Assembly: GCA_014905825.1 (NCBI GenBank)
Contig: JACGCN010000004.1
Coordinates: forward strand, 2,418,001 to 2,482,000
Direction: 5' to 3'
Source: Lyophyllum atratum
Lineage: Eukaryota; Basidiomycota; Agaricomycetes; Agaricales; Lyophyllaceae
DNA: 64,000 nt
A program made the translations under genes and the position numbers. The first letter of the stretch is position 1, and every line of letters starts with the position of its first letter. The notes below the pieces were generated by a model. That model worked only from the letters and a program-made list of their open reading frames with translations. It was not told where the DNA came from and searched no databases. This document shows, piece after piece, positions 1 to 64,000 of this stretch.

Positions 1-969
1 TAAGCATCTGTCCCGAGATGTTCTATTCCGCCTGTCCACCAAAGAGCCCATTTATCGTGACATCAGTTTCGCTGCTGGTGCATTTTCTAAATTAAAAGGT
101 GTGTTTGAGAAAGGGTGGTAGTTACGCACGAGATTCCAAATTGTCGTTAACAGTGATTCCCATGACCAGAAATGCAAGAGCGCTGGCGTTGTTCCGCTCA
201 AACACCGAAATGGTGTGAGAGACGACGGAGACCGCGGGTTAGCCTAGGGTAAATACATTGCTTCGAGCTTTGACGACCAACAAGGCTTTCGCTTTCGCCT
301 GGATGCGATGATTCTTGATCAACATCAAAAGTAAGTTGGCCGCGTATGGCTCAGGCTGCTGCGGGGACGCGAATTTCGCGGTACGCTGGTTCAGCTCCAC
401 CAGAAGGACGATGCCACGTAATTGATCGAATCGAATAGGATGGTGAGGATTCAGAGAGAGAACGAAAACGTCCAAAAAGTACAGGAGATAAACGTCCAAG
501 AAGAAGATTGACCCCAGGCATCCACCCTCGCAAAAGATGCTGATGAAGATACTTGGGAGGGACTGAAATCGAAACGGTCCAGGATCAATTTTGCCTGTGA
601 ATGCTTGATCCGAGGAGATACAGTTGTTGGTTGATCAGCTGATAGATAAGATCGCCGAATGATATTGAGGGTGACAAGGTGGCAACGCTTGGGCATCGCA
701 GTCACCAAAGGCCAGTCATGAATCCCGATGGTCTCGTCTGGGAAAGCTCGCGTCGATTCAGGGATAAGTCATATCCTCGACGCCGCCGGGATTCTGGGAT
801 AGCGTGATGAGAATCAGCGCATGGCGTGACGGTATGTGATATACAAGTATGGCTGAATTCTTCCTCATCTGTCTAACTATTCATACATTCGTAAAATAAA
901 ATCATCATCGTACAAGGTAGATATCTACTTTGGATGGATACCCCCAAGGAGGTCCAATTAAGCTGGCTT
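1..969. other. No assignable gene
   Basis: Short minus-strand open frames occur at about 239-708, but none shows a recognisable domain, a convincing start or clear splice sites. A 3' fragment of a gene cut by the window edge is possible, but I cannot support it. Confidence 0.3.
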
Positions 970-2493
970 TCATACACCTGAGTAGTCCAAGCTCGGCAGG
1001 ATAGGCAGCTTCAAGTCCAACCCTACCTCCCTGAGCAGTGCCACCTTCTCATTGAACGTCTCGTCCCTGACTTCGAGTGTTCCTTGCTCCCCGCACCACC
1101 CCGCCGGCGCGTTGGTCCAAGTCACAACCACCCTTTCCAACATCCTCAGAGGAGGGCTCACAGGGACAAATAATCGTCGTCCAAGAGCGAGAAGCACAGC
1201 ATCGTCATGTAAGGAAAACATCAGGACTCCCATTTCCTTCATTCCATCCCATAGAAAATCGCGCACGTCTTCTGGGATACCGTCCGTGATGGATAAGGAG
1301 GTGAGATTGGGGAGGAGGATGTCCTGCATGCCATCATAGCCGATTTCTCTGAGGAGTTTGGGATAATCATGGCATTCTGAAGCATGTAAGTTCAGTGTCT
1401 CGATGCTTGGGGTACCCCGGAGGAAGACCAGGAGTGAGTCAGAAGGGGCAGAGACGCGGGAAAGCGTGAGATGGCGGAGGGGAAATGGATGAGAGCGCTC
1501 CCGAAGGTCGATGAGTGCATAGGCGATCCTGCGATCTGCGGAAAAGTCCGCCGCGATGGATAGAGTATCCAAGCGTGGTAGACTAAAGGCTTGAAAAAGA
1601 GGTGCAAACCTACTCCCGGACGACCCCGAGAAACGGACGCTAAGGTAGATGAGATGAGGAAGCACGACAGGGATTCTGACATCCGGTGGATCCCAGTGTT
1701 CGGCATCGGTGTAGCGGTTGATGGACATTTCGCATTCTACGAGGCTCGTACATTCCATAAGCACAGAGCGTGCCCGGGTGGGGTGCAAACTTTCTGATTC
1801 GAAGAGCTTTAAGGAGGTAATTTGCGACCAGGGCACGTTGGACAACATGTGTCGGACAAAACTGGACATAGAGTAGGAATTGAGCGTGATTTTCTTCAGG
1901 CTGCGGCACCCAGAGAAGTCGATCTTCTTGCCTTTAACGAGACGGGATTCCCAGCTGTTATCGTGAACGTTATAGTTTGTCAACGCGATAGATTCAAGAC
2001 ATGCGAGATCATGGGGCTTTACGCTGAGCAGAGAGCGATACACTTCTGGCTGCGCGGAAATTTCGAGGTGCTGTATACGAGGAAGGAAGGGGACGAGGGC
2101 CGTCTCGATGATACGAGGGTTTTCGGAAAGTACCTCCAAGGTAGGAAAGTCGTATGACATGCTGAGAGGACGAACGCCCGCGTTCTTAGTCCAGTGGTGA
2201 ACAAAGGCATTGAGGGAACCAGGACGTAGTTTAGTGTTGTAGGATATCTCGAGAGATGTCCAGAGGCGTGTGATAGATGTGGCGAGCGCGCGCCATGCGG
2301 TGCAAACCCCCATTAACTGCAGAGGAGCAATGGTTATGGACGGACGAGTCGGTCGGTCAGGGATGCTGAGGATGAATATTTCCAGGAGAACATCGAGAGG
2401 CAACTCGCTGATGTTGTGGGTTGGTTCTTCGCAGGAAGGCGGTAGAGGAAGCGCCTTCGAGTCAGAAATAGCCTTGGAAAGGTTCAGAATCAA
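970..2493 (-). CDS. F-box protein with leucine-rich C-terminal region
   Basis: This frame of about 507 codons encodes a probable substrate adaptor of an SCF ubiquitin ligase. The F-box lies near residues 28-75: an ISELPLDVLLEIF core, then a GVCTAWRALA segment and an LWTSLEI end, the usual Agaricomycete pattern. The rest is leucine-rich with irregular LRR-like repeats, such as FPLRHLTLSRV and LPNLTSLSITDG. These F-box genes form large, fast-evolving families in mushrooms, and the target cannot be inferred. The frame has no ATG ahead of the F-box, so a short upstream exon is needed. One candidate starts at the ATG at 2598 with a GTATGT donor at 2524, but the implied intron is only 30 bases, so I did not extend the gene. 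The frame is otherwise uninterrupted. Confidence 0.8.
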   Translation of the reverse strand: MILNLSKAISDSKALPLPPSCEEPTHNISELPLDVLLEIFILSIPDRPTRPSITIAPLQLMGVCTAWRALATSITRLWTSLEISYNTKLRPGSLNAFVHHWTKNAGVRPLSMSYDFPTLEVLSENPRIIETALVPFLPRIQHLEISAQPEVYRSLLSVKPHDLACLESIALTNYNVHDNSWESRLVKGKKIDFSGCRSLKKITLNSYSMSSFVRHMLSNVPWSQITSLKLFESESLHPTRARSVLMECTSLVECEMSINRYTDAEHWDPPDVRIPVVLPHLIYLSVRFSGSSGSRFAPLFQAFSLPRLDTLSIAADFSADRRIAYALIDLRERSHPFPLRHLTLSRVSAPSDSLLVFLRGTPSIETLNLHASECHDYPKLLREIGYDGMQDILLPNLTSLSITDGIPEDVRDFLWDGMKEMGVLMFSLHDDAVLLALGRRLFVPVSPPLRMLERVVVTWTNAPAGWCGEQGTLEVRDETFNEKVALLREVGLDLKLPILPSLDYSGV

Positions 2494-2879
2494 ACTGCAT
2501 TGAAAACGGGGTTAGAAGACATACTTGTGGGGTTGAACACGGTGGCATGGTAGGCAAAGGATGGCTTTCCGAAGTGGGGCCGTATGAGCACTGGCCATTC
2601 GGTATCGAGCTATTTAAGCGTCCCGGCCAGGACACATGCATTGTCCAACGACTTCGCTGAATTTAATGATGGGCAAATGCTGGCCACATCCAAATAATCC
2701 GCTGACCAGTTCGACGAGCACCATTGTCCATTGTCCAATAGCTAAGCGTCGCGTTTATCCGAGAGGCGGGATAAATACATGTTCAACTCCAACCACATAC
2801 TAAATAAGGAAGCCCTCAACATACCTTGATGACCAGACAACCAGGTCTTGTAATTTCGTCGTCTGATCACGTATTCAGC
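2494..2879. other. Intergenic, possible F-box 5' exon
   Basis: Apart from the candidate first exon near 2525-2598, I see no coding or RNA gene signal. Confidence 0.4.
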
Positions 2880-2886
2880 ATTCAAA

Positions 2887-3916
2887 CCCAGTGAAAAGTC
2901 GGTCGGGCCGAATCGAGCGCAGACGAGCGCAAACGACCACGATAACAATCGTCCGAAACCGCTCGGTTGGACTCTCCCTGGCTCGAGATTCCGGCCATCT
3001 ATCCAGCCATATTGAGCATGATCAAGCTATATAGGTCTCTCCACATCGCTTCATTCTTGCTCGATATCTTTCAATTTTGTTCGATTACGATTTCGTTCAA
3101 TTTTGTTCAATCGAAATATATTGACTCCAATAAATACATGGGCAGGAATATACAACTACGATACGCATACATACGGACGGACCCTCAGCGCATCCGCCGT
3201 CCGTCACCCAATAAGTCCGCTACCCGCCATCTACCCCGATCGCGCTAGCCTGCCTGAATATGTACCCTTATCAATAAAACAAGATTAGATGGCACGAAAT
3301 CAAAATAAAACATCGACGTACGACGAATAGGGCGGCTTGAACACGCTAGATGCTTGGCTTGAGGTCCTACTTTTGCTTCTCAATCAGAGTGTGATCGATG
3401 GGATCGGCGATACGCACACACCAAAACGCCGTCGCGGTTCGCAAATGCTACCGAATTTTGATGGGCGGGCGGTTGCTGCTTGATCGCGGTCAGGCGGGAG
3501 GAGCCACGTAAGGTAAGAGCGACACCGATGGCAACTATATGCGGCGGACGGTGGGAGTGGAACGGGATCCCGAGAACATGGTGGTCGGGGGGAAAGAAAT
3601 GAAGAAGTCGGTTTGCGGCCTCCGTCAGTCTTATGTATTTCGCGCCAAGTTCGCTCTGAAACAAAAGCAAACAATGGCATTGAGGAAATATATCGTTGAG
3701 ATGGCATGGCCACGACGATAAAACGTTTGAGTCGGATGGATTTCACATGTCCAATTGACGAAGTAATGAAGTCATCTGGAGCTCACCACAATGGCTGAAC
3801 TTGACGACAAACCATTAGTGGGTTAGAACAAATGATTGTTTTTGGGTAGATTTGGCTCGATTGACTACCGTTTGGCTTGAATAAGCTCAATTCCGCCCGA
3901 CCGACTTTTCACTGGG
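2887..3916. mobile_element. Non-autonomous DNA transposon with 32-bp terminal inverted repeats
   Basis: The ends are inverted repeats of 32 bases matching at 30. They begin CCCAGTGAAAAGTCGGTCGG at the left and, on the other strand, at the right. The element is flanked by perfect 7-base direct repeats ATTCAAA at 2880-2886 and 3917-3923, as expected for a target-site duplication. The 1,030-base interior has no transposase-like frame, so it is non-autonomous. The superfamily is uncertain: CAGTG inside the end fits the hAT consensus, but hAT duplications are 8 bases. Confidence 0.75.
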
Positions 3917-3949
3917 ATTCAAAGGTCATCCTATGAATACCAGATCGCA

Positions 3950-4180
3950 CTATTCCCGAACTTTGAGAGACCTGCCTCGAGGAGCGACAATTATCTGGTA
4001 GCATGGCGCTTCGTTTGCAACCACTCACCATTCTGTTAAGTGCGGAGTCAACATGACAGGAAGGGAAGCGTCAAGGTCACGGTTTGTCCGGAACGTCCGG
4101 AGTTTGTGCATGTTGTCGTCAAGCGTTTTGTTCAACCCAATCTGCGATAGAATCTCAAAGCTACTCATCACAAGTCTCCC
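3950..4180 (-). pseudogene. Relic copy of an exon also found upstream of the kinase gene
   Basis: On the minus strand, 4126-4031 reads as an exon containing FRTNRDLDASLPVML and ending at a GTGAGT donor. It aligns with the sequence at about 7445-7345, which contains FRTNLNLGASLLVML and also ends at GTGAGT. Similarity continues into the following intron (CCATG...CCAGATA...TTGT in both). The copies flank the kinase gene, so this looks like the truncated 5' end of a tandem duplicate. The inverted-repeat element at 2887-3916 starts shortly beyond it. The encoded family is unknown. Confidence 0.5.
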
Positions 4181-4240
4181 GACGTGCAAATAACATGTAT
4201 TCGACACCCAGCCCCTATGCTTGCACTCAAATCACAAGAT

Positions 4241-6986
4241 TCAAGACAATTGGCCTTGTTCCCATTCCACCTTTGTATCGACATCCGACTTGGGAACGAG
4301 AACAGAAGATGCGAGCAAGTCTGATGCAGCGGCCAACGCTCGACCATCATGTGTGCCAGTCATTTCTAGCTGTTTCATGAGGCGATCAATCTCTCTTGAT
4401 TGCCCGCGTATCCGTTCGAGGAGACGCTCGCGTTTCCTGTGCATAAATCAATATCGTCATCAATTCAATCGGGTGTTGAGACTTACGAAGGTGCCCTAGG
4501 CGTATTTTGTGCAGGGATTGTGCATTCGCGTCCACTGTTCAAGCACCGTTGGCATGGTCCAGTATCACTTGTGGATGTACATTTCGTCTTCAACTCGCGG
4601 CATCGAGCGCAGGCCCTAGCCATACTAAAGTGACAGTATCAACTAGGTTTCATGGAAAAACGTTAATGCTTGGAACTCACCGCTTGGCCTTCGCAGTACC
4701 ATTCTCCATAGTCCCAGAATCCATGGTTGCCGAATGGAATCTAACGCCTAAGCGCAGTGAGTCATCATCTGACTCCAGAGGAAGCAATTCGCTCGCGCTC
4801 TTTCGAAGCCCCAGACTATAATTCCCGTTCAATGCGCTCGGGAATGGAGGCCACTCGCCCGTCCCATCACTGAGTGTCAACATATCCCAGTCGTATGCGT
4901 TACTAGCCGAGGGTTCATCCAAACCGCCCATCTCCACCTTGATGGGTGGTTGTTGCTCCCCGCGAGTATGTGCTTTCAGTTGCACCCGAAGCGATTCAAT
5001 TTGTGTTTGTTGCTCACGGATGATGTCGAGAAGATCGTCGCGTTCCCTGCTGGTCAATTGATAAATGTCAACTTCGATTGTGTGGTACAACTTACAGAGA
5101 TGTTCCATACTTCAAGGTGTTTGTAATATTTGTCAAACACTCATGCCCGCCCAGCAAGCACTGTGCGCATGGGCCATTATCATTTCTAGATTCACATTTA
5201 CAACCTAGGTCCTCGCATCGAATACAGGCACTGCAGGAACGGGATCGGTCAGATAGCATCTAAATCGGCAACCATAGCCAGCGAACTTACGCTGTGGCAC
5301 TAGGAGTATCCCTCACGTCTAACATCACGACTTCTTCTTCATTCACAGAGCGACTCGCGATCTCTGTCTGAAATAGAGACTGACTCATAAACCCAGCATC
5401 CTCTCCCATTACTGGTGTCGTGATCTGCCGAGGAGGTGGGAAGCCTCCGAACAAGTCGTGGTCTATATAGCTGGAATCAACTGCGTATGTTGGAAGTGTG
5501 TCCACTTGTGAGAACGCACCTTCCGTTATCGAGAGTAACTCAACGAGAGCACCGTTCGGAAGTAAGCATCTAAACTGCTCCAAGGACGTCACTAAATTGA
5601 TCGGCTGGGTCATCCTTCGCCTGAACTTTGAAGGAGACAGAACACCGTCACTGGCGCTCAAATGATACATGAAAGTCCTGTGGGTGTTGGGAAGGATGAA
5701 TCAAGCGCTGAAGCACTTGGTCCATCGTGGGTCGATGGGTGGGCGTTTCCTTCCAACAATCTTGCATAAGTGCCCAGACGTCCTCTGTCAAACCCCAAAT
5801 GCTCCATGATGGACTTGATTCATGAGGCCGCTCAGGCCGAGCACCGCGCATGACTTGAAGGATGACCGCCGTATCACGCAGTTTATAGAATGGAACGTCC
5901 CCAGTGAAAATCTTTGAAATAGTATAGCACGAGAACCAAACTTGATGTATAGGAACGCACCTCGTAGCAGACGCATGACCATGCGTAGACATCGCTGGCT
6001 TTCGTGTTCTTGACGAAGTCGTCAGTCTCTGTATCAAAAAGTTCAGGTGCCTGCCATCTGACAGATCCGCCTTTGGAGGCTGCAGACGAGTGCGATGTCC
6101 ATGAAGGTATCTGTGAGTCAGAGACTGAGGAGATACCGAAGTCCGCGAGACGCGCTCTTCCTCTTCCGTCAATCAAAATGTTTCCCTAGTCATGTACTTG
6201 AGAGACGAGATATGTGGAAGTAAGCTCGTGATAGCTACACTTTTCAAATCTCCGTGGATGATTCCGCTTTTATCTAAGTATGAGAGGCCTCGCGCTACGT
6301 CGATAGCCTGGATGACACCGCCATGAGTTATGGTGGTTTATAGACATAGCATTACATACAAATTGAACACGAGGACCGCTCGGTCGTTGTTTCAGATAAT
6401 GCTCGATATCTCCTTCTTCCATCCAAGGAGAGACAAGGCAAAATCGGCGACGGAAGCGGTGTAGTCCATATATAGGAAGAACATTAGGATGAGATAACTG
6501 TCCCCACAGTATAGCCTCCTTCGCGAAACCCTGAGAGAAGAAAAAGACGTGATTCATACTCGATACATGCGATACCAGTATGCATATCGACTGACCCTGA
6601 GGAAGTGTTCGTCTTTGGTGTCTTGGTAAACGCGTAGCGCCTTCAGACACACTTTCTGTCCATTGAAATTGGCCTTGTAGATATCAGCGAACCCGCCAAA
6701 CGTTACGGGATCCTCGTTGTCAGCCACAATGCCCTTCAGCTCGTAACACATAGGATAACGTCCGGAAGTCGCAGCCAGCCTCTGTGTCGCAACGATGAGA
6801 CTGCGTCGGAACCAAATATCGAGGTCTGGCGTGTCTAGCAGCTGTACGTACATGTGAGCAGATGGATATCGAGCTAAGGCAAGGGAACCCACCCATTGGA
6901 AGAGATCTAATAATTTTTGTGCGTTATCATTCTGACACCCCACCAGTTCCTTGTATAAATCCACCTCCCGGAAAACAATCGTGAGT
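4241..6986 (-). CDS. Protein kinase fused to two tandem Zn(II)2Cys6 zinc clusters
   Basis: A kinase domain of the tyrosine-kinase-like type leads through canonical introns into two fungal binuclear zinc clusters. Kinase features in order are the glycine loop GGFADIYKA and lysine VCLKAL (about 6690-6640), the helix C exon (about 6530-6360), catalytic loop HGDLKSGN (split by an intron near 6245-6190), DFG (near 6140) and the APE segment (near 6050). A 43-base intron (5668-5626) joins QDFH to a linker. A second intron (5290-5231) leads to cluster 1 at 5230-5096, spacing CX2CX6CX8CX2CX6C, then a coiled coil. Cluster 2 at 4624-4487 has identical spacing and its own coiled coil, ending at 4241. All junctions keep frame. 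The start codon lies in an unassigned upstream exon. The alternative is a kinase ending at 5648 plus a separate zinc-cluster gene starting at the ATG at 5670, but those would overlap on one strand. Confidence 0.75.
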
Positions 6987-7344
6987 CTAGAAATAATGCT
7001 ACTGACTGCAGCGCTGTGACCAGCACCTGCGTCAGAAGGACTAGAGGTGAGCTGTGAGCTCTCCGACTAGGACCACAGGTTGTCGATACGCACCTCATAC
7101 GTCGTATCGGGACGACAACCGCCCCTCGAGGTCTTTATTCGCCAAGGATCAAATTAGAAACGCGTCAGCAAGGCCGCGCTGGGCGAGGGCAGAGGGTTGT
7201 CGATAAGCGCCAGCGGTCAGCAGCCGTCCATTCTATGACATGTCATTTCCCAGGACTCCTTCAAAGCTTCACTGTCAATCATATAGATATGACTTGAGCT
7301 ACAAGTATCTGGAAATATCATGGTGCCGCGTTCTTTACAACAAC

Positions 7345-7450
7345 TCACCGTCTCGTTGAATTGTGGATCTAACATGACAAGAAGGGAAGCGCCGAGGTTC
7401 AAGTTCGTCCGGAATGCCCCGGGCCGAAGGTTGTGCGTGTTGTTCTCGAG
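7345..7450 (-). other. Exon-like copy of the duplicated segment near 4031-4126
   Basis: The minus strand reads from a CTTATCTTAG acceptor through ANIFLENNTHNLRPGAFR to a GTGAGT donor, then an intron homologous to that after the partner copy. It could be a 5' exon of the kinase gene or of another gene. The rest of 6987-8095 shows no further supportable gene, only a short TAAGA repeat near 7464-7480. Confidence 0.4.
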
Positions 7451-8095
7451 AAAGATGTTAGCCTAAGATAAGATAAGATAACATTTATGGGAAATTACTC
7501 TGGTGTTCAAGTTGGTGTTTGACTCCTTGGACAACGACTTGACAACGACCTCTGGCTCAATACGCATCCCCACCATAATACATGTGGCGGCTTCCAGCCA
7601 TATTTTGGTCCTTACGAGATTCCTTTATTGACCTTGAGCCCCCACTGTCTAGACTATATCCTACAGGGTTGAAGCTTTGAGGCCCGCTCACAATTTCTTC
7701 AAGCGCTGAGCCGTGATAGCCAGGAAACGAAATAGCGCCTTTGTATGTCACCAATCAATTCCATCGATGTCGTGATTTAATCATCAGCAGATTTCCAATC
7801 TCTTACCTCACCTAAATGCATGCCAGAGGTCCTAGGCAAACACCCGCATCGCCCACTTGGTATCATTTGGGAAACAGGCTAATAGTCTTCCTGAGGAGAC
7901 ACTCAAAGTTATCGCTCAAACTAGACCATACTTCAATCTATTCACCAACACGACTGCCTTACCGTTCCGAACAGGGCACGACTAAGCTATTTCGGTCGTG
8001 TTACACAGCGGATGGTGAGCGAGAAGCTCTAAAATGGACAGAAGGTACTATTGACGTGTCGTCTCATACAGAATACTACTGGCTGTGATGAACTC

Positions 8096-8986
8096 TTATC
8101 GAAATACCGATCGCATGTACTCCACGTACTCCTCGTCACTCTTCGACTCATACCTCGCCTTCGTAAACTCCTTCGTATCATCCCCCAACAACGGATACCT
8201 CAGCCTATCCGTTCCATCCGTCGCCGCCTCGAACACCACCTTAGCCACATCTTCTGCGCGAATGCTCATCCGCGAGAATACCTTTCCCAATATCGCTGAC
8301 GTCTTCTCAACATAGGGCTTGTAAGACTCAGGCGTCTCACCCCCGAGCCCAAGCGAGGCGTTCGCAGCAAAGTTCGTCGCCGTGACACCGCCGTAAGGAA
8401 TAAGGCTTTTGACGAAGATATCCTGCGAGGCAAGCTCAAACGCCAGCGCCTCCGTGAAGCCCTCCAGGGCGAATTTGCTCGCGCAGTAAATGGACATCAT
8501 GGGGACGGCATGGATACCCGCGCCAGAGCTGACATTGATGATGCCCCCACCGTTGTTGGCTCGGAAGTGTGGCAGAATCGCGCGTGTCACGTCCATGAGG
8601 CCTACAAATGAAATCAACTGTGAGACGACGAAAAGATGCGCTCGCGGAGTATACGTGCCGAATAGATTCACGTCAAACTGTGCTTGGATCTGCTCGCGGG
8701 AGATCGCCTCGAACACGCCGTTCTGTCCATATCCCGCGTTGTTGAGCAGGAGATCGATCTTTCGGAACTTGGTGATTGCTGCGTTGATTGCGGGCTCGAT
8801 GGAGCTCAAGCCTTGTAAGTCGAGGCGTAAGACGAGTACTCGAGTGGGGTCGAGTGATTTAAGCTCTGTGTCCTTGTCGGGGGAGCGCATGGTCGCGACG
8901 ACGTTCCATCCCCGTTCGAAAAAGAGCTTCGCAGAGGCCAATCCGATGCCTGAGCTTGCTCCGGTGATGAATACAGTTTGCGCCAT
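8096..8986 (-). CDS. Short-chain dehydrogenase/reductase, copy 1
   Basis: A classical SDR predicted to use NAD(P)(H); the substrate is not evident. It shows the cofactor motif TGASSGIG near residues 7-14, the structural motif NNAG, the catalytic serine strand NVSSGAG, and the catalytic pair YCASK. Paralogues at 9315-10214 and 10598-11488 have an intron immediately after the LFG codons. Here the same position carries 57 bases (8658-8602) with a GC donor (GCACGT) and a TAG acceptor, and this segment has no stop. Splicing gives about 277 residues, like the other copies; retention gives 296 with an insertion after LFG. It is the copy furthest downstream in a head-to-tail minus-strand array. The upstream 18-base element seen in the other copies is not clear here. 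Confidence 0.9.
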   Translation of the reverse strand: MAQTVFITGASSGIGLASAKLFFERGWNVVATMRSPDKDTELKSLDPTRVLVLRLDLQGLSSIEPAINAAITKFRKIDLLLNNAGYGQNGVFEAISREQIQAQFDVNLFGTYTPRAHLFVVSQLISFVGLMDVTRAILPHFRANNGGGIINVSSGAGIHAVPMMSIYCASKFALEGFTEALAFELASQDIFVKSLIPYGGVTATNFAANASLGLGGETPESYKPYVEKTSAILGKVFSRMSIRAEDVAKVVFEAATDGTDRLRYPLLGDDTKEFTKARYESKSDEEYVEYMRSVFR

Positions 8987-9314
8987 CAGGATGATCCTAG
9001 GGCACCGAAAAGAATTTCCGAAATACCTCAGTGGGACGAGGAGGGCGCCTGAGTCTTGGCGGGATATCTGTGCTGATACACCCCTAACTACTTATATCGT
9101 TGCTTCTCTGCTTCTCCCCAGTTGATTTGTCATGCGGTACGAGGTAGGTGATGAGGAGCTTGACATGACAGTCAAGCATGTTTGGCAGGTCACGAACGCA
9201 CGTCTGACATCCTGCTCACTGCTATGATAGGGCGGGCCAACTGTGTGGCACCGGCTTATTGTCCTTCTGATGCCAAAGATGTATCATCTTCATACTAGAA
9301 CGATGTACAGACTC

Positions 9315-10214
9315 TCATCGAAATACTGAGCGGATATACTCGACATAATCCTCGTCAGTCTTCGACTCATACCTCGCCTTCACAAAACCCTTCGTAGCAA
9401 TCCCCTGCAACGGATACCTCAACCTATCCCTCCCATCCGTCGCCGCCTCAAACACCACCTCAGCCACATCCCCAGCGCGAATGCTCACCTCCGACAAAGT
9501 CTCATAAAACCTCGCCGTCGTCTTCTCAATGTACCTCTTATAACCTTCAGGCGTCTCGTCACTGAGGAACCCCACATGAGCGGACCTGGAGCCGGCTGCG
9601 AAGTTCGTCGAAATGACGGCTCCATGGGGGATGACACTCTTGACGAAGATGTTCTGGGACGCGAGTTCAAACGCGAGGGATTCGGTGAACCCCTCCAGCG
9701 CGAATTTGCTCGCGGTGTAGACGGAGAGCATGGGGAGTCCGTAGAATGCGCAGCCAGAGCTGATGTTGATTATGCCTCCACCGCCGTGTGCACGGAAATG
9801 GGGCAGTATGGCGCGCGTAACATCCATAACACCTGAAATTCAACGTCAGAATAAGCAAATGATGGTAAGGTGTCTGTTGTACGCACCGAAGAGATTGACA
9901 TCGAACTGTTCCTGCACCTGCTCCCGCGTGATAGACTCGAAGATTCCATTCTGACCATAGCCGGCGTTATTCAGCAGAAGGTTGATCCTCTGGAACTTCT
10001 GAATGGCAGCGTCGATTGCAGGCGCGATAGAGCTCCGGTCCTGCACATCGAGGCGCAGGACGAGCATGCGAGTGGGGTCGAGGTTCGTAAGCTCTGTGTC
10101 TTTCTCGGGAGAACGCATGGTGGCAACAACGTTCCAGCCCTTCTCGAAGAAGAGCTTTGCGGTGGCCAGGCCGATTCCTGAGCTAGCTCCGGTAATGAAG
10201 ATGGTTTGCGCCAT
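9315..10214 (-). CDS. Short-chain dehydrogenase/reductase, copy 2
   Basis: Two exons, 10214-9887 and 9832-9315, joined across a GTGCGT...TTTCAG intron placed directly after LFG. The predicted protein is 281 residues. Motifs are TGASSGIG (cofactor), NNAGYGQ, the serine strand ISSG and the active-site YTASK. The 3' end encodes the conserved tail RYPLQGIATKGF followed by an acidic YE-rich end, shared with the other copies. The start at MAQTIF matches all paralogues. A conserved 17-18 base element lies about 250 bases upstream. Enzyme activity is inferred from intact motifs; the substrate is unknown. Confidence 0.92.
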
Positions 10215-10463
10215 AGCAAGGAATCGAGTAAGCCTGTGTGGAGGGGGAAGTCAGGACGCGAATGAACTTCGTAGACTGTAAATCTGGTGTACCTGTGAGA
10301 TGGAAAGTCAAGGCGATGGTAGGGCAGGTCATACGTTGTTCATTTTTGTGGAATATGTACCAGCGCGCTGCACCTGCCGAATCAGATCGTCATGCTGCAC
10401 GGCATGGGCACGAATAAGGTTATTTCCAGGGCGACTCTACGTCACCACATCACTCAGCTACAC

Positions 10464-10480
10464 GGCTGGCTTACGCGTAC
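10464..10480 (-). promoter_or_regulatory. Conserved SDR upstream element, copy 2
   Basis: Minus strand reads GTACGCGTAAGCCAGCC, about 250 bases ahead of the ATG at 10214. The same element sits at nearly the same distance ahead of three other copies. A second shared stretch, GTGCAGCATGACGAT, lies between it and the gene (near 10388-10402). Confidence 0.5.
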
Positions 10481-10597
10481 GCTGACGACGTTGGACAAGG
10501 CGGCCAGTAGTGACCGTCCGCTTTCGGCAACAGGGCAGAGGGTCCTGTCATGGTGACATTCTCGTACAGAATACTATGTATTGGCTTTAATCAAAAC

Positions 10598-11488
10598 TCA
10601 TCGGAATACCGAGCGCATGTACTCAACATATTCCTCATCATTCTTCTCATATTTCGCCTTCACAAAACCCTTCGTATCCTCCCCCTGCAAAGGATACCTC
10701 AACCTATCCGTTCCATCCGTCGCAGCCTCAAACACCTTCTTAGCCACATCACCCGCGCTAATATTCATCCCCGCGAATTGCTTCCAAAATATCGCCGACG
10801 TCTTCTCAACAAACGGCTTGTAATCCTCAGGCGTCTCGTCACTGAGCCCCACGGCGGACCTGGAGCCGGCTGTGAAGTTCGTCGAAGTAACGCCTCCGTG
10901 TGGAATTACGCTCTTAACGAAAATGTTCTGGGACGCGAGTTCGAAGGCGAGTGATTCGGTGAACCCCTCCAGCGCGAATTTGCTCGCGGTGTAGACGGAG
11001 AGCATGGGGAGGCCGTAGAAGCCGGCGCCAGAGCTGATATTGATTATGCCTCCACCGCCGTGGGCGCGGAAGTGAGGCAGCATGGCGCGTGTAACATCCA
11101 TAAGACCTGACATTCAACGTCAGAATGAACACATGATCGTGAGTTGTGTGTTGCACGCACCGAAGAGATTCACGTCGAACTGTTCCTGCACCTGCTCCCG
11201 CGAGATAGACTCGAAGATTCCATTCTGACCGAACCCGGCGTTATTTACCAGGAGGTTGATCCTCTGGAATTTCTGGATGGCAGCCTCGATGGCAGGCACG
11301 ATAGAGCTACGGTCCTGCACATCGAGGCGCAGAACGAGCATGCGAGCCGGGTCAAGTTTTGTAAGCTCGGTGTCTTTGTCGGGAGAACGCATGGTGGCAA
11401 CGACGTTCCAACCCTTCTCGAAGAAGAGCTTTGCTGTTGCCTGGCCGATGCCTGAGCTAGCGCCGGTAATGAAGACGGTTTGCGTCAT
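10598..11488 (-). CDS. Short-chain dehydrogenase/reductase, copy 3
   Basis: Two exons, 11488-11161 and 11106-10598, with a GTGCGT donor and CAG acceptor at the conserved position after LFG. The predicted protein is 278 residues. TGASSGIG, NNAG, ISSGAGF and YTASK are all present, so it should be active if expressed. It is the closest relative of copy 2: introns, leader sequences and 3' flanks align, which points to a recent tandem duplication of a unit including promoter and terminator. It starts MTQTVF. The same upstream element is at 11722-11740. Confidence 0.92.
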
Positions 11489-11721
11489 AGCAAGGAATCT
11501 GGTGAGGTTGGTTGCGGGGAAAAGTGTCAGGACATGAATGTTCTTCTGAGACGGAAGCTCGCGTACGGATGAGATGGAAAGACAACGCGTCGACGGTAGG
11601 GCACGTCATGTGTTGTTCATTTTCGTCGACTATATACGAATGCGCTGTGTCTGCCGAATGCAATCGTCATGCTGCACGGCATGGGCCCGGATAATGTCGA
11701 CGCCGCTGCATGACTCAGCAC

Positions 11722-11740
11722 GGCTGGCTGACGCGTACAC
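11722..11740 (-). promoter_or_regulatory. Conserved SDR upstream element, copy 3
   Basis: Minus strand reads GTGTACGCGTCAGCCAGCC, about 240 bases ahead of the ATG at 11488. GTGCAGCATGACGAT also recurs at 11667-11681. Confidence 0.5.
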
Positions 11741-12700
11741 TGTCGCCGATGGGCAAGGCAAAGAAATGGACCTCTTCCACGTTCAACCCGCCTGGAATGG
11801 GAGTTCCTACGAGAGTGAGAGTTCGTCAGAGGATCAGAGTGTATGTCGGACGCGCGATCGGAGGTTGCCCATGTAGCTGGACAAAGGATTAGGCAGGGTG
11901 AGTAGGCGTGTAGTGCAGATGCAGCTTTGGCTTACCGGGCATGTTGTCCCTACGTAGAGTCATGGTGAACCGTAAGAAGAGGGTGGAGACGCCGACGCTG
12001 CGTTCTTCAGTCGGTTCTCCAGAGGAACATGATCTTCATCTTGCTGATGCTCATTGCCAGCATTACGAATCTCGATGTTGGTTTTGGCTAGCTAACCTGT
12101 AGAGAGTTTTTGTTGACGGTTGAGTAAGTTTAAACAGGCTGTCCGACGTTGCAGCGCACCGTATAAGACCTTGGGCGTTGCGTGTGATGAAGGACCAAGT
12201 TCAAGCGCAAGCTCGGAGAAAGGTCGGGGCCATCAAAGTCACCTGAGAAGCAAGATCATGCCAGTCTGAGTGATGCCACCAGCCGCTTCGACAACCACTG
12301 ATCTTCAACTTGCACGGCACTGATCCTTACCGCCTATAGATGAACCTTTCAGAACTTCACAATTATCTGCCTATGATCTACCTCCTTGCCAGTGCTACGG
12401 ATGGCACCCCATGTGCAGGTAACCTTGATCGATGACCACAACACCGACAGTACACGGCTCTGCTGGGTATTAGCTTCTCACCCTGATGCCGCTTTTTATA
12501 CAGCGCATGAGCTTCGAATCAGGGCCTGGTAATTCATCTTAACACTCAGCCTTCTACCACCTCGCCTTTTGATCACGCGCCAATCCCACCGAAGTAGCGC
12601 AAAGGCGCTCGTTTCAGGCGTGTCCTCTCCATATCGCCTTCCAGCGGTGAAACCCTGGGCGCATCTTCGAGCTCTGCGAGTTACAATCTGACATGAACTC
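11741..12700. other. Intergenic stretch inside the SDR array
   Basis: About 1 kb longer than the other spacers and without a recognisable gene, RNA or repeat. Sequence near 12820-12873 resembles the 3' flanks of the other SDR copies (TACAGAATA...), so the array unit resumes there. Confidence 0.4.
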
Positions 12701-12873
12701 TGGCTATCCAGGTACGTGAACTTGGTTGGACAAGTATCCAGCTCACACCCAGAAACCGCGCAATGCACTACTCGAAAGTACAAAAGCGCAGAGAGAGAGG
12801 AGTGCAAAAAATGGACAGAATGTCCTATCCATGTAACGTCTTCGTACAGAATATCACTGGGATCAACGAAAAC

Positions 12874-13777
12874 TCATCGAAACACCGAGCGCATGTACTC
12901 AACATACTCCTCGTCATTCTTCGACTCATACCTCGCCTTCACGAGACCTTTCGTATCCTCCCCCTGCAAAGGGTACCTCAACCTATCCGTCCCATCCGTC
13001 GCCGCCTCAAACACCACCCCAGCCACATCACCTGCTCCAATATTCATCCCCGCGAACAGCTTCCAAAATATCGCTCCCGTCTTCTCAACGTACGGCTTAT
13101 AGGACTCGGGCGCATTACTGAGCTCCACCGGGGACCTCGAGCCTACACTGAAATTCGTCGCGAGGACACCTCCGTGTGGAATCACACTCTTGACGAAGAT
13201 GTTTTGAGAAGCGAGTTCGAAAGCGAGCGATTCGGTGAACCCCTCCAGAGCGAACTTGCTCGCGGTGTACACGGACACCAGCGGCAGGCCGTAGAATCCG
13301 GTGCCAGCTCAGAGCTGATGTTGATTATACCCCCCCCACCGTACCCGCGGAAGTGAGGCAGCATGGTGCGCGTCACATCCATGAGGCCTAATGATTCAAC
13401 AAGTTCAGATTAAAAGGCTGACTCACTTTCGTTCAAGGCAATGATGCACTGCACACCGAAGAGGTTCACATTGAACTGCTCTTGTACCTCCTCGACTCGA
13501 AGATACCATTTTGAGCGAATCCGGCGTTGTTGAGCAAGAGGTTGATCCGGTGGAATTTTTGGATGGCAGCGTCGATGGCAGGGGCGATGGAGCTGAGATC
13601 ATTCAGATCGAGGCGCAGGACGAGCATGCGAGCCGCCGGGTCGAGTTTGGTGAGCTCTGTGTCTTTGTCGGGAGAACGCATGGTAGCGACGACGTTCCAA
13701 CCCTTCTCGAAGAAGAGCTTTGCAGATGCCTGGCCGATGCCTGAGCTGGCGCCGGTGATGAAGATGGTTTGCGTCAT
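12874..13777 (-). pseudogene. Short-chain dehydrogenase/reductase, copy 4, frameshifted
   Basis: It starts MTQTIF at 13777 and carries TGASSGIG and NNAG, but it has two lesions relative to copies 2 and 3. After GIFES near 13490-13500 about 10 bases are missing, removing most of the ISREQV codons and shifting the frame. Near 13305-13312 five extra bases (CTCAG) shift it again between ISS and the YTASK region. The far 3' part (YTASK to the end at 12874) reads cleanly in its own frame. The intron position is still visible near 13390-13455. It is most likely inactive and recently lost, because the remaining codons are well conserved. Confidence 0.85.
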
Positions 13778-13997
13778 AGCAAGGAATCTAGTGAGGTTGG
13801 TCACGGCACGAATGTACTTCTGAGACTGAAGAATTTCGTATAGATGAGATGGCAAGACGCTGACAATGCGATGGTTTGCCAAGGTGTCCCTGTGTCGCTC
13901 ATTTTGCCTTCATTGAATATATACTAATGCTCTGTAGTACGTGCCGATCCAAATCATCATGCTGCGCGAGACGCTACCCGAGTCTGACCTTGGCATC

Positions 13998-14016
13998 GGC
14001 TGGCTTATGTGTACAT
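13998..14016 (-). promoter_or_regulatory. Conserved SDR upstream element, copy 4
   Basis: Minus strand reads about TGTACACATAAGCCAGCCG, some 230 bases ahead of the ATG at 13777. It is the most diverged of the four elements, ahead of a broken gene. Confidence 0.4.
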
Positions 14017-14065
14017 TCACGCCGCCTTGGGTAAAGGAGCTCAGAGAGCGACGGCGTACATCAGA

Positions 14066-14080
14066 AATAAGTGAATAGAT
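14066..14080. repeat. Target-site duplication of the LINE, 3' side
   Basis: AATAAGTGAATAGAT, repeated exactly at 26017-26031. The two copies delimit the LINE insertion. Confidence 0.85.
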
Positions 14081-14537
14081 GATGATGAAGTCAATTTTTA
14101 ACCGCCGGCAAGCTACACTACAGAGCTAAGAAGCGGGGATAGCTAAGTATCCGTAAAATAAAGTAAAGTAAATAATTGGTCTTTTGTAAGTACGCGGTGG
14201 GATTAGAATTCTCTTCCTGTACGGCAGATCGTTCGTCATGGTGCGGCGGGTTGGTGCGAGAATGGAGTGGGAGTAAGGTGCATATTGAGTCCATAAGTAT
14301 TAGGCATGGCATAGATGAGAAATAGAAAAGAAGATGAAAAGGAACTGTCCCGGTATGAAACTCGCTGGCGCGCTGACGCCTCTTGTGGGCGGGCGCGTGT
14401 GTGGGTGGGTCCGCTCGGCGGGTGTTCGTTTTGCGCAGCTGGGAGGACTGCGTGGTTGTGGTGTTGTAAGGCCTTTTGTGGGCCTGTTGCTTCATCGTCT
14501 GGGTGTCCGAACCCGTTATTGTCCTCCTTCGATCTCC

Positions 14538-16545
14538 TCATCCTCGTCCTCTCCCTCCCTCGCCGTCTCTCTCCCCTCCGTTTTCGTCTTCTTCTTCCTC
14601 ATCCTCGCTCTCGTCTCCTACCCTTCTCCTCACTGCCCTGTCCCACCAGTCCTCTCCTTCCTCCTCACTTTCTTCGTCGTCTAATTCCGGTTGACTTGGT
14701 GCGTTCCGAGGTATCCCGGTTTTCGTGAAAGCGCCCGATTTGGTCAAGAACTTGATGAAGACCTCGAGCCCTTCCTTCGTTCCGAGTAGCTCCGGGAGGT
14801 CGAGCTCGTCGAATTTGTCGGTTAGGATGTTGCGATGTTCAGCGTAGCGTGGGCATTCGGTGATAATATGTATGCGTGTTTGGAGGTTCTCGCCGCATGG
14901 GCATTCTACGGGTTCAGTAGGGACGAATTTAGCGTAGTACTCACCTATAAACGCGTGTCGTGTACGGCATTGTGTGAGTCTGCCGAAGACTTCGCGGGGT
15001 GTTGATTTGACGTGGTCTTTGAGTTTCCATGCTGGCGGGAACTGGTTGGCGACCCCGAATCCCCCGGTTGGCGGGGTGCGGCGCCATTCAGCCGTCCACC
15101 TTTCGAGGATACGGGCTTTCGTTCTACGGCGGGCATGCGTCAGTGTGACAAATTCCTGCTGCCATAGCAGCGCTCCTTCTTTTGCCTCTTCGTCCGCCCG
15201 TTCGTTACCTTTGACGTCGTTGTGGCCTGGACACCACTCAACGTGTACGGTGTTCCTGATGTCGCGTTCCAGGAAGTCTGTGATGATCTTGTTGAATGTT
15301 CGCATGTTGTATTGGCCTGGTGCGGTTTTCGGTTCGAATACGGATGTGACCGCTGCTGTGTTATCTGCGAAGATGTGGAGGTGAGTGATTTCCCGGTGTC
15401 GACGCGCGAAGGTTGTGCCCTCTTTGGCGGCCGTCACTAGACCCGTGAGTTCTGCATCGTAAACTTCTGCGGAGTGGCCCATGCCGCCCCGCCTGGTTAT
15501 CACCTCGGTATCGTTGTGGTATCCGACGACACCCCATCCCACGTTCTTCTTGGTGTCGTCGTCGTCGTCTTCGAGCATGGAGCCGTCGGAGTATAGGAGT
15601 AGTCTGGTACGGTCGGTCAGCAAATCTGTTATACTTTCGTTATGTGCCTCTGCGGCTTCCTCCTTTGAGGTCCCAGGCTGGGCGCCGCTAATGGTTAGTC
15701 TGTCTCCAAAGTCCCGTGCCGTTTGGCGCCATGGGGGTGCAATGAAGGGGATAACCTTCTCGCCCTTCGTTGGGTGGTAGGTGCTTGCTGCGATCGATTC
15801 GAGTTGGGTAGGCTTCTTCTTCTTCCTACTGCGTGAGGGTTTCTGGGAGGGGAGAGGTGGAGGTATGGTGGGCTCCGCTCCGTCCCTCCACTCGTTTGGG
15901 AGGCGTTGTAGGATTGGGCTGGTGGCGTGGAGTTCGTGTAGGCGGTCGGCGTATCTTGCGTTGGCTAGGTCGAGGGCGAGGTTGATGGGCGGTATTGCGA
16001 GGTCGACCTCCAGCGCCTTGATGGGGGTCGTCCTAAAAGCCCCGGCGATGTGTCGTAGTGCCGTGTTCTGTACTTTTTCGAGGATGCTGGAATGTGTTTT
16101 CTTGCCGGTCCACCAGACCGGGCTGGCATATGTGAGGACGGGGACTATGCATGCTCGATAGAGCGTGCGTAGTTCGACCTGTGAGAGGCCTCTGACGGTG
16201 TTAGCAAGCATGCGGGAGCCGCGGACGGCGTTTCCCGCGCGGTCTGCTAGAATTCTGACGTGCTGGTTAAACGTTAGTCGTCTGTCGATGAACAACCCCA
16301 GGATGCGGATGGTGTCGCCTGCGGCAATAGACACCTCGGTGTTGTCGGCTCCTGGGAGACGGATGCTGGGGGAGTATCCTCCATCTCGGCGCCATGAGTG
16401 GTGCATAAGTTCCGTCTTGGCTGCTGCTGTGGATAGGCCGACACTGATCAGCCAGCGTACTACAAAGATGAACGCACTTCTGAGTAGTCTGATGTTGGTG
16501 TCGAGGGAGTCTGATGAGACGCGAAGCGTCCCGTCATCGATGTAC
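14538..16545 (-). pseudogene. LINE ORF2, 3' part: RT end, RNase H and cysteine motif
   Basis: This is the second half of ORF2, reading on directly from the insertion site (YIDDG codons at 16545). In order it has the end of the RT palm and thumb (LGLFIDRRLTF, TLYRACIVPVLTYASPVWW), then RNase H with acidic residues in YSDGS, DAELTG, FADNTAAV and NERADEEA. A cysteine-histidine motif of the CPCGE...H...CPRY type follows, then a Glu/Asp-rich tail. The frame is open throughout, so only the Copia insertion breaks the gene. Confidence 0.9.
16541..16545. repeat. Copia target-site duplication, left
   Basis: TGTAC, repeated at 21752-21756 just outside the right LTR. Confidence 0.9.
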
Positions 16546-16859
16546 TGTTGGAAGTTGACTTAGCCAAAGGTCGCTTCAACTATGACGCACCGAGGTCTGC
16601 CGACCCGCGTGCTCGGTAATCAATCTCGGTAATCAATCTCGATCATGTTTCTATTCTTAGTGTACCGAGTTTTCGACGCCGACCCGTCGAAAACAGTTTT
16701 CCTATTCATTCAAAGAAAAGTACTTATAAATCACTTACTAATTCGCTTACAATTTTCATAGAAAATTTACTTTTAGAAAAGTATATAAGCCGTCTATATA
16801 CATAGAAATAAAGCACTCGTTTATCACCCAAGTGTGCCAACAGTTCTCCAACTCTAACA
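16546..16859 (+). repeat. Copia left LTR, 314 bp
   Basis: Begins TGTTGG and ends TAACA. I see no difference from the right LTR at 21438-21751. It holds a TATATAA box at 16782-16788 and an AATAAA signal at 16806-16811, plus a tandem CTCGGTAATCAAT repeat near 16613-16640. A perfect 10-base-pair hairpin (GTTTTCGACG / CGTCGAAAAC) lies at 16669-16694. Confidence 0.95.
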
Positions 16860-16872
16860 GGTTATGGGCCCC
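16860..16872 (+). other. Copia primer-binding site (half-tRNA type)
   Basis: GGTTATGGGCCCC follows the left LTR directly. Drosophila copia has GGTTATGGGCCC in the same place and is primed by an internal fragment of initiator tRNA-Met. The match suggests the same priming here. Confidence 0.7.
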
Positions 16873-17007
16873 GCTTGCGCTAGCGCTTACAAGGCACACT
16901 CTAAAACGACCTCACACCGAACTTTCACAAAAACTACATTAACCACATTAAAACACCACACACCACATTAAACACCACACATCACACCTCGACAACAAAC
17001 ATACAAC

Positions 17008-20000
17008 ATGTCTAAAGATAACAGTAGCAACCCCCCTATCTGGGCAGAAGAATACAAGTTCGACGGAACGAACTTCGTGGGTTTCAAAGGACGCATCATG
17101 ATCACCACGAAACTCCGTGGCGCCCTCGGGTACCTCGAAGGGAAAATCCCAAAACCCACGGCGCCTCCAACCGGCACACTACCACCTGAAGCGACCGACT
17201 GGGAAGACTCTACCCCATCCATCAACGAATGGAACAAAAGGGACGCATGGGTCCTCGCCCTCATCACCTACAACAGCAAAAATCCCATGGGGTACGGAAT
17301 AAAGATGGATGGTACGGCCGCAGAAGCATGGAAGTCACTTACCTCCATATACGGTCAGACCGATGAAAATGCCTCCGCCCTCGCCGAACGCACCCTCCGC
17401 AACACAAAACTCCCGGACAACGGCGACTTCACTGAGCATGTCACGCTCCTACGCACAAGGTGGATGACGGCGGTAGATAAAGGAGCAAAAATCGACGACA
17501 AAGCCTTCCAGGCGATCGTGTTGGCATCACTTCCAAAAGATTGGAACATCATCGTATCAGTCCTGTACGCCGCCAAAACATCGGCCGACGCCATTGCTAC
17601 ATTAACTCTACATTGGGAACGGATCAAAGAACAGAACGCACCAGCAGGCCCATCGACGACCGCTCTCCAGGTCAAAACATCCAACAGATCGAACCTTAAA
17701 TGTAGCAACACCAACTGTGGACGAACTGGCCACACTATCGACAACTGCTATTGGCCTGGAGGTGGGAAAGAGGGTCAATTCCCAGCACACTTCCGTAATA
17801 AAGGACGTACCACACCCGAGGCAAAGAAACCCGCTACGACGGCGAACGTGGCCGACACCAAGCAGTCTGACGTCTCCACGGACAACTCCTCCCGCGTTAC
17901 CTATGCCTTGATGGCCACCGTCGACGACCTAACACTCCCTGCCTATAACCTATCCCCAACCGAATTAGAGGGCGTCCCCGAAGAGATGATTGAGGGACAT
18001 GATAACGCAGTGGAGACCTTCTTCACGGACATGAATCAAACAACGGTTATGGTGGCATCGAAACGCAGACTCACATACGCCGACTCCGGAGCGAGTGATC
18101 ACTGCTTCATAGATCGTGCAGACTTCACTGATTATGTGGCGTACGATCCACCCCGAACTGGACAACCTGCAAACCAGGGAGGATCATTCAGGATCCTCGG
18201 ACAGGGGACCGTTAGGAAACTTGTCACGGTAGATGGAAAGGAGACTGAACTGGTCTTCAGACATGCTCTTCACACCCCCGACCTTTCCGCCAACCTCATA
18301 TCCATCGGACAGTTCGATAAAGCCGGGTATTCCGTCCACTTTTCAGGAGGACGAGCTGCGTTCATCGCCCCTGATGGTCGACTCTTCATGATCGGCACAG
18401 GATCCAGTGGCATGTATCTCCTCGAAACCAGTAGCGCTGCCCCTCCTCAACCTTCAAATACGGCCCGGTTAATAAATGCCGCCGCTACAAACAAGACTAT
18501 AGCCTGGAATGTGAACGTCGCAAAATCCCTGGATAAGCCGGCACCCTTGGAGGTATGGCACCGAAGGTTCGGCCACGCAGGCGTAACTGGGATCCGCGAA
18601 CTGGCAAAGAAGGATATGGTCGACGGCCTGAACTTCACAGGGGACAAAGAGTTGAAAGGGGTTTGCGAAGACTGCATATATGGCAAGCATACCGCTCGGC
18701 CATATGATGGACACGCTATCCCCGAGGCTGACGCGAATGTCAAGGTTCATATCGACCTGTGGGGGCCGGCAAGCGTGGCTTCCCTGGGTGGTGCCCTGTA
18801 CATGATGCTTTGCTGCGATGGGGGAACTATCCGCCTGAAGGGATTCTGGCTAACAAGAAAAGACGCGCGGACGACACTTACGGCGTTTGAAGTCTACCAT
18901 CGCGAATCTGAACGGCAAACAGGGAAGAAGTTGGGATGCGTGAGGATAGACGCCGGAAGGGAGTGGTTCAACGAACTGTGGCGTGAATATTGCCAGAAAC
19001 ACGGGATCCTTCTAGAATTCAGCACCCCTTACGCACATGGCCAAAACGGACTAGTCGAACGTTGTATACGCACAGTTATAGAAGGTGTGCGTTGCATGTT
19101 GGCTGATAGCGGACTCCCGAAGTTTCTCTGGGCGGAAGCCGCCGCAACTACCATATACCTTCGAAACCGACTTCCATCATCAAGACACCCCGGCATCGTC
19201 CCTGAAGAAAAATGGTCGGGCAAACGACAGAGTGTCGCACATTTACGACCCTTCGGATGTGACGCATTCGCCAAGATTCCCGAGGAATTGGTCGTCTCAA
19301 AATTAGACCACCGATCGATCAAGTATGTCATGATCGGATACTCGGAAAACGGGTACAAATTATACGACCGCCAGAATCGAGCGATAATTACAAGTCGAGA
19401 TGTTATATTTGAGGAAGGGACTGGGCATAGGACCTTGACAATCTACGAAGATGAAGACCTACTGGGATCGGATGAACCTGACATCGACCCTACCATGCCC
19501 CCCCTAATCCATCCCAAACAACCAGTCGCGGCACGCATCCGAGAAACTGATGCGCCATTACACCCGGTGCCTGACGCCTCGGTGCCTGATCCCGCGCCTA
19601 CCGAAAATAGCTCTACCGCAAATAGCTCTGATCCCACCCCGGCCCCGCCCCCGCCTGCCCCACTCCGTCGCTCTGACCGCCTAACGACTGCGAACCCCTC
19701 AGCCGCCGCCGTCGCTTCCAGGGAAGCTTTGGCAGATGAGGAAAACGCCCGTGCCGCTAAAGAGGACTGGGCGTCGGATCGTAGACGCCCACACGCGCTT
19801 CTCGCTGACAGCGCCCAGGCCTACCTCACTTCTATCGACTCCGCGGTTTCTTCTGACACGTATGTCCCCAAACATTATGGGGAGGCGATGCGACGCCCAG
19901 ACCTCTGGGTCCCACCAATGGAAGCCGAACTCGATGTTTTGCAGAAACGGGAGGTATTCCGATTAGTGGATGAGGCCGACGTACCCGAGGGAAAGAAGGT

Positions 20001-21417
20001 CATAGGCTGCATGTGGGTCTATGCCAACAAGTATGACGCCGATGGGAACATCATTAAACGGAAGGCGCGCCTCGTCGCGAAGGGGTATACTCAGATCCAC
20101 GGCGAAGACTACGATGAGACCTATGCGGCCGTCGTACGTCTCGAATCCATCCGTATCACCGTCGCCATCGCTGCGAGTCTCGGTCTGCACTTATGGCAGA
20201 TTGACTTCGTTTCCGCATACCTGAACAGCGTCAACCGACATGTAGTCTACATGCGACCACCGCCAGGGCTTCGAGGGGGGGAGGGGAAGGTATGCCTTCT
20301 CCTCAAAACCCTTTACGGTATGATGCAAGGAGGTTATGACTGGTGGCATACCCTCAACGAGGCCTACAAAAAGCTCGGTTACAATCAATCACGCGCCGAC
20401 AGCTGTGTCCGATCCAGACTCATTGACAATGAAAGGACCATTACCAACACATACACAGACGACACTATCGGAATCTCATCGACTACCGCAGGCATGAAGA
20501 TTGCTAAAAACGAACTCGGTTCCAAATATGAAACGAAGGACATGGGAGACTTGAACTTCGTCCTCGGAATGCGCGTAGATCGGGACCTTGAAACCGGAAC
20601 CATATCCCTTTCCCAGCGCAAGTACCTCGAACGCGTTCTCGAACGATTCGGGATGACAGACTGTAACACCCACCAAACTCCACTACCGGCAGGAATCCAA
20701 CTAGTCGAAACCCCATCTCCACAACCCGAATCCGACATAGCATTTATGCGCAACAAACCTTACCGGGAAGTACTTGGCTCGGTAATGTGGGCACAGGTCG
20801 CAACACGACCCGATCTTTCTTACGCGGTCGGCCTACTGGCACGTTTTCAATCGAAACCTGGACCGACTCACTGGAACGCACTTATACATGTGCTAGGGTA
20901 TATCAAAGGGACCCTCGACTACAAACTCACGTACTCGAGTAAAGGGGATCTCAAGCCTATAGGATACGTCGACGCAGATTACGGGGGAGATATGGACACC
21001 CGCCGATCTACCGGTGGCTACGTTTTCATGATGGCAGGGGGAGCTGTATCCTGGAGTTCTAAACGCCAAAACACTGTCGCTCTATCCACCACCGAAGCCG
21101 AATATATGGCCCTTACTCGGGGTGCGCAACAAGCTTTATGGATCTATAGTTTCCTATCCGAAGTCGACTTACCACAACAACGACCCGCTATCATTCGCGT
21201 TGACAACACCTCGGCCATCGCACTCGCACAATCAACCAAAGGACATTCTCGTGCAAAGCACATCGATATTCGACATCACTACGTGCGCGAACGCGTCCAG
21301 GAGAAAGACATCGAAATCATCCATATTCCTACCACTGAAAATCCCGCCGACATATTTACTAAACCACTTCCCCGAATCATCCACGATCGTATGGTTGGCC
21401 TTCTCAACCTCAAGTGA
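17008..21417 (+). CDS. Copia Gag-Pol polyprotein (1,469 aa)
   Basis: One frame encodes all functions. Gag is of the UBN2 type (about residues 1-230), followed by a CX4CX4HX4C zinc knuckle (about 231-248). The aspartic protease carries DSGA (about 357). The GAG-pre-integrase HHCC domain starts at WHRRFGH (about 516). The integrase core runs from HIDLWG (about 580) to NGLVER (about 680) and holds the D,D,E residues. The reverse transcriptase starts near KARLVAKG (about 1018) and has YTDD at about 1148, where most Copia elements have YVDD. RNase H begins at YVDADYGG (about 1320) with DNTSA and KHIDIRHH. Gag and Pol share one frame without a programmed shift, so proteolysis must separate them. 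All catalytic residues appear present. Confidence 0.97.
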   Translation: MSKDNSSNPPIWAEEYKFDGTNFVGFKGRIMITTKLRGALGYLEGKIPKPTAPPTGTLPPEATDWEDSTPSINEWNKRDAWVLALITYNSKNPMGYGIKMDGTAAEAWKSLTSIYGQTDENASALAERTLRNTKLPDNGDFTEHVTLLRTRWMTAVDKGAKIDDKAFQAIVLASLPKDWNIIVSVLYAAKTSADAIATLTLHWERIKEQNAPAGPSTTALQVKTSNRSNLKCSNTNCGRTGHTIDNCYWPGGGKEGQFPAHFRNKGRTTPEAKKPATTANVADTKQSDVSTDNSSRVTYALMATVDDLTLPAYNLSPTELEGVPEEMIEGHDNAVETFFTDMNQTTVMVASKRRLTYADSGASDHCFIDRADFTDYVAYDPPRTGQPANQGGSFRILGQGTVRKLVTVDGKETELVFRHALHTPDLSANLISIGQFDKAGYSVHFSGGRAAFIAPDGRLFMIGTGSSGMYLLETSSAAPPQPSNTARLINAAATNKTIAWNVNVAKSLDKPAPLEVWHRRFGHAGVTGIRELAKKDMVDGLNFTGDKELKGVCEDCIYGKHTARPYDGHAIPEADANVKVHIDLWGPASVASLGGALYMMLCCDGGTIRLKGFWLTRKDARTTLTAFEVYHRESERQTGKKLGCVRIDAGREWFNELWREYCQKHGILLEFSTPYAHGQNGLVERCIRTVIEGVRCMLADSGLPKFLWAEAAATTIYLRNRLPSSRHPGIVPEEKWSGKRQSVAHLRPFGCDAFAKIPEELVVSKLDHRSIKYVMIGYSENGYKLYDRQNRAIITSRDVIFEEGTGHRTLTIYEDEDLLGSDEPDIDPTMPPLIHPKQPVAARIRETDAPLHPVPDASVPDPAPTENSSTANSSDPTPAPPPPAPLRRSDRLTTANPSAAAVASREALADEENARAAKEDWASDRRRPHALLADSAQAYLTSIDSAVSSDTYVPKHYGEAMRRPDLWVPPMEAELDVLQKREVFRLVDEADVPEGKKVIGCMWVYANKYDADGNIIKRKARLVAKGYTQIHGEDYDETYAAVVRLESIRITVAIAASLGLHLWQIDFVSAYLNSVNRHVVYMRPPPGLRGGEGKVCLLLKTLYGMMQGGYDWWHTLNEAYKKLGYNQSRADSCVRSRLIDNERTITNTYTDDTIGISSTTAGMKIAKNELGSKYETKDMGDLNFVLGMRVDRDLETGTISLSQRKYLERVLERFGMTDCNTHQTPLPAGIQLVETPSPQPESDIAFMRNKPYREVLGSVMWAQVATRPDLSYAVGLLARFQSKPGPTHWNALIHVLGYIKGTLDYKLTYSSKGDLKPIGYVDADYGGDMDTRRSTGGYVFMMAGGAVSWSSKRQNTVALSTTEAEYMALTRGAQQALWIYSFLSEVDLPQQRPAIIRVDNTSAIALAQSTKGHSRAKHIDIRHHYVRERVQEKDIEIIHIPTTENPADIFTKPLPRIIHDRMVGLLNLK

Positions 21418-21428
21418 CCTTTCCACGT

Positions 21429-21437
21429 CAGGGGGAG
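21429..21437 (+). other. Copia polypurine tract
   Basis: CAGGGGGAG lies immediately ahead of the right LTR, where plus-strand DNA synthesis is primed. Confidence 0.75.
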
Positions 21438-21751
21438 TGTTGGAAGTTGACTTAGCCAAAGGTCGCTTCAACTATGACGCACCGAGGTCTGCCGACCCGC
21501 GTGCTCGGTAATCAATCTCGGTAATCAATCTCGATCATGTTTCTATTCTTAGTGTACCGAGTTTTCGACGCCGACCCGTCGAAAACAGTTTTCCTATTCA
21601 TTCAAAGAAAAGTACTTATAAATCACTTACTAATTCGCTTACAATTTTCATAGAAAATTTACTTTTAGAAAAGTATATAAGCCGTCTATATACATAGAAA
21701 TAAAGCACTCGTTTATCACCCAAGTGTGCCAACAGTTCTCCAACTCTAACA
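21438..21751 (+). repeat. Copia right LTR, 314 bp
   Basis: Same length as the left LTR and no mismatch seen. The hairpin recurs at 21561-21586. It is followed by the TGTAC target duplication at 21752-21756. Confidence 0.95.
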
Positions 21752-23921
21752 TGTACATGTCTAGTGTTGTGTCGGTTGGGTGATCAGGGAGCCTTGGCGG
21801 GCGTGGGCCCCCCGGCCTAGAGGCCGGTGTCTTTCGACATTCCATTAGCTCCTGTAGTTCAGCAGAATAGATAATAGAGAGGATAGGAGAAACTGGCGAT
21901 CCTTGAGGGATGCCGTTCTTGACGGGTTTCATAGCCCCCCTGCGGCCATCAAGACAAACGGACGCCTCCCGGTCCCTGAGGAAGGAAGCGACCCACTTGA
22001 CGAGGGGGAGAGGGATTCCCTTTCGACGGAGTTCCCGTAGTAGTCGCTCGTGGTTTACGTTGTCGAAGTACCCTGAAATGTCAAAGGTTAGTACCGATGT
22101 GACCTTCCCATGGTTATGGGCGGCCTGAATGTCTTCGATGTGGGTGAGTAAAGCGTCGTTGGTGCTGCTGCTGGGTCGTCCACCGAACTGGTTTGGTGGG
22201 ACCAGGTCCTCCCTCCCCACCATGAACGCGAGTCGCCTTGCGACTATGCCCTCGAGGACCTTACCCAGGCATTCAAGTAGCTGTATAAGTCGGTAGGCGC
22301 GTGGTTCCGAATAGTCAGGTTTGTTGGGTTTGCGGAGTGCGACTGCGATGGCGCGGCGCCATAGCGAGGGGTGGTGGCCTGCCTGTACGCAGTGGTGCAT
22401 TAGTGCGAAAATGATACCCTCACTCGACTCCCATGCCCATCGGACCGTGGAGAAGGTCTGTTGGCTCTCTCCAGGGGCCTTCTTCGTGCTGTGACGATAT
22501 ATGGCCTCTTTGACCTCCGTCCGCGTTAGCGGGACATGCGGCTTGTCATGGGGTTGGGGTTGAGTAAGGTCGGGTAGGTCGTTGTTTTCGAGTGGGGGTG
22601 GGGGCTGGAAGAGGACGTCGCGTAGTGCGTCACACTTGTCTTCATGCTCGATGGCCGGTTCTCGGTCGGGTCGCTTAATGGCTGGGGACGGGTAGTTGCG
22701 GGTTCCTTTGGACCACTTTCGGAATCCCCAGATCTGGTCGGGGGTGGCTTCCTCCAGTGTCTTGGTCACCCATTGCCGGCGTTCGTGTTTGAAAAGCCTT
22801 CTAAAGTAGTTAGTGGTTTTACGAAGTTTGCGGTTAATTACCTCGCATTGGGTGCCCCAACGCGTGTTATGAGCTTCCTGCTGCTTGCGTAGCGAGGTTC
22901 GCTCCTGGTTAGCGTCGTCGAGTGCTTCCGTCCACCACGGTTTCGCTTTCTTGGATGGTCGCTTCTCTTTGACTGTGTCGGTGGTGGCTGTCTTCATCGC
23001 TTCCGTGAGGAGGCGGACGTCCTCATCGAGGTCGTCCGGGGAGCGTGGTTGATCGAGGTTCTGGAGGGTTAGCCAGCGGTCATAGTGTTTCATGAGCTCC
23101 CCGGTGAAGGCGGTTTTCCACTCCGTTGGCTCTGCGTCCTTGAAGTTGTACTTGGTGCCCGTAATGTTGTCGATAACGGTGCTGCCATGGTCGATGATCC
23201 AACGGAGGGCGTGGTGATCCGATCCACAAGTGATCTCGTCGTCCACGGTCCACTCCTTTGTGGCGTCGAGGGCGGCTGCGGCTGGGTTGGCGAAGGTGAG
23301 GTCGATGACCGATTTCGCTCCTCGGTTCCTGTGCTCAACATAAGTAGGTATACCTTTTTCGTTTATTAGGGTGTAGCCGCGTTCGCGCAGCCACTCGACC
23401 AAGTGATTGGTCTTTGCAGATGAGGGTCGGTTGGTGATGCTCCAGTCGGGGTGGTGTTGGTTCCAATCCCCACTGATGATGACAGGGTCTTCTTGTGGGA
23501 GGCGGAGAGCCTGCAGCCGTACCGACGCGTCTGAACGGCGAGCGTTGGAGCCAGATGCGCGGGGTTGGCTGTAGATGTTGACTATGGTGGTGGTCGGGTA
23601 ATTGGCTTGCTGTATGTCGAGTATCTGGATGTCTAGATCTTTAGCTATATCTGAACGTAGGGTTACCGTGAAATCCGGTCTTGTTTTGACGTAGGCCATG
23701 ACCCGGGGTCGTTGTCCACGGGGGACGCTGGCGACGGGTAGGATGGGTGTCCATGCGGTATGTGAGACTGGGCCGATCTGGTCGGTCCCGATCTTGTCCC
23801 ACCATGGTTCGGTTACGAGGATTAGGTCGAATCTAGAAATGTATGCGTTAAGGAGTGTGTGGCAGACTTGGTTGCTGCGGTTAGTGTTCAACTGTAGGAT
23901 GCGGATAGGTTTCGTCTTCAT
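21752..23921 (-). pseudogene. LINE ORF2, 5' part: endonuclease and most of the RT
   Basis: The frame starts with ATG at 23921 and runs open to the Copia insertion. The N-terminal apurinic-type endonuclease shows LQLNTNRS, VTEPWW and SGDWNQHHPDW. The RT region follows with PNQFGGRPSSSTNDAL, LTFDISGYFDNVNHERLL (first catalytic aspartate) and NGIPQGSPVSPILS, and breaks off at LDMY. The next codons of the YIDD motif lie across the Copia element at 16545. The start overlaps the ORF1 stop by four bases (ATGA). Confidence 0.92.
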
Positions 23922-25930
23922 AGAGTTACGTTACCTGGAGTCGGGGTCGGGGCGCTTTGAGCGGGGCCGTCGAGAGCCATAGTCTCGTCCGATTCTTCTT
24001 CGAGTCCCGCATACCGGTTAGAGGCGTCTACGGTGTCCTTGTCGGGCGTGTTCTTCTTGCGTTGCGTCTTCTTCTTCTCCCCTTGGCTCTTCCTGGGCTG
24101 GGCGACCCCCCATCCCGTCTCAACTCCATCCTCCCCTTCTTCTCCTCCCCTTCCTCCCCCATCCTCTCTCGTATCCATCTCCACCTCCACCTCCCCTCCT
24201 TTCCCTCTACTACCTGCCTCCACTCCCGTAGGCGCATCCACCTCCATCTCTACTCTCTTTCCCTCCGCTGCTTTCACGCTTTCCGGCTGAGTTGTCGTCT
24301 TGGGCTTGGTCGTTTTACGTCTGGGGGGGCGGGTCGTTCCTCCGCCAGTCGTGGTCTTCTTGGCGTCTTTGTCGATGGACGTGCCTGCGGTCCTCGCGCG
24401 TTCTGGGCATCTGCGATCGGTGGCGGGGTGTTCACCACCGCAGTTTGCGCATTTGGGTGGGGTCGAGGTGGAGGGTGTGTGGTCCTTCTCAGCGTGGTTG
24501 TCGGTGCAGATGCGGCACTTGACCTGGGCGCGGCAGCGGCTGACGTGGTGGCCGAATCCCCAGCAGTTGCTGCATTGCAGCACTGGTGGCCTGTCGGCAT
24601 GCTGGACGACTTCGCAGAACCGTGCGTACGCAGCGATCCTCTTGGTCGCGAGCAGCGTGTTGGCGTCGTCCTCCGTCATGAACTCGAGGACTACGGAGGA
24701 GTAGTCTTGGTCCTGGAGGTCGACCTTGGCCTTCATCCACTTGGGAGGTCCTAGCGGGTTTACCTTACCTATAACCGGGTTGTTGAGCGCGAGCTCTTCA
24801 GCGATTTCCTCGGGAGTGTGGATGTGTCCGTAATCGCGTCCTGTCCAGATACCGTTGATCCTGACTTTGTAGCGTTTGTCATCGGTGAGTAGTTCGACTG
24901 CGTTGGGCGACGCGTTGGCTGGGTTGAGGATGTCGATGAACTTCTCTGCGTGTGATCTCAACTCGGCGCCGGTCTGATCTTCACGCAACATGAGGATGAG
25001 ATTCGAGCGGTGGTTGTAGCGGGCGGAGGCGACCCGGAGGTGCTTCGAATCATTGTGCATGGCGAGGCGGTCATTGATGAGCGTGACGGCCTGTCTCTCA
25101 GACAGACGGTTCTGGGCTAGGGAACCGTCGCGGGATATGGCAATTAGGCGGGCGGGGTGGTGTGAGTCGAGTGGTGTTCTGGGAACGGTTGGACGGTTGG
25201 TGGCGGGGATTTGGGGAGCTCTGCTCGGGGCTTTGGCAGGCTTGTAGACCGGTCCTGTGGCTTGGACTGTCTTTGCTCCTTTGGGATCGCTGGGTGTGCT
25301 GTTGCTGTTTGACGCGGTTACAGGTTTCGGCTTGACTGCTAGTTGCTCGTTCAGTGTCTTTACGGCTTCGGATAGATCTTCCAGGACTTTCATAGCCCTT
25401 CCGTTGTCCTGTAAGTTATTGGCAGAGTCAGCCACTTTGCCGGATGGGGACTTCGTACCTGATCCCGCGAGCAGCGCGGGATGGAACTTTGCCGTGATGG
25501 CGTACGCCAGGTGCAGGGTCGTGTCTTGCCAATTGTGGTGGTCCGAGAACTGATGCAGGCTGTTCACCACCAGCTCGAGTTGAGCCGCGACGAATGATTC
25601 GTTTAGGGTGGCTGGCGCTGATTGGACGTGTTGGGCAGGTGCGTACATGTCTTCATCACTGTCTTCCGAGTCTTCTCCATCGGTCATCGTGACGTCAGGC
25701 TCAAAGGTCCCCTTTTGGAGGAGATGCAGGGGCGCGATCTGTCCTTCGGGGCGGGGTCCAGATCTGAGGCGATTGGTGGGTGTTTGTGGGGAGGGGTCGG
25801 CGTGTAGTTTGCGTTTCCCGGTGCTTTTTCGTGGTGTGCGGGAGAAGCGGACACGTTCTAGGGCGCGCTGGGTGTCCTCAGGGTTGGGTGGTTTTTTACG
25901 GATCGCTGTATTTACGCTCGAACTCTGCAT
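23918..25930 (-). CDS. LINE ORF1, CCHC zinc-knuckle nucleic-acid-binding protein
   Basis: A 670-residue Gag-like protein that probably coats LINE RNA. The N-terminal third is basic and polar. Near residues 460-530 there are three cysteine-rich knuckles (CSNCWGFGHHVSRC, CRICTDNHAEKDH, CANCGGEHPATDRRC), as in ORF1 of other RNase H-bearing LINEs. The C-terminal part alternates strongly basic and acidic low-complexity runs. The stop codon TGA overlaps the ORF2 ATG, so ORF2 may be made by termination and reinitiation. No lesion is visible. Confidence 0.9.
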   Translation of the reverse strand: MQSSSVNTAIRKKPPNPEDTQRALERVRFSRTPRKSTGKRKLHADPSPQTPTNRLRSGPRPEGQIAPLHLLQKGTFEPDVTMTDGEDSEDSDEDMYAPAQHVQSAPATLNESFVAAQLELVVNSLHQFSDHHNWQDTTLHLAYAITAKFHPALLAGSGTKSPSGKVADSANNLQDNGRAMKVLEDLSEAVKTLNEQLAVKPKPVTASNSNSTPSDPKGAKTVQATGPVYKPAKAPSRAPQIPATNRPTVPRTPLDSHHPARLIAISRDGSLAQNRLSERQAVTLINDRLAMHNDSKHLRVASARYNHRSNLILMLREDQTGAELRSHAEKFIDILNPANASPNAVELLTDDKRYKVRINGIWTGRDYGHIHTPEEIAEELALNNPVIGKVNPLGPPKWMKAKVDLQDQDYSSVVLEFMTEDDANTLLATKRIAAYARFCEVVQHADRPPVLQCSNCWGFGHHVSRCRAQVKCRICTDNHAEKDHTPSTSTPPKCANCGGEHPATDRRCPERARTAGTSIDKDAKKTTTGGGTTRPPRRKTTKPKTTTQPESVKAAEGKRVEMEVDAPTGVEAGSRGKGGEVEVEMDTREDGGGRGGEEGEDGVETGWGVAQPRKSQGEKKKTQRKKNTPDKDTVDASNRYAGLEEESDETMALDGPAQSAPTPTPGNVTL

Positions 25931-26016
25931 TTTGTCTACAGGAGAAATGTCCTACACCACCCACTGAGCGTGGGAATTTTGCTAGTGGTGGTGGTACCGG
26001 ATCAAGGAGCGTTCTT

Positions 26017-26031
26017 AATAAGTGAATAGAT
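26017..26031. repeat. Target-site duplication of the LINE, 5' side
   Basis: AATAAGTGAATAGAT, identical to 14066-14080. Confidence 0.85.
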
Positions 26032-26159
26032 CGGAGCGTGGCGAATCTGATCGATCCGTGTGAGACCGTGTTCGTTGGTTCTATGTCCTCCGTCCCTGAC
26101 CGCGCAAGAAAGAAGCATGGCTAAGTATCGTATCCGAGTATGTCAGTCTCCCTAATTAA

Positions 26160-26568
26160 AGGGCTGCTCAATTCTAAGTGGATCGTCAGTTCGTCAGGTC
26201 GTCCTGGGTCGTCGAGGTTCTGATTTCGCAGTCCGCTGTTGGCCGACCAAGCCGCTAGGAATGTGGGACCATCATTTGCTGTCATAACGTGTTATTATCT
26301 TGAGATTGAGAATAAAGAGAGAGTAACAATTAAGACAGTAGGACAAGAACAATTCACAGAGAGGCTAGGACAGTAGGTTAGAGGTAAGTAGAGGATAGGG
26401 TAGCGCAAGGCCTAGGGCGTCGTTGACGGAAAAATATAAAAAAATTGCACATGAGGCCGGGGATGGTTCCTGACGGCTTCGTCGGCCAACAGCGGACTGC
26501 GAAATCAGAACCTCGACGATCCAGGACGACCTGACGAACTGACGATCCACTTAGAATTGAGCAGCCCT
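26160..26568. mobile_element. TTAA-flanked MITE with ~95-bp inverted repeats
   Basis: Left and right ends are inverted repeats of about 95 bases with only one or two differences over most of their length. They begin AGGGCTGCTCAATTCTAAGT. The element is flanked by TTAA at 26156-26159 and 26569-26572, the target preference of piggyBac and Kolobok families. The interior of about 220 bases is A-rich and non-coding. The near-identical repeats suggest recent movement. Confidence 0.8.
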
Positions 26569-26831
26569 TTAATGCTCTGATCCAAGGCGATGATCAGCGA
26601 AAGTTGCTGAGAATGCCTTTTCTCGCTTATGTCGAAATTCAATCTAAACCTTGGGAGACCCTTCGCAAGTTCATAGATAAGTATCTGACATTTTTTCCCA
26701 TTCTACACATCCTGATACCATCCCTTCCACGATCCATCATCGGTCCCATTGCTCCGAGAAAAAATAGGAAATAGCAAGGCATTTACACAGACGACATTCG
26801 CAAGACCGTACCCAAATAAATTAGGAATCCA

Positions 26832-27625
26832 CTACTGTAGCTTCACATACGAGACCTCAGTCTGCCAAATCCGTCCGTCCGAGTCATTAGCGTAAAGTTG
26901 GTGTAGGCGAAGCCGGTTGTAAGTGCTCTGATCTACGCCGAGAGGAAGCCCGGATACTCGGAAGTCCTTGCCGTGTTCCTGCAAAATCACTTTCAGCGAC
27001 GAACCGCGCACCTTCCGAAGTCGTGCATACTTGATAGAAGCGGCGCCAGAGGCATGCAACTTGAGCAGCCACGTGTGCCACGATGCGCGGTGCGCCATTC
27101 GGGTGGACAAAGATAATCTCGTCCCTCCACTTCAGATGCTGATATCCCTGCCACTGCCCGTCCATCCCTGAGCGCACTCGGCTAACCCATAAATCGAAAT
27201 AACCCAAGCTCACCGTGATGACAAGGATACCCGACTTTACATGCCGCATACATGACGGTAGCAGACTGAACACCGACTCCGCGGGTCCCGCGATCCCTTC
27301 GCTATACTCGCACTCCGTGAACGCGACGCCAATTCCAACCCCATCGCTGGGATGAAAGCAAATAGCAGGGAACCGCCCATGATTACGAGAAACGACATAG
27401 GAGGGCGGGCCGTGATGCCAGTAGTCCCTCTTGATTTTGCCGGATCCGGTGGCGCGGCGACGAGTGTTGTGTGCGGGGGCGTACTATCCGTAGTCGCGAG
27501 GACCGATTAGGGGGTTCGGCATTCTCTTTGGTGGGGGTGGAGGGGTTGTATGCGAGTAGTCGTGTGGGGTCTACAAAGATCCCTGCCTTCATCAAATTCG
27601 TAGGCGAGTTCTTTCCCCGACGCAT
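26832..27625 (-). pseudogene. Decayed copy A of an unknown gene (inverted partner at 32021-32815)
   Basis: The minus strand contains, in order, a DPTRLLAYNPSTPTKENAEP segment, an ICFHPSDGVGIGVAFTECEY segment, a WRDEIIFVHPNGAP segment and an FRVSGLPLGVDQSTYNRLRL segment near the 3' end. All recur in the plus-strand copy at 32021-32815. The segments lie in different frames with no good splice sites joining them all, so the copy is probably broken. I do not recognise the family. Confidence 0.5.
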
Positions 27626-27862
27626 GAGTATGTGATCTGTGCACGTTGGGACCCATCCTCCGTAAAATCATTGTTTGACATCATGTCTTCCGCATGGGTG
27701 ATTACATGACCATGTTATGCAGCTTAGTGTTCTCGGGGTGCCCCTACCTTCCATGGTCGAAGCAACGCTCCAATGTGTCAGTTCATTTGAGCAAACGTCC
27801 ACACCACGCTATTTGAGATATCGCCGCAAATGTGCAATGCCCGTGGATGGACTTCTGTAGGA

Positions 27863-28709
27863 TCATGGGAAGAACGAGCGCATAGTCGCTACATACTCCT
27901 CATCGCTCCCCGACGAGTCATACCTCGCCTCCACACACCCCCTCACATCATTCCCAATCACCAGATACCTCAACCTATCCCTCCCATCCGTCGCCGCCTC
28001 CCACACAGCCTCAGCTATATCCTTTGCAGTAAGGTTCATCCCCGCGAACGTCTCCGCAAACGCCTTTTTCGTCTTCTCCACAAATGGCTTGTATGACCGG
28101 GGCGGGGGAAGCGCACGCCCGAATGAGAAGTTTGTTCGACGAAGATTGTTCTGCGGGGCGAGCTCGATACCGTGTAGCCCTCCAGCGCGAATTTGGTGGC
28201 GGTGTAGATGGAGATCATGGGGAAGGCGTAGAACCCCAAACCGGAGCTGACGTTGATTATCCCTCCGCTGTTGGTTTCCCGGAGATGGGGTAGGAGGGCA
28301 CGTGTCACGTCCATCAGACCTGCAATGATAATTCCCTGTCAGTGTGAGGTGGCGACAAAGACGTGTAAATATGTCGCTCACCGAATAAGTTGACGTCGAA
28401 TTGGGCTTGGATGACTTCGCGCGGGACGGCCTCGAAGACGCCGCTCCCGCCGTACCCCGCGTTGTTGAGCAGGAGGTCGATCTTCTGGAATTTGGTGATG
28501 GCTGCGTTCATCGCGGGCTGGATGGAGCTTGGATCCTGGAGGTCCAGGGGGTGGATGAGCATGCGGGCTGGGTCGAGGGTTATGAGGACTGTGTCCTTGG
28601 AGGGAGAGCGCATGGTGGCGACGACGTTCCAGCCCTTGTCAAAGAAGAGCTTTGCGGAAGAGGGTCCGATGCCTGAGCTGGCTCCTGTGATGAAGATGGT
28701 TTGGGCCAT
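27863..28709 (-). pseudogene. Short-chain dehydrogenase/reductase, copy 5, frameshifted
   Basis: Exon 1 starts MAQTIF at 28709 and keeps TGASSGIG, NNAGYGG and FDVNLFG. The intron lies at the family position near 28382-28320. Exon 2 begins with MDVTRALLPHL and keeps YTATK, but deletions near 28130-28170 remove most codons between EGYT and the TNF motif and change the frame. The end (SYKPFVEKTKKAF to MRSFFP) is open in another frame. It is probably inactive. The LINE and the MITE separate it from copies 1-4. Confidence 0.8.
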
Positions 28710-28940
28710 GGTTATGGGCCTGGCGGGTGAGGGGGATGAGCATCGGATGTTGGATTTGGTATGGCACCGTGTTACCTGTTGGTATAAGGAGGGGAGCGAA
28801 ATGCTGGGAGTGGCTTGGAAAGGAGTGACTGCTGTTATGTTCAAGCAGGCAGCGTAGACGATCCTTGATATACTATTTTGGTCGTGCCCAGTCGTCATGC
28901 GGAGAGTTCAAGTCGAAGGGCGTACTGGAGGTTCCACCGC

Positions 28941-28959
28941 AGCTGGCTTACGCGTACAC
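28941..28959 (-). promoter_or_regulatory. Conserved SDR upstream element, copy 5
   Basis: Minus strand reads GGTGTACGCGTAAGCCAGC, about 240 bases ahead of the ATG at 28709. Its match with the elements of copies 2 and 3 is nearly exact although the gene is broken. Confidence 0.5.
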
Positions 28960-29322
28960 CTCTTCTTTCGATTGGTTATGGCGGACAGCAAGACCTGGGC
29001 CTGAGGCCTGAGCTGGCATCGATGAATGATTTGGCGACGTCGTAGGAGTCGTAAGCGGGATTCCCGTTGTTGTACTAGCTGCCCAGGTGGTCATCGAGGG
29101 TAACTTGTGGACTCGCTCTCTTAGAAGTAGCCTTTGTTTTCCATAGAGTCGACGATGATGATTCTAGTGGAACGACGGTGAAGGAAATAATAAAGCCACA
29201 TGGCACTGCCACCGAGATTCCGATCACCCCTATGCCTCGCGCCAGCCATGCCTTCACGGAGCTTGCCTCTTATATAAAACAAATCTCCGCTTCATTCCTC
29301 TTATCTTTCCCCCACCATCGAA

Positions 29323-31402
29323 ATGCCTGTCTCTGATGCGATACTGACGCAGATACTGACCCAGCTCGATGCCATGCAGGTATCGCAGCAGGTCATGCAG
29401 GCTAAAGTGAATATCTCCCCTTCACCTTGCCTCGTGCATTCCGATAACGATCATCTAGTTGGATTCGATTACAGGCGTAGCGAAGACTGCGACGCCTCTT
29501 GAACCCAAGGCCACCCATGCGCGTTCGACATCCACAGTGTCCATCTCATCAGATGCGCCTATAAGCCCCGTCGACATGACGAAGCCGTCTTTAGCCTCTG
29601 CAGCACCACACGTAGAGATACCCACCGCTCGAATGATCGGAGTGACAGAGAAAGAGCGAGAGAAGCTGCTATACCCCGGCCGAGTGAACCTGACCAGTAC
29701 GTCCCCTTCCCAACGCCACACCATCCCATCACTGACCCCCTCCCCAGCATACCCTGACCAACACGGAATAACCCCCCACCCCCTCAACTGGGGCGCCTCC
29801 GACGGCGCCACCCGCGGCCCCATCATCTGCTCCCGCCTCACCACCTCCATCAAGCACCGCAACGCCATCGGCGCACACTCCGGCTCCTACTCCATCTACC
29901 GCGCCCTCTCCATCGCCATGGGCTCCCTCTCCCCCACGCACAAGCCCGACTACTCCCAAACCGAGCCCCCCGTCGACATCCCCCCGCAGCCCTCCTGGGC
30001 CGACCCCTCCCAGATCGTGTCCTTCGATCCCTATGGACACCTCGTCCCGCAGCTGTTCCGTAGGGAGATTGAAGAGGGGGGGCTGGATGTAAGGCCCAGC
30101 ATTGCGGTGACGAAGGCGCATTTGAAGATGAGCGAGCTGGATGAGAGTGCGCGGAAGGGGGCGTTGAGCGTGGATGGGAAGATTGTGCTGAAGAGCCCGC
30201 CGGCGCATAATGCGGATGGGTCGGTGAGCGAGGCGTATAGTGGGGTGGAGGTGTTTACGAGTAAGGCGGCGGTGGAGCCGGTGTGGTATCTCCCTGGTGT
30301 GGCTGAACGGTTTGGCATGTACGTCGTTCGTTTTCCACCCGCGGACTTTCGTTGATTTGTATGTGGCAGCTCCGAGAGCCTGCTAAGACGCGCCCTGTTC
30401 GAAGACACCGGTGGAATGTACCCCGAGCTCATCACGCGTCCCGATATCAAAGTCTTCCTCCCCCCTATCGGAGGTCTCACCGTATACATCTGTGCGTCCT
30501 CCTCCTCCTCTTCCCCGCTGCACCCTCATACCCCTCCTAACCTAACCTACGCGTGTAGTCGGAAACCCCGCGTTCATGTCCGACGAGACCAAGGAGCTAA
30601 CACTTCGCGTACATGACGAATGTACGTCCCGGCTCATTTCATGGGTACGCCGGCTCATAGATGACTCTAGGTAACGGCTCGGACGTCTTCGGCTCGGACA
30701 TCTGCACGTGCAAGCCCTACCTCACCTACGCCATCGAAGAGTGCATCCGCGGCGCGCAGAAAGGTACGTCCCCTCCCCCTCCCCCCCCCCCTCCCCTCAC
30801 CCACCTTACCCTTTACGACACCCAGGCGGCGTCGGCGTCGTCGTGTACTTCCGCAAAGAAGGCCGCGCCCTCGGTGAGGTGACCAAGTACCTCGTGTACA
30901 ACCTGCGCAAACGCGGGGGCGACTCCGCGGACAAGTACTTCAAGAGCACGGAGCTGATCGCGGGTGTGAAGGATATGCGGTTCCAGGCCCTGATGCCGGA
31001 TGTGTTGCATTGGCTTGGGATTAGGAAGATTGATCATATGGTTTCGATGAGTGATATGTACGTGTCTTCTCTTTTTTTGGCTTTTTTTTGGTTTTGGTTT
31101 GTGAGGGTGGGGCTGATGGGGTTTTTCTTGGGGGGGATAGGAAATATGATGCGATTGTGAAGAGCGGGATTCCGATCCTGCGGAGGTATGATATCCCCGG
31201 TACGTCCCCTCCTTCTCCCCTTCTCCCCTTCTCCATAACCCTTGTCGCTTACGAGAGGGGTAAAGACCACCTGATCCCACCGGACTCCCGCGTGGAGATC
31301 GACGCGAAGATCGCGGCGGGGTACTTTTCGAGCGGGAAGCAGGTGACGGAGGCGGATCTGATTAAGACCGTTGGTAGGACTTGGGAGGAGGCTGAGCATT
31401 AG
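29323..31402 (+). CDS. URC1: Urc1-type GTP cyclohydrolase II-like protein, uracil catabolism
   Basis: It matches fungal Urc1, a GTP cyclohydrolase II homologue needed to use uracil as nitrogen source (family knowledge). Exon 1 (29323-29406) starts MPVSDAILTQIL. Exon 2 starts at 29459, and a 51-base intron follows near 29697-29747. The GTP-cyclohydrolase N-terminal region contains HPLNWGASDGATRGPIICSR and GAHSGSYSIYRAL. The RibA-like core has the three metal cysteines in RVHDEC (split by an intron), FGSDICTC, then VVYFRKEGRALG and the KYDAIVKSGIPILRRYDIP end. Further introns near 30317-30369, 30491-30555, 30618-30672, 30766-30825, 31059-31140 and 31200-31270 all keep frame. The stop is at 31400-31402. 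The gene looks intact. The exact reaction in the Urc pathway is less settled than for RibA itself. Confidence 0.88.
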
Positions 31403-32020
31403 TTGAATTTCTGACCTCGTTCGTGTAGGTTGTGCGAGGTGGTCGATGTAGACCGCGGTGTTGTGTTACTGTACCGATAGGAGTGTATGTGTTTTTTGTA
31501 GAATAGATTGTTGGAAGAGGTGATTAGGGTTTTTGGCAGTTCTTGTCTTCGCATACTAGGCATTCATACGTGGGAATTTTTTGACTCTCTTTCTTCTTTA
31601 TCGTCTCCAAGAAGCTCCCTTCACGGTCGTACAGCCTCAGAGTTTCTCTAAGCCCAATGCTGGAAGTCGGGAAAAGGTCTACTAGTACTTGAGAAGACTC
31701 GTTATGAATCCAAGTCTGTGATCTCACCTCTCGGCAATCATGACGAGCTTTCAAGTTGTGCGCTGCTAGGCGACTCTTCACCTTACAAAGGGCGCTAACC
31801 TCACACTCCACTGCCACGAATGGGTCGGATAACCTAGCTTCCTGATTCTAATAATTCTATCCGTCTTGCGCTGCATCCACTGGCACAATGGGCGTCATTC
31901 ATCCAAGTAGCCACGGTGGCTCTTCTTTCACACGTCCGCTTTGGCTGCTTCGCCCATTGGCAATCTTGGATATTGCCATTGTAACATCCACACCCTGCTT
32001 ATAATTGCCCTTCCTTCGAA
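31403..32020. other. Intergenic
   Basis: A minus-strand frame at 31524-31850 contains LSDPFVAVEC, faintly like a C2 domain, but it has no clear start and splice sites are unconvincing. Nothing else is seen. Confidence 0.3.
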
Positions 32021-32815
32021 ATGCAATGCGCGCCTTGCTTCAACAGGCATAAAATAGATTGCGCTCAGCAAAATCCTGCAATACCCGAGGACCCCACACG
32101 ACTACTACTCGCATATAACCCTTCCACCCCCACCAAAGAGAATGCCGAACCCAATAATCCATCCTCTGGCTCATGGATACGGCCCCGCACACATGTACAA
32201 CACTAGTCGCCGCGGCGCCGTCGATCCCACCGGAACCGGCAAGTAAGTTAACAGTGACCACCGGCACCGCGGTCTGCCATCCGAGGGAGTCGTCTCTCGT
32301 AATCATGGCATTTGCTTTCATCCCAGCGATGGGGTTGGAATTGGTGTCGCGTTCACGAAGTGTGAGTATACGGAAGGGGTTGCTGGCCCCGGTGTTCAGT
32401 CTGCTACCATGGCATATGCTGCATGTGAACTTGTCGGGTGTCCTTCTTCGAGTCTTTCGGTCTATGGGGTAGTTGACTGAGCTCAGGGATGGACGGGCAG
32501 GGGCCGGGATATCAGCATTTGCAGTGGAGGGATGAGATTATCTTTGTACACCCGAATGGCGCACCGCTCACTGTGGCACATATGGCTGTTCTAGTTGCAT
32601 GCCTCAGTGCCTGCGGCGCCGCTTCTATCAGGTATGCATTCAGAAGGTCCGCGATGCGTCGCTGGAGAGTTCTTTTGCAGAAATACAGTGAAGATTTCCG
32701 AGTATCTGGGCTTCCTCGCGGAGCAGACCGAATCACTTACAACCACCTTCGCCTCCACCAACTCTAGACTGGTGATGGACGGATTTGGCAGACTGAGGTG
32801 TCGTATGTAAAGCCG
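32021..32815 (+). pseudogene. Decayed copy B of an unknown gene (inverted partner at 26832-27625)
   Basis: It shares with copy A the segments YNPSTPTKENAEP, ICFHPSDGVGIGVAFT, WRDEIIFVHPNGAP and FRVSGLPRGADRITYNHLRL, in the same order but on the opposite strand. Frames change between segments, and copy B lacks part of the middle. With copy A it brackets the broken SDR copy 5 and URC1, as an inverted duplication would. The function is unknown. Confidence 0.5.
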
Positions 32816-33195
32816 CAATAGTAGATTCCTGATTTCTTTGGGTACTATCTTGCGAATGCCGTCCATGTGAATGCATTGGTATTTCCAATTTTTCACTGAG
32901 TAATAGGACCGATGATGGATCGTAGAAGGGCTCAAAAAGGTCAAATATCCATAAACTTGCGAAGGGGTCTCCCGAGGCTCGAATATGGGGTTCGGGGAAT
33001 TCGCGAAGCACGTCGAATTTCGAAACGATCTGTTTCTTAGGACCAGGAGGTATATGTTTTCCTCGTCATTCTGCCTTTCTCCTTGTATCCTTGATAGTAG
33101 ATACTAGTTGATATAACTATAGCCGAGGAAAGATAGATTCGCGTTGAATTAGAATACCCACTCAGATCACAGGTGAGGCTGCGAGGAAAAAATAA

Positions 33196-33290
33196 CTCTC
33201 TGCCTGGGAGTCGAACCCAGCTTTCGCGCGTATTAGCGACGCAGTGATGAGGATGACAAGCGCGTGTACTAACCGATATACTAGCAAAGA
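33196..33290 (-). tRNA. tRNA-Asp (GUC), copy 1, with 23-base intron
   Basis: The acceptor stem TCTTTGC/GCAGAGA pairs over seven bases (one G-U), and the D arm is GTA...TAC. The anticodon stem CGCGC/GCGCG holds TTGTCA with anticodon GTC. A 23-base intron follows base 37. The T arm is CTGGG TTCGACT CCCAG. No 3' CCA is encoded, as expected for eukaryotic genes. Confidence 0.85.
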
Positions 33291-33503
33291 CATAATATGG
33301 GGTATGTACGGGAAATTCGCGAAGCACGTCGCATTTCTAAACGATCTGCTTCGTAGGACCAGGAGGTATATGCTTTCATGGTCATTGCCTTTCTCCTCAT
33401 ATCCTTGATAGTAGATACTAGTTGCTATAGCCGGGGAAAGATAGGCTCGCGTTGAATTAGAATACCCACTCAGGTCACAGGTGAGGCCGCGAGGAAAAAA
33501 TAA

Positions 33504-33598
33504 CTCTCTGTCTGGGAGTCGAACCCAGCTTTCGCGCGTAGTAGCGACGCAGTGATGAGGATGACAAGCGCGTGTACTAACCGATATACTAGCAAAGA
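33504..33598 (-). tRNA. tRNA-Asp (GUC), copy 2, with 23-base intron
   Basis: Same structure as copy 1. A C-to-T change on the plus strand makes the innermost acceptor pair C-A, so this copy may fold slightly less well. Confidence 0.8.
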
Positions 33599-33602
33599 CA
33601 TA

Positions 33603-34012
33603 CTCGACACCTGGGATATGAGCAACTCAGATGGCTGGTACCAATGTATTTTGGGGAGGTTTGCGGTGACGGGTAGAATACCGATCGCATGCCCACTAGA
33701 TGAGGCTGGAAGGACATGCCCATTCTGTTCTGACATGAGTAACCCATTTTGCGGTGCCTCCTAGCACCTCCCTAGTCCTCTTTTCTAAGTCAGTGGCTTG
33801 ATATGTCGCAAAATGACGATGTGGCCCGGCCCAGCCGGGTTGAAGCCTTGCAGAAGCGCCGGATGAGATGTCCCGCCACAGCAAAGTGTAGTCCCCAAGT
33901 CCCCGGTAATTTTGACGGGACGCCTGCACTGCAGGATACTGTACCATCTTGCCGCAATTGTACTATACTCTGGAGTCTGAAAAGATGAGCAGTTACTCAA
34001 TTGAATAAGCGG
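33603..34012. other. Intergenic
   Basis: No gene or RNA recognised. Open frames on both strands lack domain signal. Confidence 0.35.
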
Positions 34013-34020
34013 CCGCCGGC

Positions 34021-34857
34021 TAAGGCTCCAACCGTACTATCTATTTACCATATATATACAGTAGATACCGTATATGTTTACGTATATGTATAGACCTGTT
34101 CGAAAAATTGTCCTATACAGTAGATATACAGTATAGTATATGATTATACTGTTAATTTTTTCCCTACGGAAATAAGTGGCTTTCCTGTGTCCTAGGTCGA
34201 TGTCGCAGTGATAGATCGCAATCGAGGAGGTGTCAGAGGATGACGAGAGAACGAGGGCCGTTTTCGGACAAGGCGTAACCAAGAACACCTCTCGGATCGG
34301 ACTTGGCCTATTTTTAGATCGTCCACAGCGAGCTACTGCAAAATTGTGAGTCGTGACGCGTTCTGCGCGTTCTTCTGACATACCTCAGTGAAAAGTCTCA
34401 TTGTTTGTGAGTAGAGCTTCATGTTTCTTTTTATACTGTCAGGTCAGACACTGTACAATGCAGGGAATATGTCCCTTCCATATTTAAGCAATTCTCGACT
34501 TATATGTCCAGGTCGATTGCAGATCGGTCGTCCACCGCATAACAATTTATTGCTCGAAAATTCGAGGCAATTTTTGAAATCTCTACCTCCGTCCTCCCCC
34601 CCGTCGCGGATCTCAGGAGCTCCTTGAAGGCCGAGACAATCTCTCGAGCTCCGTTGTCGACGGTATGGATCCGGTCGGCGTTATTTGATGTCAACAAGCC
34701 CAAGGTTCCGCTCAAAAAGCACGGCTCGATTTGACCCTATAACAACTGTCTACATCATACCATATAACCATATATATACTGTATATACACACTAAAAAAC
34801 TGTATCTGTATATCTACCCCTTCCGGCGTATACGGATACAGTACGGTTGGAGCCTTA
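34021..34857. mobile_element. hAT-like non-autonomous element
   Basis: Terminal inverted repeats of 18 bases, TAAGGCTCCAACCGTACT, are perfect at both ends and fit the hAT start consensus (YARNG). Perfect 8-base direct repeats CCGCCGGC at 34013-34020 and 34858-34865 are the hAT-type target duplication. The 837-base interior is AT-rich near both ends, with TATATA runs, and has no transposase frame. Confidence 0.85.
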
Positions 34858-34952
34858 CCGCCGGCGAGCCCTCATCTGACATCAGCATCTCCTTTGAATG
34901 GGTACGAAGGACAATTCCGATGATATGACCAAAAACAAGTCCAACATCAACC

Positions 34953-35036
34953 AGGCTCTGCCAGGGTTCGAACCTGGGTTTCGAGAAGTCAAGAACGTGT
35001 CAAAATCTCGAGTGATAACCACTACACTACAGCGCC
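34953..35036 (-). tRNA. tRNA-Gln (UUG) with ~12-base intron
   Basis: The acceptor GGCGCTG/CAGAGCC has one G-A mismatch at pair 4. The D arm is GTG...CAC. The anticodon stem CGAGA/TCTCG has TTTTGA with anticodon TTG, and the intron CACGTTCTTGAC follows base 37. The T arm is CCAGG TTCGAAC CCTGG. The mismatch makes it slightly less certain as a functional gene. Confidence 0.8.
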
Positions 35037-35470
35037 TCATGCCTCGCAACTGCCATTAAACCTCTATCACGGATCGAACCGAGAACTTCGCGGCCGAGTT
35101 GCAATGTCGCGGAGGTACAACGGCGACAGGTAGAGCTTCAGTTCAGGGGCCACCCAGATCGATAATTTCAAAGAAAGCCCGATGACTTGGATAAATAATA
35201 AAATACACTTTGATTTTTTTTTTGATTGTTTACAGCTACACGCGTCGAGATACATCTACAGAAGTCCAAAAGAAAGGAGAGTAGGTAATACAACTCGAAG
35301 AATGAGTAGGGGACGGCATGGGTCTCATAGAAGGAGCATAGGGGCATAGCGGCATATGGAGGAGAGGAAGGGGAGCATGGGGTGTAGTCATCTAGAAGAA
35401 GAAAGAATAGAAGTTTAAGAATAAGAATACCTCGACGCGGTAGCTGAATGTCCATCTTCCCCATCCCAAT
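35037..35470. other. Intergenic
   Basis: 3' flank of the hypothetical gene on the minus strand; a poly(T) run lies near 35212-35224. No other gene seen. Confidence 0.35.
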
Positions 35471-36472
35471 CTACTCAACAGTCCTCTCAAACACGTACCC
35501 ATCCCTATCAACCTCCGGCACATCCTCGAACGCCCACCGCAACCTGATGTTGGCCACAAGCTGCCTGGCCTCCGCCGTCGCCTCGTCGAAATCCTCGTCA
35601 TCATCAATCGCGCTGAGCACGTTGGTGAACCCCGAAAAGGAACGCGAACGGCGGAGCTGCGCGCGGTACTCGAGGGCGTCGGAGGTGCTGGCTGAGCGCT
35701 TGGGTTTGCCGGCGGTGAACTTGTGTTCGGTGGGCGCGGAGTTGGTGTTGTCAGCGTCGGTGGTGGCCCGGCGGCGGTTGCGACGGCGGGAGAACATCGA
35801 GGCTGAGGAGGGCTTGACGCGCTCCGCAGGAACCTCCGCGACGGAACCAGAGGTGATTGAACCCGCTTGGACGGTGCTGAGGGCGATGGGGGTGGATACA
35901 GAATCCTTGCGGTGAAGGATGTTGGAGACGGTCTTGCGGATGGCTTTGTAGGAAGGCCAGGTACGACGACGCGTCTTGTCCTTCTCACCTTTGCCATTGA
36001 CCCCAACAGCAGCGGTGAAGTCGCTCCGGGCTTGGAGCCTGAGCTCGTGGTTCTCCCGCGCGAGCTTCATATCCTCCGCGTGCATATCCGCGTCGGAGCG
36101 GCGGACGATGCGCATGCGGCTGGTGGTGGTGTACGTCGAAGGCGCGAGGCTGCGGGTGTCTGTGTGCGCGGAGGCCCAGCGGTCTGTGTATGCGAGGATG
36201 TCATCAGTGGCGGGGGAAGAGGAGGCGTCGCTTTCTTCCTCGCTGGAGGAGGAAGGGGTGGGGCAGGCGCCGAAACCACTGAGGACGCCCATACCGATAC
36301 CGGGGAAGTCGTTGTACTGGTAGCTGGACCACTCAGCGGAGGTTGGGCGGGAGCGGACGAAGACGCCCTTGATGGAGGAGGTGGGGGAGAGAGGAGCTTT
36401 GAGGTCGTCGATGGAGCGGGGGGAGTAGATGAGCACGGAGGAAGGGGGGACGGTGAGGTTTGGAGGGGACAT
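35471..36472 (-). CDS. Hypothetical serine-rich, largely disordered protein (333 aa)
   Basis: A single uninterrupted frame starts with MSPPNLTVPPSS. No known domain is recognised. The composition is rich in Ser, Thr, Arg and Asp, with acidic-serine runs (PSSSSEEESDASSSP), a basic patch (MFSRRRNRRRATTD) and an ordered-looking C-terminal stretch (EARQLVANIRLRWAFEDVPE). A LARENHELRLQARSDF segment could form a short helix. Coding status is supported by frame length, codon-like composition and lack of repeats. Function is unknown. Confidence 0.7.
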   Translation of the reverse strand: MSPPNLTVPPSSVLIYSPRSIDDLKAPLSPTSSIKGVFVRSRPTSAEWSSYQYNDFPGIGMGVLSGFGACPTPSSSSEEESDASSSPATDDILAYTDRWASAHTDTRSLAPSTYTTTSRMRIVRRSDADMHAEDMKLARENHELRLQARSDFTAAVGVNGKGEKDKTRRRTWPSYKAIRKTVSNILHRKDSVSTPIALSTVQAGSITSGSVAEVPAERVKPSSASMFSRRRNRRRATTDADNTNSAPTEHKFTAGKPKRSASTSDALEYRAQLRRSRSFSGFTNVLSAIDDDEDFDEATAEARQLVANIRLRWAFEDVPEVDRDGYVFERTVE

Positions 36473-37718
36473 TGTGGTTGAAGTTGTAGGGTGGATGAGT
36501 GGTAGTGATCGTCTGGGAAGGTACGATGCAGCAATGGGGTGAGAGTAGGGTGGATGAGGGGACTTTATACCATGAGCCTAAGCGGGCCACGCGAGGCTCT
36601 CTTGTCCATGGTACACTTACCAAAGCGGGCAATTCGACGGACAATGCCACGACCAAAGCGGCGGTAAAAGCTGCCCACCTGGACAATCGTAACCGTGTGA
36701 TCCTAGCCATATCTAATTAACCCCGGAGTTAAATTGCATGACAGTAACCGAGGCCGATGCCATTGTGAGTTCACCGGGATATTCGATATTCTGGCCATGA
36801 TCACGCATGTCATGGCTTCGGAGTAAGGAGGTCCAGAATAGAGTACAATGGCCATGGGCTATAGAAAGCGGTGAGACCGTTGTACCACTGCTCCTGATCC
36901 TATCCGTAGGCACCGACATCGTCCTAACACTGCTCGCATTGATGAACACCCGTGGATACTTCCATAACATGTTTGACAAGATCTGGGAGGGTGTACACCG
37001 AGTGACGACGGGCATGGGCAGCACCAGTAATACGGGCCAAGGTCGGGTCGAATACTCCGCGTCCGTTAGCACCGCATTCTATGGTCGTGGCCGCCGTGCC
37101 TCGTGTTCGTGGATAGTCCCGAAGCGCTTTGATCGTCGTCCCTCCATTGTTCCACGAGGCAAGCCAGCCTGACGGTATTTGTCGTCGCTTTGGCACCGGC
37201 TTGAGGAGAATATTCTGACAGCAAGTATGTTTTTCCAACTGCTTGTTGGTGCCAGCAATGTTCCAGTCCTGGCCATCGAGATGAGACGTAGAGGGAGCAG
37301 GAGTTCAGGTTTCTTCTGAGTACTTCAAAACAGAGAGGTCAATGTCGGTCAACAGATTGAAGGGGATGTCTTCTGGCTGCCAGGTCGCTGCGAGACTTTC
37401 CTGGTCACGTCGTGTATAATCGATACTCTTGAGAACCAAGATGAAGTACAAAAACAAGTGCTGTCGTGGTCTGCGGAATACCTGGACACCAGGGTTGTGT
37501 GTTGACGATTTCAAGCGGCATAGTCAGGAGTCAAAGCGGAACAGCGCCTTGGGCGATCGTGGGAATCCCGCCCTCCAAAAAAAATTAGTGATCGAGACGG
37601 GTGCAATATCTCTTCTAGACGTCGTTGTCCTCGTTCCTCGCTCTTGCTCTCTGTTTTTCCTCGTGTTCCTCGAATCTCGGGCTTCTGCTATATCTTTCAT
37701 AGGAAAACACCCTCTGGG
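36473..37718. other. Intergenic, possible membrane-protein remnant
   Basis: A plus-strand frame at about 36807-37172 contains LLLILSVGTDIVLTLLAL, one membrane-like segment faintly resembling DUF6534 proteins of Agaricomycetes, but no gene model can be built. The remainder shows nothing. Confidence 0.3.
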
Positions 37719-40700
37719 ATGAGGAAACAGCTTGACCCCCGCATACCGATCTTAATCAACAATAATGTCAAGAAAAACCATCGCTCGTTCATAGTCCTGG
37801 TAGGAGACAAGGGGAGGGACCAGGTGAGCTTGATTTGTTCGGTGTCTTGGCGGAAAACTGACGTATGGAAGTAGATTGTCAACTTGCATTTCTTGCTTTC
37901 GCAAGCCCGTGTTTCGGCTCGACCTTCCGTACTTTGGTGTTACAAGAAGGAGCTTGGATTCACAACGTAGATCATTCCCTCCTCCTCCTGAAATATAATG
38001 CGCTAACGTGCTCTATTAGGCATCGAAAGAAACGAGAAGCCAAAATCAAAAGGGATGTGAAGCGCGGCATTCGGGAACCGAACGAGCAGAACCCGTTCGA
38101 GATTTTCGTTACGGTGACGGACATCCGATATACGTGCGTTGCTGTGGCCTCTACATCTCACTTTCGCTAATGGGAATGGCGCAGATATTACAAGGAATCG
38201 CAAAAGATCCTTGGAAACACCTACGGCATGCTGGTACTTCAGGACTTTGAAGCCGTCACACCAAATCTCCTTGCGAGAACGATAGAAACAGTGGAGGGTG
38301 GAGGATTGGTGGTTCTTCTTTTGAAAACGATGTCGTCGCTTAAGCAGCTCTATACGATGACCATGGTGCGTCCTCTGCATATGGTTCAACGTCAGAATCT
38401 GACTTTCTTATAGGATGTCCATGCGAGATACCGCACATCCTCCCATGACGCTGTCGTCGCGCGCTTTAACGAGCGCTTCATATTATCCCTCGGGTCGTGT
38501 GACGACTGCCTCGTCCTCGACGACGAACTTAACGTTCTCCCGATATCTCGTGGAAAGGACATAACAGCTATCGAAGATGCCCCTGGCAAGAACAAAGTTG
38601 TGGAGACCGAGCTGAAGGACCTCAAGTCTACGCTCGAGGAAACAAAACCTGCCGGCGACCTCGTCAAACTTGCCAAGACCATCGACCAGGCCCAAGCCAT
38701 CTTGACCTTCATCGATGCCATCGCCGAGAAGACCTTGTCGTCTACCGTTACCCTTACCGCAGCTCGTGGGCGAGGGAAAAGTGCAGCCCTTGGTCTGGCG
38801 ATCGCCGCCGCCCTGGCTCATGGGTACTCAAACATTTTCGTCACGAGTCCAAGCCCTGAGAACTTGAAGACTCTATTCGAATTCATATTCAAGGGCATGG
38901 ACGCGCTCGGGTACGAAGAGCATCTCGATTACGACATCGCGCAGAGTACAAATCCCGACTTCAACAAGGCGATTGTGAGGGTGAATGTGTTCAAGGATCA
39001 TCGACAGACGATACAGGTGCGTTACCTTCGGTCTTCTTAGGCTGCCTTGTATTGAACTATATGCAGTACATCCAACCTGAGGATGCCCACGTTCTAGGCC
39101 AAGCCGAGCTCGTCATCATCGACGAAGCCGCTGCCATCCCTCTACCCCTTGTCAAAAACCTCATCGGCCCCTATCTGGTCTTCCTCGCCTCCACCATCAA
39201 CGGCTACGAAGGCACCGGTCGCTCCCTCTCCCTCAAACTTATCCAACAACTCCGCGAAAGCACCCGCCCCTCCCTCACCAAAGACGTCACAGGCACCCAC
39301 GCCGAGGACGACACAGCCCCCGCCTCCTCCTCCAAAAAAGCCATCCACAAACCCGCCCCCAAGGCCCGCTCCCTCCGCGAAATCAAGCTCGAAACACCTA
39401 TCCGGTATTCCGCCGGCGACAAGGTCGAAAAATGGCTCAACGGCCTCCTCTGCCTTGACGCATCGGTCCTCCCCAAGGCAGCGACCCAGGGCACCCCGCA
39501 CCCCTCCGCCTGCGAGCTCTTCTACGTCAGCCGGGACACCCTCTTCAGCTACCACCCCGCCTCCGAAGTGTTCCTCCAACGCATGATGGCGTTATACGTC
39601 GCGTCGCATTACAAGAACCAGCCGAACGATCTGCAGCTCCTCTCCGACGCGCCGGCACACCACCTCTTCGTGCTGCTCCCCCCGATACGGGACGACGAGA
39701 GCCATCTGCCAGAGCCGCTGGTAGTGCTGCAGGTCGCGCTGGAGGGGAATATTAGTAGGGAGGCGATTATGGAGGGGCTTGGGCGGGGGTTGAGGGCGGG
39801 TGGGGATATGATCCCGTGGTTGGTGAGCCAGCAGTTCCAGGAGGGGAGGTTTGGGGCTCTTAGTGGTGCGAGGGTTGTGCGGGTTGCGTGTCATCCGGAT
39901 TATGCGAATGTACGCCTCTTTTTTTTCTCCCACTGGCGTCTTCTGACGTGCTTCCTTTCTTTGTAGATGGGCTACGGCTCCCGTGCTCTGCAAGCCCTTA
40001 ACGCGTTTTACAGTGGGGAGTACTTCAACCTCGACGAGTCGACGAGAATGGAGACAGAGTATCCTGATGCAGCTGTTGTTGAACCCGTACGTGCTTTAGT
40101 AAAGACTCGCTGGCGCCATTCGGGCTTGAGCTAATTTTAACCTCTTATCTCGTATCCGCAGGGTACGGACCTCCTCACTGACAAGCCTACCATCAGAGCA
40201 CCCTCGGCCATGCCACCTCTCCTGCAACGGCTTACGGAACGCAAGCCCGAGGCGCTGGATTACCTTGGGGTATCGTATGGGCTCACCCCGCAGCTATTAC
40301 GGTGAGTCTGGGATTGTTATTTTGCGATTGATGGTTCCTTAACATCTATCTACAGGTTTTGGAAACGTGCGGGATATGTGCCACTTTACGTGCGGCAGAC
40401 GGCGAGCGAGCTCACGGGGGAGCACACATGTCTCATGGTCCGAGGCCTCAATAGCTCTGTCGAGAGCGACCTGAAGTGGCTACAGGAGTTTGCGAAAGGT
40501 TTGTCTCGAAATCTGCAACTTTGTCATGTTGTACTCAACCAAGTTATCAGATTTCCGGAAACGCTTCCTCTCCCTCCTTTCCTTCAAGTTCCGGGAGTTT
40601 GGGAGTGTGACCTCCCTCAGCGTTCTAGAGGCGGCCAATGCGGGGCTGAAGGCGCATGACGCTGATAAGACGAAAGGCATGTCTTGATTACATCATGGAT

Positions 40701-41597
40701 GTCCAAAGATCTGTTGTACTAATGAGAGTTGCAGATCTGACGTCGTCAGAGTTGTCAGTTCTTCTTACCCCGTTCGACCTCAAGCGCCTGGAATCATACG
40801 CCAATAACATGCTTGACTATCACGTCATTCTTGATCTTCTGCCGACCATCGCGTCGTTGTACTTCCAGAAGAGACTTGGCGAGGATGTGAGGCTGAGTGC
40901 AGTCCAGAGCTCGATTCTTCTGGCGATTGGGCTGCAGCGCAAGTCTATCGAGGAGGTCGAGGTGGGTGCTTCACATCTGCATCGTATATGCCGGAGTTTA
41001 TCTAACCGATGTCGCATAGTCTGAGCTCCAGATCACCGTCTCGCAGGGCCTAGCGCTGTTCGTCAAAGTCGTCAGGAAGATCAGTAAACGCCTCGTGGAT
41101 CTGCAGAAGGCAGCCATCAGTGCCGAGCTGCCCCAGCCATCTGCCAACGCCATCCAAGGACCAAAGGCGACAGATTGGCAGCCCGTGACGACGAGCCTGG
41201 AGGACGAGCTGAACGAGGCGGGTGATGAAGCGACGACGGCGCTTCGCGAAAAGCAGCGGGAGATGATTGATGCCCTGGATCTCGGAAAGTAAGTTTTGCC
41301 ACCACCCCACACCCCCAAAGTGATGATGGATTTTATCATGATGGGGTATGCAATCAGGTTGATCTTAACGTGAACGTTCTGCGTAGATATGCTATCGATG
41401 ATGGCGGGGTCGATTGGAGCGTCGCGGAGGGTCAGGTGTCGACCATTGCGAGGAGCGGGGGGAAGGCGTCGACGATTGTGAGCGTCAAGTCCACGGTGCA
41501 GACGGGTCAGAAGCGCAAGGCGGACCATGATGGGGATGCGAAGGATGGGAAGGATAAGAAGACGACACGGAGAGGTGGTAAGAAGGCGAAACGGTAG
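37719..41597 (+). CDS. KRE33: RNA cytidine acetyltransferase (NAT10/Kre33 family)
   Basis: The enzyme makes N4-acetylcytidine in 18S rRNA and tRNA and acts in small-subunit assembly in the nucleolus (family knowledge). It starts MRKQLDPRIPILINN at 37719 and has at least eleven in-frame exons. In order it has the DUF1726 N-terminal domain (HRKKREAKIKRDVKRGIREP, GGGLVVLLLKTMSSLKQLYT), then the helicase-like ATPase with P-loop ARGRGKSAALG (near 38763) and the VIIDEAAAIPLP box (near 39115). The GNAT acetyltransferase core (VRVACHPDYAN-MGYGSRALQ) is split by an intron near 39911-39966. The tRNA-binding C-terminal region ends in a basic GGKKAKR tail. The intron after DADKTK near 40675 has a GC donor (GCATGT). 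The gene looks intact. Confidence 0.95.
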
Positions 41598-42093
41598 TGC
41601 TTACCGCGGAGGCCGGAGGGAGCGCCAGCACACATCTTTAGCCTGGAACATGTCAGGATCGGGTCTTCATTCCAGCTCGGTTGCGTTCTGGTTCCGACTC
41701 ATTTAGTGCTCTGACGTCTGGTCCATAAATTACATGCTATGTAAAACAGACGCAGATGAATTCTGTCGGGCTGCAAGGAGGTATGATACAAGTATGATAT
41801 ATAGTCCAAGAGCACGTCGGCCATGATGGAGCTGCTTCTTTACTTGGCCTCAGCCTGATCACTCATTTTATGGGGTAATGTCCACCTGACACCATGCTAC
41901 GCGCCAGGGACGCCCTTCCTTGTGAGAAATCCCCCTATCAATAAGCATTTTTTTACAGATTGCCGAGAAGGGGTGGGAACCAGAGTGGGGATAGAGATCC
42001 GAGCTAGATTCTCATGAGGCTGGAAGAACGATCGCCCATATAAGTAGCCAGCGAAGGCATAGGTGGGGCTTCCGACCAGTAGGTTTCCCCACC
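41598..42093. other. Intergenic, promoter of the transporter gene
   Basis: 3' flank of the acetyltransferase gene and 5' flank of the transporter gene. No other feature seen. Confidence 0.4.
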
Positions 42094-44480
42094 ATGGCGC
42101 CTTACTTCCTCAGAAACCTCATTCCTCACAAGGAACAGCGCGCAGAGGCACGACCCTTGCTTACCGTGCTTGCGGGGCTAACTTGGGTGCAATGGGCGCT
42201 CTTTTTCTCTGGGTAAGTCACCCAAGCCTTTCGCCCTGCCGATCTGCCCCTGCTTGGCTAACTGCTTGGCTGACTCCCTTTTCCTTAGGTGGCTTGCATG
42301 GACTTGCGATGCTATTGACTTTTTCTCAGTGTCGCTCAGCGTATCGAGGCTGGAGGTTCAATTCGACAAGAAAACTCATGACATTGTTCGCTCAATTTCC
42401 TTCGTGACTTGAGAGAGAAGAGTGCTAACCTCTACGCTTCTTCAGACGACTGCGATTACGCTTACGCTGCTTTTCCGGAGTGTTGGTGCGGTCAGTCAAC
42501 CTCTTCGATCATGATCGGTGCCTCCTTGGCACCTCCTCGATGAAGCACTCGAAAACTGACGATTCGATTCCTGACCAGGTCATCTTCGGCATCATGTCCG
42601 ACCGCTTTGGGAGGAAATGGCCCCTCGTAGGCAATCTCGTCCTCATCTCGATCCTACAACTCGGCGGAGGGTTCGTCCAAACCTTCAAGCAATTCTTGGC
42701 AGTCCGATCGCTTTTCGGCATCGGAATGGGTGGTGTTTGGGGCCTCGCCGCGTCAACGGCCCTCGAGAATCTTCCAGTTGAGGCCCGTGGTCTCGCCAGT
42801 GGCATCCTACAACAGGGATACGCAGTGGGATACCTCCTCGCGGCCTGCATCAACCTAACTCTCGTACCCGACACACCCACGACATGGCGCAGTCTGTTCT
42901 GGACGGCAGCTGGCATATCGCTCTTCGCGGCATTCATCAGAGCCCTTCTCCCTGAGAGTGAGGTATTCTTACGCGCCAAGGCTATCGAAAAGGCCCGTGG
43001 AACCGACACATCCCAAAAGACCAAGATCTTTATCAAGGAGACGAAAGAGATGCTAAAGCGACACTGGCTTTTGTGTATCTACGCGGTACTACTCATGACC
43101 GGTGAGTTTGGTGATCATTTCTGTCAACTCGCACACACTCACGCGCGTCATAACCAGGCTTCAACTTTTTATCACACGGCTCTCAGGTGTGTGTCCTTCA
43201 ACCGTGTTTCGGGGTGATTGGCAGGCACAGATCGTTCATGTTTCTCTCCTACTCCAGGATTTGTATCCCACATATCTGCAAACCTCAAAAAACTTCTCAC
43301 CACACAATGCCACGGTCGCCACGATCATTGGGAATTGCGTGAGTGGCACTCCGTTCCGTATCTCAAATATAACTGGGTATTCACAGTCCGTTACAGGGAG
43401 CAATCGTGTACGTTCGACTGTCTGAGCTTACGAGCGTCGTAACTAACATTCGACAGGGGCGGAGCCGTTGCAGGATATGTTAGTCAATACATCGGTCGGC
43501 GACTGACCATTGTGTGAGTCCACCCTTCATGTACCCTCTCAACCCAGCTAACGGGTCATGTCAGCATCTTCGTCCTTCTCATCGGAGGCAAGTTTCTTGT
43601 TCTCGTCAGGAATGTCTCTCTTATACGATATTTCGTTAGCCTTCATTCCCCTCTGGATCCTCCCGACATCCTTCGGTGCCCTCGCAGCCGGTGCATTCTG
43701 CATCCAATTCGGTGTTCAAGGCGCATGGGGTGTCGTACGTGGCTTATTCCCACCTCCCTCTCATTGACCCTACCTCCTCACACACGGCGTGTCTAGATCC
43801 CTATCCAATTGGCAGAAATGTCCCCGCCCGCATTCCGCGCGACCTTCCCAGGCGTCGCGTACCAACTCGGTAACGTGCGTACCTTTGCATACTTCCTTGT
43901 CCCCGAAATGGTGTCAAAAATTGACCACAATTTCGCTTCCAGATGGTCTCTTCGGCCGCTTCTCAGATCGAAGCCAGTATGTCATGAATTCCCCTTACCC
44001 CACATGAATCGTTCCCGCTCACCACATGATATCCTTATCTCCTTTTAGCTGGTGGAGAGAACTTGAAAACTACGATCATCAAGAACGGAGTCCCGACGGT
44101 GGTGGCTGACTATGCGACAGTGCGTAATTTTCCATCTCATCTCGATCGTGGGGTAAACGCTCACCACGTGGATTCATTATGATTTTAGGTGCAAGGAATC
44201 TTGATCGGTGTGGTGGCTGCGTTTGTGATCTTCATCACAATCATCGGACCGGAGTGCGTACCCCTATATCCCTCATACCCTCTATCACTGTAGCGGCTGA
44301 CTGGATGTTACTTACTATTACAGGAAACACGGTTCTCGCTTCGAGAAGCACAAGACTGCTTTCGAGGAGGGCGCCGCAAGGGACGATGCAGTGATGGAGG
44401 AAGACGTGCATTCATCGCAGGAAGGCTCGCGTCCGACGTCCCTGAACGAAAAGGAGAAGCCGAGTGTTGAGCACGTTTAA
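42094..44480 (+). CDS. Proton-coupled monocarboxylate transporter of the JEN family
   Basis: A major facilitator protein of the plasma membrane, predicted to import lactate, pyruvate or related carboxylates with protons (family knowledge). It starts MAPYFLRNLIPHKEQ at 42094. Early exons give WLAWTCDAIDFFSVSL and TTAITLTLLFRSVGA. The central exon (from 42580) has DRFGRKWPLVGN (the MFS loop 2-3 motif) and ARGLASGILQQGYAVG. The JEN signature NXX(S/T)HX(S/T)QDXXXT is present as NFLSHGSQDLYPT, spliced across introns near 43101-43256. The rest has several small exons with 50-60 base introns. The cytoplasmic tail is acidic and lysine-rich (SLNEKEKPSVEHV). In yeasts such genes are glucose-repressed, but no regulatory site could be assigned here. 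Confidence 0.88.
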
Positions 44481-45005
44481 GTGCGTGATATAAGGAAGTA
44501 GCGATGGGAGACGAGAGACGAACTTACGACTTCCGGGGTACCCTGCCTTCGGCCCACTTTGCTGGTGTACGTTTATAATTGAATTATGAATCAATGACTG
44601 TTTTCTTGTACGAATCCTTCTGAAAGTTAGTATGGGGTGGTAGAACGCCGTCGGCTTTCCTAACGGGGGGTTTTCTTCTTTTGTATCATATTATTCTGCT
44701 CGGGGTGCAAGGGCCCCATGGTGCAGCTTACATACAGACAGGTAGATAGATACTTATGCTGAGTAGGAGAGGCACAGAATGCACCGCACCACCGCTACGC
44801 GGAGAAAGAGCGTGCCGACGTTTCCAAAGTGGTTTTAGGCTGTCCCCTCCCTCTAACTAATATGACACCGGACACAGCAGGACAGGGGCCAGGGCAGGAC
44901 CCGGCAGGTAATGATTTATGTCGGGGTTAAGCTGCAGTCCTGTACTCGTAGTCAATACAAAACAAACAAAAAAATCTATAACGCTATTGTCATATTACTT
45001 GATAT
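44481..45005. other. Intergenic
   Basis: 3' flank of the transporter gene; AT-rich near 44950-45000. No gene seen. Confidence 0.4.
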
Positions 45006-45090
45006 AGCCCACCGCGAGGGTCGAACTCGCAGCCTTCAGATCAACCTGCCTATAAGAGTCTGACGCTCTATCCGATTGAGCTAGGCGGGC
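45006..45090 (-). tRNA. tRNA-Lys (CUU) with ~11-base intron
   Basis: The acceptor GCCCGCC/GGTGGGC pairs fully with one G-U. The D arm contains GCTCAATCGGATAGAGC. The anticodon stem TCAGA/TCTGA has CTCTTA with anticodon CTT, and the intron TAGGCAGGTTG follows base 37. The T arm is GCGAG TTCGACC CTCGC. Confidence 0.92.
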
Positions 45091-45501
45091 GTTGGTATGT
45101 GTACACCGAGTGACATTACAGTCATTGCCAGCCGTGATCTGATGCCGCCGATCTGCTAGTTATTTCAAGAAGACCTGGACAAGAAACCAGCCACCGAAGT
45201 GGAAAGTGAGGCCCATCATAAATTAGCAAAAAAATTTGAGTGAGAAAGAGTAGATTGGGTACCAGCAGCCCCTTTTCTAGATCGAGCTTTGACTTGGGTC
45301 CCTGGGATGAAGGTTTCAGGGACTAATGCCTCAGGTAGTTCGGACTAAGGAATATTCGCTCATGCTTGCCTTGCGCTCATAATATTCTCATTTTTGAGAA
45401 TTGATGATGCACTCTGAGGCACCAGCCGAAGTAGAAGACTAAGATCCGGCAAGCGCCGATCACCCCTGCCTTAGTCCACGCGCCACCTTCTTGACAGACA
45501 T

Positions 45502-46997
45502 ATGACTTCTACACTCTTCTTGTCGACGGAATCAGACGAAAAACACTCAGCGGAGCGATCTGACCTCATCCAGAATGCACGTACCCATCTATTGTCTGGC
45601 ATAGCCTCATTACCCACAGAAATTCTCTCCCAAATATTTGTCCATGTCTGCCAGAACACGGATCTCAATGCCGTTCTGAAGGGCTCTCAAGTGCCCGCGG
45701 CTCGTATCGCCTCAGTCTGTCGCTTTTGGAGGAATATCTGCTTAGCAGAATCATGTTTTTGGTCATCCTTCGCGTTCGACGTGGGTCGTCCTTTCGAATT
45801 CTTCGAAAGTTGGTCGGTGGACAGTTCTATGATGCTCCGAGTCCTCAAGCTTTTCCTCCAACAATCGAAATCGACAAAACTCAATGTTAGCGCGCGATTC
45901 TGCCTAAATGATCCATGCTTCGAAGAATTTGCTCGTCACGCAGAACGATGGGCTCATGTTGATCTCGACGTCGTTCTTCTCACCCGAGACTTCAATTTGC
46001 TACGAAACCGGCTCACTGCCCTGAAGACGCTATCACTACGTGCTTCACATCGGCAAAACTATCCCAATAATCATGTGGTAGATGCATTTGAGAATGCCCC
46101 TGCCTTATGTGGTCTCGTATTACACGGTACCATGCCATCCCTCCCGATCCCTCATAATCAGATCATCGATCTCACGTCTGACCAGCCCGATGCCTCTGGA
46201 ATGAGGTTGGCTCAGCAATGCCCCAACCTTCGCTCACTAACTCTCACTCCGCCCGCCAGCCATGACACGCATGCTCATGTCACCCATAAACTCCTTTCCA
46301 GCCTTACCATAAGCCTCTCTGCCGACAACTACATCGCTGACATCGGTATCCTCGCCCGCTTCACCACCCCAAATCTGCGTTCGCTTCGAATTCAATCATC
46401 ATCTTGGAGTACGTTATTCTGCTGGCCACAAAAGGATTTCCTTGCCTTTGTTAATCGGTCGCAACCCTTCTCCCTCTATGAGTTGGTGTTGGACCGCGTC
46501 TGTACCGACATGTCGGGGAACAGCTTATCGAGTGTTTAAGTGTTCTCCCCACGCTAGAGAAGCTCAAGCTTGTCGAGAGTCCTGAGCAATATCTTTTCAC
46601 AAATCAGGTGTGCGAGGCTCTCACGAGGCGTCCAGGCGACGCTGGTACATCCTCATTCCGTCTATGCCCGCTGCTGAAAACTCTCAATCTTGCAGAGAGT
46701 TGCAGGTTCGACCCGGAGAACGTTACGCGCATGGTGGAGTCCCGCTCAACATATGTCGTCACTCACGAGGGATGTGTGTTAGCGGACCTCAAGTCTCTTA
46801 CACTGTCAGCATATTCCTGGGTATCAGATTTTGAACCGCAGTTGAAGGCCAGAATAAAATTCCTTGAACGGAGTGGACTTTGTCTGTACATCGCGGAATC
46901 ACTGGTAGGCAAAGTATTCTTCTATATCTGTTCCGTATTCTCACTTTCTGTCGTCCAATCAGTATCCTACGTCCCCGTGAAGCCATGTGTCTCCTGA
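45502..46997 (+). pseudogene. F-box protein gene with a single-base frameshift
   Basis: It starts MTSTLFLSTESDEK at 45502. The F-box lies near residues 34-90 (SLPTEILSQIFVHVC, IASVCRFWRNICLAES, CFWSSFAFDV), and leucine-rich segments follow. The frame closes at 46539 just after CTDMSGN, but the next frame continues the same style of protein (IECLSVLPTLEKLKLVESPEQY, then LCPLLKTLNLAES). One extra G in the GGGG run near 46514-46517 would restore continuity, so this is either a one-base loss or a sequencing error. No usable intron spans the site. The stop at 46995-46997 lies five bases from the convergent Dicer stop. Confidence 0.75.
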
Positions 46998-47002
46998 CGC
47001 GT

Positions 47003-50000
47003 TTACTTAGTGGCTACCTGGTCTCCTCTTCGTTTCCTCTTCCTCGTCGGACCACGCTTCTTCTTCAGCAACGTGTAGTTAACGTTCACATCCCTCAAGT
47101 GGAACGCTTTGATAGCCTCCTCTGCAGCCATATATTTGACCTCTTCCTGACTTGCACGACCATGGTAGACCTCGGTCGATCGACACTCCTCCACCCCATC
47201 AACGACGATAGCGCAGCTAACATTTCCTTTCTCCTTGTGATACTGATACTCCAGCTCCTTATCGTGCTTGCTTGCCCATAGCGACAGGCGCGAGACCGGG
47301 TGGAGTACATCAACATCGTCGGTCACGATGCGTTCCAAAATCTGAAAGAGTCCGAGATTCCTCATGACATCGCGCGCGACATCGAGGTCGCCGTTGGAAT
47401 CTAGGAAAGCGGCTCCGATCAGACTCTCCACGATGTCGCTAAAGAACTTGGGAGCTTGGAGTCTCAAAAGCTCTGCCCAAGGGAATAGTGTTCCCTCCTT
47501 CAACGAGGACTCTATTTCCGATTGTCTGCGACGGTAACGCGCGAATGTGTTCCTCAGATCCTCGAGGATCCTTGGACTGGAGTGTAAGAGACACTGCCAG
47601 AGATATATGATCTCGGTATTGGGCTGCAATGCGATACCCCCTCCTTGCTGGGGTCCCGGCATGGTAGCGTCGATAGTCGTGGAACATGATAAGCATATAT
47701 ACGCCAGGATATGGGCGTTGACCATAGCAGATTTGCGAAGAAAGATATGACCAGGGCTGTAGTTTTTGCCCGGCGCGTGGTACAGATAGTCGGTTACGAT
47801 CATATCGAGCACGGAGTCTCCAAGAAACTCCATTCGCTCGTAAGAAGATGTATGAAGATTCTGCTCGTAGCTGACGTGCGTGAGAGCCTCGATAAGGAGC
47901 AATTTGTGTCGGAATGTGTATCCGAGAATTCGCTCCACATCTCCTAGCTGCGAGGGAAGATTATCATGATTCGCGACGCGTGAAAGCATCGTTTCGATCC
48001 GTGCTGGCAGAGGCTGCCATTTCAAGCCAAGATCGAAAAACTTGGCACATTCATACCCCAAGTCAAATCCGCCGTGCAAGTAGGCCGCTCCGATAAGAGA
48101 TTCGACGACGTCGGCTAGGACTTGACACGAACGTCAGAAACAAAGCAAGTCAGTTTCTGGTTCACAGCTCACCCTTCGTTGATAGCTGCTGTCGTTGCTT
48201 CGGCTTCTTCTTAGGACCGACTTTCTCGTCGACTGGCATGACGACGTCGTGCTCGACCATAGCTTCAGGTGTAAGGTAGCTTGGTTTCCATTTCTTCCCA
48301 AGCATTTGATCTACGAAGGGAGTTTTAGATCATAATCGAGGTTGAGACACGCGAGACACCATACCCCGTATGATCCAACGATAAAGTCCCTTGGTAATAT
48401 CTTCCTTTGCGAGGCGTACATTGGAAACGGCATGATCCTTCTTCCTACTGAGGTAACCTTCGTGCCACAAAGGGTACTCTGCAAGAAGCTGAATTGCTAC
48501 GACGAACTTTAGAACAGTGTCGCCAAGGGTTTCGAGCCGCTGATAGTTGCTCTGCTCGCCCGCAGCTCCTGAAGTCATTGCCGTAACCAAAAGTGGATGC
48601 GGTATGTTGTAAAGCGGCGACGCAATGAATAGGGATTCGCGCATGGTAGTGACGGTGATTGAGAGTGAAAGTGAACGAAGAATCGAGGGCAACAGAAAGG
48701 CGTATTCTGTCTCAGCATGTGAGAGGAGAGTAATTGCAGAGTGTCTTGGCAGGAGATGAAGATGCTTTACGGCTAGAGGCGCAGGAGAGGGCTCCGATTT
48801 AGGTGGGGTGGGAATCAAGAAATTCGTTCTGGGGGGAAGAGGTTTCACGACCAGGAGAGGATAAGTGATCTCCAGATCTGCGAAGCGTTCGTAATACGCC
48901 CTAAGCTCTTCTTCTTCTTCTTGACATAACGGCTCGTAGCGCCAGGCCATGAAGTGGAAACCCTTGGCGAACTGGAAACCATTCCGCACGATGCTCAAAT
49001 CTGTCGGATACGAGAACTTCTCTCCAAACCTCGAAGCACTAGCGAAGAATTCGTCCGCGTGTGAGTGGTCTAGCGATGCGTTTATCCCAGAAAGCCAAGA
49101 CCTGCGGGTTTCCCAATGAGCATCCAACTCAGTGGGCGCGAAGAGATAGGAAAAATCGAGATTATCCCATGTCATCCGTGATCCATTCAAAGTCCAAAAT
49201 AACATCCTGGTGTACTCCCTCGCTTTCCCAAGCCCCGGATCTGATTGGCTGGCCTGCCCAAGATACCGAACGCGGGTCGAAACTGGGTCTTGGCCTGTGC
49301 GGTATAAGACAGGACCCTCGTGGTTCGGCAAAGAGATATGCTGAGAAAGAGTGAACAGATGCAAAGGAGGAAGTCCACTGATGTCCAGCTCATACGCATA
49401 CCAAGCTCCCGTATCATCGTCATTCCCCGCCCAAGGATTCATCTGGATAGCAACATTAGCCATGCCCGCGCGTTTCTCGACGTCCTTCAGCATCTCCTTG
49501 ACCTCGTCTTCGAGATGGGGTTCGACGATGCTCGTGATGGGTAGCAGGTGCTCATTGAGCAATTCGGCGTGGTACAACGCTCGATAGGCTATAAACGCAG
49601 CATGACGATGGGCGGATATCCTAGTACTGTAGATGCGCTCCGTTTCGAATTCCCGGTTTGGAATGGGCAGGGATCGCGGCAGGGTTACTTTTGAGCCCCA
49701 CGGGCCGCCGTAAGCAGCTATACCTGATCTGGTCCGGTTGTCAAAAGCGTGCCAGCCCTCTGGAATCTCGGGTGGATCAATGTCGTATAATGGTCGATTA
49801 TCGGCATGGGCGCCATTCGGGATGACAGCGCAAAAGTGGGACAGATGGGATACGGCGGAATGGAGGGTCAGAAGAGCGCTGGAGAATGGTTCAGCTCGAC
49901 TATCGACCGAGGAAGTGCGCATCGATACTTACCCAGTCGAAGGTACCCGGAACTCTAGCTCGTAATCATCTTCCTCCGTCGCGAGATCACTTTCCTCGGG

Positions 50001-51773
50001 CACCTCCCTCGACGGATCGTTATACAGAGCGATCATCTCTCTCTCCAAGTTTTGCCACTTCGAAACATTAAGCTGGTCCTTCCCTCCCTGCGCGAACATC
50101 ATAGTATATGTGCTCCTCTCCCGTCGAGCCCGTCCCCGACTCTGAGCCCAGCTCGCCATATTCTGAGGCGGGTCCCATCGGATGACACTACCACAAGCCT
50201 GGATGTCGATTCCTTCCTCCGCGACAGCAGTCGAAATGATAACAGTCTTTTCGCCGATTTTGAAGTCCATTAAGGTATCTTCGTGAGACTCCTTGAGCAT
50301 GGTACGAGTGATGTCTAGGAATGAGTGGCGCTGGGCGTTATCAGAGGTTCCGAGGAGGCGTCCAAATTTAAAAAGGCCGCTGGTAAAGGGGTGGTGCTCA
50401 AGAAGTTCAGCAAGCGCGAGCACGGTATCGCGACGCTGCACGAATACGAGACCGCTGTATGACTCATTCTCGGCTTCCGAGTCCAATTTCTCGGATAGTA
50501 GTGTTTCGATCAGAGCCCGAACCTTGTCCGAGGTTTCCTCCAAGACGTCGTCGGGATAGAACGACACAGGGAGGACGGCTATTCTTTCGATGATACCAAG
50601 CAAATACTCCTTTTCCTTATTCTTCCAGGTCGTAATGATGTTGTTGAACGGATTCGCGGCGCGTTTGGCGTGCTCGATGACCTCCCAGACGTACCAGTCG
50701 GCGGCCCAGGCTCCCAAGTCTTCACAGATGACACCGGCGGTCCTCGCAAAGTCCTTGAGCCCTTTATGGGTGAACGAGTCCTCCTTGAGAATGACTTTGG
50801 ATAGTTTCTGGTCGAGGCGGTGGTATTCTGCGGTGCCGCGGGTGGCACGAGATAGTTGTTGGCGTAGAGAGTGTACGTATGGGTCGTTCTCGATATTTAA
50901 CGTGTCTATGATTGAACATAGCGAAGCGAGGTTGGTGGAAAATGGGGGGTCGAGTTCGTCTGCAGGCTCGTACATGACGTGTCGAAAAACTGGCCGATGG
51001 ACGAACTTTGCAAGCTCATCACGGTGACGGCGTGGAGCGCGGATCATACTATCTAGATTCTCTTCTATTGTTCTGCGAAGACAGGACGTTACAGACAGTC
51101 GTCAAGTCAAGGTGAGAGCACGGACCTGAACGCCTTTTCGACATTGCCCCCGTAGATAGGGCTGGCAGTCAGGCCCAACACTGAAGGTCGCTGGGCATCA
51201 ACCGATATAACAGATTTCTGTAAAGGTAAATTGAAGTAGAATTCCTTCATGATCCTATTGTACGGGTGGTTGTCGACAGCATGGTGCGCCTCATCAAAGA
51301 TGAGCAAACTGATATCGCGGCCCAGGCTGATATAAGAATGACGAAGTGCGTCGAGAAGGACTTGGGGTGTTGTGACCATAATTCTATGTGTAACGAGTAC
51401 CTTTCTCCAAAGCGCCGCGTTTTTCCATTGATCGGGCTCGAGGGAGCCAGAGATAAGACCCACGGAGACAGGAATAGAGACTCGGATGACGTTTCGCTGT
51501 TGTTCGCATAGGGCTACCGTAGGAGCGAGGAACCAGGAGATCTGGAAGGTCTTTCAGATAGCTAAGGCCGGAAGAAAAGACCTGAACTCGGACCTTCGTA
51601 GGTTGTCGCTCAGCCTCGATTTTCATCCTTAGGACGGCAATATGAGTCTTGCCCGACCCAGTGTCTAAGGCGATGATGATATTACTACGAAGACTTTCCT
51701 CCAGCATTTCTTGTTGATATCCTCGCGTCGTTGGAACCGCATCGGCAGGTTTCGCCTTGTCTGGTTGGCCCAT
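47003..51773 (-). CDS. Dicer-like ribonuclease III
   Basis: The enzyme cuts double-stranded RNA into small RNAs for silencing (family knowledge). It starts [12 protein letters not shown] at 51773. In order it has the DExD/H helicase with Walker [10 protein letters not shown] and LLIFDEAHH (near 51300), then the helicase C-terminal domain ([49 protein letters not shown] motif). The Dicer dimerisation domain follows near 49870-49550. RNase IIIa has [13 protein letters not shown] (near 48520) and [10 protein letters not shown] (near 48110). RNase IIIb has [13 protein letters not shown] (near 47815) and [14 protein letters not shown] (near 47430). A dsRNA-binding-like tail ([15 protein letters not shown]) and a basic C terminus end it. 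Both acidic metal sites look complete. No PAZ domain was recognised. Several in-frame introns are present. Confidence 0.93.
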
Positions 51774-52443
51774 CCTGAGTCAAGATGTACCATCAGTGAT
51801 AACGAAGACGAACATCGGGCATGACTCACAAGGAATGTCAGCTTGTCGCTGTCGCGCTGTGGCTAGATCTTGACACGATTCACAGGTGACCTCCTATTCA
51901 AGCAAATGCGGGAAAGGAATGATAGGCAGAGGGGCTCTTCTCGAGATTAAGTATGCCACTGGGCGCTAATGTAATAGAAGCTTGAGCTATCAGAATCAGA
52001 TCAACCGCAGTTATCCAGCTGACGAGTTTAGACGCGTGTCCCAAGAGAGAAGAAATACCTCGAGAACGCGAATCCAGGGTACAGGAGTGAAGCAGTGGGT
52101 TGTCCGAGCGCGAAGATCGCGGAAGCCCTGTAGTCTGAACGTAAATCAAATTAATTTGTATTAATCCAAAAATAACCCCATAAGTGATCAACATAATCAT
52201 TGACACAGACTGTCAGCGACCAGGAATATGGCCGATAATCTTAACAGCTGTCCATGGTGTGGTGATGTAGGAGGGATGAAAGAGCTTAGAAGGATGAAGG
52301 CTTGTGAACGGGGAGGACGACGTGCAAATGGCAAAATTCGTGCAAATGGTCACGTGGAGTTCAGAAGTTGCCGAGGCTCAGGAAAATGCCCAGTCGACCG
52401 TTTCTCCCCTTACCATCACCACCGCATCCACCGACGCCCATGA
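51774..52443. other. Divergent intergenic region between Dicer and the potassium channel
   Basis: The two genes point away from each other, so both promoters must lie here. No motif is assigned. The reading frames seen are short. Confidence 0.4.
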
Positions 52444-54021
52444 ATGGCTCGTTCCATCGAGCTCACTCCCCTACGGCCGACGGATTCTGCCAGATTTCTC
52501 ACTGAAGATCCCCCTATCCGGTCGCCAGGAGATGTTGGCGACATCTTCCCGCAGACGCTGTCCAGCGATGAGACCACGCTTGCAGCCATACATCCTCCAT
52601 GGAAAAGGAGTCTTCATGCATTGCTGGAGCAGCCGAAGTCGTCAACTGCGGCCATCATGCTGCATATGCTCGTGACGTTCCTCATTCTCACATCCGCCCT
52701 GGTCACAGTACTGGAGACAGTTCCGTCATTGCACACGATCTCAACGGGGGCCTGGTTTGGAATTGAGACGACTTTGGTCTCCCTCTTCACGGTGGAATAC
52801 GTCGCGCGGTGTCTGGCATGGAGTGGGACGTGGATGAGCTTGTTGAAGTGGCAGACGTGTATGTTCTCGGTACTTGTCATGCTTCCGTTAACTGATTACG
52901 TAAAATACAGCATTTTTCGGAATAATCGACCTCCTCGCAGTAGCACCATATTACATAGAGATAATACTTCAGCAAGATACCGTATGTTCCCAGATCGCCC
53001 GGCGATCACCTTATGTTGACGTGGGTTCAGTCAATTCTATTCAGATTCTCAATATTACGCATGTTTCGTCTTTTACGCGTGTTCAAGCCTTTTCGCTACA
53101 ACAACACCATCCTTCTGTGAGTTTGTCGCATACTGCATTCTCTCTGCAAATACGAGTCTATGTCCATCCAGCACGATTGAAGTCATGTACGTGTCTGTTC
53201 GACGGTCGCAGCATGCGCTTCTCGCTATCGGGTTCTTCGTAATGATGATACTCACAGTCTTCAGCACCCTTCTGTGAGTCTTTCCTCGAAGTCGTGATGC
53301 ACTACTGACGCTAAATCACGCTGCAGATATTTCGCTGAGCGGGGGTCATGGGACCCTATCCTGGAAACTTTCGTTAACGCCGATGGAGACCCTACTCAGT
53401 TCTCCGTAAGTGTCATCTGTGCTTCCCGCAGTGATCTGCCCTCATCTATATTTTCTCAGTCTATACCAGCCGCAGCTTGGTTCGTTCTTGTTAGTAAGTC
53501 GAATTAGTGCTCCAGCTTCGACATGCGACTAATCACCCATCCCTTTTAAAGCTATCACTACAGTCGGATATGGCGAGATTACACCGCGTTCGTTTTTGGG
53601 GCGGCTTATCACGCTGCCGATCCTCATGTTCGGGCTGCTTCTCATTACGCTTCCAAGTTTCGTCCTCGGGCGGGAGTTCAGTGTCGTCTGGGAGAAAATG
53701 ACGAGCAAACAGGTTCGGCCTCTCCCCGAATTTGCCTCGACCATATCTAAACGCAGTATATATGATCACCAGCAGGACGAAGAGCGGAATGAAGCCGACT
53801 CCCCCGTCGAAAGCTATTTTCCCACCACACCATTCCTCCATACTCACCACCAGCGGCCAAACGACCTATCAAATCTCAAACTAGCACAAAATCAGACGGA
53901 GCTGAGTCGTCAGATATCGGAACTGCGCGCGACGGTGGATGTTCAAGGGCGTTTGATGCAGCAGCTTCTTGAGGCGTTGCAGGAAAGGACGGGGAAGGGC
54001 AAGGAGGTGGATAGTTCGTAA
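52444..54021 (+). CDS. Voltage-gated potassium channel (Kv type)
   Basis: A six-helix channel subunit. It starts MARSIELTPLRPTD at 52444. S1 is HMLVTFLILTSALVTVLE and S2 the IETTLVSLFTVEYVARCL segment. The S3 exon reads FFGIIDLLAVAPYYIEIIL after an intron with donor GTATGT at about 52861. S4 is FRFSILRMFRLLRVFKPFR, with arginine or lysine at every third position, as expected for a voltage sensor. The S4-S5 linker and S5 are SVRRSQHALLAIGFFVMMIL, and the selectivity filter is TTVGYGE (near 53570). S6 is ILMFGLLLITLPSFVLG. The C-terminal tail ends with a coiled-coil-like stretch (ELSRQISELRATVDVQGRLMQ), a possible tetramer contact. Introns are about 45-60 bases and keep frame. Confidence 0.92.
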
Positions 54022-54463
54022 CGTATAATTCACGCCTATGTATATCCTTAAATTATTGGGTCCGTCGGGTTAATACAGGATAGCAAGGAACAACAGAACC
54101 GAAGGAGACGTCAGTGCTTCAGTCCTCTTGGGCATCGCGGCCAATCCTTGGCAAGTTGAGGCTACTTGGTTTGATCCATCAACAGTCCTTACGCAATCCA
54201 CCGATTGTACTTGCGCATCTCATTGGTAGGACCCTGGGCATGCTCGTATAGGGCAGCACACCGCTCCTTCGGGCCCTAAGGGGTTTCCGCGCTAGATACC
54301 ATATACTCTTTGAAACGATCCAAGTACGCCCCCCACCTTCCCTCGTTCCACTGCGCTCTCCTCGCTGAACACGACCCTCGACATATCCAAGATCGAAGCC
54401 GTAACGAAGTCTGCAAAACCTCATGCTCTGCCCAAGGGAGTAAGGCCCATCCGCCTTGCCCTT
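54022..54463. other. Intergenic
   Basis: No upstream exons of the wax-synthase-like fragment could be recognised on the plus strand. Confidence 0.35.
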
Positions 54464-55000
54464 TTGCAAGCAACCGTCAACGGTGGCAAGCTCTGCCTTC
54501 ATCGTAAAAAATTATCGTATTCAGACGCTGAGACGTGTAAGTCACCCTCGCCCGCCATCTACGAACCTTCTCACCTATGCGTTTCTTCTGTCCCTAGGGT
54601 CTCAGCTCTCATGGAAAATACATCGCGAACATTCTTTTCCATTTTCCTCCTGGATCACAGAGCGTTCTTCCTTTCGGGACTAGTCCATGCCGCAGCCGAG
54701 TGGATGCTCTCGCATAACGTCACGGCTGCGCTTCATGTCGTCTTGTTCTACATTGTGCGGGCTCTTGCGATCATGTTCGAAGACGGTGTTATTGCCTGTA
54801 GGAAGGGCCTCGGAGTGCGGCATTCCCCAGGGGTACATGTGCTAGAGATGTTGTGGGTGCTTTTCTGGATGGCATGGAGCGGCCCTTGGTGGATAAATCC
54901 GACGATCCGGGGTGGGGTGATGATTAATATTGCTGAGGGCCCCAGGATATCCGTCATCGGAGGACTGTGGGATGGAAAGTGGTCGGATATGGCTACGTGA
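54464..55000 (+). pseudogene. C-terminal fragment of a wax-synthase-like membrane acyltransferase
   Basis: The frame from about residue 45 on matches the end of fungal wax synthase/MBOAT-like proteins: RTFFSIFLLDHRAFFLSGLVH, LFYIVRALAIMFEDGVI, LWVLFWMAWSGPWWINP and IRGG. The HAAAEW segment keeps the histidine common in this region. The N-terminal helices and the PLFG/SVREFW-type motif expected upstream are absent, and no exon supplying them was found at 54022-54463. It is therefore probably a truncated relic, although an intact gene with unrecognised exons cannot be excluded. Confidence 0.55.
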
Positions 55001-55167
55001 GGTCCTTTATGCAGATCCGTACATTCTGCAACCTTTGCCGTCTAGTGTTGAAAGTTCTCTCTCGTTGCCCGTCTCGTCGGCTGTGGAGAAGTGTCCCGGA
55101 CCATTACATAAGCAAGATACGTTGTTCCGAACCATCCAAGAACCATCACCTCGTGGTACAGTTATCC

Positions 55168-56136
55168 ATGACACGCGAATCACCTACGCAGAGCGAATTC
55201 TGGTTCAGCGACGGGTCCATAGTTCTCATCGTCGAGAATACTGGTTTTCGAGTCCATCAATCTATCCTGAGCCAGCATTCTGATGTTTTCGCAGACCTGT
55301 TTACGGTCCCTCAGCCATCAGAAGATGCAGATTTCATGATCCAAGGATGTCCCGTCGTCCATTTATCTGATAGCCTCTCCGATTTTACCGATGTTATGAA
55401 GGCCCTTTACCAACCTTTGTGCGTTCCATCATGATCTGCAGCGTCCCCGTCCACTTCGATAACCAATTTCCATAGCTATTTCGATACCCTTATGCCCGAC
55501 GCGGAGCTATCTACACTCATCTCGTTCGTCTCTGGTATCCTGAGAATCAGCACGAAGTATAATCTGATATTCCTCCGCCGGAAATGCATCTCTATCCTTC
55601 AAACGAAGTTCCCGTCTACTCTCAAGGGCTGCGACGCCCTCCTGTCTTCCGGGTACAAATATGTCTCATCCACCATCGTGCGCGCAATCCCTCTCGCTCG
55701 CGAAGCGAATGTCCCCGAGATCCTTCCCTGGGCGTTCTACATCTCCACTAATATCGTCACCGACGCCCTGCTCCAGGACCCTGTCCTCTCTTGGAAGGAC
55801 AAGGCCTTGTGCCTTGCCGGAAGAGATCAACTTTGGGAAGCGCAGAAGTCACTCACGCATCGCTTCGCGTTTGAAGTTACGAAGTCGTACAAGTGTCAGC
55901 TCGCATGTGTGTCGCGCCTGCCGGGTACGATGACCTGGCGCCGGTCGGAGGAGCTTCGCGGTAACCCACACCCGCTGCACGAGTACGAAGACTGGGACAC
56001 GCTCAGGGTGTGCCAACATTGTCTGGAGCTGGTTCAAATTCAGCACCAGAAGGGGAGAGAACAGGTCTGGAATAGCCTTCCGTCGATGTTTCACCTCGGA
56101 AGCTGGGATGATATACACAAGGAGCAGAATCGGTGA
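55168..56136 (+). CDS. BTB/POZ domain protein
   Basis: Two exons are joined by an intron from GTGCGT at about 55421 to CATAG near 55474. Exon 1 encodes the BTB core (FWFSDGSIVLIVENTGFRVH, then QSILSQHSDVFADLF). Exon 2 has SFVSGILRISTKYNLIFLRRK, the usual transition to the helical part of Agaricomycete BTB proteins, and a C-terminal region with a CQHC pair. The ATG at 55168 was chosen because the domain begins about ten residues later; an upstream in-frame ATG at 54967 would add an uncharacteristic extension. Such proteins are abundant and fast-evolving in mushrooms, sometimes as Cullin-3 adaptors. The partner is unknown. Confidence 0.85.
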
Positions 56137-56301
56137 TCAATTCGGATACAACCTCTTCATTCTTCTCGACCTTGTGCCTTATGTGAACCTAATTACCCGT
56201 CGCTATCGTCGTTTTCCGCTGGATATCCTGTTCTGTATTTCATACTGTCTGTCTAACATGACTCTTAAAGCAACTTGTTCCACACAGAAGATCCTCAGTT
56301 C

Positions 56302-57536
56302 AAACCTGGGTCGGGCACAGGAAAATCGGCGTGGCACAGGCGTGCAAGCGTGGCCAGGCGTGCATAGCGTGGCACGCTTGTGTCCACATATGTAGGTCGG
56401 GATCCAGGTCGTGGGTCGTTATGTTAGGTTTTTGAGACCCGAAAAGGGTTTATAGGCTACGTACATCCATCATTATGTAAAGTCAAGATTTTGCTCAAAA
56501 ACTTCGCTCGGTCACTCAAATCGACGTCAAAATGTTGGGCTGCACGCTAGCACAGCCACATTGGCACGCCAGTCACACGCCACCTGCACGGCTAACGCAC
56601 GCCCGCTGCACGCCCTCTGCACGCCAGTGCACGCCAATAGATCACATTTTCACGCTAATTTTCAGCTTGGACCCATTGCATCTGTGTATGTACTATGTGC
56701 GAACACTTTGTTATGGTGGATCACAGGTCAGTGTCGATTCGAGGCCCCGAATCAGGCCCCCGATCATATGGTCTGACCTAAGAAAATAAATAGTCTGTTC
56801 GGGAACCAGGATGTTGTTGCTCAATATTCAATCGCGCCGAGTTCGTCGACAGATGTCCTGTTCTCCCTCCCTGTGCAACTTCAGGAACCAGCTCGAGGCA
56901 CATCTGTTTGAGCGATCATCTGCGGCACCGGGGATAGCAGGCCACTTGCAATGGATTATGGAGGAGGAAGAGGAGTATATTATACTGGCTAGAGTTCGAA
57001 ATTTGTCTGACCATTGATGTTACGGACAACTACCTCAATTGGTGGTGAGACTGAGCTTGAGGTAAGCGGCAATTGCTATGAGAGTAAAAACATCTCGCGA
57101 TTAACTCAAGATTGACAGCCTGAATTCATTTACGTAGAATCGGAACCTCCCATCGAACCTGTCGTTGATCAAGATACCCAGGTCGAACGGCCGTGTATAA
57201 TGTTAAGAGCAGAAGTAGTCATCATGTAGCTTATCCCTAAACTCGTTCCGAGCGCGTAGACTATCCAGTTATCCTAATTCAATGTGAATACTACAGTATG
57301 AATTCTGACACGGCCCGGAATCCAATATGCCTGAAGGCAACTAAGTATACATTTGTTCACTACTAGTCATCCATAAGGAGTGTGCACAGCAGAAATTAGA
57401 TGTGCACGCAGAAAGACTAATCTGCACGCCAATTTCTTATTCGCACGCCAATTGCTTGTAGCGTGCCACGCTAAAATAGGTGCCTTGCACGCCTGCACGC
57501 CAGTGCCACGCCGATTTCTATAGGCCCACCTGGGTC
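56302..57536. mobile_element. Mutator-like non-autonomous element with 9-base target duplication
   Basis: The element proper is 56311-57527 (1,217 bases). Direct repeats ACCTGGGTC at 56302-56310 and 57528-57536 are perfect 9-base target duplications, typical of Mutator-like elements. The ends are imperfect inverted repeats sharing GGGC and AATCGGCGTGGCAC followed by GGCGTGCA. Many CACGCC or GGCGTG subrepeats lie at both ends (56320-56390, 56540-56640, 57380-57520). The interior has no transposase frame. Confidence 0.7.
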
Positions 57537-58150
57537 GACTCATATTTTACTTCATCTCCTCTTCAGCGCTAGTTTGTTCCTTGCTCTTGGCGCAATAATG
57601 CAATTACTTGAAAGTTAACATGCCAAGTTCCAACCGAGAGCCTACAGGCAAGCTGCAAGTGCCAAGTGTGGGAGAAGTTTTTGCGTACATGTAAATGGAA
57701 GAGATGTGCCGTTTATGCAAACAAAGATCAAGTCTATAGCGGAATTTTCGTGGAATGGTCGCGGTTCACAGACGCCGAGGGTGTAGGAGGACGTCCGACG
57801 AAGAACTATGACGGTGATAAATACCAGTCCATGAAAGAAGACGGGCAAAGTTGGCCATAGAGCTGCCCATTGCATCATCGAGCCTGGCATCCTGCCTGAT
57901 GAATGCTGCAGTCGTACTTCCTTCTCAGTTAGTGACCGTTTTCGTCCTGAGGCTCGGGCTGATTTCACTGATGCGAAAGAAAATTGCTATGTGCGTGTAG
58001 ATGCAGAGATCGATGTCGAAATATGTAGTACAAGTCTTCCAGTGACAGCGAATCCGACGCGATGATTATCACCTGAGTATTCACACCGCACCTCGCCCAT
58101 ATTCGAAGAGTCTTTCGCTTTTCTTTTCCCGTGGATACACTCGTAGTCCA
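57537..58150. other. Intergenic
   Basis: No gene, tRNA or repeat recognised. Confidence 0.35.
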
Positions 58151-58692
58151 TCATGCAATCCGCTTGAACCACCAGGGCACGCCAGCGTAGTTGACTGCCG
58201 AGTAAATCCGCGGTTGGTCTGCGTAGCAATTGTTGACGCCAATGGATACACAAGGCACGTAGGCCCAACCAGCCGACCCGTCTGGCATCTGAACACTGAT
58301 CACGGCGTCTGTTTCAGCCAACTGCATAGTCATAGATGGGGTCGCAAATGACTTACGTGTAATTGTCCCCACTGGAATTATTAACCTTCCAGCCAAAAGC
58401 CGTTGACGATGGCGCAACGTCAGCGCTGGAAGGTGCCACAAACGCGCCTCCAACAGTGAAAGTGAAGATATTATCTGCCACCTTCGTGATCGTCCACTGC
58501 GTACGCAATACGCGTTAATCAAATGTTATACCGAAATCCAGAGTAAAACCTACATACCAATGGGGCTATAGTGCCGGGCAGCAACTCGACAACTTGCGAA
58601 GGACCACCATTAATAGACCCGAGGCCGAGCGGGCGCACGCCAGAAGCGCCGTTATAGTAGATCTCGTAGATGCCTTGGGCGGGTTCGGCCAT
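58151..58692 (-). CDS. Peptidase inhibitor I66-like beta-trefoil protein, possible frameshift
   Basis: It resembles the I66 serine-protease inhibitors of mushrooms (cospin type), small beta-trefoil proteins. Exon 1 (58692-58558) starts MAEPAQGIYEIYYNG, and exon 2 (58496-58357) reads WTITKVADNIFTFTVGG and FGWKVNNSSGDNYT. Exon 3 (from 58321) carries the family-like DGSAGWAYVP and ends WWFKRIA at 58151. With the GTAAGT donor at 58356 and the only good acceptor at 58322, exon 3 enters the wrong frame and stops early. Using GTTAAT after GWK instead restores the frame but drops an expected strand. So either a one-base indel has broken the gene or splicing is unusual. No signal peptide is seen. Confidence 0.6.
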
Positions 58693-59113
58693 CGAAGTTG
58701 ATTGAAGGGGAGTTGGTTGAGGGCTGGAGTCTGGACTGCGCAGCCCTTATACCCTCTGATTTCAAGCTCCACTGGACAGAATCGGTCCGTCCAGAACCTA
58801 AAAGTACCACACCGGGGAAAAGAGAACGAGGCTTTCCCCCATAAGTGATACCTCTACGCGTCGCATCCGTCAAAACGCCAAGAATTGATCAAGAGCTATA
58901 ATTGCATTGTATAGAAAAGTGTGGTTGGGTCGCGCAGCCCTGCATCGTCGAGGCCGTCCCCCCATATATGTGATCACGAGGGTCAGATTACTACGGCCGT
59001 TTAAACACCGAGGCACGTCGATGAGGGGACGCGTCAACTTGAGAGTGCTGACTGTGATCTTCACGGTCATCCCTTGATGCCCGACCGATAGAACACAAGA
59101 AGGGGCCGATGAT
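58693..59113. other. Intergenic
   Basis: Promoter region of the I66-like gene on one side and 3' flank of recyclin on the other. No further feature seen. Confidence 0.4.
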
Positions 59114-62100
59114 CAACACACGACGCAATCTTCTTTGAAGCTCAGATTATACATCGTCTTATCTACCGTCTTCTCGATCTTCTTCCAATCCGAGCGCCGT
59201 TGGATGAACTCATAGATATCCTACGACACGTCCCATCAGCAAAACGGTGATCAGGATGGAATCCTAGGTATCTCACCTCAGGCCTATACGCGCCCCCATA
59301 CCGTGTAACATCCCGCACGATCTGCGCGAGGTCTTTGGCATCTTCAACAACGTACACGTGCCCCAACATTTTGAGGTGCGAAAAGTCGGAGACGATCGAG
59401 GGGACCTACGTAGACACACCTCAACATGTTTACAGACGTCGAAGCTTACACATCCTTACCTTCAGCGACGAAATGAACGCGTGATACGTGTTCAGATCCG
59501 CAATGACGCGGAACCCGCCATTGAGCGAGATAATCTGCCGCTTGATATGCTTCTGCAGGATCCTACAAAGATCAAAGATCCAGAGTGAATACTCAACCAG
59601 GCTTCAATGTTCTTCTTCTTCTTCGGAAAGAAGAGAAAACGGCAGAGAGGTGACGCACGCAATAAGCCGAATCCCAACCTCCTGATAGAACACCTCCAGC
59701 ACCTCCTTGCTCGTGCTCCCCTTCAACAGCCTGCAATGCATCTCCAGGCACCTGATCGCCTCTGCGCAGCCCCGCGTCGGCCCGAGGTCCAGCGGCCCGT
59801 CCTCAGGGTAGTACTCCCGTGCGCCCGTCAGCGTCAGAATGATATGCTCGACCTGCGAAACATATGTCAGAGATACTCAGGGCTTCGCAGCATCCAGAAC
59901 CAAAACGAGGAAAGAAGATGGAATGAAGGGTCGGGTGGGTCGGGGTCGGAAACGCGTACCTGGTTCATGAGAACTTCTGTGCCGGCATTCAGCCCTCCAG
60001 CAACTGAATCGTCCAACGCATTCTCGAAACGCTTCTTCTCACGCACTACTGCGTTCATAAAGTCGGTCCGGTCGATGTGATGTGCCTATGCTATGATCAG
60101 TACGGCTGTGCGCGCAACGAAAACGAAGCCCGAAATAGCGTGGAATGTGGAACGAGATTGGGGCGGGAGGCGATGGTATAAGGGAGAAGAAAGGAAAGAA
60201 GACGCACCAGCTCCTTATCGAAATACACCTGCACCATACTCTGAATCGTATCCCCAACATGCACCAGCTCAAAGAACTGCAACAGCGGCGCCACACTCGT
60301 CGTACCCTTATGTTCCGCAGGCTTATACTCCAGCATCTGTTCCGTCGCCCTGCAAGAACAACCACAACCAAAGTCAAAGTCAAAGTCAATACAACAGACA
60401 ATCCCCAAGAAAGACAAGAACCCACCTCCCAAACCCCCCCCTCAAATGCCCCCCAAGCCCCCCCAACCCAAGCATAAACACCTCCTCAATCGTATCCCTC
60501 ACCCTCCCCCCATAATGCCCCGGGTACCCCGCGAAGATCTCCACCCTCTTCAGCGCATCCCGGTCCGCGTGGATCAATTCGAGGGCGACGTCGAGGGAGA
60601 GTAGGAGCTCGAGCTTGTTTTCTGTGGGGGCGGGAAGAGGGGCGGGGGTGGGGGTTTGCGTGCGTGGTGTTGAGGTGGAAGTGGTGGGGAGGGAGGTGCG
60701 GGATGCTATGAATGGGGATTGGGGTTAGCACGCCGCATATACACGGCGGAGGGAGAGACGTACCACGAGCACTCTGATTCTTTGAGCCCGAGCCAATATC
60801 ATCCCCGCCCCACGGATCCTCCTCCCTCTCCTCCCCCACCCTTTTCTCATCCCCATCCTCCTCATCCTCCCCAACCTCAAAAACCATCCCCCCCTCCCCC
60901 TTCTCCCCAGTCCCCGTCACTTTCTCCACGCCCCCTCCCCCTCCCCCTCCCCCACCTACCCCCCATCCAGTCTTACTCACCCCACCTCCTCCCCTCCCGG
61001 TCCGAACCCCACCCCACCGTGCAGGATTAAGCATCGCAATCCCCTGCACCGCCGCCGTCCCCCCACTCACGATCGCCCCGCCCATCCGCGGTACGATGGC
61101 CACGGGGAGGAGGAGGACGCTGGTGAAGGAGGCGAGGACGTTGCGTTTCATTTGGGTTGGGTTTTGGGAGGTTAGGAAGCGGGGTTGGTGAGTTTGATTG
61201 GGGGTGGGGTGGGAGTTTGGGTTTGGGTTGGCGGCAGAGGAGGAGGAGGGGGTGGGGGTAAGGGAGGTGGGGGCGTATGTTGATAGCTGTTGGGAGAGTT
61301 TGAGGTTAGGGTGGAAGGAAGGAAGGGGGAGAAGGGATGGAACGAACCTGCCGATCCCAGTCTCTACATATCGTGTCGAATATATGTTTGACGGACTCGA
61401 TTTCCTCGTCGAGGTATTCGTCCATGTTGCTCTCGAACATCTGGTACCTGTAGCGTAAAAAAGATATGAATAGTGTATATGCAGTAGTGTGAGGGGGACT
61501 CACGCGACATCCTCCGCTCGTGTCCGGCCAATGACTTCCTCCGCGCTGACTGGTTTCTCCCCACCCGCATCTCCCTCGCGCTCTCTCGCTCCGGCGGCAC
61601 GCACGATAGCATCCACCATCCGCCACGCCTCCTTGAACGACGCCGCCGTGGCTTGGAGGAACACAGCAGACGCTGGGGCAGCCCGGGCGCGTGTAAGTAG
61701 GGACGTTATATATTCTCCGACCTTTAGGTACGGTGAGTGAGAAAAAGGACAGGGTGAGTGGGAGATGGAGGAAGGGACGTACCACTTCACCTGCGACACG
61801 TTCGGCGAAGCCGAGCAGGACTTGCGACGCCGGGGGGAACACACGAACGGCCCTCGCACCGTGCTCCTCGATCGCCTCCAGTACCACACCCATAAACTCA
61901 TCCATCGCATCAAAATCCAACGCCCCGTCCTCCGTAAAATTCCCCATAGGATCCCACCTCCCCTGCACATAAAAAATCTCCCTCTTCTCCGCCCACACCT
62001 TCCCCATCTCCCACTCCCCCACCACCCCGCCCGTCCCCGCCCACACCTCCCAGCTCGCCTCCGCCGCCTCCCGCATCCCCACCTCGTCCCCGCGCCCGTC

Positions 62101-62928
62101 CGCGCCATCAAACGCCGCGAGCATGCTCGCGTCGAAGCGGTCCGTCGCGGCGCGGAGGGCAGAGGATAAGGGGCGCCAGGCGCGCAGGGGCTGGATTGGG
62201 GGGGAGAGGAAGAGGGCGAGGAGGTGTAGTGTTTTGGCGCGGGTGCGGAGGGGGATGTCCGGGGCGGCACCACCGGTGCTGGAGGAGGATGAGGGCGGGG
62301 AGAGCGCTGGGGCCGGGGCCGGGGCGGTGGCGAGGAAGGTGGAGAGGGCGGAGAGGACGAGGTGCGGGGGTGTTGAGCCGAGGGTTTGGGCGAGAGGTTT
62401 GAGCAGGGTGTGTGCGCGGATGTAGAAGGCGCGTTTGGTGGGGGCTGCTGTGGCTGCTGCCGTGGAGAATGAGAGGGAGACGGGCGGGGAGCCGACGAAG
62501 TCGCCGTACTCCCCTGCAGCAGCGGTGTCTACAGCTGCAAAGTCGCCGAAATCGTCTAGATCGTTGGACACGGACAGCGTTGGAGGAAGCGCAGCCCGCG
62601 TAACCCCAGCCTGGCCCTTCTGTGCGGCTTCGAGTGCGTCGAGCACTGAGCCCAAGTTATACTGCTCCACCCCTAGCGAAAGCCACCTCGCCTCCCAAAA
62701 TTTCTCCTCCTTTACAAGAGCATTGAGCGCCCTAGACGATCGCGCGTAGGCAGGAACGTCAGTGATCGGGAGGAAGGAGAGCACGAGCTGGTGCAGGTCA
62801 ACGGGGAGTCGGCCGATCAAGATGGGGGGCGGCGGGGGTTTGGTCGTAGCATGGCCGCTGCGGGATAAGAGGCGGGCACCGGAGGACGCATACAGTCGGA
62901 CGGGCTCTAGCGTCGCAAACTTTTCCAT
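59114..62928 (-). CDS. RCY1: Recyclin-1, F-box protein with Sec10-like exocyst domain
   Basis: The family acts in endocytic recycling and exocytosis (yeast Rcy1, fission yeast Pof6). It starts MEKFATLEPVRLYAS at 62928. The F-box near residues 35-80 reads LIGRLPVDLHQLVLSFLP and FWEARWLSLG. The long helical Sec10-like region continues through at least ten exons: MGKVWAEKREIFYVQGRWDP, SFKEAWRMVDAIVRAA, YQMFESNMDEYLDEEIESVK, MKRNVLASFTSVLLLPVAIV, ATEQMLEYKPAEH, LLQFFELVHVGDTIQSMVQV, KRFENALDDSVAGGLNAG, ILQKHIKRQIISLNGGFRVI and MLGHVYVVEDAKDLAQIVRD. The stop is at 59116-59114. A glycine-rich insert near 61000-60900 is unusual. The long first exon is GC-rich with alanine and proline runs. Confidence 0.88.
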
Positions 62929-64000
62929 GCCGTCGTCGTTGCCTGAGACGACGACCAACGCGGTTTACCCGTCGTTGGCAGTCACGTGCTGCGCAGTTGC
63001 CGGGCCGGGCCAGACTTGAAGTGGTTTTTGGCACAACTCCTTCTCCCAATCCCAAACCACGCGCGATGTCCGAATGTGACTTACTCCATATCGCTGGCTG
63101 GGCGTCTGTTAGTATATGCATTTAACCGCGTTCTGCGATTTACACGAATCAGAGGACCCAGCCTCAACAGTCAGTGCTTCACACCACCAGCACGCTCTCG
63201 ACGTCTCTCAGCCTATAGTCCTTGATGGCTATATGGACTTAACTATCGATAGAGGCTCATTCAGTGAGATACATGGGACCAGAGTCAGTTCGTCTTGTAG
63301 GTTAACACTTCTCCATTGCGCCAACTTCGATAGAGAGGTCTACAACGTGCTCCCTGGGCGATGACTCTAGGCTTGTCATGAGGATATTCCCGCGATTTCC
63401 AGGGTGTGTTTACTGGGAAAGTACGCTGGGACTGACATGTACATTGTCGAAGACGCGTCTGCGAGGGTCGACGGACTGTGGTATGTCCCGTTCGATGCCT
63501 CGTCGCGGTTCGAGCCAAGGAAATGGTGGTATAACTGTACCAAAACATCGACGCGTCGTATAAGACACTTCCTATTCTAGGACGCAATGGTCTGATACAA
63601 ATAGATTTGTAGGACATGTAGAAGTTGGAGGCGACGAGATATCTCGGAGGATGGATGAAGTGGACCAAGGACCGGGATGGCGGAACGAACAAGGGATGCA
63701 TGACGTATCCCAACTTCCCTCCTCTCCTCCTATATACCCGTTTATGCAAGCTCCAAGCGCGCCTGGGAAGGTGAAGAAGCTAGAGAAGGGCCCAGAAAGT
63801 TTCAGCCTTGTAGCCGGCATGGCACGCGGGCATGTATACCCATGTTGACCTTGTCGTCTCCCGCCTTTCCCGTCCATCAACCCTGTTCTTGCGATGGATC
63901 ATGATCTCAATAGAAAATAGAGAGTTAGCATGAATGGAACCTCGGGGAAGGCATGCATACCTGGACGAATAGCAAACCCATCGTTGCTCCTCGACTTTTA
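62929..64000. other. No assignable gene
   Basis: The 5' flank of recyclin, then about 1 kb with short open frames on both strands and no domain signal. Confidence 0.35.

Follow-up and report, generated by a model that had tools for sequence, protein, structure and literature searches.

A TKL-type kinase gene of Lyophyllum atratum that appears to have acquired a segment of the zinc-cluster regulator gene priB, now present twice in tandem

Does a locus in the mushroom Lyophyllum atratum encode one protein in which a kinase is joined to two Zn2Cys6 zinc clusters, and if so, where did the zinc part come from and what might it do? The locus lies in a stretch of 64,000 nucleotides, analysed as a whole and called the window here, on a contig designated C86; genome searches used the assembly of 64.8 Mb in 151 contigs. 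With high confidence we read the locus as one haplotype's copy of a TKL kinase fusion gene, in which the kinase acquired a segment of priB with its introns (the end of an upstream exon, a cluster exon and a coil exon), present twice in tandem, and from which Fungal_trans is absent; the window copy would be frame-broken, and the copies on contigs C63 and C97 intact.

Three copies of the gene were compared. Many cluster loci are present twice in the genome, on separate contigs, and the window locus has a partner on C63 (locus L009) with about 85% DNA identity; because of both observations, we infer that the window and C63 copies are two haplotypes. The third copy is a diverged paralog on C97 (locus L032, C97:16500-24000, reverse strand 2302-5084) with a kinase and two clusters, intact, for which a partner on another contig was not seen among the genome cluster matches. 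The window gene lies on the minus strand and starts at an ATG at 7098, common to both haplotypes, so that the beginning at 6986 given in a preliminary description of the locus has to be moved upstream. Ten of its introns have counterparts in the sister copy, and the eleventh, at 5668-5626, is the proposed joint between kinase and zinc part. The features in window coordinates are:

7094..7098, minus strand: coding exon 0 (ATG AG); the ATG and the 53-nt GT-AG intron 7093-7041 are in both haplotypes
6893..7040, minus strand: exon 1, kinase N-terminal region
6596..6841, minus strand: exon 2, kinase N-lobe (GGFADIYKA)
6360..6530, minus strand: exon 3, kinase; same exon in L009 and L032
6239..6307, minus strand: exon 4, kinase catalytic loop HGDLKS; found likewise in L009 and L032
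5961..6185, minus strand: exon 5, DFG to APE; found likewise in L009 and L032
5648..5911, minus strand: exon 6, kinase C-lobe; the window frame ends at TGA 5650-5648, intact relatives continue without a stop
5626..5668, minus strand: proposed intron of 43 nt with a weak donor; the stretch is coding in L009 and L032
5611..5637, minus strand: tail motif SPSKFRRRM of the kinase; outside the kinase frame in the window copy, directly after the kinase in relatives
5291..5625, minus strand: tail and linker coding segment, in the zinc-part frame
5096..5230, minus strand: exon with Zn2Cys6 cluster 1 (cysteines 5226-5137)
4681..5046, minus strand: coil 1 exon and inter-cluster linker
4487..4624, minus strand: exon with Zn2Cys6 cluster 2 (cysteines 4611-4522); PF00172 match
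4241..4436, minus strand: coil 2 exon and stop

In both haplotypes the gene stands between the two copies of a direct repeat of about 148 bp (71% identity; window 7443-7296 and 4116-3982). Capture borne by this repeat was considered, and a DNA search of the genome found no occurrence of it outside this locus. The upstream neighbour (window 8096-9091, minus strand) is an open frame containing VFITGASSGIG, presumably resembling a short-chain dehydrogenase.

The kinase had been described as complete on the strength of its motifs, and this holds: PF07714 matches at 150.6 bits over profile positions 9-258 of 258 (6715-5705, minus strand), and HGDLKSGN, DFG and APE are all present, as is the catalytic Lys expected of PF07714/PF00069 kinases. 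In the catalytic loop HGDLKSGN, the residue ahead of the catalytic Asp is Gly, where kinases usually have Arg. The solved structures closest in sequence are those of MAP3K9, B-Raf and Eph kinases, and the kinase is of the TKL type. It resembles FslK and the expanded TKL kinases of Agaricomycetes in two respects alone, PF07714 and the class of the host. In the main texts of two papers on expanded mushroom kinases (PMC3937382, PMC2838846) the word zinc is absent, and the parts of these papers considered here assign no role to the kinases; Fungal_trans is listed there among the domains found once in the fungal kinomes studied (PMC2838846).

Whether kinase and zinc part belong together is best judged from the other two copies. 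At L009, the kinase C-lobe, the tail motif SPSKFRRRM and the linker form one exon of 620 nt, and at L032 the C-lobe, tail and linker form one of 512 nt. Because kinase, conserved tail and linker lie on a single uninterrupted exon, the fusion is predicted to be one gene in both the sister haplotype and the C97 paralog. Read by itself, the window copy could suggest two neighbouring genes, one for a kinase that ends at 5648 and one for a separate tandem-cluster protein that begins at 5670 or 5613: its kinase frame stops at 5650-5648, and the zinc-part frame has an ATG at each of the two proposed starts. However, this reading is largely contradicted by the exon that spans the joint in L009 and L032, and also by the occurrence of the tail directly after the kinase in kinases that have no clusters, so that we regard it as very improbable. 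A similar tail follows the kinase at loci L033, L034 and L041 of this genome, kinase loci at which no zinc cluster was found, and by a strict pattern the tail is present in 9 of the best 120 of 1109 kinase relatives (e.g. P0005, P0026, P0018).

A length difference at the joint shifts the reading frame of the window copy: the zinc part stands in a frame other than that of the kinase. The preliminary description had bridged this point with one of five frame-keeping GT-AG introns. Four of these (5290-5231, 5095-5047, 4680-4625 and 4486-4437) are kept in position and phase in C63 and C97, but the fifth, 5668-5626, has a counterpart that is coding in both L009 and L032. It is 43 nt long, against 48-68 nt for the 29 introns common to the three copies, and its donor scores -5.7, against a lowest value of 1.5 among these introns (leave-one-out). 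Its acceptor score of 3.0 falls inside their range, and the sum of donor and acceptor is -2.7, against a lowest sum of 0.2; the splice matrix was built from these 29 introns, which are not independent since they come from three homologous genes. Three GT-AG pairs of 40-90 nt could rejoin the window frames, and 5668-5626 is the best of them, the other two scoring worse. The intron is thus unsupported, with a coding counterpart and a donor below all 29 shared introns. The window copy is probably frame-broken at the joint between kinase and tail and would then yield only the kinase, the length difference being either a real allele or an assembly error. If real, the break is probably young, because the window branch carries no excess of amino-acid changes (13 against 12 in the zinc part, p 1.0; 9 against 7 in the kinase). 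The single gene first described, a kinase with two clusters, thus stands on two intact relatives and on selection, while in the window itself it appears interrupted.

Selection is strong on the kinase and weaker, but purifying, on the zinc part. Between haplotypes, dN/dS is 0.14 for the kinase (bootstrap 0.08-0.21, 369 codons) and 0.61 for the zinc part (bootstrap 0.46-0.87, 350 codons). By segment it is 0.46 and 0.83 for the linkers, 0.61 for cluster 1, 0.93 for coil 1, 0.29 for cluster 2 and 0.53 for coil 2, segments of the zinc part that are singly too short for tight bounds. Between C63 and C97 (NG86) the values are 0.37 for the clusters, 0.32 and 0.38 for the coils and 0.80 and 0.66 for the linkers; those for the kinase (0.08) and the tail (0.11), which put the two at about the same slow rate, are rough because dS approaches saturation and the tail comprises 29 codons only. 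These values bear on the idea that the fusion is decaying to a kinase-only gene, with an irrelevant zinc part and the window copy as a witness of the decay. Such a course would fit the frame break, the earlier stop in the last exon of C63 and the fast evolution of the linkers, and a public annotation points the same way. Protein P0010 of L. atratum is identical to the C97 gene model over 324 residues, as far as a position within the last kinase exon, and is annotated as a kinase-only protein of 439 residues with a shifted tail, which counts against a working C97 fusion. The intron that P0010 needs, absent from the fusion model, has a donor score of -11.1, and the P0010 model may rest on RNA evidence. 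Decay is nevertheless difficult to reconcile with an upper bound of dN/dS below 1 in the zinc part, with the lack of excess change on the window branch and with the retention of the cysteines in 6 of 6 clusters of the three copies, and we rate it as highly doubtful. Since the intact C97 paralog is annotated as a kinase only, public annotation may hide such kinase-cluster fusions.

The source of the zinc part can be traced within the genome. With the fusion loci set aside, the zinc half has its best cluster matches at C97:793,889 (E 2e-8) and C94:329,894 (E 8e-8), and the next cluster locus, on C75, follows at E 1.2e-4. The first of these is priB: locus L035 encodes P0121, annotated with PF04082, the L. 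atratum protein corresponding to PriB, a Zn2Cys6 regulator known from Lentinula edodes. Locus L036 on C94 encodes a close PriB copy. Both loci were considered as further fusion loci and rejected, as priB loci at which no kinase was found. PriB is described as having a part in gene regulation during primordium formation (PMC10613438). In every fusion copy both units match PriB across cluster and coil. Against P0121 alone, cluster plus coil of units 2 and 1 match with E 9.5e-43 and 3.1e-33 in C97 and with 2.3e-27 and 6.6e-17 in the window, and in a two-sequence comparison the C97 inter-cluster linker (519-602) matches the PriB C-terminus (975-1058, E 6.5e-9).

The two introns that border the cluster exon occupy the same places in priB and in all six fusion units, and intron sequence is partly alignable in a DNA alignment of seven sequences (the six units and L035; the C94 copy was missed by the pattern). 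This argues that copying of the priB segment most likely took place at the level of genomic DNA, and that the unit was doubled. Cluster exons measure 129 to 144 nt, a multiple of three, so that copying one keeps the frame. With PriB (P0121) the fusion shares the exons for cluster and coil, the places of the introns and the TAKAK motif upstream; the C97 copy also shares the C-terminal tail. The fusion differs from PriB in having two cluster units and a kinase, and in lacking Fungal_trans (PF04082), which had no match in the C63 or window protein; with cluster and coil homologous and PF04082 unmatched, the zinc part is a fragment of a PriB transcription factor and not a member of that group.

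The preliminary description had suggested a search for the same architecture in relatives, and kinases with one PriB-type cluster were indeed found in Arthromyces matolae and Mycena sanguinolenta, so that the combination of kinase and cluster is not unique to the window gene. Protein searches covered lengths from about 410 residues up. With the C63 zinc half as query no match was obtained at E<=0.01 among 7218 candidates, and with C97 residues 330-761 there were 164 proteins at E<=10 among 7999 candidates scored. Among the best 120 of these 164, one has a kinase Pfam domain, P0216 of M. sanguinolenta (E 3.5e-26), and 119 of the 120 have one cluster by pattern. The remaining protein, P0135 of Roridomyces roridus, has 437 residues and two tandem PriB-type clusters, a second case of cluster doubling; a profile scan of it gave no kinase or Fungal_trans match.

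From the kinase side, the cluster pattern occurs in 2 of the best 120 of 1109 kinase relatives: P0053 of A. matolae, which over 46 residues has 63% identity with PriB, and P0090 of Tephrocybe rancida, which carries a different, N-terminal cluster. Their PF00172 scores are 22.0 and 21.9 (cut-off 21); P0216 scores 16.4, below the cut-off, and 27 of 30 residues of its cluster equal PriB. P0216 and P0053 are alike in having the kinase followed by a PriB-type cluster, and differ from the L. atratum fusion in having one cluster only and different kinase bodies; P0216 keeps PriB sequence on both sides of its cluster.

Kinases with a single near-complete domain, 92 of 124, were used for a kinase tree. 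P0053 and three Termitomyces kinases share one starred set; another, of five members, holds the L. atratum fusion kinases together with the cluster-less P0005. Because P0005 shares their set, gain of the clusters before the P0005 split, followed by loss in P0005, would be as possible as gain after the split. In the first tree the fusion label is no more clustered than shuffled labels (214/500 as low). Grouping P0053 with the L. atratum set, a grouping chosen for the AU test after the first tree had been inspected, is only just rejected (p-AU 0.042; 88 rows, four dropped). For P0216, which has a long branch, such a grouping is not rejected (p-AU 0.62), and a third independent origin in Mycena is accordingly not established. 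The combination of kinase and PriB-type cluster probably had two origins, and possibly three.

What the zinc part could do depends in part on its clusters. Both are spaced CX2CX6CX8CX2CX6C, and each sits on its own exon that ends in a GTAAGT donor and is followed by a coil exon, exactly as first described. In the sister copy both clusters have their own PF00172 stretch, and in the window only cluster 2; cluster 1 there has the canonical six-cysteine spacing, yet gives no PF00172 stretch of its own. By residue comparison, the predicted DNA contacts differ between the clusters. Loop 1 of cluster 1 reads EDLGCK in the window and DGLGLK in the sister copy, against KNLKVK in PriB, leaving one of its basic residues, whereas loop 1 of cluster 2, RELKTK, keeps three, as in PriB. 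In both copies, the basic stretches behind the clusters are reduced. In C97, cluster 2 is identical to PriB at 25 of 30 residues and keeps the DNA-contact residues and the basic linker.

The earlier proposal was of one protein that binds DNA by both clusters and phosphorylates at promoters. Cluster 2, with the basic residues of its loop and its near-identity to PriB in C97, could serve in this way, but the eroded loop of window cluster 1, the reduced basic stretches and the absence of read-through in the window copy speak against it, and we consider double DNA binding quite improbable. Since cluster 2 keeps three basic residues and cluster 1 one, the window and sister proteins are more likely to make contact with protein than to bind DNA by both clusters. 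The coil of Gal4-type factors serves to pair two subunits; the captured coil could thus pair with PriB and bring the kinase with it. In such a mechanism, the PriB-derived coil, whether or not the canonical second cluster also touches DNA, would dock the kinase onto PriB dimers or onto promoters bound by PriB, and the docked kinase would phosphorylate PriB or its partners. We put this forward tentatively, at a little below an even chance.

Other domains also occur on related kinases. Precomputed Pfam assignments give a non-kinase domain in 30 of the best 120 of 1109 kinase relatives, where PF07714, PF00069, PF03109, PF06293, PF19974, PF14531, PF01163, PF01636, PF17667 and PF07387 were counted as kinase-like. 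Accessions that recur across genera are PF15411 (PH_10), PF00564 with PF00571 (which we take to be PB1 with CBS), PF00621 (presumably RhoGEF) and PF04468 (presumably PSP1). Recurrence of the same accessions across genera argues against the mere merging of neighbouring gene models, though some fused kinase models may be merged neighbours. Ten proteins were scanned directly: six (P0030, P0036, P0018, P0023, P0041, P0120) have GATA, G-alpha, PH_10 or most of TBC behind the kinase, and the other four are the cluster proteins.

Extra domains are fused to NLR receptors of plants and fungi, and in a wheat tandem kinase fusion a host-derived domain is reportedly joined to a signalling protein. By analogy, the captured PriB fragment might be an integrated decoy, a bait for a molecule by which a parasite or rival attacks PriB, with the kinase reporting the contact. 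PriB-type clusters on kinases in three genera and probably two lineages, the variety of other domains on relatives, the retention of an intact PriB elsewhere in the genome and the erosion of DNA contacts with retained cysteines would all suit a decoy, and a precedent is provided by the NLRs of Sordariales (PMC12258605). These receptors are similar in that a host-derived domain is fused to a signalling protein; they differ in that no NB domain match was found in the fusion protein, and an immune role is putative here. However, no attacker of PriB is known, selection on the zinc part is mildly purifying and not diversifying, merged neighbouring genes may explain some of the fused models, and C97 cluster 2 retains its DNA-contact residues; a decoy is in our view unlikely. 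A wider speculation, more doubtful still, is that mushroom TKL kinases are an immune-like receptor class that has repeatedly captured, as integrated decoys, pieces of PriB, GATA factors, G-alpha and other regulators of the organism itself; the PriB kinase would be one member, and its haplotype differences would reflect self/non-self or parasite-driven turnover.

A literature search by title and start of abstract, with narrow terms and incomplete coverage, returned no kinase with PriB-derived or tandem Zn2Cys6 clusters. A kinase that carries the module by which a fruiting-body regulator binds DNA and pairs, with counterparts in other genera, would point either to direct wiring of kinase signalling to developmental control or to a decoy system, and both readings could be tested with one bait protein, PriB.
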